This document shows, in pieces, positions 1-64,000 of a stretch of 64,000 bases of DNA. The translations under genes were made by a program, and so were the position numbers. Position 1 is the first letter of the stretch. Each line of letters starts with the position of its first letter. This DNA is from Dacryopinax spathularia (lineage: Eukaryota; Basidiomycota; Dacrymycetes; Dacrymycetales; Dacrymycetaceae): positions 62,001 to 126,000 of the forward strand of contig JBBPFI010000002.1 of assembly GCA_037974965.1 (NCBI GenBank), read 5' to 3'. Under the pieces are notes generated by a model. The model was given only the letters and a program-made list of their open reading frames with translations, was not told the origin of the DNA and did no database searches.

Positions 1-57
1 GTTCAGTCCTACAAAGATGCCGACGCCGATGCAGAGAAGGAGACCTGACCGACCCAT
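1..57 (-). CDS. N-terminus of a membrane-anchored protein, cut by the window edge
   Basis: The minus strand has an ATG at 57 opening a frame that runs off the left edge. Its first 19 residues are MGRSGLLLCIGVGIFVGLN, a short basic start followed by a hydrophobic stretch like the signal anchors of the neighbouring type II membrane proteins. Nothing else is visible, so the family is unknown. It may be a further member of the carbohydrate cluster or a chance frame. Confidence 0.35.
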   Translation of the reverse strand, partial: MGRSGLLLCIGVGIFVGLN

Positions 58-568
58 TAGCTCGAACCGCGTCTCTGCGGGGCGACATACCAACGAAAAG
101 TTTTGCCTTGCTAATGTAGAACAGGGAGCCGTGCGTAGAGGCTTTGGTTTGTACTTCGACGTCAGGCTTCTCGTCGGCTGCGCTTAGAAGGAGCTCCGCC
201 TCTTCGAGCTGGGAAGGAGTACGGTTACTCATGGCACGGAGAGGCTGACGCTAATAACCTACTGTCCACGAGAGGAGAGGGGATATATGCACACGCCATC
301 GCCTGTCCTAGCTTGGAGAAGCACAGACATGGTGTCTCGAAGGAGAGCGAGAGGGTGCTCTGTCTCGTCGCGACGATCACTGGTATGGGAAGCGGCGGAC
401 GCGTTCTCCCAACTGTGGCGCAGGATGACGCTCCTTCTGCTCTGCCACGCAACCCAATAGGTACGACGTATGATATTGTGCAGTACTAACTACGCGGTAT
501 GGAGAAGGAAGATAGCTCATGCCGAGTTGTCAATTGGAGATTCGGTTGCGCAAGGGATTCCCGTGCAA
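58..568. other. intergenic, no gene seen
   Basis: This lies downstream of the first GT18-like gene and upstream of the edge gene. Frames here are short and resemble no family. Confidence 0.5.
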
Positions 569-2153
569 TCACAGGACGTAGATCTAGGACACATGACCAG
601 ATGATCACAATGTAGTGATACTAAACTTACGTCCTCGTTTGCTAGCCTTCCTGCTTGCAGTTCCAAGGCAGCTCGGGTCCGCCAATCTTGGGATAGGAAG
701 TCCGCTACGCGGAAACGAACCGCTGCTGTAGTCATGTTAGGGTGGACGTATCTGGGTAGATAATCAGCTGCCTCTCCAGTAGACTCGCTTGAAACAACTC
801 GCGAAGGGATGGGTGTATCCAGCGCTTTCTGAAGAGCACGGGTGAATGCGTCCACATCGCCCTTGAGGACGGTATAGACGTAAGGCTCGCCAAGCTTCAT
901 GATCCCATCGTGTTGGCTGCTCCACTTCGAGGTGTTGTACGGTTCGGCAGGATCGTACCACAAGGCTGGGTTGATAAACGGTACGCCTAAGCATAAGGCA
1001 TCCCACGGTGAAGGGGACAACATTGGGTTGCCGATACCGATCAGCGCTCTGCTGTGGCCAATGGCGGTATAGAACCCGTCTTGATCTAGGGTACCGAGGT
1101 TACGAGTTGAAGGCGGCAAGACTTCTGCTGCTGCGTCCTGTGCGCCTTTCAGTCCGACAACGAAGTTGACGTCGGTGGATTTCGCTGCAACTTCGAAGGC
1201 TTCCCTGGTCCAAGGCGACGCATCCGATGAGAAGTACCGCGCATACTTTGCCAGAATATATGCTTGATTGGGTCGTTCTTCCGTTGGTACGAACCGCCGC
1301 CTTCCGCATGCTTCTTCGATGCTGTATCCGATGTAGATCTCACCGTTGTCGTAGAATTCCGGCGAGAGCATCCAGGCGTGGCCCAGTGGATGACCTCCGT
1401 CACCAGGCCACCACTGAAACCCGAACAGCATCCAGAAAGGTATACCATTTGGATTCGACGCGCTCTTCAGGCAAGCTGGATTCTTGAAGCAGTCCTGAAT
1501 TGCATCGGGCTCGAGAATGACGGCTTGAACCATGGTCGGAAACATCCTATACTGCTGAACGACTTCGTTGTTGGTCTGCGAGAACAGATAGGAATAGCCC
1601 AACTCGTCCAGAGCGGTGAACTGCAAGGTGCTCAGGTAGCTGGCTAGACGGTTCGAATCGAGTTACTCACGATCGACCTCCCCCTGCGTTTGGTGAGCAT
1701 ATGAAATGTCTTGCAGCAGGCGAGGGACGCACCAGATGTGCTCTCCTTGCATATGCCCTCGAACTGTGTCTACAAGGTTGACCGAACCTAGCAGAACGAC
1801 CTTCGTTTGATTCTCGGAGCATGTCCCAGCTCGCATACACCCCACCAATGAATGCATTGTCTTCGCGTTTCGATCCATCCAGGAAGTCTCGTCATATGTT
1901 GTCTGCTCAGGAAAGATGGCCGAAAAGACATCATGTCCAATTCGGTCGGTGATCGTCTGGCGGATGAAGCGTGGGACCTCAATCCAAGGCTCTACACTGT
2001 CGGGAGGATAGTACAGGGCGGCCCCCAGGAGAATGACAGTGAAAGCACCGGCAAGGAGCGCTGCAAGAGAAGTTCAGGACGGATTTCAGTGCATTTTGAG
2101 TGTCACTCACCAATACGCGCCAAAGGCAGGAGTATGCTCGACTGCATTACCAT
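569..2153 (-). CDS. GT18-like (MGAT5-type) glycosyltransferase, copy 1
   Basis: This is a type II membrane glycosyltransferase of about 461 residues, probably in the Golgi. My model joins 2153-2111, 2060-1733, 1630-631 and 583-569, and stays in frame throughout. Residues from about 15 form one membrane segment (ALLAGAFTVILLGAALYY). The C-terminal half carries the motif HSRALIGIGNPMLSPSPWDAL followed by GVPFINP, which resembles the donor-side signature of GT18 N-acetylglucosaminyltransferase V enzymes. It aligns along its length with the gene at 8.4-9.9 kb, including the same residue spacing across the second intron. The 1732-1631 intron uses a GAG acceptor. The last exon is only five codons and is uncertain; without that intron the frame reads to 517. 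Acceptor and linkage specificity cannot be told. Confidence 0.75.
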
Positions 2154-2758
2154 CACCGTCACGTACTGGGAGAACGAAATACTCAGAAGGCGTAACCGGG
2201 AAAGGAGAACTAGTGGAGCAGGTCCAGCCAGAACCGCATACACTTGCCTCGCGCGGCTTCTGAACAAGTCTCAACTCGATCATGTGGTCAGAGCTCGCGA
2301 TCTTGGATGTGGAGAGAAGTGAGCTGCCGGGGCGTACGCCACCAGTTTAGAAATATGATACCGAAGCGATCGTGATTGCATTCCAAAGACCGAAACCCAG
2401 TAAGACAAGTCGGGAGGAAAAGGACGCCCAGCGACCAATCCGTTCCCTGATACATGATTGATCAGTAAAAATATTCCACTTGATATGCCCAATAACTTCA
2501 GACGTCCTGTTATAGCCTCTGTCCAGACGCCAACCTGTCTGCCAATATCCTTCCCTGCCCCACTCTCTGTTGCGTGGTCAACCTCCCACCCGTCTTCTCT
2601 CTCATCAACGCCATTATGGAACCGGCGGCCGCGGCTCCTTTCTTCGGTCGTGGTGGTGCCTTGACGTCCGCTGCTAGTTCGGTATTCGGTACGCAGAAGA
2701 TAGCTTCTGCTCTGTACGGGCACGCAGCGGGAGGGTTGGGCCACACCTCGCCATTGTC
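2154..2758. other. intergenic, no gene seen
   Basis: This is the promoter side of the first GT18-like gene and the 3' side of the small secreted gene. Overlapping short frames on both strands look random. Confidence 0.5.
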
Positions 2759-3010
2759 CTAGATCCTTGTCTTAGATCGATCGCAACTGTCGGCTGATAC
2801 AACGCGCACCTGGTTATATATGCACGCTTGGCTTGATGTGCTGTAGAAGCAGACGAGAGCATCGTCGTGCATCTCTTGAATGTAGTTCTCCTCCCCGTAT
2901 CGGTCGTATGTCGGGCAACCGAAGCACGAGTATGGGTTCTCGGTCGGTCGAGCGCTTGTTCCCTGGAATAGTGTGATAGCAACGATTGCAAGGGGTATAC
3001 AGCTGCGCAT
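2759..3010 (-). CDS. small secreted cysteine-containing protein
   Basis: The frame encodes 83 residues. I chose the ATG at 3010 because it starts a classical signal peptide (MRSCIPLAIVAITLFQGTSA, likely cut after TSA). An upstream in-frame start at 3127 would bury this signal. The mature part has Cys-Phe-Gly-Cys-Pro followed by further cysteines in a Cys-Phe-Tyr and a Cys-Ile-Tyr context, suggesting two disulfides. I do not recognise the family. The last 15 residues could change if a small intron is present. It is probably exported to the wall or medium. Confidence 0.5.
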   Translation of the reverse strand: MRSCIPLAIVAITLFQGTSARPTENPYSCFGCPTYDRYGEENYIQEMHDDALVCFYSTSSQACIYNQVRVVSADSCDRSKTRI

Positions 3011-3436
3011 GTTGGGCAGGAAGAGCACCCAGTGAATGACCTCAGGTGGGGGGTATGGTGAGAGGCAGGTCGTGCGAGAACCTTTTGTAGGCCGACGCTG
3101 CCCACGGATGGAGCGAAGGGACGCCACGATCAGGCACTACTACCAAGCAAAGGGTCCTTAACCATTCTTCGACAGATCATTAGCTCGGCAAACAATGGAA
3201 TGTTGGACCGATATATTGTTTGTAAGGACTAGCAAGTCGCTCGCGACTTATTATATCATACAAGGTAGAGAATGATAACGTTGTTACATGAGTGTCATAA
3301 AGGTAATGTGCATTAAGTGTAAATTGCGGTGAGGCGGATGCATGATGTGCGATGAATGATGAATGATGAAGAAAGGCAAGAGGCGAGGCCAAGTCAATCG
3401 GCCGGATGCTGGAATGCTGGATTTGCCAGTGGAAGT
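3011..3436. other. intergenic, no gene seen
   Basis: AT-richer spacer between two minus-strand genes, with a few short imperfect repeats (for example gatgaatgatgaatgatga near 3352). No gene is supported. Confidence 0.4.
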
Positions 3437-4745
3437 CTACTTCATGCGTCTAAGCTTGTCCATAACCATCGCGAAGTCTTCGCGCTCCATCTCTCCGATG
3501 CGACCTTGAAGGCTGTCTTTCTTGCCAAGGCGAGGCGTCCGGCCCTTTCCTCGACGAACACGAATCTCAACACCTTTGTCGGAATCGTCGCTGTCGTACG
3601 AGTACTCAGAGAATGGGGTCATGGTTCGCATAACTTGAGAGGCACTCGACATCGACATGGTGTGTGAATGTCCGGCAGATTGCGAGGACACAGAGCGAGC
3701 TCGGGCAAGATGTGGTTCCAATTCCGGGACGGGCTCCGTCACGATGCGAGCGTGCTTGTCAAACAGTACGTCCACCGATGGCGGAGGCGGGGGCAGCTGC
3801 GTTGCCGGGACGCCAAAGAACTTGGAGAGCTTTGCTGTTCTACGAATCTCTTTGCCCCCTTCAGACTCCTCGCTGCAACGGCGAGAAGAACGACCGGCGT
3901 TCTTAGCTGCAGGCTCGGAGATTGGCGAGGGAACCGGTGCCGCGTCTTGGCTGAGCAGCTGGAGAAGGAGAAGTCAGCCAAGGTATCTCTACAGGAAACC
4001 AAAAACTGACGTTAGAGATAGCCTCCACTGAAAGCAGGCCTTCGCCCTTCTCCGACGTAGTCACGGTAGAGGCGGGAATCAGAACGCTCTTGCTACGCGC
4101 ATGTACGACCTCTCGAGGGTTCCTGCGCTCGTCGGCCGATCGCCGGCCAGGAGCAACCAAAGAAATCGGTACGTTCTCCCCAGTCCACCTCTTAATCTTG
4201 GCGAGCCTTGCGCGTATCCGGCGCCGCTCGACCATTTCCGGGTCAACTTCGCAGTCAGAGTCGTCGTCTTGTGGGCTGAATAGGATCGGTGATGAGAAGG
4301 ACATGGAGCTGGGACTTGGTGGCGGCGATGGAGGACGAGGGACGGAGGTGAGGGTGATGGTCGGCATTGAGGGTTTCAACGCGAGGGTGTGGCCATTCGA
4401 GGAGGTCAATGGCGGCGATGGGAGGGGCAGCGGAAGTGGCACTGTGACGGTGTTTCGCCGCTTTGCAAGCACGGCGGCGGATGGTCTTGTTGGACTCGGA
4501 GGAACGAGGTCAATCGCGAGTTCGATGTGGGGCGTCTCTCCGAGAATCCGCTGGAGCTTCTGGGCCTGTTTGACAAGAAGCGCTCTGGAACGTGGTGTGA
4601 GCGTGTTGGTGCTATCCATGAGAGGAAGCGCAGGAGTTGAATGGTGAGGAAGGAGGACGTCGGTGGAAAGGATTGAGAGAACGGGTGATGAGGATGTTGA
4701 GGCGATCGAGAGCGCAGGGGCGGGTCGAGAGATGGAGGTAGCCAT
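3437..4745 (-). CDS. proline/serine-rich protein with three K-x-x-[LFW]-G motifs
   Basis: Two exons (4745-4011 and 3958-3437) give 418 residues with no signal or membrane segment. Most of the chain is low-complexity Pro/Ser/Thr, suggesting a disordered nuclear or cytoplasmic regulator. Three short amphipathic motifs stand out: KLQRILGETPHIEL (about residue 62), KIKRWTGENVPISLV (about 188) and KLSKFFGVPATQLP (after residue 270). Similar Lys-Leu-x-Arg-x-Leu-Gly-Glu motifs occur, in my memory, in uncharacterised basidiomycete proteins. The C-terminus is charged (EMEREDFAMVMDKLRRMK). The function is unknown. Confidence 0.7.
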
Positions 4746-6722
4746 GACTGTCGTGTGAGACTGTTATGCTCTATGGATGGTTGTGCGGTGCGAAAAGAGA
4801 AGTTGGGGTGTACGTTGGGTAGAACGGGTGCAAGCGAGGAGGCGCTATGAGAATTGGCCCGACGACGACGAAGACTGAACGGAGGACAGGCGACGGCGGA
4901 GGATGGGAGACCAGCCGAGTAAGGGCGCGGGATAAGAGTTGGTGATGGTGCCTAGAAGAGCGCGCACAGCACGGTGACTCTGATGGCAGAAGGTTGAGAA
5001 GGCCAGAGAGATGCACGGGCGGGGGATCGAGTCGTCTTTTCCCGCGAAGATGAAGACCAATGTCGTTCGATTCGATGGGTCGGGAGCTGGCAATGAAATA
5101 CGATGGCAATGAGCACCGGTGAAGGGGGGATATGCGACGGGGCAGAGCGAAAGGAGAGGGTGGTTGGTATGACAGGACCTGACTGCGTTTAAAGGAGGGG
5201 AATGGGATAGGAAGAGGGAGGAAGTGAACACGCTCGGCGGGTCACTGCGAGTGGGAGTAGTTTCCGGATATGGAATGGTATGCAAAACAAAAGGAGGCAA
5301 GGCTACCCTGACGTCGGGGCACTTGGAGCGTGTGTGCGTGTGTGAGTGTGATCGGCGTGTATATCGGGGCTGATCCCGGGTTGGCATGTATCTCAGATAT
5401 CACACACCCATACACACACAAAACAAGGCCACTCTGTCAGCGCTTGTAACTGTACCAGCAGACTGCCTCACTGTCACATACCGCATCACCGGTATCCCAC
5501 ACATCTCACATTCCATCGCAACATGATTGATCCCGAATCTCACATCCTTCCCTTTGATCCCGCCAGTCGCCATGCACGTAATCTCATTGCCCGCTTCGGT
5601 CGGCTTCTTTCGATCCCTTAACCTCCGTCTTCTTTTCCCCGTACATGACTCCTTCTCTTCCTTCCATCTTGGTCATATCGCACCGACCAGTTTTTTCGCA
5701 CTCTCCAGAAAGTTCGACGTTGCACAAATGTTGCGCAAGTACTTGAGCCTTGGCATACCGGTAGCATTCCAGCCGCGGGTCAGTGAGACAGGACGCGTCT
5801 CAGTCCAAATTTTGGTCGGCAACGTCCGCCCGCACCGCATCTGAATCCCACACAGTCGCAGCATGCCTCCGCCCCCACAGCTCCAAGTCTCACCTCCATG
5901 CCTCAGACGGTCGACGTCCGCCGCGGTCCTCCTGATACTGAAATACACACCGACTTGAATAGCTCACGTGCCGAGCAGTGCTTTATCTGAGCGCGAATAT
6001 TGATACTCAGCGTGATCTCATCACCCCTAGTGCGAGTGTACTTCTACACAAACGGACACTCCATGATGCCATCATTTGTGTTGCAAGATACTTCCTCAAA
6101 CAATCATCCCGTGCAATTGACACAACAAGCACGGATGGCATCACTTCGTGAACGCCATCACCTACATCACCGAGCCTAGACGTGGAATCGCACCCCGAAA
6201 CAGTTAGCGCCCAAAGCCCCCACCGAGGGTCCGGCGGGAACGTCGAATGTCTTCTTTCCCGCACGCTTGACGCCCCATTGGATGATTATCGAACATACTA
6301 GTTTGTCATAAATAAAGACTCTTTCAGTGACGAATAAGTGGGAAAGTATGTCAGTCGGGCCCGAGGTTGACGTCTTCTGTCCACTTCTTCTGCGGCTAGG
6401 CGGCGATCGGACTGTTCGAAGCTAGGGTTGGCATCGCGACTGAGTACCAAATCTGTAGGGTATACTTTCGGTATTCGTACGAATCGCTCAGTATGGAGAC
6501 AGCTCCACTGGCGAAACGGACTCTCCCTAATGCGGCAATGCGCGTGTCCTGTTCTTGAGCTTCACAGGCTCAGAACCATGAATAGCAGCGGCGAGCCGGA
6601 AAATCTTTCTTCGGCTCCGAGTTGTGCTAAGGGACGCGTGATCACGCGACGCGCATTCCAGCGGCCATCCGCGCTTGACACACCAAAGCAGGTCGAGCAA
6701 CACACCGACCAACGCAAGCAGC
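4746..6722. other. 2-kb divergent intergenic region
   Basis: This separates the proline-rich gene (minus) from the UBR7-like gene (plus). It holds pyrimidine-rich stretches and CA-rich runs near 5330-5425, plausible leader or promoter sequence. Frames such as 4845-5387 are low-complexity and I do not believe they are coding. Confidence 0.45.
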
Positions 6723-8239
6723 ATGCCATCCCTCCAAGAATTCGTGAACGAGCAGCGGGCGTTGGAGGAAGAAGCGTCCCAAGCGCTTCCATGGTCCTTT
6801 TCCGAATGCACGTATAACAAGGGGTACATCCGCCAGCCTGTCTATCTCTGCTTGGCGTGTCAGTCGCCACACGGGATATGCGCCGCTTGCTCTATCGCTT
6901 GTCATGGGGATCATGAGCAGGTTGAGCTATTTCCCAAACGGGCATTCAGGTACGTCGTGCTCCATTGTGGAAGTGTGACTGTTGGCTGAAGTGAGAATAG
7001 ATGCGACTGCCCGACAACATCGTTAGCGCATCAATGTACCCTGCATCGCGCCCAAATGCCGCCAAATGACAAGAACAAGTACGGCCAGAACTTTCATAAC
7101 GAGTTCTGCAGATGTGGGCGGCCATACTTACCGAGCGAGGAGAGGGAGACGATGATCCAATGCTTGGCATGTGAGGTAGTCCTCCCTCGCTTCTGCGCCG
7201 TGCTGTTCGCTAACGACTGGCAGGACTGGTATCACGAGAGCTGCCTGAACCTACGAGAACGTCCGCCACCACGCTCTGCGGCAGATACAAGACCTGCAAC
7301 AAACGGAGATGATGCGGCCTCCGATGCGTCCGACCTGCCACCCGCGTTGTTATCGGAAGAGGACTACGACTCGCTTGTATGCGCTGATTGTGTGCGGAAG
7401 AGCGCGTTACTCCAGCGGTGGGCCGGTACGCCAGGTGTCAAGATGGTCGTCCGGGAGAAGGGGACGGAGTGGGCTGTGGTTCCGTCTGAGAGTGCGAAGG
7501 AAGAGGCAGTCAAGGAGGAGACGGTTGATGTTGGCTCGAGCGAGCTCGCTTCTGTGGAGGCTGATGCACCAAAATCGGAAGAGCTACCGAAATCAGAGGA
7601 AGGCTCGGAGAGCAAAGTGGGCGTGAAACGAGAGTTGGAGGACGGGGAAGAACACCGACCAACAAAGAAGCCTCGTTCGCTCTGCCACGCACCGGAACAG
7701 TCGGCAATATCGAAGCGCATCTTCAATCCGGATGATGGTCATCCGCCTCTGGAGTCGGCAGGGGACGTCTTTCTTATGGAGGGTTTCCGATCCAGATGGT
7801 GTCAATGTCCGGATGTGAGCCACTCAACAATGCTTCGCGTTCGCGTAATGACAGATATGCAGTGTCTGCCAGCATTCGAAGGGCAAGAGTACTTGCTACG
7901 CGAAGAAGAGACGTACGAGCCGCCGGACGACCCAGAAGCTCGTGAGCAGCTCTGTCCCTACTCATTCTTTACGTCACACTGACTTGTGAAACAGAAATGT
8001 CCATCGAAGAGCTGGGAATGCGTATGCTGGAGCGCCTCCCGAGGGACAGAGTCATCGATGGCATTCACGCATATAACCAATTTCGGTATGCGAGTTGTTA
8101 CTCAACTGTTAACTGAAGAATTTATGACTCTGGCAGGGATCGACTGCTCGATTTCCTTCGACCGTTCACGCAGGAGAATAAGGAGGTGCGGCAGGAAGAT
8201 ATCGAGAACTTTTTCAGTAACCTGCGTGCGGGTCGATAG
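6723..8239 (+). CDS. UBR7-like E3 ubiquitin ligase (UBR box + PHD finger)
   Basis: Five exons (6723-6949, 7001-7175, 7224-7941, 7995-8085, 8137-8239) encode 437 residues. Residues about 20-90 form a UBR-type zinc box with the run CLACQSPHGICAACSIACHGDH and later CDCP. Next comes an atypical PHD finger (FCRCGRPY, then CLAC-DWYHESC, later CADC). An acidic, lysine-rich linker with a probable nuclear signal (RPTKKPRS) follows. The C-terminal block from MSIEELGMRMLERLPRDRVI to the end matches the conserved tail of UBR7 and fission yeast Mlo2. The human protein is a chromatin-associated ligase for histone H2B. The ATG at 6723 is chosen; the longer frame starts at TTG. It is a housekeeping gene, probably unrelated to the carbohydrate genes. 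Confidence 0.85.
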
Positions 8240-8397
8240 CAGGATGGTGGGGATGCGTGCCTGCCAGGTGACGACATATGATCTGGGTGTCTCTGTAGGT
8301 GACTGTAACAACATGTTATGCATATGGTGCCAATGTAAGACGGGGTTGATCTTGTTGTACAGGCGTTGTAGGAGAAGATAAATGATGCTCTACGTGC

Positions 8398-9886
8398 TCA
8401 TAGGTAGCCACGCCCAAGGGCCCAAGATGGGGCTTCGGCAGACACAATGCGGTTGGCCTCCAGATCCTCTGCTTCGCTCCTCCAGTCATGCTCGACAAGA
8501 TAAGATACCCGCTTGAGAAGAGCCTTCTGAGTCATCGCGGGTGGTATATACCTAGCCGCAAATTGAGCAGATTGAAGCAGAGCAGAGAAAAGAACTCGCC
8601 TGTCGATGGGATTATCCTTTGCTGCCAGTGCGGCTCGCACTAGTCCGTCCGTATCGCCCTTGAAGACATGATAGACGTAAGGCTCGTCGATATATCGCAA
8701 GCCATTGTGCTGCGTCGTCCATCTGCTCCGGTCAGACGGGTCACTTCGATTCCAGCTGGTGACGGGGTTGATGAACGGCACACCGAAGCAGAGCGCGTCG
8801 TACGGCGAAGGGGATAACCAAGGGTGGACAATACCTAGCATTGCTCGACTATGGGAGACGTGGTGGAAGAATGTCGCCTTGTCAAGCTTGCCCAGGTTGA
8901 CCACGCCGGCGGGGTCCGGTCTTCCCTCGTTGTGAAGGTAGCCAGCTACGAGGCCGAGCCCGCTCTCCTCTTTGATTCGAGTTAAGGCGTCAGCCGCCCA
9001 AGGATAAGCGTGCGAGTAGAAGTATGAAAGCCGTTTTGCCAAGATATACACCTGATCGTCTCGCTGATCGTGAGGCACGAACTCGAGCTTCCGGCAATTG
9101 TCCTCCAGGCTATAGCCGATATACTGGTTGCCGCTCCGGTAGTCCTCAGGCGAGAGTGTCCATCGTCGGCCGAGCGGATGGTTGTCACCGTCCCAGAAAT
9201 GGAATGAGAAGATCTTCCAGATAGGTATACCGAGCAGATTGGCTTCGCTCTCGATGCATTGCAGGTTCTCGTAGCAGGCGTGGACGTCTTTACCTTCAGC
9301 TATGACCACCTTGACCAGGTCGGGAAACATGCGATAGTGCGCGGACGCTGACACGAGGTTGCGATGGTAGAAGAAAGAGTAGCCGAGCTGGCGCAATGCA
9401 TCGCGCTAAGAAGGATTCGAGCCTGCTCCAGTCCTACATCGTTTGCCCACGCTCACCACCGAAGCAGCCCAGATATCCTCTCCCGACACCTTTCCCTTGA
9501 CCGCATTCTCGAAGTGAGGAGACGCCAGTAGGACGACGGAGGCTTGATTGTCAAGGCAGGTACCTCTCGTAAGGCAGTTCCTGAGAGCTTTCAGCGTCTC
9601 GGCGTTCATATCTTCCCAATTCTGCTCGCCGTCCCGCGTCGCCAAAGGAAAGACGAGATCGAGATAGGGCTGCGGCGGTCGGCCAAGTCTGCCCCTAGCG
9701 TACTCTACCATCTCGAGGCTGCTGCTCTGTGAGAGGAGGACGACAAATACGATCATGCAGACGATAGCTGGCGATGAATTCAGCATCAACCCTGTAAGTA
9801 TAGGACGAGTACGCACCGACGGGTAACTTCCGTTTCCTCAGGCTAAGTGGAACTCCGTTTCGACTGGCAAGATATTCGTTGTCCAT
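8398..9886 (-). CDS. GT18-like (MGAT5-type) glycosyltransferase, copy 2
   Basis: This paralogue of the gene at 0.6-2.2 kb is modelled as 9886-9817, 9791-9457 and 9405-8398 (470 residues). It has a basic cytosolic tail (LRKRKLP), one membrane segment (AIVCMIVFVVLLS) and the same catalytic-half motif, HSRAMLGIVHPWLSPSPYDAL followed by GVPFINP. The GT18 assignment rests on that motif. The first intron would be only 25 nt, which is unusually short. Alternatively translation starts at the ATG near 9789, leaving a protein that opens directly with the anchor. The two GT18-like genes flank three unrelated genes, so they are not simple neighbours from a fresh tandem duplication. Confidence 0.75.
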
Positions 9887-10894
9887 TGTATTTCGAGAAT
9901 ACTAAATTTCCGTGCCGCTATGGTGTTGGAAGGAGAGCTGAGCCCACAGACAGAGTTATACACGTACGGCCAGCCATAGACAGCCAGTCATGGACGGTGA
10001 GCTATTATTAGATAGTTGTCGCCCAAGGTAGTCGCAAAGATATCAAAGGCAAGTGAGAGACCATGTTTGCTCTAATAGACCCCAATAGCCGAGAGTGAGT
10101 CCTGGTAGACCATTTTCCATTTTTCTGGTCCGCAAAGCGTAGGTCGCAGTGTTGATATTTGCTGCTCGCCTAATCAAAAGGACCATGCGCTTCCCAAAAA
10201 GGGGAGAAGACCACCAGCATCGATCCCATTTCGCCCAAACAGGTGTACTGTACGTGAGAGGCGGATATTGAGCAACCGCCGTGCGTTCGAAGCGATGAGC
10301 TCTGGAACCCAGAATAGCGCGAGCAAGCGAGCGAGAAAGAAGGGAGGGGTAGATGCTATTTTGGGTAGGAGCTCGGATGCTGTCACGATGCAGTAATCGT
10401 TGGTAAACACCGCCCCTGGTTCCTGCATTCACAGCTGCGAGGATTCGTTTATAGCGATGCATTATGCCTTGCTATAAGATGTCTTCTAGACCAGCTGCGG
10501 TACTGTTTTGTGAGGCATGCATGGTGGGGCCTGAAATGTCCGGCGTGTCGAGCTAATGTGCAGTACGCGTAGTCTTGGCGGTGGTCAGGGGCAGACGACG
10601 TGCCATGATTGACGTGACGGGTGCCGTAAGTAATGTTCAGTTTCTCGATCCCCTACGATCACAGTCTAACCCTGCCACATACTCCATACCAGCAGCCAGC
10701 TAAAATAGTTGTTTATTGCTCCTACTCCTAATGTATGGTGCCAAGCAGAATGAAGGGCTGGCGGCAATAGCTGGCCGTGCTTCCAGTCTCTCAACTTACT
10801 CTCGCTCATCTACCTCCCAATCATCCTCGCTTTCCAAGTCACTGGCCACACTGGATAGTCTCAACAACATCATTCGCTTGTCTACCGGTCAATC
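9887..10894. other. 1-kb divergent promoter region
   Basis: Shared upstream region of the second GT18-like gene (minus) and the first GT90 gene (plus). The minus frame at 10043-10462 resembles nothing. A short CT-rich tract precedes the GT90 start. Confidence 0.45.
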
Positions 10895-13043
10895 ATGCCT
10901 AGAGTCCTCACCAAACATATACCTGCATCACCTAGAACGCTCCGTCGCGCCATTACAGCCGCAGCTTTCTGCATATCCTTCGTCCTCTTTGCAGCACCTT
11001 TTCGAAACGGCCAGCATACACTACGCATACCCGACGCCCTCCTTGCTCCCGATTTCCTGAATATCACACACAAGCGCTCGTGGCCGGATGCACGCGAATA
11101 TTCGCAGCAACACCCCTTCCGGCTGGAAGAGCACCTGTACCTCGACAACGGCCTACTGGAGGTCAATCCCAATGCCCGGCATCCGATATACGACCTGATC
11201 AAGGGTGGAGAACGGGAATGGGAGCATAAGATACGGAAACAGAGTAAGACGCTCAAGCAAGCAGTGACGGAGTACAGGAGGAGATATGCTCGACCACCGC
11301 CAAGAGGGTTTGACAAATGGTGAGCTCGTCATGATATACGTCCCGCATACAAGCCTTACAACAGATCAGGTGGGCGTACGTCAAACGACATCGAGTACAG
11401 CTTCCCGACGAGTACGACCAAATCATGAACGACCTGGAGCGATTCTGGGCACACCGACCTGCCGATCTCCGTCTCCTGCAAAACAGGACTCGCGCAGAAC
11501 CAGGGACATGGTCCTTCGCATCGAACGCTACAACAGGAAACATAACCATTTCGCACTTCAATGCAACGGAGAAAGAGAGCGAAGCAGCGATGAGCAAAGC
11601 CGAGGCCCAACTACAGCTCATTCATGGGTTCGGCGAGCGGTGGAAGAATGAGGACGGAAGCTGGACAGCCGTGGCACAGGAGATCGTGAATGCCACCGGT
11701 GATTGGGAGATGACGTTCAGTATCCATGATGGACCGGTACAGTTGGGTGACTGGGACTTGAACGACAAGAAGCTGCATGCTGCAGAATATGGGGAATGTA
11801 AGCATGTCGTATCACCGTCTAGTATCGTAAGCTAAGCTTTATGCAGACATGGACGCATTTGCAAGACCGGAAAGCAACCGACTAGGATGGGCAGCTGCTT
11901 GCCCACCGTACTCTCCTCTTCGTGAAGAGAATCCCCGGCCGCCTAAGCTTCCACTTGCCGATCCTGAACCAAAGACCTTCATCTACGACCACCACAAACT
12001 GATGAGTCCGTGCAACCATCCGGAATTGGTCCATATCCACGGCTTCTTCCTCTCCCATGCGAAGCAGAATGACAGGGTCCAGCCTCAGAAGTTGATATTC
12101 AGCACGGAGAAGACCATGCTGCATGGGGATGTGCTGGTTCCCTCTATGGAAGGGTGGATGGATGGTGCCGGAACAGACTACGATTGGGAGAGTAAGGAAG
12201 ATAGCCGATTGGTCTGGGTAAGCGTTCTCATCACATGCTCCTCCTCATGACTAACGGCCAAGGTAGCGAGGCACATCGAGCGACATAGACCACACTCCTA
12301 CGCTATCCTGGAATGCTTCCCACAGAACCCGGTTAGTATCGACACTGGCTGAGGAAGGCCATGATCGTTCGGTGCTGCTCCCACCGCAATCGAAGACGAC
12401 CGCTGTCGGGGACCCTCTGGAACGTAGCACCACAGTACTGAATAATGTCTTCACGGACGTGTCCTTCTCCGGCAAGCCAACCAACTGTAAGAAGTCGGAG
12501 TGCGAGATCCTGAAGAACATGTTCGAGTGGCAGAAAGACGAACCGGAAGAGCTCCTTAACAAGTACAAGTTCGTTCTTGACGTAAGCCCTCAACTGTGCC
12601 CGAACTCAAGGAAGCTCATAGCTAGCATCAGGTCGATGGAACGGCTTCGTCGCCCGCCTTCAAACGTCGCATGACTTCCAAGTCATTGCTCTTCAAGGCA
12701 ACCGTCTTTCCCGAATGGTACACCGACCGAATCATGCCGTGGGTGCATTACGTACCTATCAAGATGGACTATACAGACGTGTACGACATCATGACTTTCT
12801 TCCGCGGCGATGTCGAAAACATCGGGGAGGACGCACACGAAGAGCTTGCGGAAAAGATCGCCCTAGCCGGCAGAGAGTGGAGCAAATCGTTTTACCGTAA
12901 GGAGGATATGGTCGCTTATATGGTAAGCGGGAGATCATTGGCTATCGCTTATCCCTTCTGATGGTTTGTCGTAGTGGCGGTTACTGTTAGAGTACGGTCG
13001 ACTGATGAACGACAAACGCGAACACATGAACTTTGTCATTTGA
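10895..13043 (+). CDS. GT90 (CAP10-domain) glycosyltransferase 1
   Basis: Six exons (10895-11319, 11370-11797, 11847-12217, 12267-12581, 12632-12922, 12975-13043) encode 632 residues. A membrane anchor lies at about residues 19-35 (AITAAAFCISFVLFAAPF). The CAP10 family landmarks are present: NPNARHPIYDLI, the helix ending in PPPRGFDKWWAYV, QLPDEYDQIMNDLE, and the C-terminal block KYKFVLDVDG, then ATVFPEWYTDRIMPWVHYVP and KEDMVAYMWRLLLEY. GT90 includes Cryptococcus capsule proteins and the xylosyltransferase Cxt1, and animal POGLUTs, so the donor is likely UDP-xylose or UDP-glucose. The expected DVDGNG loop is DVDGTA here. It is followed by a GT61 gene on the same strand, an arrangement repeated at 22.8-27.4 kb. 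Confidence 0.88.
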
Positions 13044-13447
13044 CAGGGAGAGTGACGTCTAGACTGACTTGGTTGTATCTTATGGATCAATATATTCGGG
13101 AATCTCGTCTTCTTTCCGGGTCTAGTCGAGGACCCCCGCAACGGTATTCGGCAGCTCCAGGATTTGGCGATCTTCCACGTTCACAGGCCAAGGAACATGA
13201 AATTCAGTGGTGCTTCTTCAAATGATGCTCACACCTCTGCCTTTATCCTGGCAATTTCCACGTACTATTTGGTAATGCGTGCGTAGTCGTGTTAGCACGC
13301 CCCGATTAAGGCGATCGTGTTCGGCACCACGTACCTAAGCGACGAAACGTGGTCGGCGATGTCGACCGTGCACCGGTGTCAAGTGAACCATCGCCTCTCT
13401 ATGCAGCACAGTTTCTTCTCCTTCAAAGCTCGCTGTACTGTTCTTTG
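13044..13447. other. spacer between GT90 and GT61 genes
   Basis: About 400 bp that must hold the end of one transcription unit and the promoter of the next. No gene seen. Confidence 0.45.
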
Positions 13448-15167
13448 ATGTCTGTAGCCGGCTTCTTCATTCGGCGGGTCCGAAGCATCATAGCCAGTCT
13501 GCTAACTCTCGCCGGGCTGATCTACTTCATCTCCGCGGTCCAAGCTCCGAGAACTGTGACGACTTCGGGCAGGACACTCAACCCCTTCATAATCCCCTAC
13601 ACTCTGAAGAAACCGACCGATAGAGAAAGTCTGTATGGTGCAGACGACGGGAGTTGGCATGCCGCGCCTCTGGTGTCGAAGGATGGTTCACCAGCGCAGA
13701 CAAATCTGCTCGCCTACGCTTCCGGTATGCTCTCCATTCGTGCCGACGCTATCGTCTGAGATCAGTTGCCGGAAGGTAACAGCATTTTCGAACGTCTGTA
13801 CCTACACCGAGGCACGTTGTACGTTGTCACCGAACAGCGCGAAACTATCCCAGACATCAAGTTCATCACATCGAGCGGGGGTCTCTTGCAGGAGCTTCCT
13901 ACACCCACCGCCGCCGACTTCAGTGTGATCACGGTCGATGAGGCTCGAGATTTGTTCACTGCTTCCCCCGTTGTATTGCCCGGAACTACCGTAAGCCAAC
14001 ACTCATTAACAGGGTGACTCGTCACTCACAATCCAATAGTCCTTGATCACCGAGAACGCACAATTTGCGGCACATTACTACCATTTCGGAGCTGGTGAGT
14101 GTATTGCAGGTATGGTCGACTTCGTCATAACGTTTGACCAGAAATCATGCTTAGTCTCTGGCGGACTTACATGTATCTCGACCCTCTGGTACCTGTAACA
14201 GGCAAGACCCGACTGGCCGCTCCCAGTCGGCTGATGTACTCGCATGTCAATAGCACTCAATGGCGGGATCGAGCGCATGTCGTGCCCTGGCTCGTACGTG
14301 CGATGTTCGGCTCCATCGAGATGTCCTTCGCCGAGGATTGGCTCGAGATGGCTTCGATGGACTACACGTTCGTGTTCGACCGGGTGGTCATATTCGACAG
14401 ATGGGCAGCTGAGAATGGCCCTAATTCCGGCCGAGTGAGGAAGTGTACCGCCGAGGCGTTCAGTTTGGGACATGTTGAGAACTTCTGGGAACCGATACGG
14501 AGGACAGTGCTGGGGTTTGCCGGTCGAGCAAAAAACATCCATCTAACGCGAGAGTCGGACTTGCCTCTTATTACCTACGTTTCCCGCCAGAAGACCGGAA
14601 GACGGCTGACAGACGAAAGCCATGACCAACTGGTCGATGCCCTGGCCGAGGCGCAAGGGTCGCTCGGGTTTGAGCTGAAAATCGCGGTGATGGAAGACAT
14701 CTCCAAGGCAGAGCAAGTCAAGCTTTCCTCGCAGACGACGGTAAGCAGTTACCACTTCTTGCTTGCGAAGGCTGAGGCAGCTCCAGATCCTGATCGGCGT
14801 ACACGGCAACGGCTTAAGCAACATGTTGTGGATGGAGCGCTCTCCGAGATCAACGGTGATGGAGATCCACCTGCCTGGCGCCTTCATAGTCGATTACGAG
14901 GTAACAGCCAGATTTCTCGGACATCAATATCGCTGCTTCTGGAACGACACGTACGTCCTCAAATGCTGTTCCTAGTGGCTTCTTCTGAGTCATTGCAGTT
15001 ATTTCATCGAGAACCAGCATCCGCAAACTTTGCCCGGGATGCACGGATCAAGCATCATCGTTCAGTAAGCACAGCCGCTGATCCGGAGAAATCGGCGATC
15101 TGATGGAGTTGTTGCCAGCGCGCCAACAGTTATTGCTGCCATTGCAGAGATCTTGAGCCAACAATGA
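13448..15167 (+). CDS. GT61 glycosyltransferase 1
   Basis: Seven exons (13448-13724, 13761-13990, 14040-14094, 14142-14740, 14787-14950, 14999-15064, 15119-15167) encode 479 residues. I start at the ATG that gives a basic tail and anchor (RRVRSIIASLLTLAGLIYFI). GT61 landmarks are AHYYHFGAEI, PLITYVSRQKTGRRLTDE, ILIGVHGNGLSNMLWM and WNDTYFIENQHP. The last exon gives VHAPTVIAAIAEIL, matching the end of the paralogue at 15.5 kb, which supports the splicing. GT61 contains beta-1,2-xylosyltransferases and EOGT, so transfer of a pentose or GlcNAc in the Golgi is expected. The first intron would be only 36 nt (13725-13760), and its acceptor is uncertain. Confidence 0.83.
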
Positions 15168-15521
15168 AGATTATGTATGCAAGGCTTTCTTTTGTTCTCC
15201 TCCAGGTGTTTAGGATAGAAGTACAATAAAGCGAGTGGGTCAAATTCCGAGAGGAACGGAATGGTGGTCGCCATCAGAAGCAACTCACTGAAGCGGGTCG
15301 ATCAGGGAGTGCCACGCGGTGAATGACAAATGAGAGATGCCAAGTCTGATTGAACTGAGGGTTCCGACGGTACGCGACACGGCATCGCAATATTATAGAA
15401 ATGTCGGCCAGCGCGCATCAGGCGCGTAAGAACTCGGTATAATTCTCCACTCTCTCCCTATTATTATTCCCTCTCTCTCTCTCCACTCCCTCATCTTTGA
15501 CGACCCACGCTCTTTTACTCC
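15168..15521. promoter_or_regulatory. probable promoter with CT-rich tract
   Basis: The spacer before the second GT61 gene ends in a long pyrimidine tract (about 15446-15510, repeated CTCTCT) just upstream of the ATG. CT-rich stretches before the start are common in fungal promoters; the role here is inferred. Confidence 0.4.
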
Positions 15522-17397
15522 ATGCATAGGCGACGAATATCCCGTATCATCAATGCACCAGCAAGGACGGTGACGAGGCGATTCTCCGGTCGATCTGGTC
15601 TACTCGCCATCTTCATCGTATCCACACTCCTTTACCTCTTCATATCCGCTCGTCAGGGTTCACAACTAGACCTAGCCACCATCCTTGGCCACTTCCCAGA
15701 ACAAGAATACCAAGAGCTTAAGGCCCAGTTGGAGAAGGTGTTACCGCACTCTCCCTCACTCCACCACGACGACATTGGAATACCAATCTTCCCCGACACT
15801 CTCCCAAGCTATAAGGGCATTGTCGATGCTCCCCCTACCGACACAGCACCGGTGGATGTGCCCAAGAGCGAGGTGCCGACTCCGCCTCCAGAACCCATCC
15901 TAACAGGGAACGACCGTTTCTTCCCACCTCCGCCTCCGCGAACCGTTGTGCCGTCTTCTTTGCCCCAATTCTCGCCGGGATGGACCGTGTTCGAGAATCT
16001 GTACTTCACGAATGGAACGTTCTATATCGTTACCGACCAGGACAAGGGCGGCTTCGGTGAAGGTTACTGGCCCGTGCGGAGGTTCATCACTAGCACGGGT
16101 CTACCCGGTCTGGCGGAGAACGAGGCTGAGCGGGAGCCGGGCCCAAAAGAGATGGATGTAATAGACGTGGAGGAGGCTGAGAGAATATGGGAGGACAGGG
16201 TATTTGATGTCGAAGGGTTTTCGGTGCTCGTCAACGACCCAACGCAGTTCCTCAGTGCGTCCGATTCTTATGTTACTGGGGGAGTACACTAACTTCTCCT
16301 TAGAGCACTACTACCATGTCGCAGCCGAGCTCTTCTTCGGAACTGAACGCGTCTGCACAAACTTCGATCCCATGCCTGCAGCGAATGGAACCGTCAACGC
16401 TCCATATCCTGACCGCATCATCTTCATACACTGCGACGAGGAAGGGTTCTCCGATGGTCCCGGATTAGACCATTTCTTCCTTGTGCGTACCTTGTTTCCA
16501 TACATGCGCAATCGCTGACCTCTGCATCAACAGCACGCACAATTCCCCTCCATGACGCCAATGTATCAGCCATCCTGGGAGAATATGGCACTGCAAGTAG
16601 AAAATTCACGAAGGGTGTTTCGATTCCCAGCCGCACTCTTCATCGACCGGTCCGCCGCGTTCAGAGGAGAAGCTACCGGGGCTACTTCGCGGACACCCGC
16701 AGGTCCGTGGCAAGCGGGCGGAGGTGACTTCGGCACGGGCGGTCTGGGTCGGAATCAGTTCTGGTACGAATCGGCTCGGCGACGAGTGCTATCGTTTGCG
16801 GGCATCCCAAAGGATGTTCTCGATATAGGCTTACGTGCTCTTGGCTTGGCCGAGCCTGGCGCCAGCAACGAAAAAGACGCACCAGTTATCACCTACATCA
16901 GCCGACAGCGCACAGGCAGGAAGTTGCGAGATGAAGACCATGATCTTCTGGTCAAGGCCCTCCGAGCGATGTGCAGGAAGCATAAGTGGGAATTCCAGCT
17001 CATGGTTGGCGAGACCATGTCGCGCGACGAACAGCTGCTGTGGGCAGCTCGGACGACGGTGATGGTTGGGGTACACGGCAATGGCCTGACGCATCAGTTG
17101 ATGATGCCGCCACATCCGCGGTCGGCCGTCCTGGAGATGTACCGACCACCAAACTTTGCAAAAGACTACGAGTGGACCGCTGGCGTGCTGGGTCATGCCT
17201 ACTATACCATACACAACGATACCTTCTGGACACCGCCAAAACTCGCGGAAGTGAACTACGAAGACTGGAACACCGACAAGGTCGCGTCGATACCTGTACA
17301 TGCACCGACAGTCGTGGAGATCATTGAAAAACAGCTCTTGGGGGAATATGAAGGGCCGAAACACTGGCAGAGCTGGAAGGAAGGGGTTGGGTATTGA
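15522..17397 (+). CDS. GT61 glycosyltransferase 2
   Basis: Three exons (15522-16254, 16304-16482, 16534-17397) encode 591 residues. A very basic tail (MHRRRISR...) precedes the anchor (LLAIFIVSTLLYLFIS), followed by a proline-rich stem of about 100 residues. The catalytic region has FENLYFTNGTFYIVTD, HYYHVAAELFFG, PVITYISRQRTGRKLRDEDHD, MVGVHGNGLTHQLMM and IHNDTFW. It has fewer introns than its neighbours: the exon that holds the active-site motifs is split three ways or more in copy 1. The family assignment is firm; donor and acceptor are not known. Confidence 0.88.
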
Positions 17398-17920
17398 TGC
17401 GTCAATCGGCCGCTAGACAGAGCATTTCTCGTCTTTTTATCCGCTTCTCTTGGGTCTTCCGTTCAACATCTGGAGTGTACTGCTCGCGTATATTGGCCTG
17501 TGTCCGAATAAGTCTGTCGTTAACTATGACATATCAGCGATCATTGTCGTCTCCTGCTCTGCCAATCGCAGATGACACCGAGTGCCACAAGACCCTAATA
17601 ACACATTCCAGTCCGGTGCCGGTGATCCGGCGTTATGACGGCAGAACCCCTTGCACATAACAACCGGAATCAACATTTTCAGGCGGAAGTCCTGCAACCC
17701 GTCCACTCTTGTACGCCTTCTTCTGTAAAAGTTGTCGTGATCCTGTACCACAGCCAGGTACCGTTGGCTAGCCCAGGGACCCTTGATTTCGAATTTGACC
17801 ATTTATTCGGACCATCCCACCCACATCGGTCGCCGCCTTCTTTCGCTCCTGTCTCCATCCTCCCTGGTACCACACGCTCCTTCCCCGCTTCTTGATCTTG
17901 TCGAAGCGCTTAGTAAGGGG
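17398..17920. other. intergenic, probable promoter
   Basis: Spacer between two plus-strand genes; no gene seen. An in-frame upstream start at 17783 for the next gene is possible but has no signal anchor. Confidence 0.4.
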
Positions 17921-19648
17921 ATGCATCACAGCCCTCTTGTTTCGAAACAGCGGCTATATCTTGCAATCTGTGCTGGGGCGACAATACTCTGCGCTCTATG
18001 GCTCCTTCGCGGTCGAGTACTACCGGAGACAACGCTGCTACCTTGGAATGCGCATACATCAGCGTCAGATGACCATGTGCTCTCCTCTTTGTCTTCAATG
18101 AGAGTTGCCGTTGTGGAGCAGGAAGACTTTCACAATGAAGTTCTCGGAGCTGTATTACACGATCTCGTGCGCTTGGGTGTAAAACCTCGAGTATACCGTC
18201 AGTCTATGGAACGCGGTGGGCTATTTCCGGTTCTGATCTTCAATTACAGGCTCTTCACCATACCTTTACCGCTTCGGGGATATCCTTGACCGCTTCTACC
18301 CATATGGCTACGATCAGAGTATCTTCAAGAACGAAACGACGGGCGTGTTCCAGCCTGGTCCGCTCGAGGAGGCTATCCGCGCCGATCAATACGACGTCGT
18401 GGTCCTAAATAGCTGTAAGCAGTCACATTCCTCTGTGTCTACCTGGTTGACGCGGTTTCAGGTCATTGGGCTATATGGTGGGAAACATACATCTTTCAGG
18501 CACTGGACGCGAGCAAGGTGCATGTCGTCTGTATCCTACATACGCCATTTGCTGGAGACGAAGGCATCGGGAAAGCCAAATTCCAATACAGGAGTCTGGG
18601 CGCACGAGGTCGGCTTACTGGCTTGGCACTATCCCCACATACCCAAGAAGCAGCAATCAAGCTATTCGATGAGTGGGCAACGGAAGAACACGATTCCAGC
18701 TGGGACAAGATCCCTGTCCACTACTTCGTCCCTGTAAGGATGGCTCTTCGCTGTTGCAGAAAGCGAGCTGAACAAGTGCTCAGATATTCCCCGCCATTGC
18801 GAAGCCAAAGGAGATCACCAAATCACGAATACCCAGCAAGTTCGTCATTCAAGGCTCGATAGACACCCTGCGTCGGAATTACGACGGTTTGATTGCAGAG
18901 CTCCTGGTCATGATGAAAGGTGCGCTCACTGCTCTTGATGAACGACTTCTGCTGAATACATTGGGCTGCAGAGAATCTACATGCATGGGGCTACCGACAA
19001 GATTACCCAGGCGCTCCTTTCACACCTCTGAAGAAACCGGCTCATGGCACCGTTCCACCGCCTTTCACTCTCCACCTCATTGGGCATAGCATACGGGAAC
19101 CGAAAATACCGGACGAGATGAAGAACGTCATACATATCCGGGATAGCCCAGATTTCTCCGAGTTCTACGAGACGTTGGCCGAGATGGTATGCCGCTACCA
19201 ATCTCCCAGGGTACAACATACTGATCTCGGTCAGGACATGTTAATACCTGCTTTCTCTGGTGAGAAGTACCTCACCTCAGTCGCTTCGTCTTCGATTCCC
19301 GCTGCAGTCATGACCAGAGTTAGTACTCCTCAATTCATACAACGCCTTTGCTGATAGATCAATCAGACACCTGTACTCGCATCACCAGCACATCTCCGCG
19401 CATATGCATACCTTGCTCCACCCGCCGTTGTGGTCCGACCGAGCAGTATGAGCGATGCCGAAGCCATTGCCCACCTGCGAGCAGGACGCGACCTGCTAGG
19501 CGGCACCGCAATTCCCGGTAACAGATACGATGACTCCGTACGATATTCCAACTGGGACGAATATGAAGCCGCCATATTGGACCGAAATGCTGCGACGTGG
19601 AGGACAATCCTTGAGCGTGTGGCTAGGCAGCAAAACCTGCTAGCATAG
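17921..19648 (+). CDS. GT-B-like glycosyltransferase of an unnamed family, copy 1
   Basis: Seven exons (17921-18197, 18250-18414, 18462-18733, 18784-18919, 18972-19186, 19235-19318, 19367-19648) encode 476 residues. The start is set by the anchor (RLYLAICAGATILCALWLL). The N-terminal half begins MRVAVVEQEDFHNEVLGAVLHDL, like a Rossmann strand and helix. The second half opens with KFVIQGSIDTLRRNYDGL and ends with PVLASPAHLRAYAYLAPPAVVVRP, resembling the donor half of a GT-B fold. I cannot place it in a named CAZy family. The gene at 55.4 kb matches it along its whole length with most introns in the same places. A glycosyltransferase role is inferred from fold-like features and neighbours. Confidence 0.65.
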
Positions 19649-19849
19649 CACATGAGTTACAAACCATTACCCATACATCCACATCACCACCGAACGCTCG
19701 CTGTACATAGCCGCACCCGCTCCTTTCTTGTTGCAAATGGTATCAATAGGTGGATTGCGTCTAACGTACATTGCAAGAATATTTGCCCCAAAGTAAGGAA
19801 AGATGTCTATGGTATCAAGCGCTCCCTTCGTTCTCTTCTACGTTCCCGT

Positions 19850-21708
19850 CTACATGGAGACGATGCCGATGAGCTTGAATGTATGGCCTCCTGCTGGATC
19901 CATCGTGCCGGGTAAGATCTCGCACGTGAGGGTGTGCATTCCTGGCTCGACTTGGTCGTCTATCATCGCGTACTGGGCGATGCTCCTGTAAACCGATAGC
20001 GTGAGCGAAGGTAGATAATGGTAGGGTAACAAATGACGTACACTGGATGTCGCCAGTACCCAACAACGGTCGTGCCATACTCCCGCTTATCGTCCACCCA
20101 ACACCCCGCATTCCCCAGCCCCTGGCGCATACTCCTCAGATAAAAGATCCCCACGGTGCCAGTCTCGACATATATCTTGAACGAGATCTGTTTCCCCGAT
20201 ATGCTCGAGGTCCAGTACATCTTGTCTGACGTCGCTTCCTCGTATGTCCATCCATCTACGAATGACGGAGAGAGCCGAGGGTCCGAGGTCGTGCTGATGC
20301 AGATGGGGCTCTTGACGACGTCGACGGTGTCGTGGTCCCATTGCTGGGTCATGCGGAGCTGCGATGGTCGTTAGCAACTCTTACTATAGGAAGTCGAGTT
20401 TATGCGCGCGCACCCGCGGGATCTCGCCCAGCCCATCAGTGCTCTGCCACCACGGCCTCTCCTCCAAATCCCAGTCCGTCTCATCCGTATCATTCAACCG
20501 CTGCCCGCACATCAGTCACCATCCTCTCACGCAACACAACAGCAACAGGTGCTGAGTTCCAGGGACTCACATCCGGCCCCAGCTCTTCGCAGATTATATC
20601 TCTCATCCAGGCCGTCGTTAGGTCCGCTAGGAGCTCATGGCCCTGGGAATTGATGTGCCGGAGATCGAGCCCGTCTCGCTCGTTCCAGAAGATATGGTCT
20701 TCTACGGTGTAGTCGGACATGAGCTTGGGGAGCACGAGGTTGCGTAGGCTAGCGCGTGCGGTGTGAGCGAGGCGTTCGTAGGTTAGGAGAAGGGGGGAAG
20801 AGGTGGCTGACCTGATTACGGGGACGTCGTAGTATTCTGCTACGCCGAGGTGGATGTCGCCGCCTGTGCTGATACTGCACCGATCATTAGCATGACGCTT
20901 AAAGGAAAGAGTGGAAGGCGCACCCCTCAGCAAACATGAGCGCAAACGTGCTAACGACCACCACCGCCGGCCTGCTCGGCAAGCTCAACAACGACCTTAT
21001 CAGCGTCTCAAACTCTATCGCCGCCTCGACCTCCCTAAAGTCGTTTATGCTCAGCTCGACGAGCACGAGATCGACGTTGTCCGGCAGCATCTCGCGGAAA
21101 CAGAGGCTGAAGTAGTCGCTTCCTGTTGCGGGCTTGGAGCTGTCGATCATCGTGTTACGGCGGTGGTTGAAGAAGTTGGTGTTCCATTGTTGGAGGATAC
21201 GGGAATGGAAGGTCTCGTTTTGCTTTACGCCGTGGCCCGCGGACACTGCCGTTTTGGTTCAGCGGGGGGAGGAGGTACCGTAAGGAGGTGGGCACTACGC
21301 ACCTGAACCACCAATGACGCCCATCGTTATTGGCTGCCCTCGAGCAGCCCGATGCACAATCTCCCTGAACCTCCATCCGCTCCCAATATACCCTCTCGAC
21401 AGGTCCAAATTATGTTTCGTATACTTCCGACTCCACCAATCCTCGGGCGTGCGTCTCTTGCAGTACCCGAACGGCTTCGGTGGAGGTTTTGGAGGTTCTT
21501 GGTGCGGCGCACGGGTCGGTCGGGGCCATGAGAGGACTGACTTGGCGGGCGTCAGGTCTGGGCCGACGCGGCCGTAGTTCCCCAGCCGGAGGACGAGGAC
21601 CAGGGCGCATATTATGAGCACTAGCCGGCCCAAGTAGCCAAAGCGTAATCTCCGCGAGGGAAATATCCGGCGATGGAAGAATCGTAGTGTAGGCATGGTT
21701 GTAGGCAT
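19850..21708 (-). CDS. SGNH/GDSL-type membrane protein, family A, copy 1
   Basis: Seven exons (21708-21303, 21245-20924, 20874-20812, 20748-20571, 20500-20414, 20358-20042, 19985-19850) encode 502 residues. A basic tail and anchor (YLGRLVLIICALVLVLRL) are followed by a proline-rich stem. The nucleophile block is GVIGGSVSAGHGV with Ser in Gly-Gly-Ser, the strand VDLVLVELSIND holds the conserved Asn, and LRHINSQGHELLAD supplies the Asp-x-x-His pair, all classical for SGNH hydrolases. After the catalytic domain comes a beta-rich region of about 170 residues (SPICISTTSDPRL to the end). In this setting an O-acetylesterase or O-acyltransferase acting on a glycan is the best guess. It converges on the GT-B-like gene with about 200 bp between stops. 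Confidence 0.75.
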
Positions 21709-22836
21709 CAGGGAAAGGAGGGGAAGGACTCAGGACCGGAGCAGGCTAGGTAGGTCCTGTCGCAGGTGCAGAGAGATGTCGTGTACGTGAGATGGATGGT
21801 ATGCGGCGGGGGCGGGGCAGAGTGACAAGTGCTAATGATGGGCAAATGGATCTTATTCACATGTGCGATTGTAATAAACTGCCCAGCCATCCCCCTCAGC
21901 ATACACTGTAGTAGTACCCGCTGACGACATTGGGGAAATAATGGGTGAGGCGGCTGAACGACCGGACAACGCGGTGGAATGGCGGAACGTGTCGTGGCTT
22001 GGCGCGCTCGGTCGGTCAATGCAAGACCGCCACTTGGTAACAGCTACCTATCAGACAACGATCATATCTCGCCCGAATCTGCGCTTCGACGGCGTCTGTT
22101 GTGCGTCCCGAGTGCGTCAGAAAAACTGACTGCAACGTGTCGAGCACAGCAAACCCGAGACGAAGATATCGTTTGCGTTGGTGACGGGTCAGACAGACGC
22201 TCGGGTTTGACAGGGATAGGTTAGGGGACAAGCACCCTTCGTGTGTCGCCGATGAGCATACAAAGTCGCGGCAGCTCCAAAAATGCGCGCTATTTCTGAG
22301 CGATATCGATGTTCTACACCCGGATCACTCCAAAAAATGCCGGTTCCGAAATTGAAGGGAAACTACAGTGGCTGTGTTTATCCGCCTCCGATGGTGATGG
22401 GGGAATGCGATTGCACCCGCCCTTGTGAGACACAAAGGGAAGCGCCTCCCGAATCTCGGCTTGCTGCTGCCTGCTGCCCAGCCCGACATCAAGGGCCCGT
22501 TTTTCTATGGGGAAATTGGCCCGGTCAGGGGCGGATCGGATAATGCGGTAATCGTTTGCGGTCAATAGCCTTCCGCATACAACGGCTGGACCAAGCCTTG
22601 CTGAGCTCCAAATTCCCTAGCAAGCCGCTGATTGTCTTGGACACACGCTGCAACGGGTGGGACCCTCAGCATACCGGTACAAAAGGCGGAAATGACAGCA
22701 TAGGATGCGGTAGCGCCCGTCCAGCCCCCCCAATTCCTTAAAGTCATTATCCCTTCTACTTTACGTTGCCTCTCACGAAATAATCTTTCACCCTCTCCCC
22801 TTCCCGTGGCACGAACGGACACACGGACGGACGGAG
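21709..22836. other. 1.1-kb divergent promoter region
   Basis: This lies between the family A SGNH gene (minus) and the second GT90 gene (plus). Short frames on both strands look random. Confidence 0.45.
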
Positions 22837-25007
22837 ATGGCGGTCATGCCGCGGAAAACGAATAACCACCAGCAACGAATTACGCTCACTCGGGCACGAC
22901 GACGGATCCCGCGGTCAGCGCTACTATGCGCAGGAGCGGTTACGCTCGCCCTGGCATTTACGGCCATCTTCCTGTTTATGGTAAATCTCTTCATCTCTCC
23001 AGCAACCTGGAAACCCGCTGACTCGCTTGCAGAAATCGCCCGCAGAAGAAGGAGAATCGTCATACGAAGCAGACGAGTATATCCCCCGCTCGTCCAGCTC
23101 GTTACCGCCCCATCGGTACTTGCCGAGCGGGCTGGTGAGGGTTAACCCGAGGGGGAGACATCCGATCTATGACCTGATCGAGAATGCGGAGCGGGAGTGG
23201 CAGGAGAAGCTGGAGAGGCAGAGTAGGACGCTCGAGGAGGCGGTGGCGGAGTACGGCAGGAGGTATCGGAGACCGCCACCGAGGGGGTTCGACAAGTGGT
23301 TCGTCCTCTCCCACTCTTTCTCCAGGCTTCGGTGGATTGATTGTTTGTGCAGGTGGGCGTACGTGCAGAAACACAATGTGTCGCTGCCGGACGAATACGA
23401 CCAAATACTTGACGACCTCATCCCGTTTTATGCCTACACCCCGCGCGCAGCCCGTGCGCTCCAAGCGGCCAACGTAGGCCAAATGGGCACCTACACCATC
23501 GTCTCCGACCTCACAACAGGCACGATCCAGCTCGACAGCTACAACTTCGGCGATAACCCCGGAGTGATCAAAGCCCTCTCTCAGCGCGTGAAGGCCCAGT
23601 TGGAGCTGTTGAGGGGGTATGATGCCGAGAAGAGCGATGGGGCGGAAGGGATCGAGAGGGAGCTTGTGGCTGCTACTGGGGCTTGGCAGGCGACGTTTAG
23701 GTCTGATGACGGGCCGGGGGATTTTAGCGATTGGGACTTTAACCAGTTGTTGAGGGATAAAGTGGAAGATGATGACTGTGCGTCTTTTTCTTTCTTTCAC
23801 CAGCACCGTGCAAAGGCTGACGATGTCGGCAAGACGTAAAATGGGCCGAGAAGCCAGATACGACCTACCGCGGCTGGGCGAGCGCCTGTCCGCCCGACTC
23901 CTACCTCCGTCAAGCGCTGTACGACGAGAGCGCCGGCCACCTAGACGAGTCCGAAAAGTTCTTCATCGCCGACCACAGGAAAGCGATGAACCCGTGCTGG
24001 CAGCCCGACCTGACCAAAGTCTCCGGTTTCCTTGCCAGCTTCGGGCAGGGCCCCGGGCCGCAGGAGCGGAAGAAGCTCGTCTTCTCCCTCTCGAAGACGG
24101 AGGGCTTGCATAGCGATATCTTGACGGTGCCGAACGATATGGTGGACCCCTGGTTCGAGGGGAGCGAGGAGGTCGCTTGGGCTGACAAGGCCGAGGATCG
24201 CGTAGTGTGGAGGGACTGGACGACGGGCGTGTTCCACCATCCGAACATGCCCTGGAAGAAGTCGCATAGGGTGAACATGGTCACTACGCTCACTGCTAAG
24301 TCGGGCGACCGCGCTGTCCTCCCTTCCAAGGGTCCGGAAGAACCAGTCGGCACTCCGAGCGTACATGATGCTGGCGAGCTGAACTCCCATCTCGCCGATG
24401 TGGGGTACATCATCCGCCCTATCCAGTGCGACGGCGGTGCGTGCGAAGAGATGGAGACGATGTTCGACTGGCGCCGCCCGCTCACGATGCAGAAGCTGCG
24501 CAAGTACAAGTTCCTCCTCGATATCGACGGCAACGGCTGGAGTCCGCGCTTCAAGCCGTTCCTCTCTGCCAACTCTGTGGTGATGAAGGCCACTATCTTC
24601 CCGGAATGGTACATGGATCGCATTCAGCCCTGGGTGCACTATGTGCCCGTGCGGATGGACATGGGCGACGTGTATGATATCCTTACGTTCTTCACTGGGA
24701 ACGTGGAGGACGGTGTCGGAGACGGAGACGGAGAGGGGAAAGAGAACCCGAACGATAAGCTGGCGGAGAAGATCGCCGCTGCGGGAAAAGAATGGGTGGG
24801 GCAGTTCTGGCGGAAAGAGGATATGATCGCCTATACCGTGAGTCTCCTCTTCTCTCCTCCCTTCTCCTGAACTTCTGAATCGAAGCTAACTGTCTGTTGT
24901 GCGCGCAGTACCGCCTCTTCCTAGAATACGCCCGACTCGTGAGCGACGACAGGCAACGGATGAACTTCGTCCCTGGCCCGCAGATGGTCGTACAAGGACA
25001 ATCCTGA
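22837..25007 (+). CDS. GT90 (CAP10-domain) glycosyltransferase 2
   Basis: Five exons (22837-22980, 23033-23298, 23353-23777, 23834-24837, 24909-25007) encode 645 residues. The anchor is SALLCAGAVTLALAFTAIFLFM. The CAP10 landmarks are NPRGRHPIYDLIENAEREW, PPPRGFDKWWAYV, SLPDEYDQILDDL, then KYKFLLDIDGNGWSPRF, ATIFPEWYMDRIQPWVHYVP and YRLFLEYARL. It shares the intron inside the Trp codon of FDKW with GT90-1 but lacks the later introns, having one long exon of about 1 kb. An acidic insert (GVGDGDGEGKEN) lies in a surface loop near the end. A GT61 gene follows on the same strand, copying the GT90-GT61 order seen at 10.9-15.2 kb. Confidence 0.9.
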
Positions 25008-25676
25008 TCTCTTCACTCCCTCATTCTCCTCAAAACCCCACTGGACTCGATTTCTTACGTTAGTAGAATACCCTGTACAACATGCATTTGGGCTGTGGTC
25101 GTGCATCATTTCTTGCATTTTTAGCTTTTTTTTTTTCATCTATCTAGCATTGAATAGATCTTGCATCATAATTTCTTTTGCTGTGCGGCGATGGACCTCC
25201 GTTGATAATCAGCTTGTAAGTACCTCCTGTACGGTACAGGTTTAAGTCCGACAAGGGGATGGCTTCTGATCATCATCGGAACACGGGGCTTGGTGTCCGG
25301 AACCAGAAAAGTAGGAACCAGCCGCAGGGGATCAGGGTCCCGCCTCCCGTTGCCCACTGCCGCTCCCGGCGGCTTGTCTCATTCTTCAGGAGCGGCTGGT
25401 GAATGCACCTCGCGATGAGAGGCAAGCCTCGTCTTCTCCGAGCAAACAGACAATCAGCAAAAGTACATTCTCCTTTAACGTAACTATCTCTTACACTGTT
25501 TGCACGGGCAAGATCAATACCGGCATCGACAGACACGAGATCCACAACGATAATACTCTGACCGGACCGCTCTCGGGCGTCAACAACCCGCGGTTCTGGC
25601 GTCTTTCAGCAGTCTCTACCGCCGAGGTCGCTCCGGCTCGGGGCTGCTCTCCTCCGGCCACCTCGCCCCATCAACG
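25008..25676. other. spacer between GT90 and GT61 genes
   Basis: Contains an oligo-T run near 25127 downstream of the GT90 stop and the promoter of the next GT61 gene. No gene seen. Confidence 0.4.
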
Positions 25677-27405
25677 ATGCCCCGACCGCGAGGCTCTTAT
25701 CTGCCTGTATGGAGACGCGAGCGACTGGTGCTCATCGCCGTCCTGTCCATCTTTGCTTGCTTGTTCATCCTCAAGCCTAGCTTGTTCTTCTCCCTTCCAG
25801 AACAGCAGCCATGCGCCGCACCTCAGCCCGTGGAGCTCGCAAAGCCCGTCGAGCCGATACACCAAGCGCCTATCACCCCGAAGACTCCAAGCGGAGGAGT
25901 GCTCCCCTCGAGCAGTGAGCCCGCAGAGCTCAGACTATACTGGGGCAGCGCCCTCCCTCCAGAAACGAGGATCGTCGAGCACGCACCGGGGTTCACGATA
26001 TTCGAGAACTTGTACATGATGAACGGGACAACGTTCGTGGTGACAACCCAGCCGGAGGAGGTGCCGGAGCTGCGGTATATTCTGGGGAGCGGGGCGGATA
26101 ATCCGGGGTATTTGGATCCTGTCCAGGAACCGACGGACAAGGACATGCAGGTTATTACGCCGCATGAGGCGAGGGAGATGTTTGGTGTGAGCGCGGTGCA
26201 TTTGCATGGGAATACGTTATGGGCACACGAGTCTGCTCAAAGTACGTCCTAATGATGCATATATCCGCGCGATCGGGTTGATCATATTTCGTCAGTGCTG
26301 CCACATTACTACCATTTCTGCGCTGAACTGTTCTTTGGTATCTGGCGCGCTTATTCCTCCCTCGCGCTTTCAATCAGCGAAGACGGCCAAACCAGTCTCC
26401 CACCGCCAGCTCGCTGGATATTCCCACATGTCGACACGAACGCATGGCGCGACTATGCCCGAATGAACCAATATGTTCTGTTCGGCGCACTGCCCTCGAT
26501 CCAGCTGCTGTTCAAGACCGATTTTCGCGATATTGCCGAGTTTGAGCGACCATACATCCTCGAACGTGTCGTCATGTGCGACCGAGGCGCCGCAATCCGA
26601 GGTCAAGGCTGGATGCCAGCGCAACGGCTAGCCAGTCAAGCATTCGAGCTACGCCAAGTTGACAATTGGTGGGAACCCGTGCGCAGAGCAGTCGTAAGAC
26701 TGGCAACAAACGACGAAGATAGCCGCGTCGCCACGCCGCCCAACCTGCCTGGACCTGCCATGCTGGGTCGAAAGACCAAGGCCAAGGAGAATAGGCCCGT
26801 TATAACCTACGTCAGCAGGCAGAACTGGAATACGAGGAGCCTTCGTGCTGAAGACCACGAGACGCTCGTCAATGCCTTGTACAACCTCAGGGATCTGCAC
26901 GGCTATGAGGTCAACGTGGTCACGATGGACACGCTGACGCGGAGCGAGCAGGTCGCCCTAGCTGCGCGGACTACTGTAAGTACCTAGCCTTAGCTGCTCA
27001 GGGCCGAACCCTACTCTCGTCATGTGAAGAACACAAGCTAAGACAGATCTAGATCCTTATCGGGCCACATGGCAATGGCCTCACCGCCCTGCTCTGGATG
27101 AAGCCCGCGCCAAGGTCGGCCGTCATGGAGTTCTTCTTCCCCACTGGCTGGGCGTACGACTATCAGTGGACAGCCCGCCATCTCGGGATCAGGCACTATG
27201 GATGGCATAATGACACGTTCGACCAGTATCCCAATATACCCGGTGCTAGTGCGTAACTGTCTGTTGTGGCGCACGTGCGGAGCGCTGACCGATATTGCCT
27301 TATTCAGACCATTATCCACCGGGATATCAGGGGACCGATATGCCCATTGACGGGGAGGCAGTGGCCCGAGAGATACATAAGCGGTTATCTGGGCAGGCGG
27401 ACTAG
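25677..27405 (+). CDS. GT61 glycosyltransferase 3
   Basis: Four exons (25677-26241, 26296-26975, 27053-27248, 27308-27405) encode 512 residues. The anchor is LVLIAVLSIFACLFIL after a basic tail. GT61 landmarks are FENLYMMNGTTFVVTT, LPHYYHFCAELFFGIWRAY, PVITYVSRQNWNTRSLRAEDHE, ILIGPHGNGLTALLWM and GWHNDTFDQYP. The family HGNGL motif is preceded by Pro rather than Val as in the other two copies. The first half is most like the 15.5 kb copy and the intron before ILIGPHGNG matches the 13.4 kb copy, so the three are diverged paralogues. Confidence 0.87.
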
Positions 27406-28592
27406 GCGATTAGATACAGCACATTGTCGCAGAGTGGTACATTGTATAGTATGTAGAGCTTTGACATCCAGTGACATGGACAGGTCGACCATATGGCGTC
27501 AGGCTTTTAGTGTCTGAGCATTGGACATGTTGGCCTTTGTACCTTGACGTCGTGGGAAACTCCGGTCTGGGTCTATGGCGGCCTTGAAGCACGCCGAGCC
27601 CGTGTCCCGACCATCTCCGGTCATAGTGGACCAGCTCTCTACCACTGGTCAAGGAGCTCATCCTCCTTCCCTTTTTGGACGATGCAATGATGCAGCCAAG
27701 CTTCCACGTTTTAAGGGTACAGGATTACGGTACCAGGGGTTCTTGCAAGCGCGGAAACGTGCTTTTAGTTCCAACCAGAGCAGCATCCCTCTCGGCGTCC
27801 GACGCCAGCAACAGCAGAGAGCGGATATGTGTGCCTGACCAGGGCAAGCGAAACAGCGCACAACCTGCAGGGGATTTGCGTGCCGCGCATTCCGTCCACC
27901 TCCCCGGCGGTCCGGGTTGAAAAAGAGGGTGAATTTGTCTCCACCGCTAAGCTCAAGTCTCACCGTGCCTTGTTCAGGTGCTTCCGGACATTCCGCTAGG
28001 TCCAGGCATGTGTTTCACGTGGCGTACCCAGCGTTCCGTTCACCTTCCGGAATGATTGGCGCGAGGCCCCCTGTGAGACCGGTCTGACGGCTGTAACCCT
28101 GATTGCGGACACCTTGTCGCACAAACCTTTCGTCCCCCTCCTCTTGCTTGCTTGTTAGTGGGGCCTAGCGCACCGAACTGAGCGGATATTGACTTGAAGC
28201 AGCCTGTCTACTACTGATTCAGCCAGCCTCCTTGGTCTCACATTGCGCTCATCCGGCACGTCTGGATTGACTGGAACGGGCTTCGAGCTACTGGGAATGC
28301 AGCTCGTGCCGTGCTGACGGCGACTCACTCTGTTTCTCTGCTGTCCTTCACGTCTGCAACATCCACGCCTACCCTCGATGCCAACACCTTTTCCTAGCGC
28401 CTTCCCGAGCTGGGCCTCCTACCCTGTTTCGCATGATCCTCTATTGAGAAAACCTTAGCACGGAGAGGGACATACAAGAACTGGCAGCGGACATGTGGCC
28501 CTCGTGCACTACGGCAGAACCTGCTTGCCTTCGTCCACCTTCTCTTCACTCACCCACGCTCCCCACTCTCTACCTTCCGTTGAACGGTCGAG
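27406..28592. other. 1.2-kb intergenic region, no gene seen
   Basis: Between the third GT61 gene and the CPL1-domain gene. Frames are short and without family resemblance. Confidence 0.45.
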
Positions 28593-29466
28593 ATGTTGCG
28601 CAAGCTTGTCCTTCTGCTTGCGGCGGGCGTGATCGGGACCTCGGCGGCGGTATCTGTGCCCAGCGAAGTGTACGTGCTCAATGCGAGTGCGACGGGACAA
28701 GTTTCCTCATCTCTTTCTGTAGGCTCGAGCGTATTGCTGCTCGTGGTGAAACCTTGGAAAGCCTTCAAGCCCGGGCTGGCAGCAAGTATTGCGATCCCGG
28801 CCAATATTGGCAAACATTCTATGGGAGCATTGGGTACGTTGCTCTCGCGTACGAGGAATGCTCTGGTACTAAACCACCACTTCCAGATGGTGTAACCAGT
28901 GCGATGCGGGCTCTTGGTGCCCAGGTGGAAACAACGCGCCCGAAAACGACTGTCCTGCCGGCACCGCCAACCCCAACACTGGCTCCACATCATCTACGGC
29001 CTGTGTAGCATGTTCTGCTGGCTACTACTCTTCACATTCCGGCTCAAGCAGCTGCGCTAAGTGCCCATTCGGTAAAACTTCGCCGCCTGGCTCGTCGCAG
29101 TGCTATTCAAGCAACAGCAACAAGCCGAGGTCGCTGAAGCTGAAGCGGGGAGGTGCCCATTGCGATTTGGGCTTTATGAGCTGCCCAATTCTCGCTGGTC
29201 GTGGCGGCGTTGAGTGCGTGGACGTTCAGAACGACCTCGAGTCATGTGGTGGCTGCGTGGGTTACGGTGGGGAGGGCAGCGGCGTGGACTGCACCGCCAT
29301 TCCCGGTGTGCAGTCTGTTCAATGCATCGCTGGGGAGTGCGTTGTCGATTCTTGTGCGCGGGGCTACAAGGTCGCGGAGACGGGTACCTCTTGTGAGCGA
29401 GCTGGCGGCCTGCTAACGCAGGTGAAGCGCAATCGCCGCCAAAACTCTAGTCGTGCTACTCTATAG
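28593..29466 (+). CDS. secreted CPL1-like domain protein
   Basis: Three exons (28593-28669, 28723-28833, 28887-29466) encode 255 residues. The signal peptide is MLRKLVLLLAAGVIGTSA. A first cysteine-rich part (WCNQCDAGSWCPGG, then ACVACSAGYYSSHSGSSSCAKC) looks like the EGF-like/ephrin-receptor repeats often seen before a CPL1 domain. The C-terminal part (CDLGFMSCP, ECVDVQNDLESCGGC, GVDCTAIPGVQSVQCIAGECVVDSC) is the CPL1-like domain. Cryptococcus neoformans Cpl1 is a secreted protein linked to capsule and to host immune effects. That is knowledge of the family; the role of this copy is not shown. A basic C-terminal tail (KRNRRQ) is unusual for a secreted protein. Confidence 0.82.
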
Positions 29467-29812
29467 ATTTCTTTCGTTTTCCGGCTTACTTGGACATTTG
29501 GGACATGTGGCAGTGATTATATTCGGATGAACTATAAGTATTGTTGTACAATCGCCAGTCTGGGCAGCCTTATTCTAATGAAGTAGACCTCGTCTAAAGC
29601 CGCGCTACGCTAGCCATGCCAAAGGGCAGCACTGCTGTCCACTACTAGCACAGTTTGACATGTGGTCTGATGGTCTGAGAAATGTACTCGGCCAAATCGT
29701 GCCGAGCGAGCCTTGTCTCGCCCTATGCAGCCGCACCAGGCCGGGGGGGTTCGGGTGGCATATAGCCCTCCTCGGCGGCCGTAACGACTTCCCACAGTTC
29801 TGGACATCAGAG
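29467..29812. other. convergent 3' spacer
   Basis: This separates the stops of the CPL1-domain gene (plus) and the family C SGNH gene (minus). No gene seen. Confidence 0.4.
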
Positions 29813-31291
29813 TCAGCACGAGATACGGCGTTCATACGTGACACTCTCACGGAATAGCATCATGTCCACCCAGAGCCAATTAGGAGCGGGACCAGGATGG
29901 ATCCAGTCGGTGGTCATCTCTTGGCCTCGAATGTGGTCCGCCCAGGGGTCTATTGGCAGACCCGGGATGGACCTTGCAGCATTGTTGAGCTGTGCCGTTC
30001 GCGAGTGCACGAAGAGACGAGGATAAGTCCAGGACTATGGGTGTCAATCATGAGAAACCGCGGGAGCCGGACATGGACAGGAGCAACTGACCTGATCCAT
30101 TTGGTGAAGAATGCGATATTGAATATGGACATTGGGGCCAAACGTCTCCCAGATGACTCTCCAAGTATCAATGGTTTTGCCACGCCACCACTGCAGCCAG
30201 TCAAACGGGAGGGGAGTTGTGGCAGCTTCGCCGGCTTTGGTCTCCGCTTCCGTGGCATTCAACCCCTACCATGACGATGAGTGAATGGAGACTGTATCTC
30301 GCGAACGTGGCTCACTGAAGATAACAGCTCTGTCTTCTTATCGTCATGATCCCTGATCTTCAGCCAATCGAGATCCCAAGCAGAGGTTGAGAATTCGATA
30401 AGATCGGGGGTCCGTTCCAGATTCTGCTAGACTCGTAAGAAAGCCGCAAGAAGGGGCCGCGGCAGTCTTACCCGGAGAATAGGAGCAACCACAGCTCGTA
30501 TCCGATCCTCAGGCAACGACGGAGGAGTATAATGTCTCTGCAGGCCAACATCAGATTGGGTAAGAAGGCCTACAACGGCAGCACGCACAGTCCTCGCTGC
30601 CCAAAAACCACCCGTGCTCCAATCGTCACCATCTTTCTCTGCTGAATCTTCCTGGGAGATTAACCACATATAGAGGATAGTGAAGTTCCATTGCGGGATC
30701 TCGCATAACCAGGGCCTGCCAAGCATCTTCTTGTCGTATATCAAGTGCGGTGTTGCGTCGCGCTCCTTCTGGAACGCGAACTGCGAGTAGAGAGGATCAT
30801 CTACACTGATAGCCCGCATTTGGCTGCCCATCCAGTGGCAGAATGATTCGGTGTGCTTGCGTGATATGGAGTCACCTGAGGCCTGGTCAGCTTTGTCAAC
30901 CAGCCATTGAGTTCTGGAACGCACCTAGCAGCAGAACAGTCCGATTCTTGACCCACGCCAACTCCTCCCCAGCTACCTCAGGGCCACGCATCATCTTCTC
31001 CGCCAGGTCAGGAGAAGGCGCGATACTGGGGTCTAGGGGAACCCATCTATTCCTCGTTGGATGGATCGCATCGGCCGCGTAGTACCCAGGTTGCTGATAC
31101 GGGTTTGGCGAGGGAGGTCGGGGCCATGCTAGTTTTTTGGCCTGACATTCTTTGCAGCGGACTGGGAAGTAGGGCAGCCAGACTGTGTCAAGCCCCACAG
31201 TGAACACGTAGCCGCAGAAAGTGATGACCAGGATCGTCAGCGGGAGGAGGACCGCGAGGTGTTGCCTACGACTAGTAGGCTCGAGCAGCAT
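29813..31291 (-). CDS. SGNH/PC-esterase-like membrane protein, family C, copy 1
   Basis: Five exons (31291-30925, 30875-30472, 30426-30316, 30265-30092, 30034-29813) encode 425 residues. The anchor is LAVLLPLTILVITFCGYVF. The nucleophile block is NRTVLLLGDSISRKH, with an intron exactly inside the Gly before Asp-Ser. The strand LIEFSTSAWDLDWL and the C-terminal MTTDWIHPGPAPNWLW give the Asp-x-x-His pair. The layout (GDS near the start, D-x-x-H near the end) resembles the PC-esterase and trichome-birefringence-like group, which includes polysaccharide O-acetyltransferases. Its partner copy lies at 60.8-62.2 kb. The role on a glycan is inferred. Confidence 0.72.
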
Positions 31292-32260
31292 GGTGAGGAC
31301 GACGACGACGACGAGAAGGAGAGACCGAGCAAGTTCTGTAGTATAGGGACTCCTTGCACGTTACTCCAACCATAACAAACGGGCTAGCCACACCATCGGA
31401 ATGGGCACGCAGAGGGGACAGGATACATTGCGTTCAATGCAAGCAACAAGTCGCGTCGTGAGGACAGGATAGCGCGTCGCTGATATACTGCATCTCCAGT
31501 ACAGTATCCATCAAAGCAAGTTGATCGGCGTTCACCGATCAGGCCGAACCCAGAAGCCAGCCAATGAAGCCTTGCAGCGAAGAGCGCCCAGATGATAGAG
31601 CACATCATATGTGACCTGCGTTTGCGCGTTGGGTCATTCCCTGGGCGGACTCGTACCCTGGATGATGCGTGGGAATGAAAGCCAGCCTCTGAGGAATGTT
31701 ATTGCGTTTAAGGTTGGCAGCAGGTTCCGTCGGGCCCGGTACGGCCAGTCAGCAGTTTGCTCATTAGGCAGGTTTACAGTCGTCCAGTGAGTATCAGTCT
31801 CTCGAAGCAAAGTTCATATCGCCTTGGCGGTTAGCATAGCTCCATAGCTTGCTTAGGACGGCTGACAGGAAGCGGACACGGGAAGTGAAGATGTCGACGT
31901 CAACACCTGGGCAACAATCAACCCCCGCGCTCATGCAGAAGTATCGGGGTCCTTAATAGCTGAAGAGCTCCGGCGGCTTCTTGTGGAGGACCCCGCTCCT
32001 TCCTTCAGTCTTGACTTTCCGCCACCTGTCCCCGGAGGCATGTTCACATTCCAGTCTTGCCGAACTCGGCATCTTGCACCGTAGTCTGCACCGTTAAGGA
32101 CTGCACATCCATTGTTGCAGGTCATATATCATAACATTGACCATTGTTATGATTATGTTTTCTTGCCCCGAATGGATACTGTTTCGCCTTGCCCTGCTTC
32201 GTGCTTGCCCAGGCTGCGCTCTCCGCTTCTTCTCGTTTGCTTCGACAGGCTGCGCCCGGC
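31292..32260. other. spacer left of the large mobile element
   Basis: No gene is seen. It holds a possible hairpin made of cggggtcct (31945-31953) and its complement (31987-31995), and a second inverted pair, atcataaca/tgttatgat, at about 32128-32153. The left end of the mobile element should lie here, but I could not find terminal inverted repeats by eye. Confidence 0.4.
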
Positions 32261-34579
32261 ATGATCTCTCACGGCGACTTTACACAAGATTTGCAAAGTG
32301 GTTCCTATACCCATATATGGGACAGCATGGAAGACTTTAACATATGGAAGGAAGAAGAAGAACGAACCAAGCTGATTCAATTTGGAAAGCGTAACGTCAA
32401 GTGTGGCCCAAAGGAGAGCAAAAGTGGGCAGTCTGGGTACCTGGAGAGACGCACTTGGGTCTGCACGCGAGAGGGGACTGGGGGGGTTAAGGCATATACA
32501 AAGAAGCATCCAGAGTGGAACCGAAAGGTTACAAGCAAGAGGGTGCGCAGCCTGGTTCTTCTTAATCCCACCCCGCTGATTCTGTTGTCTAGACAGGCTG
32601 CGAATGTGTCCTCATCACGAAAACGTATCCCGGCACGCCTAGAGTCCTTGGCCGCTACCATGCCGTCCATTCCCACTTAATCGGAGATCCCAATGCCCCC
32701 TACGTTAGGCTGTCCCAGCAGACCAGAACGTACATTGAAGAGTTGCTCCGTTTGAAGGTGGAGCCTCGGGAAATCTTGCGCAAGATCCATGGTGACGCCT
32801 ATGACCTTCATCAGACTGTTATGGTTGAGCGAAACCACTTTGTCACTATGCGCGATATTAAGAGAATGCAGGTGCGTGCACCGCACTGTACAGACTGCGC
32901 AGCCTGCTGATTTGCAGCCTTGGGATTCAGCTGGCCATCCGTGCTGAAGAAGTTCGACTTGGTCCAACGGATGATACCTCCACTCAAAAGTGGGTGGAAA
33001 TGCTTCGTCGCCGGAACTCTCTTTTGGGTGTCAAGCTTGTCAATGAGGCTGCGCCTCCCCAATCCTATCTGGAACAAGGCTCGATGTTTATTGCTATTCA
33101 AACCCCATGGCAGCGGCAAATCTTCTCTGAAATAGGCGGGAACGTTATGTGTATTGATGACACGCACAATGTGACCCAGTATTACAAGGTCACCCTCTTC
33201 ACATTATTGTGTCGAGATCATTGGGGCCATGGTACGTAGCACATGCAATTGGCTAGGCTGCGCATCCTCACCAATGTGCAGGTATCCCGGTCGCCTGGCT
33301 TTTGACCTCCAATGGAGAAGCACTCACCCTGCGATACTGGCTCCAGCTGTTCCGACAATCAAACAGTACCATCCCTCGCTATGTTATGACAGACAAGAAT
33401 CAAGCCCAAATCTCAGCAATTTGCGCAGCCTATCCATCTGCCACAGTGCTTCTTTGCTGGTGGCATGTGCTCCATGCATGGCAACAGCACCTTCGAATCG
33501 TCGATCATCCGGATCTCTGGCAGCTATTGAAGCAATGGATCCGTGTCCATGTTCCGGTGGAGTTTCAGGCGCACTGGCAAAAGATTGCTGCCTTGGCCCC
33601 ACCCAAATTTCGTGAATACCTCATTCACAGTTGGTCTGGGGATCAGGCAATGTGGTCCGCTATGAATCGCCAAAATCGCCATGTCTTTGAAGAAGTGCAC
33701 ACCAATATGCTCATCGAAGCGTACATCCACTCTGGTCCAGGCTGCGCTTGCCCTGCTGAGCCTGTCTGCATGCAGCTGGCACCATGTCCTGAAGACCACG
33801 TTTCTGCAGGGAGCAAGGAATCGACGGATGGATGACCTTCTCCACACCCTGACAACGGATGTGGCCGCACATTATGCTCTGCAGCACCGAAGACAAGAAG
33901 GGGGTTTTGAGGGGCTCAACATCGAAGCCCAAGCTCGCCTCAATGCTGAAACCGCCGGCGCCAAGATCCCACGGGAACATCTCACCTGCCAAAGTGCTGA
34001 TGCATATACCGTCCAATCGCAGACCGATTCCACCCATACATACATCGTTGACATGCTTCTTGGCACATGCGAGTGAAGTTCTGCAAACATATGGCCGCAG
34101 TGGACCATCACTTCCTGGAGCGCCGCCAGGCTGCGACTCTTTGGGCGCAGCCTCCCCCAACCTGTCGGGTCAAAGAGAAGCCAGTCGAGCTGGTGGCGGA
34201 ACAAAGCGAGGACCTTCAGGCACCCTCTGCTACGATGGTCCAAGTCCCCCTGGCCAATCGAGTCCTGGTCCGTGCACAGGAGCTGTGCAAACGGCTGCAA
34301 CAAGCAGGCTGCACTCCTGCTCAATTGGCCAGTGACCTCACCAAACTCCTTGGGTCGATGGATGCACTGCTGGCTCAAGCCATTGAGGCTGCGCCCATCC
34401 CTCCTTTGTTGCCGGAGAAGGTTAAGCTCCCACCTAATATATCAAGCGCTGCGGAAACAGCCAAAACCTTGCCTCATCGCAAGAAGAGGTTGCGGCAGGC
34501 TGCGCAGCCTTATGCAGGGCGCACGACACGTAGCAAGGTTGTAGTCGCGGCAGTCAAATATCCAATACCATTCCATTGA
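32261..34579 (+). CDS. MULE-type transposase with SWIM zinc finger (apparently frame-broken)
   Basis: Exons read as 32261-32542, 32593-32871, about 32918-33231, 33282-33720 and 33776 onward to a stop at 34579. The order matches a widespread basidiomycete transposase family. An N-terminal zinc domain (RRTWVCTREGTGG, then TGCECVLITKTYPGT and HSHLIGD) comes first. The catalytic core follows, with CIDDTHNV (first Asp), YVMTDKNQAQ (second Asp), LLCWWHVLHAWQQH, and HVFEEVHTNMLIEAWHHVLK (Glu). A SWIM-type finger comes last (RVKFCKHMAAVDHHF). Two junctions do not close: the 32872-32917 intron shifts the frame in my reading, and near 34060 the frame stops just before the SWIM finger and resumes one frame over. 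It is likely a decayed or mis-spliced copy. An ATG at 32327 is an alternative start. Confidence 0.78.
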
Positions 34580-34615
34580 CACTGTACAAGTACAAACGAG
34601 GCTCATGAGGCTGCG

Positions 34616-37323
34616 CTACACATTGCCAATCTTGAAGAATTCAGTCACAATCCACGAAGGCCGGCCACGCCAGTAGCCATCGGCACGGGTGGATCCCTGC
34701 ACCGTCATGGTGTACTTGTGACGCATGACACGCTCGAGGTTGTGTGTGTGGATGGGGCGGTAACCTTCATTGTTCTCGAAGAGGTCGAGCATTGTTGTGG
34801 CAGAGAGGCCCAAAATCGACTCAGCTGCAGTATTGAAACTCGTGGCACGTTCACGCTCGCCCTCTTCATCGACCAACCAGAAATGAAGGCAGTACCTAGG
34901 TTGCGCAGCCTCAGTCACACACAGGTTGCGCAGCCTGAAAAGACACTTACTTGGGAACTGGCACCATGAAGCTTTGTCGGCAGACCGGGCAGTGGTACAA
35001 GTTATCCACACCTCGATCAGCCAAAGTCATCTTGCGGTTGCATGTGCGAGTTGCGCAGCCTTGATAAGCGACACTCTTCTCGACATTGATCTCGATGGTC
35101 CCAGATATACGGAAAGTGCGTGGAACAGGCTGCGCGTCCAGCTTTTCCTCACGCACTTGAGTGATCGTCCGAATGGGCGGCAGTGTGGTGAGCTGGCGCT
35201 GGGCAATGGCCTTTGCGCCATCCGCGCTGCAGGCTGCGCTGAGCAAGTGCCACTGTGCCGGATCATCCTTTGCAGCCTCCCACCTGCAATGAAGGTCAGC
35301 GCAGCCTAGAAGAAACAACAATGGGAGCCCACGCACCACTGAGACAACACGTCATACCCGGGGATGTCCTCCCCCCAAAAAATCTCAGTATGTCGGGCGT
35401 CAGTCTTGACTGAGAGACCACGAGAGGTGTCCACCAGCACGTTGTGGAAAAGGGCAATAGTGCCATCTGTGCCCTCAAGTTCGGGCCAGAACTCATCAAA
35501 GGCGACGAGTCGCACTACACTGCCCGTCTCGTCAACGAGCCACATATCCACTCGAGTACTCGGTGCACCATGCGCAAAGTTCTACAAGACACTGTGAGGC
35601 TGCGCAGCCTTTGCCTTATATGAACTTCACTTACAAAGCGGCCCGTGCTCTTCCCCTTCCCAAACATGACCTCACTGGTATTGGCGATCACACAAGCAAT
35701 ATCTGAAGCAACTGTTAACTTGGGCAGGTTGCGCAGCCTCAAATGGGCACATACCGACAGGCTTGCGGTCCGGCACACTGGGCAGCTGCACAATCTTGCG
35801 CAAGTTGAAGTGTCGCATTGGGATGGATCGATCCCCAGGAACCTAACCAGTTGTGTCATGAGCAAACGTTCACTGGGTGTGCAGGCTGCGCTTACATTGA
35901 CGAACTCGGCAGTGGCTTCCACAAAGTCCAGCTGTGCCGGATGGAAGGACCGGCAGTAGATCTGCACAGCGCCAATGGCATTCACATTGTGGATCTCATA
36001 TACCTATTCCAAAATCAGGATGCGCAGCCTCCATGACATTGAGTCAGACTCACCTCGCCTTCTTCGAGTTGCGCAGCCTTGCCCATGAGCTTCTTGCGAA
36101 CTACAAGATCGATTTGGGCGGTGTTGTCATGCAACACAACATCAACAGTCCAGCGTTTGCGTTCGATGCGAGTGACACGGCCCCGGACGTGCAGGCTGCG
36201 CAGCCTTTTGAGCTTACAACCTAAGCAAATGGAAGTGAATGCACATACCCACGAGAATTGGCGACAATATCACGGATCGGAGTGAAGGAGGGGATTCGGC
36301 CCCAGCCTGGAGGGTGGAAAGGCAAGGCTGGAGGCTGCGCTTCCACACCAGGGACTCGGTCTGGATGGGTGGCATAATGCCGGACTGCCCATGATTGGAG
36401 GGGTGCATCGGCCGGGAACTCCAGATCGACCTCCGGTTCAACTGGGGGAGGTGGACGGGCAGTGAGCGGGGGGGAGCGCGCAATCAGTGCAGGAGGCACG
36501 GCTCCCAAACCGGGCAGGACGACGGTGGTGGGTTGTCCCTGTCCACCCGTCCCAAGACGTTGCGCAGGCTTGGGTGATTGGGACTCAACCTTGACAGAGA
36601 AGACACCCTGGGGAGCCCAATCAGATGGGCGACTAGTGGCCGCAGGGGAGGGAGAGGGAGACTGCGCAGCCTTTGGCTTGATAGGGGACGGATAGGGAGC
36701 CTGCGCAGCCTTGGGCTGGATGATGACGGTTTGGTGGATGACCTTGGGGGGGGTTGTCGGTGAGGAAGGCTGCGCAGCCTCATTGTTGTCAAGGGAGTGG
36801 AGATAGCCTTCGAATGGAGAGTTGACGTTCGACCAGTTGGCATAAAGGAGGGGATGGCCGATCTTGGCTGTGCGACCTTGGATGCGCTCCAGGTCCCACG
36901 CAATGAGGGATATACTATGGGCCAGTCAGTGATGTTCAGGCTGCGCTACACTTGCAGACGCACCCAGCACCATATCCCGACACCCAGCGCTCCATGTCCC
37001 TCAGCTGCACAATGTCGTACACCTCGAACTCATCCTGGCGCAACCTCTGTGCCAAAGCAGGGCCAGGCACAACTTGGTTCACGTAGGTAACACTATCACT
37101 GAGAGTCAGGCTGCGCAGCCTGTCAGAGAATGCGCATGCTTGAGGGGCAGACAACTTACTGGAAATAAGGAGGGTCGAACGGCTCGCCATCAGGGTCAAG
37201 TTCCTCATAAAAGTCGATGAGCTGAACACGCCCATTGCCATTGCCAGACACATGAGCGCGTATGAGGCCGTCCAGAACACCAATGTCTAAGTTAAGCGGC
37301 GGATTGACTAAGGGGTTAGCCAT
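34616..37323 (-). CDS. RPA1-like single-strand DNA-binding protein carried by the mobile element
   Basis: Ten exons (37323-37160, 37098-36964, 36914-36249, 36195-36054, 36003-35896, 35842-35755, 35702-35635, 35581-35337, 35283-34951, 34895-34616) join in frame to 742 residues. The layout is that of replication protein A large subunit. It has an N-terminal OB fold (to about residue 110, with EVYDIVQLRDMERW and ISLIAWDLERIQG) and a long Pro/Ala-rich linker. Next are tandem OB folds (GRVTRIERKRWTVDVVLHDN; VDMWLVDETGSVVRLVAFDEF). The C-terminal OB fold holds a zinc site (GC-x4-C, later CPVC) and LHFWLVDEEGERERATSFN. It is longer than cellular RPA1 (about 600-620) because of the linker. No frame break is visible, so it may still be made. 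An element-encoded RPA1 could bind single strands during transposition. Confidence 0.8.
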
Positions 37324-37862
37324 GGATGGCGGCTGATAGAGTGGGGATGACGATGAGACAAGGGGAGAGATCGGCGATCAATGACAGCAAGGCTAAAGGT
37401 GGTGGCGCAGCCTCGGACACTATTCGGAGGCAGAGGGCATGCCTGACGGAGGCATCTCAGGCATGGGTGGCGGAAAGTACGCAAGTTCCTTCCTTCCTGC
37501 ATAGCCACCTCTGGCAGCCACAACTCATGAGATCTATTCTTGGCGTCCTTTCTTAGTGTCCACCACTCTCATTTGGGTGCCGAGACAGGAATAGAAACCT
37601 CTTTTTGGGAAATATTATGGGCACAATAGTTGGCAGAGAACCCAGACAGGATCTGCACGAAGGAAGCCGTTTACGTAGGACTGGCTGACCCGCTCGTACC
37701 GTCTCTAATAATAGTCCACTCTAATAGCTAACTAAACGATACTGGTACATCATCTCTAGATATAAACATAGACATACATTACACACATACATACACAGAA
37801 GGCATCAACTTCACCGAACCCTGAGCTCCTCAGGGTCGCTCTGAGCAGGACAAAGGCCGGCG
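37324..37862. other. spacer right of the large mobile element
   Basis: Upstream of the RPA1-like gene and downstream of the second family A SGNH gene. The last motif half-site is at 37404-37413; beyond it the sequence shows no motif copies. A short TA/CA-rich stretch lies at 37750-37800. No gene seen. Confidence 0.4.
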
Positions 37863-40800
37863 CTAGACAGTGGCCAAGCCGATAATCTTGAACCCTGTCC
37901 CCCCACCAGGGTCTTTTGTGGACTTTGAGATCTCGCATGTGAGTGTGTGGGGGCCGGGGGGGACTGTGCCGGCTATGCCTATGAATTGGGCTACGCTCCT
38001 GCGGGTAGGTTGTCAGCTACTGCTCCGGGGGCGGAGGTGAAGGAAGTATAGGGGAAGGGAAGAGAGGAGGAGGGAGTGAGGGAGAATCAGGAAGTGTGAG
38101 AAGGAAGAAAGGAAGAAAGGGAGGAAGCTCGGCGGTGGAGGATGAGAGGGATTGGAATGCGGAGAAGAACGCGGGATGACGAGCTTTTGACTCTCAGGGT
38201 AGGTGTGAGGGGGGTGCTGTAGGGACTTGTCCCGCCCGCCTCCGGCCTGCCCACCGCCGTGCAGAGGACAAAGGATCATTGTTGTCCATGTTTGACATCG
38301 CAGGGTCGGCGAAAACGGATAGTTTTGCGCCGGTTTGAGCGCCAGCTCCGAGGTCGTTGGTGTCGTGATCCACGAAATGTAAGACCCTCACCCCCACAAC
38401 CCACCCGGGCGCCCTGCAACCACCAATACTACCCTCACACGACCCGTAAGAGGAGCAAAAGAGCAATAAAGAGACCCATAAGCAAAAAGAAGCAAAGAAC
38501 TCACTCCTCCCGATCCCACCACCCCACCGCCACCGCTCCCCCCTCCTCCCCACTATCAACCCAACACCTCGCCTCCCCCAGCCCCTTCGTCCTACTCCTC
38601 AAGAAGAACATCCCCACCCTGCCCTCAACCACATTGATGTCGAATGTGATCCTCGCCCCGGGGGTCGAGGAGGACCAGTAGAATTTGTCCCCTGGGGCTT
38701 CTTCCCATGACCAGCCGGTGGTTGAGGAGGGGGCGAGGGGCGGGGTGGAGGATGTGCTTGCGCAGGAAGGGCGGAGCGTGGGGTGGGTGTCGTTTACGTG
38801 GATCCAGGCGTCTGTCATTCGCAGCTGCAGGACGCGTCAGGACGAGGTTATGGGAGATCATTCAGAGGGAAGGAAGGAAGGATGAAGGAGGGAAGACGCA
38901 CACGTGGGACGGCGCTGTAGTCTACTGGTTCTGTCCACCAGTTAGGCTCGATGTTCTTCTTGCTTGCGGGCGGCAGGTCCTGCATTGCGTCAGCATCCTC
39001 TCCCCAAGCATTGTCGGCCAAGGCAGAAGCAGAAGACAACGCGCAGAAGGAGGTTGGCGGAACGCACCTTCTCACCCCAAACCCGACAAACCTGCTCCCT
39101 AACCCACCAAGCCACAAAATCCGCCATCATCTCGTGTCCCAGCGCATTTATGTGCCTGCGATCGACGAGATCGCGGAAGCCGAAGATTTCGCGCTCGAGC
39201 GAGGGGTGGGCGAAGAGGTGCGGGAGGAGGGGGTTGCGCAGGCTAGGGCGGGGGTCGTTAGTCGGGTTCGGAGGGGCGGAGGGAGGGTGAAAGTAAGGGG
39301 AAGTGTGGGGAGGGGAGTGAGGAAGAGGATGCGCGGTGGAGGGAGGACGGAAAGAGGGGAGGGACAGGAAGGGAAGGAACAGGGGGAGAAAGACACGCAC
39401 CTTATGACCGGAATATCATAATACTGCGCAACACCCAGATGTACGTCCCCCCCAACCCCGATCCTACGCACTCAACCTGATCAGCAACAGCCCACACCCC
39501 ACTTCCATGGCCCCATTCCCCCCCAATGGCCTCATCTTCCATCTTCTCGCGCTCCGTCGGCCCGCCGCCTTATGCTGGGCGTGACGGGATAATCGAGAGC
39601 GAGGCGCGAGAGAATGGGGGAGAAGGGAGAAGGAGGGAGAAGGAGGGAGAAGGGAAGATGAGAGAGGAGGAAGGGACGTACCCCTGCGCGAACTGCAACG
39701 CGAACGTGCTCACCGCTATAACCGCAGGCCTGTTAGGCAACTCAAGGAGAGCGCGGACGAGCGTTTCCCATGTTCCGGCGAGTTGGAGCGTCCTGCGGTT
39801 CGATGGTCAGCAGAGGATTCGAACAACCGGACGACTTGGATGCCGTGCACAAGAGCGGAACATGGCGAGCGGCCGCAGCTCCTCCCAGCGGGCGAGGAGA
39901 CGAAGAAGACGTGAAGGTCAGGGAGCGCAGGAGGCAAGGAGGAAGAGGAAGAAGAAGAGGAGGGCAGAGGAGAAGAGGGGAGACGCACCTCTGATCATTA
40001 ATACTCAACTCCACCAAAACAACGTCCACCTCCTCCCCCCCATTCGCTCCCAAATGCTCGCCAAAACACATGCTAAAGTACTTACTGTCCGTCGCTGGCT
40101 TGCTTCCGTCCACGAGCGTGTTCTGGGAGTGGGGGAAGAGGGATGTGTTCCAGTAGGTGTGCAGGAGGTGGTGGTATGTTTGGGTGGGGAGGACGTTCCG
40201 GCCGGTGCTTACTGCGCGGCGGGCGAGCGAGGAAGAGAGGAGCGGGGGGGCGAGCGAAGGGGTCGACGTGGTACGACGGCAGCAGGGCAAGGAGAGTAAG
40301 GTGAAACGATGTGGAGAGGCGGAGAGAGCGAACCACCGTCAGCCAGAGCCCCATCCAGAGAAAACGACCAAGGCCACGCACCCGACCCGCCAATAACGCC
40401 CCACCTAACCCCCTCGCCCCTCATAGCCTTCTCCACCACCCTCCTAAACCTCGCCCCGCTGCCCGAGTACGCCCTGGACATCTCGAGCGCCGTCTGGGTG
40501 TACTTTTTGGACCAGTAGTCTGATTCTGGTGTGCAGTAGGCTGGGAGGCGGGGACGGGACCAGGAGGGGTGGGTGGGGGGCCAGAACCAGCTGGTCGCTC
40601 GGTTTCCGCTGCTGTACTCTTGCTCGCTGCTGTCGCTGTCGAGGTCGAGGTCGTCATTATTGGAGGAGGAGAAGGAGGCGGAGTCGCCCCCGAAGAAGGA
40701 TGGGACCGCGGGGAGATGAACGCGCAAATCGATCGAGTCGAATTCGTACGTCCTCACCCCTCCTCCCTCAGCAGAGCCGGAGACGAACAGGTATAGGAGG

Positions 40801-40892
40801 GCGGTTAGGACGAGCCCCGCAGCTGCGAGAGGGACGAGTTGTCTTCGAGTGAGTGAACGTGGGAGTGCTGCGAGGGGGACGAGGGGAGACAT
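37863..40892 (-). CDS. SGNH/GDSL-type membrane protein, family A, copy 2
   Basis: Eight exons (40892-40382, 40211-39989, 39792-39682, 39473-39401 with acceptor fixing its start at 39463, 39242-39068, 38979-38902, 38824-38505, 37998-37863) encode 538 residues. It is a paralogue of the 19.9 kb gene with the same order: anchor (LVPLAAAGLVLTALLYLFV), acidic-serine stem, WGVIGGSVSTGRNV, VDVVLVELSIND, GGDVHLGVAQYYDIPVIR, RRHINALGHEMMAD, and the beta-rich C-terminal part. Both copies interrupt the nucleophile motif with an intron right after Gly-Gly-Ser. Introns here are longer (up to about 500 nt) and GC/purine-rich, unlike the roughly 50-nt introns of its neighbours. Probable glycan O-acyl esterase or transferase, by inference. 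Confidence 0.73.
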
Positions 40893-42202
40893 TGTGCTTG
40901 TCCTGCGTGGAAGGGGATGGTGAACGAATGAGATGAAGTGAGCGATGGGGATGATGAGGGGAATTCGGGTTGAGGAGGGCGAGGATGGGTGAGGATGCGA
41001 TGATGGACATTCACCTCTCCATTACATCCTCCTCAGTTCATCAACACATCCACAGCTCATCACATCCTAAGCTCATCACGACCCCCTCAATCCATTCCAC
41101 CACCCCCATTCCAATACAGCGGTATCACACCCTCCCCTTCCTCTTCCTCCCGCTACCTCACCCTCTTCCCACCTCCCCAAAGCTGCGGTACCCTCCCTCG
41201 CAACCCGAAACAGCAGACAGCACCCGATCCACCACAGAACCCAACCCAACACGCTCCGACCAAAGCAACCCAACCCAACCCAACCCAGCGGAACAGACGC
41301 TCGAGCCAGAGCGAATCCAACCCGATACAGATACCGAGCAAAGAGGCTAATGGAGAGGCATTGGAGGAGCGGGTACTGATCTCCATCGAGCCAAGGACGA
41401 TCAGTCCAGTCGAGTTTATAGCATTCCACAACTTGGGGATCGGCCAGTGCCCTCAGCAGTGGGAATGTTGGCCGGGCGCGTGTCGGCTTTAGCGAAGTCG
41501 GCGATATGCAAGCTCATGGACCTGAGATCAGCGCCTTCTTTCGGCAAACTTCTGAGTGGCTCGGATGACTTCTGATATTGATGCCTGATTGCTTTTCGCA
41601 CGCTTGTGTGGCGGCGACGGTCATCGGGCGAGTTTGTCGGTTCCTGATGATTGTCGCCGCCGCCGCTGCCACCGCCGGCAGGGCAGGGGGTCATTAACCT
41701 TCTCTGAGGACTGGTGGCGCTGTGAGGTACTTGGAATGGGCTACTTGCGATGCTCTACTCGAGGCTTCGAGCTACTGGGTCATTGCTTCTCGTCCACGTC
41801 CACGCTATGCAGTCATGGACTGATCGGGCTGGCGTGGACTACCGGATGGGATTGGCCTGACCGCTACTACTGGCGACAGGCTCGTGCTCATGGGGCGGGC
41901 GACAGAATGTTTACATTATGATGGCGGGAATGCTGGTGCTTGCCACTGAATACAACGGATGGAAGCGCCTTTTTTGGCTGGCTACAGTAGCACTAGTGGT
42001 CTCTCTGTCTCTCTGCTGCTGTAGCACGTTAACGAGTACACGGCCTGCCTTCTCCTTCTCTCTCTCTCGCTCTTGGACGCGTACTTCTCATCCCCCCTCA
42101 CTCCTGCCTGGCTTGGACGCGCTCTTCCTACGCGAGGCGACGCTCCTCTCCACCCTCCTTCCAACAATACGCTCCTTTGCAGCTACACTCCTTCGGAGCA
42201 AA
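40893..42202. other. 1.3-kb divergent promoter region
   Basis: This lies between the family A (minus) and family B (plus) SGNH genes. It has a short ACCCA tandem run near 41265-41285 and strong CT-rich stretches near 41990-42075. The frame of the next gene is open from 41918, but residues before 42203 look like translated leader. Confidence 0.45.
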
Positions 42203-43474
42203 ATGCCTCTCCTCGTCCAAAACCGCCTGCTCCTCCTAGTCCCCTTCCTACTCGGCTTGCTAGTGACGTTCTACTTCCTCCTCACCCCCGACCCATTCCT
42301 GCAAGACTCCCTCCCTGACCTACCGAGCCTAGAATGGGCCACCACCCCACTCTCCCTCACTTCCCTCGCCTCCTCATCCTCATCCTTCTCCGCCCCCTCC
42401 TCACCGTCGCAAGCCGAACAATTAGAACCCTGCAACCCCTACCTCCTCCCCGGCCTCCTCTCTCTCAACCACCGCCAACCCCCCCTCTCGACCTATTCAA
42501 CCTTTCATCCAACCTGCAAACCGAACAACACCCTCCTCCATCTCTTCTCCTCCCCACCCACTCCCAGCACCCACATCCCCGAGTTCACCAACACGAGCAT
42601 CCTAATCCTAGGCGACTCAGTCGACCGCGGTCAAATCATGTATCTCTGTCTCCTCGCTCAACTCGCCCATCCCTCCTCATCCCCCTTCCCCGCCCCAACC
42701 CTCCGCAGCTCCTCGCTCTCCTCCTCCCTCCACCCCGATCCTGAAGAAGAGGAGAACAACGGCAACCCCCGCACATGCTCTATCCCGAGCCGAGGGATGA
42801 AGATCCATTTCTACCATTTTTGTGGGTTTACCCATGATGGCGAGATGTGGAAGGACAAGCCTAACCCCTGTAATTCGCCCTCCGACTTCCCTTCCCGCTG
42901 GCGGTTGTTCCAACAATGGGCCAAGACGCTCGAGAGGGAGCCGGAGTTGGTGGTGGTGCAGTCGAGTATGTGGGACATCGCCGCATTTGACAGGTCGCTC
43001 TACCTCACTCAACCCTCTTCTACCGACTTGGAGGCTTTCTTACCGGGTTGGCTGGACGAGTGGAGGAAGGATATGGAGCGGATGATCCGGGATGTGAGGG
43101 GCATGTTTGGGGAAGCGAGGGTGGCGTATAGGCTGTTGCATGAGGTTAGGGATGGCGGGGGGAGGTGGTTCCGCCCTTGGGGGAGGTATAACACCACACA
43201 TGGGGCTGCTTTCCGGCCTCTCCGGGTCGAACAACTTCGACAAGCTCAGCGCGCTGTGGTGAGGGCGATTCAGGAGGAGGAGCGAGCCGCTGGTAGAGGG
43301 GGAAGAGGGGGGAGAGGGGGGGTGGAGATGCTCCCTTTTGGGGATGTGGTGAGGGGTTGGAAGGGGGTGTTGAAGGATGATATCCATCCTGCTCAGGTGG
43401 GTAATGCCGTTTTGGGGGAAATGATCTTGGAGGCGCTTTGGAGGGAGCAGCGGGCGAGGGGGGTGGGCGTGTAA
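42203..43474 (+). CDS. SGNH/PC-esterase-like membrane protein, family B, copy 1
   Basis: A single exon encodes 423 residues from the ATG at 42203, chosen because it places the anchor (LLLLVPFLLGLLVTFYFLL) at the N-terminus. An in-frame start at 41918 would add a second hydrophobic stretch. After CNPYLLPGLLSL comes the nucleophile block ILILGDSVDRGQIM, then FYHFCGF, LVVVQSSMWDIAAFDR, YRLLHEV and the Asp-x-x-His site KDDIHPAQVGNAVLGEM. The family B partner is at 62.7 kb, with matching blocks in the same order. The protein is intronless, unlike families A and C. Its likely role is removal or transfer of acyl groups on a glycan, inferred from fold and neighbours. Confidence 0.75.
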   Translation: MPLLVQNRLLLLVPFLLGLLVTFYFLLTPDPFLQDSLPDLPSLEWATTPLSLTSLASSSSSFSAPSSPSQAEQLEPCNPYLLPGLLSLNHRQPPLSTYSTFHPTCKPNNTLLHLFSSPPTPSTHIPEFTNTSILILGDSVDRGQIMYLCLLAQLAHPSSSPFPAPTLRSSSLSSSLHPDPEEEENNGNPRTCSIPSRGMKIHFYHFCGFTHDGEMWKDKPNPCNSPSDFPSRWRLFQQWAKTLEREPELVVVQSSMWDIAAFDRSLYLTQPSSTDLEAFLPGWLDEWRKDMERMIRDVRGMFGEARVAYRLLHEVRDGGGRWFRPWGRYNTTHGAAFRPLRVEQLRQAQRAVVRAIQEEERAAGRGGRGGRGGVEMLPFGDVVRGWKGVLKDDIHPAQVGNAVLGEMILEALWREQRARGVGV

Positions 43475-43649
43475 AATGTGTGCTACATAGCGATAGAGAT
43501 AGATAGATTGGAGAGAGGTTGTGCGATCTAATGCACCCACATCTACTTAGTCCGACATCTAAGCCTCACCCACCAGGGGCAGCCCAGCATCTACTCTAAC
43601 CTATGCATCTCCCAAGAAAGTCAAAGGCTGACAAAGAACGCGCGCCCGC

Positions 43650-45355
43650 CTACTTCCCCTGCGAAAGGTTCCCCTCCGCCTCGGCCTTCGCGACCCTACA
43701 GAACACCTCGACCTGCCCGGCCACCTCCCGCAGCACACCAAGCACCATCCCGTTCGTCTTCACCAATCCAAACTCGGCATACTCCAGTCCTTGTTCCTTG
43801 GCATACTGCTTGACCAGTACGCTGGCCGCTCTCAGGTTGTGGCGGGGTAAGCGGGGGAATAAGTGGTGGGTGACTTGCAGTTCTAGGCCGCCGTGTAGCC
43901 AGCTCAGGCTCTCGGGGCAGGAAATGTCCGTCGTCGTGCGTAACTGCCGGTCCGGGAAGGACTCCAGAGGTCCGAGGTCGGCCGTCGACCGTGCAAAGTG
44001 AGACTGGACGATCTGGACATGCACCGGCGAAGGAACGATCTGCGAGATCAGAAAGAACGCAAACCGCGTCCTCGCATCCGGTATATAGGACATCAACGTC
44101 CCGAACCACGCCCAGAACGCGGCGATGCACACCAGTTCGGCCAGGCGCCATTTTCCCCGCCCGCCCTTGAGCAGGAAAAGGTACGAGTTTGCGTAGAGGT
44201 TAAACCGGGCGAGGGAGAGGATGAGGTAATATGTGTAGGGCTGGACGCGGATGAGCAGCCGGGAGGGGAGGTCGAACGTCATTATCCGGTTGTAGTATGT
44301 CGAGTAGAGGGAATGGAAGAAGTGGGGGGTGATGGCGAAGAAGGGGATGTGTTGGATGTCCGGGTCGTGTGTTGGGTGGTTGGTGACCACTGTCGCGCTT
44401 CACGTCAGCAACATATCCAGAAGTGGAGAGGAGAGAGCGAGACGGGAGGATGGGAGGGGAAGGGACAGGACGTACGATGATGAATATTATGATTGTCGAC
44501 CCACCACCCAATACTCAGCCCGCCCAAAAAGTCCGCAATGAATATTCCCAGCACGCGATCCACAACCCAGTTATGCGTAACACCACAGTGTCCCAGATCG
44601 TGTGCCGTGAACGTGAGCTGATGCCAGAAGACGCCTAGCGCGACAGCAGAGAGGAGGTACCATTCCCGGCGGAAGAGGTAGACCGCAAGGGAGGCGAAGA
44701 GCGTGTAGCGCAGGATCTCGGGTCCGTACCCGGTAAGGTAACGACATTGGTAGAGCCCACGCTGCTTCAGTTGTTCGTGTAGTTCTCGGAGGGCGAGCGC
44801 GTGCGTATGTTGCGCTTTCGCGATCAGCCCCGACGGCCTAGGTTCCAGAGCGTCCAGCGGCGGGCCGGCAGGGTCGACCAAATCCGACCGCTTAACGAGC
44901 AGGATCTCGCTCTCCTCCGAATTGGCCGCTCGGGAAGCCTCGTTCACCCATTCCACCTTCCCATCTTTCCCCTCCTTTCTCACCCAGCCCACTTCGAGCG
45001 GAGGGACGAGCGGCGCCCACCCTTCCTCCCCGTATTCGACCCGGCCGACAACATACATCGGCAGTCTCCTGAGCAAAGTGTCGGCCGAATGAAACCCATC
45101 AATCTCGCACGTCGCGTCCCTCCCCACAAAATGGAGGATCGCGAGCTTCCCCCCCGGGTGCTGGGCGAGCCAGGAGTCGGGTATGCGAAGAACTCGACCG
45201 GAGTAGACGATGAGTGTTTGGCCGGCTTGGACGGCATGGGCGATTTCGGCTCGGGTCCAGAGTCGGTCTTTCTTGTCTCCCTGCTGTTGCTGCTGCTGCT
45301 TCTCCGAGGGGGAGGAAGAGTCTGAGAGGTCGACAGAGGCGCCCATCGTCCTCAT
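43650..45355 (-). CDS. cytochrome b5-fused delta-8 sphingolipid desaturase
   Basis: Two exons (45355-44476, 44389-43650) encode 539 residues. The N-terminal cytochrome b5 domain has the haem-binding HPGGKLAILHFVGRDAT; the second haem His lies in DGFHSADTL. The desaturase domain has the three histidine boxes HDLGHCGVTHN, HNIHHLVTNH (spliced across the intron) and QVTHHLFPRLPRHN, the last with Gln as first residue, typical of front-end desaturases with a fused b5. Fungal members introduce the delta-8 double bond in sphingoid bases of glucosylceramide in the ER. A 6-Gln run sits near the start. The ATG at 45346 is an equal start candidate. Confidence 0.87.
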
Positions 45356-45687
45356 CCAACCTAGCAAGGCCAAACAGAAAGAGAGAGTTGTTGAAGGCAG
45401 CCGAGAATGGTAAGAAGAGCAAGGGACGAAACAGCAAGCGGGGGAAGGGGGAGAGGACACGCCACACAACCGATTGGCGTTCGAGGGCCGAGCCCTTATG
45501 CAGCGATTTGCGCCTTTCTGACACGAGCTTCTTTCAAAGAACGAAAATATGGGCTTCCTTTTCTGCGGCACAGTCGGATATGATCAATGCACAGTTACTT
45601 TTACGTCTTCCTATCGTCTGCTCTGTCGGGCGTATCTCGGTCTTGGGCTGGGAGTACCGTATACCCTAATCGTCCTGGGATACGCTG
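45356..45687. promoter_or_regulatory. short divergent promoter
   Basis: Only 332 bp separate the start codons of the desaturase (minus) and the O-fucosyltransferase-like gene (plus), so the two probably share control sequences. Confidence 0.45.
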
Positions 45688-47447
45688 ATGCGACGACCGC
45701 TCACTGCAAAGGCGTCGTCCGTCGCACGGCGGCTTCCATCAATATCACGCCGAAGAGCACCTTTGCTAATCCTCCTCCTCCTCCTCCTTTTCTTATACCC
45801 GCTCTCTCCACTGTCATTATGGCCGTTCAGGTCTACAGCGGTCAAGAAGCACGAAGACGAGCAACCGGCTGAACGAAGAGAGGAGAAGCCGGCTCAGCAT
45901 AGGGAAGAGCGAGAGCAGCAGCCGAGCAAACATCCAGGAGGATGGGAAGAGGATGACCCGTACCACCCAAAGCACTACACGGTCCTAGGCAAGCCGGGCG
46001 ACTTATTCCAAAGTTCGTTGCCCCTTTCTTAATTTCCAAGTGATTGTTGACGCATATATGCGCACTTCTAGCGAACCTCAAGCCCGATCAACAGTATATC
46101 ACCGCCTGGATCAGCTCAGGATGGAGTACGTCCTTTTCGTTCCCATGAAAGGAACGGTAGATACTGATGCACGCACAGCGAACGACGTGATGACCTACAT
46201 CAACCTCCTCTACCTCTCCCTCCAGACCCAACGTATCCCCATCCTCGGCCCCTTCGTCCCCTCCCACCTCCCTCCTTCCGCCGGCTACCTGCCCTTCTCG
46301 GAGATATTCGACCTCCCCGCCCTAGCTCATTCTTTGCATACGCCCATATTGGAGTGGAGCGACCTGAAGTCCCCTGATGGGGCTAAGGAGGTGATGGGAT
46401 GCTGGAGTACGTGGATGGGCTGGGAGGGTGGGGACGGGAGGGGCAGGAGTGGGTGGGTGCCGGATACGTTCGAGCTGGATGTGAGCTATACGCCTGTGCC
46501 TCGTGCGTCCCTCCTTTGTTTCCTCCTTGCTTAGGGGGTGTTGTGCTGATGCTAATGATGTTTTGTTGGGGAATAGCGGAGACATACGACAACCCCCCCT
46601 CAGACCCACACATCTCCTTCCCCCGCCTTGCCCTCCTCTCCCACCCCACCCCGCGCGCCCGAGCGCTCTCGACCCTCTCACCCTCTCCCTCCCTCGGAAG
46701 CGGCACCGTCTTAGAGCCTTCCGAGCACCTACTATGCTTCGACCTTCTCTACTACGCGCGGCTTATTCGGCCTCTACCCGGTGAAGGATGGGTCGACGAG
46801 TGGGAGGAAGAGTGGGCGCCTGCGTGGGGGGCGGTGGGCAGGAAGATGCGTTGGTCCCCCAGTTTACTGAGGAAAGCGGAAATCTATCTACGAGATCATT
46901 TCCACGTCGCAGCCTCAGATCCCATACCCCCTGTGCGTCCCCTCAATTCCTCTGACTCTGCCCGGTGCAAGCCTGGGGGAAGATGTGACTGTTGCTGATA
47001 AGTTGCATGTCGTAGTACATATCGGTCCATATGAGACGAGGAGACTTCTCGGTCTACTGCCCAAACAGCACCCATTCCTGTCTCCCCACCCTCTCGCAAC
47101 TCCAGCGCCGCCTCACCACCCTCCGTTCCTCCCTCTCCCTCCTCAGCCACCCCCCGATCCCCAACTCCCGCGTCCTGATCACCTCCGACGACTCCTCTCC
47201 CCTCTTCTGGGCTCAAGTCAAACAACTGGGATATACGTGGATCAACCATACCCTCCAGAGAACAGAAGATAGGTACGGGGAGTGGTACCCTTCTGTTCTT
47301 GATGCGGCGTTTTTGAGTCTTGGGACTGGGTTCGTGGGGACTGAGGGGAGCACTATGAGTTTGCTGGCTGGGAAGAGGGTTGTGGAGTGGGGGGGTGGGG
47401 TGGGGGGGTGGTTGAGGTGGAGGGGGGTGCCTTTGGAGGAGCTGTAG
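45688..47447 (+). CDS. O-fucosyltransferase-like glycosyltransferase
   Basis: Five exons (45688-46012, 46072-46125, 46179-46502, 46577-46932, 47016-47447) encode 496 residues. The anchor is PLLILLLLLLFLYPL, followed by a charged stem. The final exon opens with YISVHMRRGDFSVYCP, the conserved GDP-fucose-binding His-x-Arg-Arg-Gly-Asp motif of the O-FucT group, and has FVGTEGSTMSLLAGKRVVEW near the end, the usual second donor motif. Related fungal proteins are annotated as GDP-fucose O-fucosyltransferases or as alpha-1,6-fucosyltransferase-like. It is the only cluster family seen once in this window. Confidence 0.8.
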
Positions 47448-48340
47448 GGTTACGGAACGGAAGGCGGGTTGAGAAGGACGCTTCGGTGTGCTCATGGGCT
47501 GCACTATGATTTGCATGGACTGCACTATGATTTGCATGGACTGCATGGACTTCGTCTTTCCCGTTCCAGGCCAGGATATCATTCCCCATGCTGCACCTGT
47601 ACATATCATCCGCAATCACTAATATCACAGATACTGGACATGATAGCTACTCTGTTGAGTCTGCCTACCAAGCGTTTCGTTGCTGGATCTCAAGTCCTAA
47701 CCCATCTTGACCTCCAGCGCTTATCGGATAAACGGTCAAGGCATCTTACAGCACAACAGTGTAAACGCGATCTTTGACGAGAAGATGGTCAACCTAAACC
47801 ACCTCAGGAATGCGAGCTAGCGCACATTACATTCCCAACAACGCCACATTCCCGTAAAGTACATAAGCACGCGTCCCAACCACCATATCATCGTCCACCG
47901 CTTCTCCGCGAACTCGCGCCAAGGCTTCACGTCTGCGCACGAAGCGCTTACGGACAGATTCGACACCAGCCCAGCCCATGGGCGCTTACGGCACTTGGCA
48001 CTCATCCGTCAAAAGCGGGGAGAGGGTCCGCATCTCCGACTCCGACCGGGTTTGTTTGTCACTGCACGTTTGACTCGCTGATGGATAGAAAGCCACACGT
48101 CTTCTATGCCTCTGCGGGCAATCCCTTACCTCACCCTTTTGGTGTCGTAAACGACTGACTGGAAGGATGGGCCACGCTTGCCGCCGGGAGGGAAGCTGCT
48201 GCTTATCTTCTGCTTTCGAGGGGTCCGCAGTGAGGTTGAAGCTTGGCCCGGGGATGTCGTGAGCTGCCTTCAGAGACTGCCCTTTATACCCCTCTACGAC
48301 TCCTTATGCTTCATGCCCCTCGTTACGAGCAACATAGACG
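47448..48340. other. intergenic region with a small tandem repeat
   Basis: Holds a 21-bp unit (starting TGCACTATGATTTGCATGG) repeated twice and a partial third time at 47500-47550. The rest is the promoter side of the third GT90 gene. No gene seen. Confidence 0.5.
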
Positions 48341-50932
48341 ATGATCCGCCCCACTAGACTCCCCCGCCCACGCGCTCTTTCCTATACGTATCATGATACC
48401 CGCTCGTCCAACATCGCCTGGCTCGAAATCATCTACCGCAGGAATAGGCGCCCAATTCGCGTCTTGCTCGGTTTGAGCGCGGCGCTTCTTCTGCTATGGT
48501 TCCTTAAAGCTGGGACGGACATGCCTGTTCCGGAAGTGAATGTCAAGGTCCATGTGGGGTACGAGTATGGGAATCCTCGGGGTCGAGAGCTATCTCGTGG
48601 GGTGCTCGGTGGAGCCCATGGAGGCCATCTGGTGGATCTGGGAAGGGACAGCCGGGGAGGGCCGTATAGATCTGAAGACGCGGTGAAAGATGCGGGAGTG
48701 GAGAGGGAGAGGAGCATCGAGGATGACGAGAGCGTGAGGTGGGCGATGGACCAGGAACGCGCTCTGCGGTATGAGCAAGAGAGACGAGGCGGAGCAGCTG
48801 CTCCTATCCCCAATCTGCAAGCACGTCCCGACCAGCCGATAATGCCCGACGCGCCGAAACAACCAGAACAACACCATAAGTTGCTAGAAGCGCAAGTCAA
48901 GCGACCGTCGTGGGAAAGTGAAGACGACCATATCTTCCGAGTCTGGGATCCGCAGCAGAGGATGCAGCATCATCCCGCCGACTCGAAGGGACAACAGGCT
49001 ATGGTCGAGAAGCAACAGCCCTTCCAGCCAGGGCCGGATACACAGAAGGCTCTCGACGCTTTTGAGAACGCCCTTCCTCCTCCGGGGATGATGCAGCCTT
49101 CATCGCCCGAATCCTTCAAGCCAGAATCAGTAACCAAGGCAGAACTCGAACCGCATACCTATCTTGCCAACGGTCTTCTGCAAGTCAACCCTCGTGGCCG
49201 TCATCCGATATACGACCTCATCGAGCGCGCCGAGCGCAACTGGGCGGACAAGCTCTCCAGTCAAAGCCGTACTCTGTCCGACGCAGTAACCGAATACAAG
49301 CGCCGATATGGCCGCAAGCCTCCAAGAGGATTCGATAAGTGGTGGGCCTATGTGCAGAGACACGATGTCCAGCTTCCGGACGAGTACGACCAGATCATGC
49401 GTGATCTCGAGCCGTTCTGGGGCATTCGAGCTCGGGATGTGCGCCGTGCGCAGGCGCAGGCGAGGGCGAAGGAGGGGACGTTCAGTATTGCTAGCAGCAA
49501 GTCTCGTGGGGCGGTTGCGTTGAGTGGACTGAACCTAGCAAAGGGAGAGGAGGAAAAGCGCGGCCTGGAGAGGGCGAAGGAACAGCTTGAGCTGTTACGC
49601 GGCTTCGGGGAGACTTGGGTTGATGAAGCGACTGGGAAGCAGACGAGCGTCGAGAGGGAGCTGGTCGCTGCGACTGGAGACTGGGAGATAACGTTCAACG
49701 TACATGACATACCGAGGGAGCTGGTCAGCTGGGAGTTAGACAGCGAACGGAGAGCGAGAGCTCGGGCTGGTCTTAGTGAGCCTCTTTTCGAGCAGAGAAC
49801 GATATCGAGCCTGACATGTTTGTAGTGGTCGATCCAAGCTGGAAAGCGCCCAGCTACCCGAGTCTCGGCTGGGCGGCAGCTTGCCCTGCCAATTCGCTCC
49901 TTCGACTTTCGTATCCTCCTGAACCCGAACTTCCGCTTCCATCGAAAGAGCCGAAGACGTTCATCGAGTCGCATAGGCCAACGATGGATCCATGCGCACA
50001 CCCAGAGCTCATGCAGCTCAGCGGCTTGTTCCTAGGTTCAGGCCAACGTGGGCCTGTGATGCAGGAGACGCCAAGCCTGATGTTCGGCACGACGAAGACC
50101 GAGGGTATGTATGCCGATATTCTGTCTGTTCCTGTACAGGGTTGGGTGGAGGATGTTGAGGGAGACGTGGAATGGGAGGAGAAGGGAGATGATCGGTTGC
50201 TTTGGAGAGGGAGCACAACTGGGGTGCTGTTCTCGCCTGGTGTCCGATGGGCGGCCAGCCAGAGAGTCCGCTTCATGGACATGGTCAGCGTGCATGACAG
50301 GTCGCTGAACCAATCAGTACGTCTTAACCCTGCTGCCTGGCGAATATGTCCTGACCTGATATTAGGTCCTGCTTCCTCAGCCTGCCGAAGCTGCCGTGGC
50401 AGAGCCTGAACCTCGCACTCAAGCATGGATGAACGAACTCTTGACCGATGCCGCTTTCGTGCGAGGCCCAGTGCAATGCGTTCAATCGGAATGCGAAGCC
50501 CTGTGGTCGCGATACGAATTCCGCTCCTTCATGCCAGAGCACCATCAGAACAAGTACAAGTACGCATTCGACATCGACGGAAATGGGCGAAGCGTGCGTT
50601 TCCATCGTCTGATGCGGTCTAAGTCGCTCGTTTTGAAGTCGACCGTTTTCCCGGAATGGTACAGCGACCGGATACAACCTTGGATGCACTATGTGCCGGT
50701 GCAGCTCGACCTTTCCGATCTATACGACATCCTCACGTTCTTCCGGGGTGATGTGGCAGATAACGGCAAAGGCGGCCATGATGAGCTTGCGAAGAAGATC
50801 GCGTACGCGGGGAGAGATTGGGCTGCCAAGTTCTGGAGGAAGGAGGATATGGTCGCATATATGTGGCGGTTGATGCTGGAATATGCGCGTGTCGGGAACG
50901 ACGCGAGGCAGTATATGGACTTCGACGCGTAA
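48341..50932 (+). CDS. GT90 (CAP10-domain) glycosyltransferase 3, long stem
   Basis: Three exons (48341-49775, 49826-50316, 50366-50932) encode 830 residues, about 190 longer than GT90-1 and -2. The anchor is IRVLLGLSAALLLLWFL. The extra length is a charged, Gln- and Pro-rich stem between about residues 65 and 265. CAP10 landmarks follow: NPRGRHPIYDLIERAERNW, PPRGFDKWWAYV, QLPDEYDQIMRDLE, KYKYAFDIDGNGRSVRF, STVFPEWYSDRIQPWMHYVP and EDMVAYMWRLMLEYARV. The intron inside FDKW found in GT90-1 and -2 is absent; two later intron positions are shared with GT90-1. Confidence 0.9.
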
Positions 50933-51200
50933 CCGCTCTCGCTGGGCATCACGTCTCTTGTACAATACCTGGCTTGTTGTATAATACCGAATTGTAGACT
51001 TAGATTACCTATACCATGCCATTATACTCACCTTCTGGGAGTCGCTTCGGCATGTTGGGTACTTTGGGAAATCATCTAGTTAGAGGCAGAATTTTGTCTC
51101 AGCCATGGCTTAGTCGATAAATGCTGGCATTACATGGGATATCTATCTATGAAAACATCTAAGGTACATGACGGGTATATCATATCTAGCTTCTTCAGCG
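50933..51200. other. convergent 3' spacer between two GT90 genes
   Basis: AT-richer 3' sequence between the stops of GT90-3 (plus) and GT90-4 (minus). No gene seen. Confidence 0.4.
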
Positions 51201-54034
51201 TCAGTCAGCATCATAATGGTGCACAGGAGAGTAGTCCATATCCTGCTCGTCCTTGTACCATAGTCGAGCCCACTCCAGGCAGAGCCGGTAGGTGTACACT
51301 AATTCACATCAGCGGCTGCCGTAGAGAAAGGGAATGTGCGCTTACCTTCCATGTCTACAATACGAGCGTGCTCTCGCTTCCATCGCCTACCCTGGTCAGC
51401 GATCGACTTGAGCGACGCATCGCCCTTCGGGTCGAACACGGCACCCGGACGGGCAGGTGTAGCTGGTAAGGTGGGGTCGACCATATCTGGTGGGAGGCCC
51501 ACGAAGTATGCCCAGATGTTGAACAGCTCTTCGAACGTCGAGCTGAGTGGGATGAAGTGCACCCAGGGCTGCAGCCAGTCGTCGAAGAACTATGGCTCAT
51601 TAGTCCGTGCAATGACGTATTGGTTGGGAGAGCTTACCTCTCGGTAAATTGTTGACTTGACAAGAGCACTCTTGCTTGCGAGCAGAGCCATAGATCGAGC
51701 AGAGTAGCCCATCCCATCGAGATCAAGCAGTATCTTCGACTTGTCTATCCAACAAAGTTAGTTGTGCGAGTGGAAATGCGCAAGAATGTGTACTTACAGG
51801 CCTCATACAGCGGCACCTTCTCGACAAACTTGTAATCCCGCATCATACCATCACACCCACCTGGTTTGTACGGCGCACACTGGACAGCTTTTGTAAAGGC
51901 TACGTCCATAGCGGTCGTGCGGAGCTTGTTGACGTCGATCCGGGATTCGGTCCATGATTCGGAGAGACCGTGGCCGGTTCGGTGGAGGATCGGCATTGAG
52001 GATGGGTTGTCTTGGCCGGCTAGCTGGACCAATCTGATACCCCGTCAGTAACAGAAGTCATGGGGAGCAGGAAGGCACATACCGGTGACGGGCATAGTAA
52101 GAGTAGCGACCGCTCGGAGATGACCCGCCGCCCGTCGTAGCACCGCGCCAGAACATGGTCCTTTGATATTTTCGTCAGCCTGTGCCGCAGCAGCAAGGCA
52201 AGCAAAATTGCATACCCAGCCTTATCATCCCATTCCGGATCATTCGGGTCATCATCTTGACCATGTCCTCTGCAAAATCATGAGCTTCGACCTTTCAGCG
52301 TCCTTCGAATTGGGCTCACAATGCAGGGTCGAATCCGTAAGCTGTGACGATTGGTCAGACGCATATCAACCCTGGGGCAAAGAGTTGACATACTATATTT
52401 TGGAAGCGGGACGACATAGTAGTACGACCTGTTCGCGCTGTCAAGTCCCGCCGTTTCATTAGATGCGAGAAACCTTACGGGATTCGGATGTCCATCGAAT
52501 GCGGCCCCTTACCAGGCCCAAAGACGGGGAAGGTTTCGTTGAACATGCTGCAACTCTTGTCAGCTGACCAGTCATACGAACAACAGAGGAGACTCACGGC
52601 CACCCGGCATAGAAGTGGCCAAATTGATCTTCGGTCCGGGTCAATTACGGAGGTCTAGGAGGACGGATTGAAGCACGTACAGAAATTCTCAGGATGCTTG
52701 CAGAAATCGATATCCCATTCCGTGCCATGCAAGAACTTCGTGAACGGGTTCAGCCCCTCCGTGGAGACGTTATCGAAGTCCGTCGGGGGAAGGATGGAAG
52801 TGGCGGGCGGGAAGTTGTATTTCTCTGCGTGGAGGCGGGCGGGGTCTAGGGGGTGGCAGGTGTTGGTGTATTTGTACCAGAGCTGTTTGGATGAGGGGTG
52901 AGTGTCTAAGGAGGGAGGGATTGGGGGAGGGGAAGAGGGACGTACGGGGAAGTCGTTGCTCTTGCTTACGAAGTTTTCGGCTTCGGCGAGGCTGATGCTG
53001 AAGTTGTGCGGTTGGGAGACTTCCCATGTCGGATACACACTCGACTGGCAAACCCGCGTCAGCACAACACCACATCGACAGCAAAGGAGTGCGTACCTCA
53101 GCAAGACCAGAAACAGCAAACGCCATATCCGGCAGCTCATGCACGAAACCCTCGATAGTCTGCACGAACCCCCTCGCCCGGCCCATATCCCCCTTCTTCG
53201 CCCCTCCCGGCCTGACCTCATTCACCGCGCGCGCAATCCCATCCTGAATCGTGACGCCAAACATCGTTTCCTGCTTCGCGGCCGACCTAGTCCGGCTCTG
53301 CACCTCGAACGAGGAGAGCCGGCGGAAGGGCGCGAGGTCTTCGTGGATCGCGTCGAATTCGTCTATTAGTTGGAAATCGTTCCGCTGAGCGAACTCGAAC
53401 CACTTGTCGAAGCCCTGCAGCGTACCCATGAGCACCATCATGCGAGAGAAAGAGAAGGGGAAGGGGATGCGGACCTTGGGAGGCTCCATCATGTATCTTT
53501 TCCTGTATTCGACGACGGCCTGGTCGAGCGTCTTGCTCTGCCTACGCAGCTTGTCCTCCCATTTCCGTTTCGCGTCATCCATGAGCTTCTCGATCGGGTG
53601 CTTAGCGCGTATCGAGAACGCAGCCGGGAGGCCTATGCTCTACGTCCAACCGTTCATCGGAACACTCGAGTCAGCGTAAGGTGAAAGGGGACGTACGGGT
53701 AAGCTGGGGAGACGCGCGCCGTATTCCACCTCGACCCGATCGAGGAACTCTTTCGTCTCGGACGGGAAGGCGCGATACGTCACGAACGCCAACAGGAAGC
53801 CAAAGCAGACGAGGTTGACGAGCATGCGACGATAGCGTTTGTTCCTCAAAATCCAGTAGAAGGGCAGGAGGTTGAGTCTGCACAGAATGCCACGGGCGGG
53901 TTTAGAGCGACTGCTGAGGTGGGAAGGAGGGGGAGGGGGACGTACAGGAGCCATATGGGTGATCGACGTTTGCGTTTTTCGGTGAGGACGAGAGGCTCTG
54001 ACGAGCGAGGAGCAAAACGACGGCTGAAGAGCAT
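51201..54034 (-). CDS. GT90 (CAP10-domain) glycosyltransferase 4, divergent and intron-rich
   Basis: About 14 short exons. Clear ones are 54034-53946, 53877-53697, 53639-53475, 53414-53097, 53044-52946, 52882-52681, 52628-52598 and 52547-52479. Exons between about 52430 and 52050 are less sure; the final exon ends at 51201. The anchor is LVNLVCFGFLLAFVTY. Landmarks are KHPIEKLMDDAKRKW, PPKGFDKWFEF, DEFDAIHEDLAPF, MFWRGATTGG, DLDGMGYSARS, the wide variant DDWLQPWVHFIPL, and YRLCLEWARLW. It differs from the other three copies: HPIEKL replaces HPIYDL, its introns lie elsewhere, and an extra Asn/Pro-rich block occurs. It is probably a separate subfamily with its own acceptor. Confidence 0.8.
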
Positions 54035-55363
54035 CTTTGCTGGCCGTTCAGACGTGTTGTTGGAAGGCACTAGAGTCGCTCAATTCGTGAAGAGAATGCC
54101 AAAGCAAGCGGAGGTCGATGGGTTTGGGTCGAGATGCAATCTCTCAGTCGCTGTCTGCACGGAGGAAGGGGCCGACCAGGTCAATCAGGAGGGGGACAAC
54201 AAGCCAACCCTTCACTCCAATCCATCGAGTATATGAACCGAGCCTCGGACACACTGAAGCCTAGCCGACCCTCCTCCCCCTCACATAGAGCCGCCAAGGA
54301 CATTGCTCGATCGGCGGATACGTACTCCATAGCGCTCCAGAGCCAGACGATCCAGTAATTCCAAACAAGGAATTTTTACGAGCAACTCTAGCCGCCCACA
54401 AGCCATCCATTGCGCCAAAGCAGAGAAGCAGAAGCTTGAGGCCGGAGTTCATGACCAGGTACGGTAACGATGTGTGAATTGAGTGAAGCTTGGGGAATGT
54501 GAGGTGTCCCCTAATCCGGCACGACCCATTCCGCAATTGGGACGCGTTACGCGTCGGAATTTGGCGCGCACCTGTGGTTTGCGTACATTACACGTGCTTC
54601 ATTACCTCCTCTGCTGGGTTCTCTGTCCGAGTGCCGGGCAGCGGGAGGTGTTTATTATGGGAAATCTGCGTAATGGTCGTACCCATTCACGCTATGGTTA
54701 CAGCACCCGGGAGGCGAGTAGTACGTAGGGCGCGATTCAGGCAGCGATTGTCCGGTATCGCAGAGAGCGCAGGTGGTGTAGCCCCAGGCCGATCCGCTTA
54801 CCAAGATCCGAGTCCATGGTTATGGTGGAGATCTTCATTCGAGAAGGTAGATGAATGAGCACAATGTTAGTGGAAGACGTGGAAGAGACCGGCGCAGCGG
54901 GGTCTTGGCGCGTCGCGCTCTGGCGTCTTCGATTCTTCGCGCGTCTTCCAGGGGGAAGGATAATATCAACGACCGTACTTATCGACTTTACCTCACCTTC
55001 CAACGATACCTCATCTTCTTCAGCATGCTACTCTACTGGTCAAGGCATCGCGATCAGAGGCTAACAGGACCACCAGTCCAGTTCGGTCTCAAGTACAGGC
55101 AAACGATTTCCACCCAACCGGCAGGGGTCCAAGTGTCGGCAACAAATAACCCATCCGACAGGCTTCCACCAGCCATTACATTCCCAAGCCAATTAACCCG
55201 CAGAGCAGTAGCTTCACACACAACAACACGTCCCAAAAATGGCTGCACTCGCGTCTGCGCAGGAGAGAGCCTCTCTTATTGACCGCTGCCGTACCTGCTC
55301 TCATCTTCCCCGACTGCTAGCACAGCAGCGACCGCCCGACCGAACGACGAGCAAAAAGGAAAG
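54035..55363. other. 1.3-kb divergent promoter region
   Basis: This lies between GT90-4 (minus) and the second GT-B-like gene (plus). No gene is supported on either strand. Confidence 0.45.
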
Positions 55364-57002
55364 ATGAAGGCCTTCCTGCGCTCCAAAACGCGCCTCGCGC
55401 TCATCGTCCTCTCCGTCCTAGCGGCCGGATACCTCTTCACACACGTCGCGACGACCAGGTTCAGGTTCGGGACAAGGTGTGAGCATGCGCTCGGGATGGG
55501 CGTCCCGCTCGTCGATCTGGGCGGGGCGAGGGTCGCTATTGTCGAGACGGAGACGTATCATGATGGTGCGCTTCTTCTTCTGCTCATATCGCCCCGGGAA
55601 AGCGTGGCTGATAGTGAGGCAGAGGTGGAAGGAGCTATTATTTATGATTTTGTGAATATGGGCATCAAGCCGACTGTTCTGCGTGAGTTCGACGTATTGG
55701 TTGCGGTGATGACTGCTGATGAGGGATGGAAGGATCAAAACCGTACCGATTTGGATTTGAGGATATCCTTCGGCCTTTCTACCAGGACGAACCTGTTATC
55801 GCACCCCTACAGGAGTTCAGCTCAGTAATCAAGAACGGTTCGTTCGACCTCGTAATCTTCGTAACCTGTACGACTACCCAACATTACCCATCAGCTCGAA
55901 CTGATGATATGTGTTAGGCTCATGGAAATTCGACGAAATGGCGCGCGAGCTAGCGCAGAGCGATACCTGGGTTGCATGTATCATCCACCACGCCGACGAC
56001 AAGCACAAGAACGCCTATCGCGAGCTGGCGAAGACGCGTCGCTTTTCCCTCGTTACGCTGTCGGAGCATACGGCCTCGCGGCAGCTCGAGCAGCTGGAAA
56101 AATGGAGCGAGATCTCGCATGCTCCGGAGTGGGATGCGGTGGATGTTCATGTATCTGTGCCTGTGCGTACTCCTCTCCTCTGGTGCTGGGATGCAAAGAT
56201 GTTGATGAATGTGGACGACAGATCTTCCCTGGCCCAATGGCAGCCGAGTTCTCCCGCTCGCGCTCGCCCATCCCAGACCGCATCGTCATCCAAGGCAGCG
56301 TCCACTCCCACCGCCGCAACTACAACAAGCTCTTCCGCGACCTCGTCCCCCTGATGCAAGAAGACCTCGCCTCCTGGGGCTACACGCAAGAATCCGTCAA
56401 CACGTCTTTCGTCCCGCTGAAGCAGACGCAGGGGAAGACGATAAGGGAGCCGTTTAGCATCCATTTATTGGGCCAGGTGATCGAGGGCGGCGAACCGGAC
56501 GTGCCGGTCGAGCTGCAGAACGTGGTCTTCTTCCATCAGAATTTGGACTATATGGAGTATTATACCCTCCTGGCATCGATGGTTCGTCTTCTGCTTCTTT
56601 CCCACGCCCTGCGCCTAACAAAACGTCTAGGATCTCTTGCTCCCCGCGTTCTACCACGACGGGTACTACATCAGCACCGCCTCGTCCTCCCTCCCAGCAG
56701 CGCTCATCGGCCGCGTACCCGTCCTCGCCTCGCCCCGCCATACCCGCTCATACGGCTACCTCGCCCCGCCCGCAGCGATAATGCGCCCCCCAAGCATGTC
56801 AGACGCAAAAGCGATCCAGCTCCTACGCCGCGGGCAGAACCCGATGCCCGACTACGCACTGGAGGACGACCGGCCGACGTTCAGGGACTGGGACAGCTAC
56901 CTCGATCACGTCCTTGCCCGGAATAGGAAAACGTGGCTGTCAATCCTAGGAAAGGCGCTTTCGAAGAACGTCGTCCTAAACCTGCACGAGGTCCCCTCCT
57001 GA
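55364..57002 (+). CDS. GT-B-like glycosyltransferase of an unnamed family, copy 2
   Basis: Six exons (55364-55565, 55623-55682, 55733-55867, 55918-56162, 56222-56581, 56631-57002) encode 457 residues. The anchor is LALIVLSVLAAGYLFTHV. It aligns throughout with the 17.9 kb gene: ARVAIVETETYHD, IIYDFVNMGIKPTVLR, then RIVIQGSVHSHRRNYNKLF, PFSIHLLGQVI, LLLPAFYHDGYYISTASSSLPAALIGR and PVLASPRHTRSYGYLAPPAAIMRPPSMSDAKAI. The last block is nearly identical to copy 1 and probably binds the nucleotide sugar. Copy 1 has one more intron near the end. The intron between 55566 and 55622 falls one exon earlier than in copy 1. The activity is inferred. Confidence 0.67.
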
Positions 57003-58173
57003 CCTGATCTTGCATCCTTTACCATCTAGTCATATTGATCTACACTTGTACTTATATTGACCGCACGCATACCGTAGACATTTAGTGTCCGTTAATAGAG
57101 ATTTCTTGGCACGCGAACAAAACAGTTTGTAGGCTATTTATTCCCTTTCTTGTGCGTGTTCCGATCTGACTCGGAAGCTGCGGAACTGGGTTTTAGTCCT
57201 TCTCGAGTAATTTCCTCCGGTGCCCTCTTTTCGGAGGCACTCTTCCCCAAATGCCCTCTCGGGCGCTATTTCCCAAAATGCCCACTCATCAGCCAATCGA
57301 AAGGCACGCCGCAAGTTAACTCGCCATAAGCAAAATAGTTAGTAATAAATAAGGTCCCAAAGCCCAAATTAGACATAAGAAAATTTGGTCTTGCGTTAAA
57401 TAATGTGTTTGCGCTCGTAAAACACCATACAGCAGCGCACATATTGGGAGATAAGCTAGTCATGCCCCCCTGTTCATTTGCTTTCCCCACTGTTTGCGCT
57501 TAGTGTTTAGATGTTACAAAAGAGTTAACATAATGACAGACCCTGGGGCCTTATTTTTTGCCCGGCATTGGTTGCTTTATGTTAGAGATATCTTTTATGA
57601 CCGCTTAAATGATATACGCATGTGTTTAAGTCTTTGCTAAAAAGAGCATATTACCTGTTAAGCGGTGTGCTGCACCCTGATTGGCCAAGCAAGTGGGCAT
57701 TTGGGGAAATAGCGCCCGAGAGGGCATTTGGGGAAGAGTGCCTCCGAAAAGAGGGCACCGGAGGAAATTACTCGTCCTTCTCCTTCCGGTATGGAAGACC
57801 CTTACCCCACACAAACACATTTGATCGACCTTCGAGTCGTTGCAACTTCATCGACCATGTCGTCTTCTCCTTCTCTGTGCTCTGTCGGCGAAGGTCGATG
57901 CTGGCGGTGATGAGATGTCACGACTCGGACGTCGGTCTGGAATGATGGTCTGCTTCCGAACATACGCCGCGCTCAGGGCGAGCAGCTGTCACATGACAGC
58001 GCCAGGAATCGCACAATGGGCCATCAGGCTGCCAGCAGCATCCTCATCAGCGCCATCAAGGCCTCCGCACTCCCCCGCGCCACAGCAGGGGACGAACTTG
58101 TTCACCAACTGCCAACTGCCATATATATGCCGGCGCGGGTGTTCTGTTCAAGTCTACTTATTGAAGGACATCC
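57003..58173. other. intergenic region holding a miniature transposon
   Basis: Apart from the inverted-repeat element at 57204-57774 there is promoter-like sequence before the transcription factor gene. No gene is supported. Confidence 0.5.
57197..57781. mobile_element. non-autonomous DNA transposon (MITE-like) with 83-bp terminal inverted repeats
   Basis: The left repeat (57204-57286, starting cgagtaatttcctccggtgc) and the right repeat (57692-57774) are reverse complements except for one base (tttcccaaaa against tttccccaaa). The element is 571 bp. It is flanked by the 7-bp direct repeat TCCTTCT at 57197-57203 and 57775-57781 (8 bp if a shared C is counted). Each repeat has an internal sub-repeat around ccccaaatgccc. 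The interior is AT-rich with no credible gene. The near-identity of the ends and the clean duplication suggest recent movement. A 7-8 bp duplication fits hAT- or Mutator-like mobilisation; the source family is not known. Confidence 0.92.
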
Positions 58174-60557
58174 ATGGACGCGTATGGCCAGCAGCTTAGG
58201 CTTGATGTCTCGGTGAGCCCGACCCAGCAGGGTGGAGGTGCACCTGCGGGTGTGGGGAGCGGTAGTATGGCGGCGTCACCGACACAGAGGGAGAAGAGGT
58301 CGAAGAGGGGGAAATACGTGTCAAAAGCCTGGTGCGCCGCACAGCGTATACATCGGAAGATGTATGCTGATGATGTTGCGGTAGCCTGGAATGTCGGAGA
58401 CGAAAGCTCAAGGTATGTGTTCTGTGGCGAGCAATGTTCTGGTGGGTGGAGTTAACGCGGAATCCAGTGCTCGGGGGAGGAACCATGCCAACGCTGTATA
58501 CGCTATGGAAAACACTGCTGTTTTTCCGAAGAGAGCAACGCTGCAGAGATCCTGCGCACTATTAGGATGGGGAGGCCTCGCATGTATCCTGGTCCTTCGA
58601 CTGCAACGGAAGATACGGACATGGTGCTTGCTCCAAAAGAGGAACGAGCACAGCTGAGTCTGGAGGACAGGATGCGGATCCTCGAGGCTCGTGTGGATGC
58701 TCTTGCTGCGGGACAACGGGCAGCCAGCACGCGGTCTAGCCCCGAAGCCGACCAAGCGGGCCCCGAACCCAGTGCTTTCCAAGGTGCGCGAGGTCACGTC
58801 TGGTGTGAGCAGGCCGTCTCATCAGGATTCGACAGGTGATACTGCCTTTGAAGTCGACTCTAATGCTCTGAAGGCCAACCTCGCTTCTGTCAAGCATCAA
58901 CTTGGCATTGCTTTCGACAACGGCTTGCGGTCTCCGCTGGTCTCATCTACCCCTTCACTCCCGAACCATGCAAGCAGCTCCTCCACATCGGGCTCGCAAA
59001 CCCTTGCAGACCATCTATATGTGAAGCGCATCGGCTCGCGGACATTGCCTTTCCCGGCCCCGTCCGAGTATAGGCGCTACATCGACTTCTTCTTCGACGA
59101 CATCAACCCTTGTCATCCATGCGTGAACGAACCCGATTTCAGAGCACGAAGCGAGAGGCTTATGGAGACGTCCGATGTCGATCCGTCTGATTACTGTTTC
59201 CTTGCCCTCAACTACATCATCTTCGCTTGCTCGGACATTCTGCGACATATCAGCCCGATAGGAGATCATAAGCCGCATTTGGCTGGGTGGCAGTGGTTCC
59301 TGGCAGCTGAGGATCTCATGGGGAAGCGGCAAGTGAGCGGGCGAGGTGATCTAAGCTTGATCCAGTTCACTGTGTTCGAGGTGAGTCAACTGACTTGCAT
59401 ACCGTGACGGGCTAATCTGACGTCGTCGAAGGCTATCTACCTCGTACACGCCGACAAACCCAATGCCGCTTACAATGTAGTCGGTCTAGCTTGTCGTCTC
59501 TGCTATCAGTTTGGCCTACATCAGCAATCGCGATGGGGCCCCGATTGCAGCCCGTACATGGTGCACATGCGCCAGCGCATCTTCTGGACGGTCTACTACG
59601 TCGATCGCCGAATTTCCCTCAGCTGCGGCCGGCCGTATGGCATGCGCGACTTTGATGTCGACGTCGACCCTCCAGACTGGCTGGACGATAGAGAAGTCCT
59701 CCCTGGACGGCCGCTCCCGCGTCAAGCCCCTGACAGGTCGTCGAACGTTTACCTAACCTGTATGGTCGCGTTCGCCAGGCTTGCTGGCGATTTGTGGGAT
59801 GAACTCTTCTCCGCCCGAGGAGCGAAGGAAAGCAGCCCAGACAGGATCTATGATCTGGATGCAAGGATTACCCAGTGGTGTAACAGCATGCTACCTACGC
59901 TACCGCTGTTTCCCCAGATGGGTGAGCCGACAAGGCGGCATCTGCGACAGCAGCAGCTCATCACCACGGTTAGCACGCGTTGCGTTCGCTGGATTTTGGA
60001 ACTGATGGTCTTCCCAGCGCTTCGCATACCTTCGACTTCTTCTCAGGCGCCGCATGCTCGTCTCCCTGAACTACGATCGAAATACGGGCCAGATCTGCGG
60101 CGACCTCAATGTGGAGAGTGTCAGGCAGCTACAAAAGCACGCCGACGAGATATCGGCACCGAGCTCCTTCCGTTTCCACATGGCCGTCACTCTGGGTGGA
60201 GCAATCCTTTTCCTAGCAACGCTTCTCGCGCGTGATTTGTCGCAGATTGGTCTGCAAGACCGGCGGCCCGTCTACATCGAATCGTTCAACGTTGCCGTCG
60301 CAATGCTTCGCGACCTTACCCGATATCTCGAGTTTGCGCGCCGTATCGCTTACGACCTGCAGGATATCGTCTATGTCGTCGAAACATTGCTTACAAAACC
60401 GGACACCCAGCCACAAGGGGAATACGCGTCGTATATGCCCAGCAACCTGGATTCGCTTTTCCCTTACGCCATGCTGGACTTCGCAGCACAGCCAAGTGAT
60501 GGACCGGGTAGCGGGATCTTCCCGCCCGATGCCATTAATTCGCTCGATTGGTCCTAA
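58174..60557 (+). CDS. Zn2Cys6 fungal transcription factor
   Basis: Six exons (58174-58331, 58385-58412, 58468-58783, 58836-59380, 59432-59968, 60018-60557) join in frame to 707 residues. The zinc cluster appears only after splicing: KACLECRRRKLKCSGEEPCQRC followed by IRYGKHC, a full Cys6 set. The first Cys codon is split by intron 1 and the second part sits on a 28-nt exon. A short predicted coiled coil (LSLEDRMRILEARVDALAAG) follows. The region from YIDFFFDDINPCHPCVNEPDF through QSRWGPDCSPYMVHMRQRIFWTVYYVDRRISLSCGRPYGM is the fungal-specific factor domain. It is probably a nuclear regulator; its place in the carbohydrate cluster makes it a candidate cluster regulator, which is inference. 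Confidence 0.87.
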
Positions 60558-60773
60558 CGCCGTAACCAATATGCAGTGCCGCAGACCTACGGTTCTTGAT
60601 TCCGCGTTTCTCGCAGGCCGACTTCATTCTTCCTACGGTCCCTAGACGTTTCATGACTCTCTCTCTTTCTTTCTTCATTTATGGGTATCTGGGACTGGGG
60701 TATTTGCCATACACGATTTATCAGGAGCACTCTATGCATTATCTGGAATAGGGGTACATGGTCGATGCGTATA

Positions 60774-62164
60774 TCAGGGTATCATGAATGGGCAGTCGTG
60801 TGCACTCGGCTCTAGTTCTATACACTGCAAGAAAAGGTCAGCGAAGACCAAAGGACAGAAACAAGGTAACACCCACCCATACACTGAGAGCCTGTGTAGC
60901 TTCTCCAGGACCATATCCATCATGATCCTGATACTGGGATACTTCGCCGGATGGATCGCGTCACCAGCACGGATGAAAGTGCCCGGCTCAGCAGCCTCGG
61001 CAATCTTCCAGTAATCCACGTAGTCCACATCCTCCTCCGCAGCGACCTGGCGATAGGTCGTTCCGAGCTGAGCGAGCCGCTTGCGCGTGAACAGCTCGGG
61101 CAGCTTGGCGAGCACCGTCGAGTTAGGACCTTGGGAGGGGTCGACCTCTGGGTGCAGGCCGCGCGCCCAGAACCACCGGGCGCGCTCGTCGTCGCTTGAC
61201 ATCGGGTGGAGCTGCATCCAGACGATCTTTTGGGTGGGGAAGGTCTCCCGCAGGAGGTGCAGGTATTCGCGTAGGCGCTCGCCGTATTCGTGAAGCTGGA
61301 ATAACAGGTCAGACACATCGTATAATACAGAAGAAGCGATGTACCTCTTCAGGATCGATGGAAGATGAAGGCAGGCCCATTTTGAGATCGCGACGATACA
61401 TGAACTTGAAGTCCCACGCCGCAGAGTTCGCCTGTTCCTTGAATCAGCATACTGAACATGGGCTGAAGCAAAGGCACATACGAAGATGATATCCACATTG
61501 AACCTCTCATACTGCTGCTTCAGCTCGGGCAACCGGTCTTCAAATCCCCAAGGCGGCCCCGGCCATTCCCGCGAGATGATCTCATTCGGATTCCTCACGA
61601 GATCGTAGCGCGAGTAGTTGGTCATGCCGTAGATGAAACCGTTGATCATGCTCAGGTTGTATGTCGGGTGACGGCAGAGCCAGCCTTGGGTCTTCTCGCC
61701 TTGGGCTTGGTCGTCCAGGTTGACGAGGACGCGTTTCTCCCGAATGAGGTCGCCGCACCAGGTCCAGATGAGATCGCGTACGACCGAGTCGCCCAGGAAG
61801 AGCTGTCACTCACGTCAACTACCACCCTCATAGAGAGCAGAGAAGGACGTACGATGGTCTTATTCCTCGCCCAGTCCATGTCCGCCGATTCCTCCCGCTC
61901 AATCATCCTCTGCACCCAATCGTGCATCTGCGCGTCTGGATCCGCGCTCACCCAGCGCTTGCCCTCGATCCACCCAGGCGCCCGAGTTGGGTCCTTCGGT
62001 ATGCCATACGCTAGCTGACCGTATCGCAACGTTGCTTGTGTTGCGCTGCTTAGTGAGGCGGCGACCTGCGTAATGTGCGAGCGAGAGGATGGAGAAGCGT
62101 AGAAGGAGGTCAGAAGGAGGGTGAGCGTGAGCAGAAAGGCGCTGGCTAGTCGGAGAATGGCCAT
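60774..62164 (-). CDS. SGNH/PC-esterase-like membrane protein, family C, copy 2
   Basis: Four exons (62164-61853, 61802-61482, 61431-61345, 61295-60774) encode 413 residues. A 60-nt stretch near the 3' end looks like one more in-frame intron, which would remove 20 residues. The N-terminal anchor is LASAFLLTLTLLLTSFY. Blocks are TIVLFLGDSVVRDLIWTWCGD, FVANSAAWDFKFMYRRDL (strand with the conserved Asn), IVWMQLHPMSSDDERARW and IRAGDAIHPAKYPSIRIM with Asp-x-x-His. The order and the intron placed just before the Gly-Asp-Ser block match the 29.8 kb gene. Its start faces the family B gene at 62.7 kb across 566 bp. Confidence 0.73.
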
Positions 62165-62730
62165 GATGCGCTCGAAGGGGAAGGCGGCGAGGGGAGTAGA
62201 GAGTCAAGAGCGAGAAGAACGAACGCTCTATGACTTTCCCAATTCTCGATTTGCATGAGCGTCGAGGAATGTGCAATGTTATGGTTGTTCCAGCCGGCTG
62301 TACAAGATTCGACCGGGACTGACGATCGGCCCAAAGCTGCCACACAGGCCCAGCATCGTGCCCTGAAGCGTCCACAGCACAACAATGTAGGAAATTCACG
62401 AGGAGTTCAATCCATAGGATATGTAATGAGAGCAATTAGCCCGGTAGCCAGAGTTTGGTCGTCGGAGGCTGAGGGACGCGATACGTAATGCGCGTCCCCC
62501 AACCCCGACGCGTCGAGTAGGCTTCCGGAAGGGCGCGTACTTCCATCACCGTACCTTCTTCCTGCTCTGCAATGAACGCCGTCTACCGGCATGCCATGCA
62601 TCGGAATGTCAACAATGCTCGAGGAATTGGAACTTTTCGAAGTCGGGAAGGCGCCAAGGACCTCCTCAGCCTCTTCTGCTCCCTGTCAGTTTCTTAGTCG
62701 GAGTGGACGACGACCTCGACGTTCCGAACG
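62165..62730. promoter_or_regulatory. divergent promoter of two SGNH genes
   Basis: The 566 bp between the start codons of the family C (minus) and family B (plus) genes probably carries both promoters. No gene seen. Confidence 0.45.
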
Positions 62731-63918
62731 ATGCCCAAGCCACTATCTTTCTTACTCAGACCGTACATCCTCCTGCCACTGTGCGGATTGCTCCTGCTAG
62801 CCCTACATGGAGTCCTCTATCCATCATCGCTGCCTAGGATAGACCTCAACCTGCAGTCTGCCGTAGATCGACTGCGATTCGTCTCGTTGCACAAGCCGCC
62901 TGCCTCTCCTGGCTCGAACCAAATCGACCCAGAGGAACAACGACGATCATGCAACCCCTACCTTCTTCCCGGCGTGCTTGATCTGAACATCACCGACCCC
63001 TGGTTCTCAACCTACACGCCCTTCCCACCAGCTCCCTGCACGCCGCCGAACAACCTCCTCCACCGACTCATGCAAGGCACCCCCTCGGCTGGGACAAAAG
63101 GCGCCAGCGTCCTTCTTGTAGGCGACTCAGTTGACCGAGAGCTCGTCCGTTTCTTCCACCACGCCGGCAAAATCCAGCCCCTCCGGCCCGTTCCCGCGCT
63201 CAGCGCGACGGAGATGACCGACAGTCGGCAGCTCTCTCCCTACGGAAACAACGGGAACAACGGCTACCCTCGACATGTACGATACCTCGACCCAGGGGCA
63301 GAAGGATTCGAAGTCCTGAACTATCACTTCTGCGGCTTAGACCAGCAGGGGATCTGGCCGGATAAGCAGAATCCGTGCAACGATCCTGCTCCCCTCATGC
63401 CCCGTCTAGAGGCATTTGAGCAATGGTTCGGCACGCTGGAGAGGAAACCGGATCTGGTGGTCGTGCAGAGCAGTCTGTGGGATATTGCGAGGTTCCAGAG
63501 GGAGCTGTACGCGGCCGATGATGGGCAACCCGAGCCGGACGGCCTTTCGGACAAGTACGTCGCCCAGTGGATCGAAGATATGAGCGCTTTCGTACGCCGA
63601 ATACGTTCTGTCGTTGGCGAAGAAACGAAGATGGTTCTTCGCCTTATGCACGAAGCGAAGGCTACGGAAGGAACATGGTTCAAACCTCCTGGATCGACGA
63701 AGGACGTTCTCGGGCCGACGTTCTCCAAGCTTCGAGTACACCAGATACGGGAGGCACAACGATGGGTTGCCCAGGTTGAGGGTGTTGAGTTGATGCCGTT
63801 TGGCGACGTGATGTGGGGCCAGAGAGAGTGGCTGAGGGATGATATCCACCCTGGGATTCCGGGTAATGCGATTTACGCGGAGATGGTCTTGGAGGTGCTG
63901 GAGCGGGTGAGAGGGTGA
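62731..63918 (+). CDS. SGNH/PC-esterase-like membrane protein, family B, copy 2
   Basis: A single exon encodes 395 residues starting with a short tail and anchor (YILLPLCGLLLLALHGVLY). Blocks match the 42.2 kb gene in order: CNPYLLPGVLDL, VLLVGDSVDRELVRFF (nucleophile Ser), FEVLNYHFCGL, LVVVQSSLWDIARF, LRLMHEA and RDDIHPGIPGNAIYAEMVLEVL (Asp-x-x-His). The two share the pre-catalytic Cys-Asn-Pro-Tyr motif, which probably forms a disulfide with a nearby Cys. No intron is present in either copy. Likely a Golgi glycan esterase or acyltransferase by context. Confidence 0.77.
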   Translation: MPKPLSFLLRPYILLPLCGLLLLALHGVLYPSSLPRIDLNLQSAVDRLRFVSLHKPPASPGSNQIDPEEQRRSCNPYLLPGVLDLNITDPWFSTYTPFPPAPCTPPNNLLHRLMQGTPSAGTKGASVLLVGDSVDRELVRFFHHAGKIQPLRPVPALSATEMTDSRQLSPYGNNGNNGYPRHVRYLDPGAEGFEVLNYHFCGLDQQGIWPDKQNPCNDPAPLMPRLEAFEQWFGTLERKPDLVVVQSSLWDIARFQRELYAADDGQPEPDGLSDKYVAQWIEDMSAFVRRIRSVVGEETKMVLRLMHEAKATEGTWFKPPGSTKDVLGPTFSKLRVHQIREAQRWVAQVEGVELMPFGDVMWGQREWLRDDIHPGIPGNAIYAEMVLEVLERVRG

Positions 63919-64000
63919 GATAGATGGCAGTTTGCCTTGCCCGCAGATAGACTGTATTGTTAGACCTCTAATCGGCATTCCATCCTTATTGGATTCGCAG

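What the first reader, a model, noticed from the sequence alone, without database searches (positions are those of the whole stretch)
32211..37413. A 14-bp palindrome is spread through an entire mobile element, genes included
About 34 copies of AGGCTGCGCAGCCT or its half-sites occur every 150 bp or so over 5.2 kb, in introns, exons and spacers, and none was noticed outside. Transposase-binding repeats in other elements are normally limited to the ends. An element that keeps a binding site along its whole length would be a new layout; other possibilities are a silencing or methylation target, or a signal for copying in segments.
Basis: seen in the sequence. Interest (0 to 1): 0.85.

Follow-up and report, generated by a model that had tools for sequence, protein, structure and literature searches.

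The report
Address code spread through fungal transposons
In one fungal genome, a cut-and-paste transposon and a group of unrelated rolling-circle transposons each carry dozens of copies of a short palindrome, genes included, in family-specific versions that selection preserves, so they look like a self-recognition code read by a protein that the elements probably encode.

Summary
The window element is a 5,480-bp Mutator-like transposon (MULE) with a MULE transposase, an RPA1-like gene and a 10-bp target duplication. It carries 32 copies of AGGCTGCGCAGCCT or its halves: 14 in exons, 15 in introns, 3 outside genes. Of 17 exact sites in the 29-Mb genome, 16 lie in three copies of the element. 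Between two copies that differ at 15% of other positions, motif bases differ at 0.3-1.5%, in introns as in exons; 30 of 31 sites are shared.

The same layout occurs in Helitrons of this genome, with other palindromes on the same GCGC core: AGCNTGCGCANGCT, TCYTGCGCARGA, GACNNNGCGCNNNGTC. Seven of 22 Helitron Rep regions read show such a code (one, L042, weakly) and form one clade. Cut-and-paste and rolling-circle elements share the layout but not the enzyme. Both have an RPA1-like gene, and the MULE's is nearest to that of the Helitrons whose code is nearest. Two short gene-less relatives with the MULE's right end lack the motif, so transposase binding is unlikely.

Best reading: a family-specific address tag, read by an element-encoded protein (perhaps RPA1-like), functionally closest to VANC anti-silencing. 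Reader and purpose are inferred.

The parts
32007..37486 (.). Mutator-like element, 5,480 bp, AGTCTTGACTTTCCGCCACC...GGTGGCGGAAAGTACGCAAGT
   Evidence: ends and flanks of three full copies compared
31997..32006 (+). left target-site duplication TCCTTCCTTC
37487..37496 (+). right target-site duplication TCCTTCCTTC
   Evidence: copy on C1 has CCCACGTTCC on both sides, copy C2b TCTCCGATTC left and TCTCCGATTG right
32261..34579 (+). MULE transposase gene, several short introns; model approximate
   Evidence: Pfam MULE E 4.8e-9; exon model from W versus C2b codon conservation; the end of the gene (about 34010-34579) is uncertain
34616..37323 (-). RPA1-like gene, 10 exons, 755 aa model; model approximate
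   Evidence: Pfam Rep_fac-A_C E 8.9e-15; PDB 4gnx chain C, E 4e-12
32211..32224 (+). site AGGCTGCGCTCTCC (left half)
32247..32260 (+). site AGGCTGCGCCCGGC (left half)
32540..32553 (+). site AGGGTGCGCAGCCT
32892..32905 (+). site AGACTGCGCAGCCT
33046..33059 (+). site AGGCTGCGCCTCCC (left half)
33255..33268 (+). site AGGCTGCGCATCCT
33418..33431 (+). site AATTTGCGCAGCCT (right half)
33739..33752 (+). site AGGCTGCGCTTGCC (left half)
34140..34153 (+). site TTTGGGCGCAGCCT (right half)
34386..34399 (+). site AGGCTGCGCCCATC (left half)
34497..34510 (+). exact site AGGCTGCGCAGCCT
34608..34621 (+). site AGGCTGCGCTACAC (left half)
34898..34911 (+). site AGGTTGCGCAGCCT
34923..34936 (+). site AGGTTGCGCAGCCT
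35048..35061 (+). site GAGTTGCGCAGCCT (right half)
35127..35140 (+). site AGGCTGCGCGTCCA (left half)
35231..35244 (+). site AGGCTGCGCTGAGC (left half)
35294..35307 (+). site GGTCAGCGCAGCCT (right half)
35597..35610 (+). exact site AGGCTGCGCAGCCT
35726..35739 (+). site AGGTTGCGCAGCCT
35883..35896 (+). site AGGCTGCGCTTACA (left half)
36017..36030 (+). site AGGATGCGCAGCCT
36066..36079 (+). site GAGTTGCGCAGCCT (right half)
36193..36206 (+). exact site AGGCTGCGCAGCCT
36332..36345 (+). site AGGCTGCGCTTCCA (left half)
36557..36570 (+). site ACGTTGCGCAGGCT (no perfect half)
36659..36672 (+). site AGACTGCGCAGCCT
36698..36711 (+). site AGCCTGCGCAGCCT
36767..36780 (+). exact site AGGCTGCGCAGCCT
36938..36951 (+). 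site AGGCTGCGCTACAC (left half)
37108..37121 (+). exact site AGGCTGCGCAGCCT
37400..37413 (+). site TGGTGGCGCAGCCT (right half)

Best explanation
The palindrome is a family-specific address tag: a recognition sequence for a DNA-binding protein, kept by selection about once per 150-170 bp along the whole element, in coding and non-coding DNA alike. SHOWN: the motif is specific to the elements, conserved far above its surroundings, and exists in at least four versions with one GCGC core, each tied to an element lineage. INFERRED, weak: the purpose. The spread over the whole body, with a common spacing of 100-175 bp, fits a protein that coats the element's own chromatin and lifts silencing, as VANC proteins do for VANDAL elements in Arabidopsis; protection or loading on replicating or single-stranded element DNA is the main alternative purpose.
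For: Specificity: 16 of 17 exact genome sites are in the element. Conservation, window copy versus C2b: motif bases exon 0/139, intron 0/144, outside CDS 1/32, against 14.3%, 18.9% and 21.9% for other bases; whole 14-mers of the 14 best sites 3/196 against 788/5259; sites defined in the other copy 3/315 against 788/5140, p 5e-18, and 30 of 31 sites shared where 15-26% is a rough neutral expectation for a 9-bp half. HelA versus HelB, RPA introns: motif 25/213 (11.7%) against 397/918 (43.2%). Versions, at most 2 mismatches: MULE 14 sites against 0.0 in dinucleotide shuffles; HelA and HelB 63 each against 0.4 and 0.5; HelD RPA region 17 against 0.3; Rep coding with synonymous-codon shuffles: HelA and HelB 8 each against 0.6 and 0.4, L045 and L046 7 each against 0.9 and 0.2, L043 10 against 1.7, L044 11 against 1.5, L042 7 against 0.8 (largest of 200 shuffles 5). 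Whole-element clusters: 16 exact TCYTGCGCARGA on C2:2198327-2208547 and 18 on C4:640450-651150; 15 GACNNNGCGCNNNGTC on C1:1688403-1698067 and 7 on C1:2128340-2135111. The seven form one Rep clade (support 100/99), one change of state. Sites arise mostly without indels. RPA link: summed tblastn bits of MULE RPA to HelB 229 and HelA 221, HelD 107, C7 75, host 49; reciprocal HelA to MULE 227, HelD 101, C7 102, host 53. Even spacing in MULE and HelA.
Against: No binding, methylation or expression data. An RPA1-like gene is also present in Helitrons without a dense code (C7, L037), so it is not sufficient. HelA and HelB share a code although their RPA exons differ at 35% of non-motif bases, so the protein has not changed in step with the code over that distance. 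RPA is known as a largely sequence-indifferent ssDNA binder (recalled). The RPA domain tree is unresolved. The codes overlap: at 2 mismatches the HelA pattern finds 18 places in the MULE and the MULE and HelD patterns find 26 and 21 in HelA. C7 itself has 7 GACNNN-type places against 2.2 in shuffles (largest of 30: 5), so 'motif-less' may be too simple. L042 has no exact GACNNNGCGCNNNGTC near its Rep and its own GCGC flanks lean to TTC, so it may have another code. The interrupted C1 copy shows no special conservation against the window copy (4/196 against 131/5282); that fits lost constraint but rests on few changes. Only one genome was available.
Confidence: 0.5

Rival explanations
1. The reader is a host protein, for instance a GCGC-binding factor or a silencing or methylation machinery that the elements exploit or suffer from.
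For: The versions share a GCGC core within one genome; the core holds a CpG, and CpG transitions are in excess on the C1 branch (22 of 583 CpG C/G positions against 10 of 2386 others) and on the window branch (9 against 11).
Against: Flanks differ by family inside one nucleus. A harmful silencing target should be lost, not kept; motif bases change far less than the rest of the element. 15 of the 22 Helitron Rep regions read show no code above shuffles.
Confidence: 0.2
2. The motif is an RNA-level signal (splicing, export or translation of the element's transcripts); palindromy lets it work in transcripts of either strand.
For: 16 of 18 modelled introns of the HelA RPA gene hold a site (within 6 bp); intron density in the MULE is 21.6 per kb against 3.2 in exons; the CAG in the core can serve as an acceptor by the model. 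In HelA, single halves lean one way by gene strand: plus genes 14 right and 10 left, minus gene 5 right and 16 left.
Against: The open Rep coding stretch of HelA is dense too (17 places of a loose half pattern in 1.9 kb). In the MULE the lean is weak and opposite: plus gene 4 right and 6 left, minus gene 10 right and 6 left. N and N' of HelA full sites are complementary in 9 of 24, about what independence gives by my reckoning, so no hairpin.
Confidence: 0.12
3. Binding sites for the transposition enzyme along the whole body.
For: Element-specific and conserved; present from 204 bp inside the left end to 73 bp inside the right end.
Against: The layout is shared by a MULE and by HUH Helitrons; gene-less elements with the same right end have 0 perfect halves and one near-half each (2 of 3 such elements read, one only in its right 601 bp). 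Those could have been moved by another element.
Confidence: 0.06
4. A mutational by-product: repeated insertion or gene conversion of a small palindrome without selection.
For: Many near-identical copies in one element.
Against: Sites are older than the divergence of the copies and conserved while neighbours change; in Rep coding most arise at ungapped positions, one at the conserved residues LRRLH.
Confidence: 0.03

Closest known systems
VANC proteins and their motifs in Arabidopsis VANDAL elements (PMC5735166: abstract and sections 8 and 11 read; PMC10398659: abstract read)
   Same: A MULE-type transposon; a short motif highly enriched in its own family and at high density only there; related families with different motifs; binding by an element-encoded protein proposed here, shown there.
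   Different: VANC21's motif YAGTATTAY lies mainly in non-coding regions, is not palindromic, is arrayed in one orientation, and targets spread as tandem repeats. Here the site is palindromic, evenly dispersed, also in exons, and the layout is shared with Helitrons; the candidate reader is RPA1-like.
TET/JBP-bearing fungal DNA transposons (PMC12730594, passages read)
   Same: Fungal elements of several classes, Helitrons included, that share a cargo gene thought to defeat silencing and pass it between classes.
   Different: That cargo is an enzyme; no dispersed motif is mentioned in the passages that I saw, and MULEs are not among the lineages listed in its abstract.
Helitrons with RPA-like genes (known in plants; reported as not found in Fusarium and Pleurotus Helitrons: PMC5148889 and PMC4289320, passages read)
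   Same: Rep-Pif1 enzyme plus RPA-like gene.
   Different: No dispersed palindromic code in the passages seen; here it marks one clade only.
Subterminal TnpA-type sites of CACTA/Spm elements (recalled; one search gave a listing only)
   Same: Repeated short sites bound by an element protein.
   Different: Confined to the ends; here over the whole body.

Membership tests
Mutator-like element (window element) | MULE-family transposase | tested here: met
   Pfam PF10551 E 4.8e-9, 37 bits against cutoff 27.6
Mutator-like element (window element) | 9-11 bp target-site duplication | tested here: met
   10 bp in the window copy and the C1 copy, 9 of 10 in C2b
Mutator-like element (window element) | terminal inverted repeats | tested here: met
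   CTTTCCGCCACC at both ends, short and imperfect further out
Mutator-like element (window element) | intact DDE catalytic residues | not tested
   no catalytic alignment made
Helitron (HelA) | Rep HUH domain and Pif1 helicase | tested here: met
   Helitron_like_N E 3.9e-30, PIF1 E 3.3e-17; relatives by protein similarity to its Rep only
Helitron (HelA) | Helitron ends and insertion without duplication | not tested
   ends were bounded only by homology of HelA to HelB
RPA1 (large subunit of replication protein A) | C-terminal zinc-ribbon OB domain and homology to solved RPA70 | tested here: met
   MULE model: Rep_fac-A_C E 8.9e-15; 4gnx_C E 4e-12 over residues 471-710. HelA exon: Rep_fac-A_C E 0.00035, under the curated cutoff
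RPA1 (large subunit of replication protein A) | ssDNA binding | not testable with these tools
   needs protein
VANC/VANDAL anti-silencing system | dense family-specific motif in the element | tested here: met
VANC/VANDAL anti-silencing system | motif mainly in non-coding DNA, often as tandem repeats | tested here: not met
   14 of 32 sites exonic; dispersed, even spacing
VANC/VANDAL anti-silencing system | VANC gene | tested here: inconclusive
   I modelled two genes, MULE transposase and RPA1-like; no VANC sequence was searched for
VANC/VANDAL anti-silencing system | loss of silent marks on motif-bearing copies | not testable with these tools
   needs methylation data
Transposase-binding terminal or subterminal repeats | present on mobilised non-autonomous copies | tested here: not met
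   0 perfect halves in the C14 element (633 bp, perfect duplication CCATACCAGC) and in the right 601 bp of the C9:245906 element; third element not read

The most novel reading that the evidence does not exclude
A previously undescribed class of transposon self-recognition: an RPA1-derived, element-encoded protein family has become a sequence-specific reader, and two unrelated transposon classes have written its target palindrome through their whole length, codons included.
Probability: 0.35. Interest if true: 0.93.

Novelty: new variant of a known kind. Interest (0 to 1): 0.82.

Why it matters
Sequence-specific self-recognition through a dispersed motif is known to me only from VANC/VANDAL in Arabidopsis. 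The test is direct: express each RPA1-like protein and ask whether it binds its own palindrome.

Tried and rejected
Hairpin or cruciform role: the variable positions in HelA full sites are complementary in 9 of 24, about 10 expected from the column make-up by hand reckoning, and GACNNNGCGCNNNGTC has free inner positions; rejected as the main reading.

A second palindrome with a TCGA core in HelA (z 16): its flanks show no clear consensus; dropped.

Other cores in the C7 Helitron (9 kb, L037): among the four-base palindromes frequent enough to score, the best z is 2.7. Against a clean 'none': C7 has 7 GACNNN-type places at 2 mismatches against 2.2 in shuffles, largest of 30 being 5. For L038-L041 and the eleven more distant Helitrons only 1.7-1.9 kb each was read; GCGC itself is somewhat raised in L038 (21 against 13.4, largest of 200 shuffles 22). 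A weak or different code in some of them is not excluded.

L042: counted as GACNNN type on 7 two-mismatch places, but it has no exact site near C7:1686498 in the genome-wide list and its flanks lean to GCGCNNNTTC. Its GCGC flanks are not random (z 10.3). If it were left out, the single change on the tree would not hold as it stands.

RPA tree on the zinc-ribbon exon: unresolved, long branches meet; replaced by summed tblastn bits, which are a similarity ranking, not a phylogeny. Pieces up to E 10 were summed. The host RPA1 and several relatives were only partly fetched, so their sums are low partly for that reason; HelA, HelB, HelD (3.6 kb) and C7 (9 kb) are the fairer comparison.

A small plus-strand reading frame of HelA (C1:461022-461513) has no Pfam match better than E 0.048 and was not compared with the MULE.

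Triple TGCGCA search: 9 hits genome-wide against 6 for the reversed control, so weak as a count; 7 of 9 fall in motif-bearing elements, including a further Helitron on C12; two (C9:596169, C16:716383) were not followed.

TCYTGCGCARGA: 62 against 16 (50 of 62 sites listed). AGCNTGCGCANGCT: 54 against 4 (50 of 54 listed). At two mismatches the HelD pattern also has 5 places in 26 kb of host sequence against 1.5 in shuffles, largest of 30 being 3.

Organism: not named by any tool; a fungus judged from its introns and from host RPA1 being nearest to PDB 4gnx; that 4gnx is Ustilago maydis RPA is recalled.

Literature: ten searches of open PMC papers; in the listings, abstracts and passages that I saw there was no report of a whole-body palindromic code. 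Five papers were opened. Subscription papers and preprints were not covered.
Full report
WHAT WAS CHECKED. The 9-bp halves of the palindrome occur 17 and 19 times inside 32200-37420 and 0 times in the rest of the window. The exact 14-mer has 17 sites in the 29.2-Mb genome, 16 of them in three copies of one element. With one mismatch there are 75 sites against 6 for the reversed pattern (50 listed).

THE ELEMENT. The three full copies are the window copy, C1:2267536-2280313 (97-98% identical in its two parts, interrupted by an insert of about 7 kb) and C2:1456046-1461536, here C2b (85%). Ends and flanks show a 5,480-bp element at 32007-37486 with short inverted repeats and 10-bp target-site duplications. 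It codes for a MULE transposase and, on the other strand, a 755-residue RPA1-like protein by a conservation-based exon model. The exon models are approximate, above all the end of the transposase gene and some acceptors that fall within motifs; for the site classes I adjusted a few exon bounds by hand.

SELECTION ON THE MOTIF. Between the window copy and C2b, motif bases differ at 0 of 139 exon, 0 of 144 intron and 1 of 32 outside positions; other bases differ at 14.3%, 18.9% and 21.9%. There the bases counted are those that match the motif in the window copy, so losses on the window branch are missed; defining sites in C2b instead gives 3 of 315 against 788 of 5140. 30 of 31 window sites are present in C2b, which has 32. 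The window copy against the interrupted C1 copy shows no such contrast (4 of 196 against 131 of 5282); at 33255, 34898, 35883 and 37108 the C1 copy has lost the CpG of the core that both other copies keep. So the motif has been under purifying selection in introns as much as in exons. Sites are spaced more evenly than uniform placement in the MULE (p 0.003) and HelA (p 0.0003); 13 of 30 and 30 of 68 gaps lie between 100 and 175 bp.

THE SAME LAYOUT IN HELITRONS. The one-mismatch search pointed to C1:454700-465700, a Helitron (HelA) with Rep, Pif1 and RPA1-like genes, carrying 69 half or full sites of AGCNTGCGCANGCT; a relative on C8, HelB, has as many (63 each at two mismatches or fewer, shuffles 0.4-0.5). 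HelA's Rep protein finds 31 strong loci in this genome (E 4e-91 or better). I read the Rep region of 22 of them: HelA, HelB and 20 others. Seven show a GCGC-centred code: HelA and HelB; L045 and L046 (TCYTGCGCARGA); L043 and L044 (GACNNNGCGCNNNGTC); and L042, weakest and perhaps with a code of its own. Fifteen show none above shuffles in the 1.7-1.9 kb read. Whole-element clusters were confirmed by genome-wide pattern positions for L046 and L045 (16 and 18 exact sites) and for L043 and L044 (15 and 7), and for L046's element (HelD) by 17 sites in 2.8 kb around its RPA gene. A further Helitron, on C12, appears to carry the HelD code; it is not counted above. On the Rep tree the seven form one clade (100/99), one change. 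The codes are related, not disjoint: at two mismatches each of the MULE and HelA patterns also finds places in the other element.

HOW SITES ARISE. In HelA's Rep, 9 strict sites were compared with seven relatives: 6 are fully ungapped, 1 has a gap in one row (L044), 2 lie in a variable, gapped tail. One falls on the conserved LRRLH, where codon choice makes the motif; others come with changed residues. So they come mostly by substitution. With a looser site definition, positions overlap between HelA and the other codes more than by shifted placement in 4 of 4 comparisons (p 0.0025-0.0105), but not significantly in 3 comparisons among the other codes (p 0.05-0.29); shared protein constraint may explain part of it.

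WHO READS IT. The MULE and the Helitrons use unrelated enzymes. The gene type found in both is RPA1-like. The MULE protein is nearest to those of HelA and HelB, about twice the summed bits of HelD and two to three times those of the C7 Helitron, in both directions of search, and its half-site GCGCAGCCT is nearest to their GCGCANGCT. Against: C7 has the gene without a dense code; HelA and HelB keep one code over 35% exon divergence of that gene; RPA is not known for sequence preference (recalled).

WHY NOT TRANSPOSASE SITES. The MULE's right end occurs without the genes on C14 and twice on C9 (6 places in all, the three full copies included; reversed control 2). The C14 element (633 bp, duplication CCATACCAGC) and 601 bp of one C9 element contain no perfect half and one near-half each, where the MULE has about 5.5 near-halves per 600 bp. 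The third was not read.

PURPOSE. VANC proteins (PMC5735166) bind a short family-specific motif of a MULE and strip silent marks; this is the closest working model. CpG transitions are in excess in these copies, more on the C1 branch (22) than on the window branch (9) of 583 CpG positions (p 0.03), which hints at methylation of the interrupted copy; it is one comparison and not proof. Replication or ssDNA protection, natural for RPA, is the alternative.

NOVELTY. In ten searches of the open library I saw no description of a code of this layout (calls listed under Tried and rejected). I file it as a new variant of transposon self-recognition, and keep open that it is a class of its own.

Noticed in passing
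G000 whole genome: 31 strong Helitron Rep loci in a 29-Mb fungal genome, most with open frames of about 1,900-2,200 residues, many of them diverged from one another; an unusually rich set of apparently intact Helitron families.
   Followed up: partly
C1:454546-465786 and C8:1152390-1163628: HelA and HelB differ at about 6% in the Rep-helicase coding region but 35-43% in the RPA1-like gene (non-motif bases), which suggests exchange of the RPA module.
   Followed up: partly
C14:587969-588601, C9:245906, C9:683743: Elements without the MULE's genes that share its right end; the two read are A+T-richer than the MULE (GC 0.46-0.47).
   Followed up: partly
C1:2268440-2275700 (inside the C1 MULE copy): An insert of about 7 kb interrupts this copy; its nature was not examined.
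   Followed up: no
L020 8524-9302 and 7772-8311, minus strand: HelA's RPA1-like gene seems, by eye, to hold two successive RPA70N-like stretches.
   Followed up: no
window 36193-36206 and HelA RPA introns: The CAG of the motif appears to serve as a 3' splice acceptor in some modelled introns.
   Followed up: no
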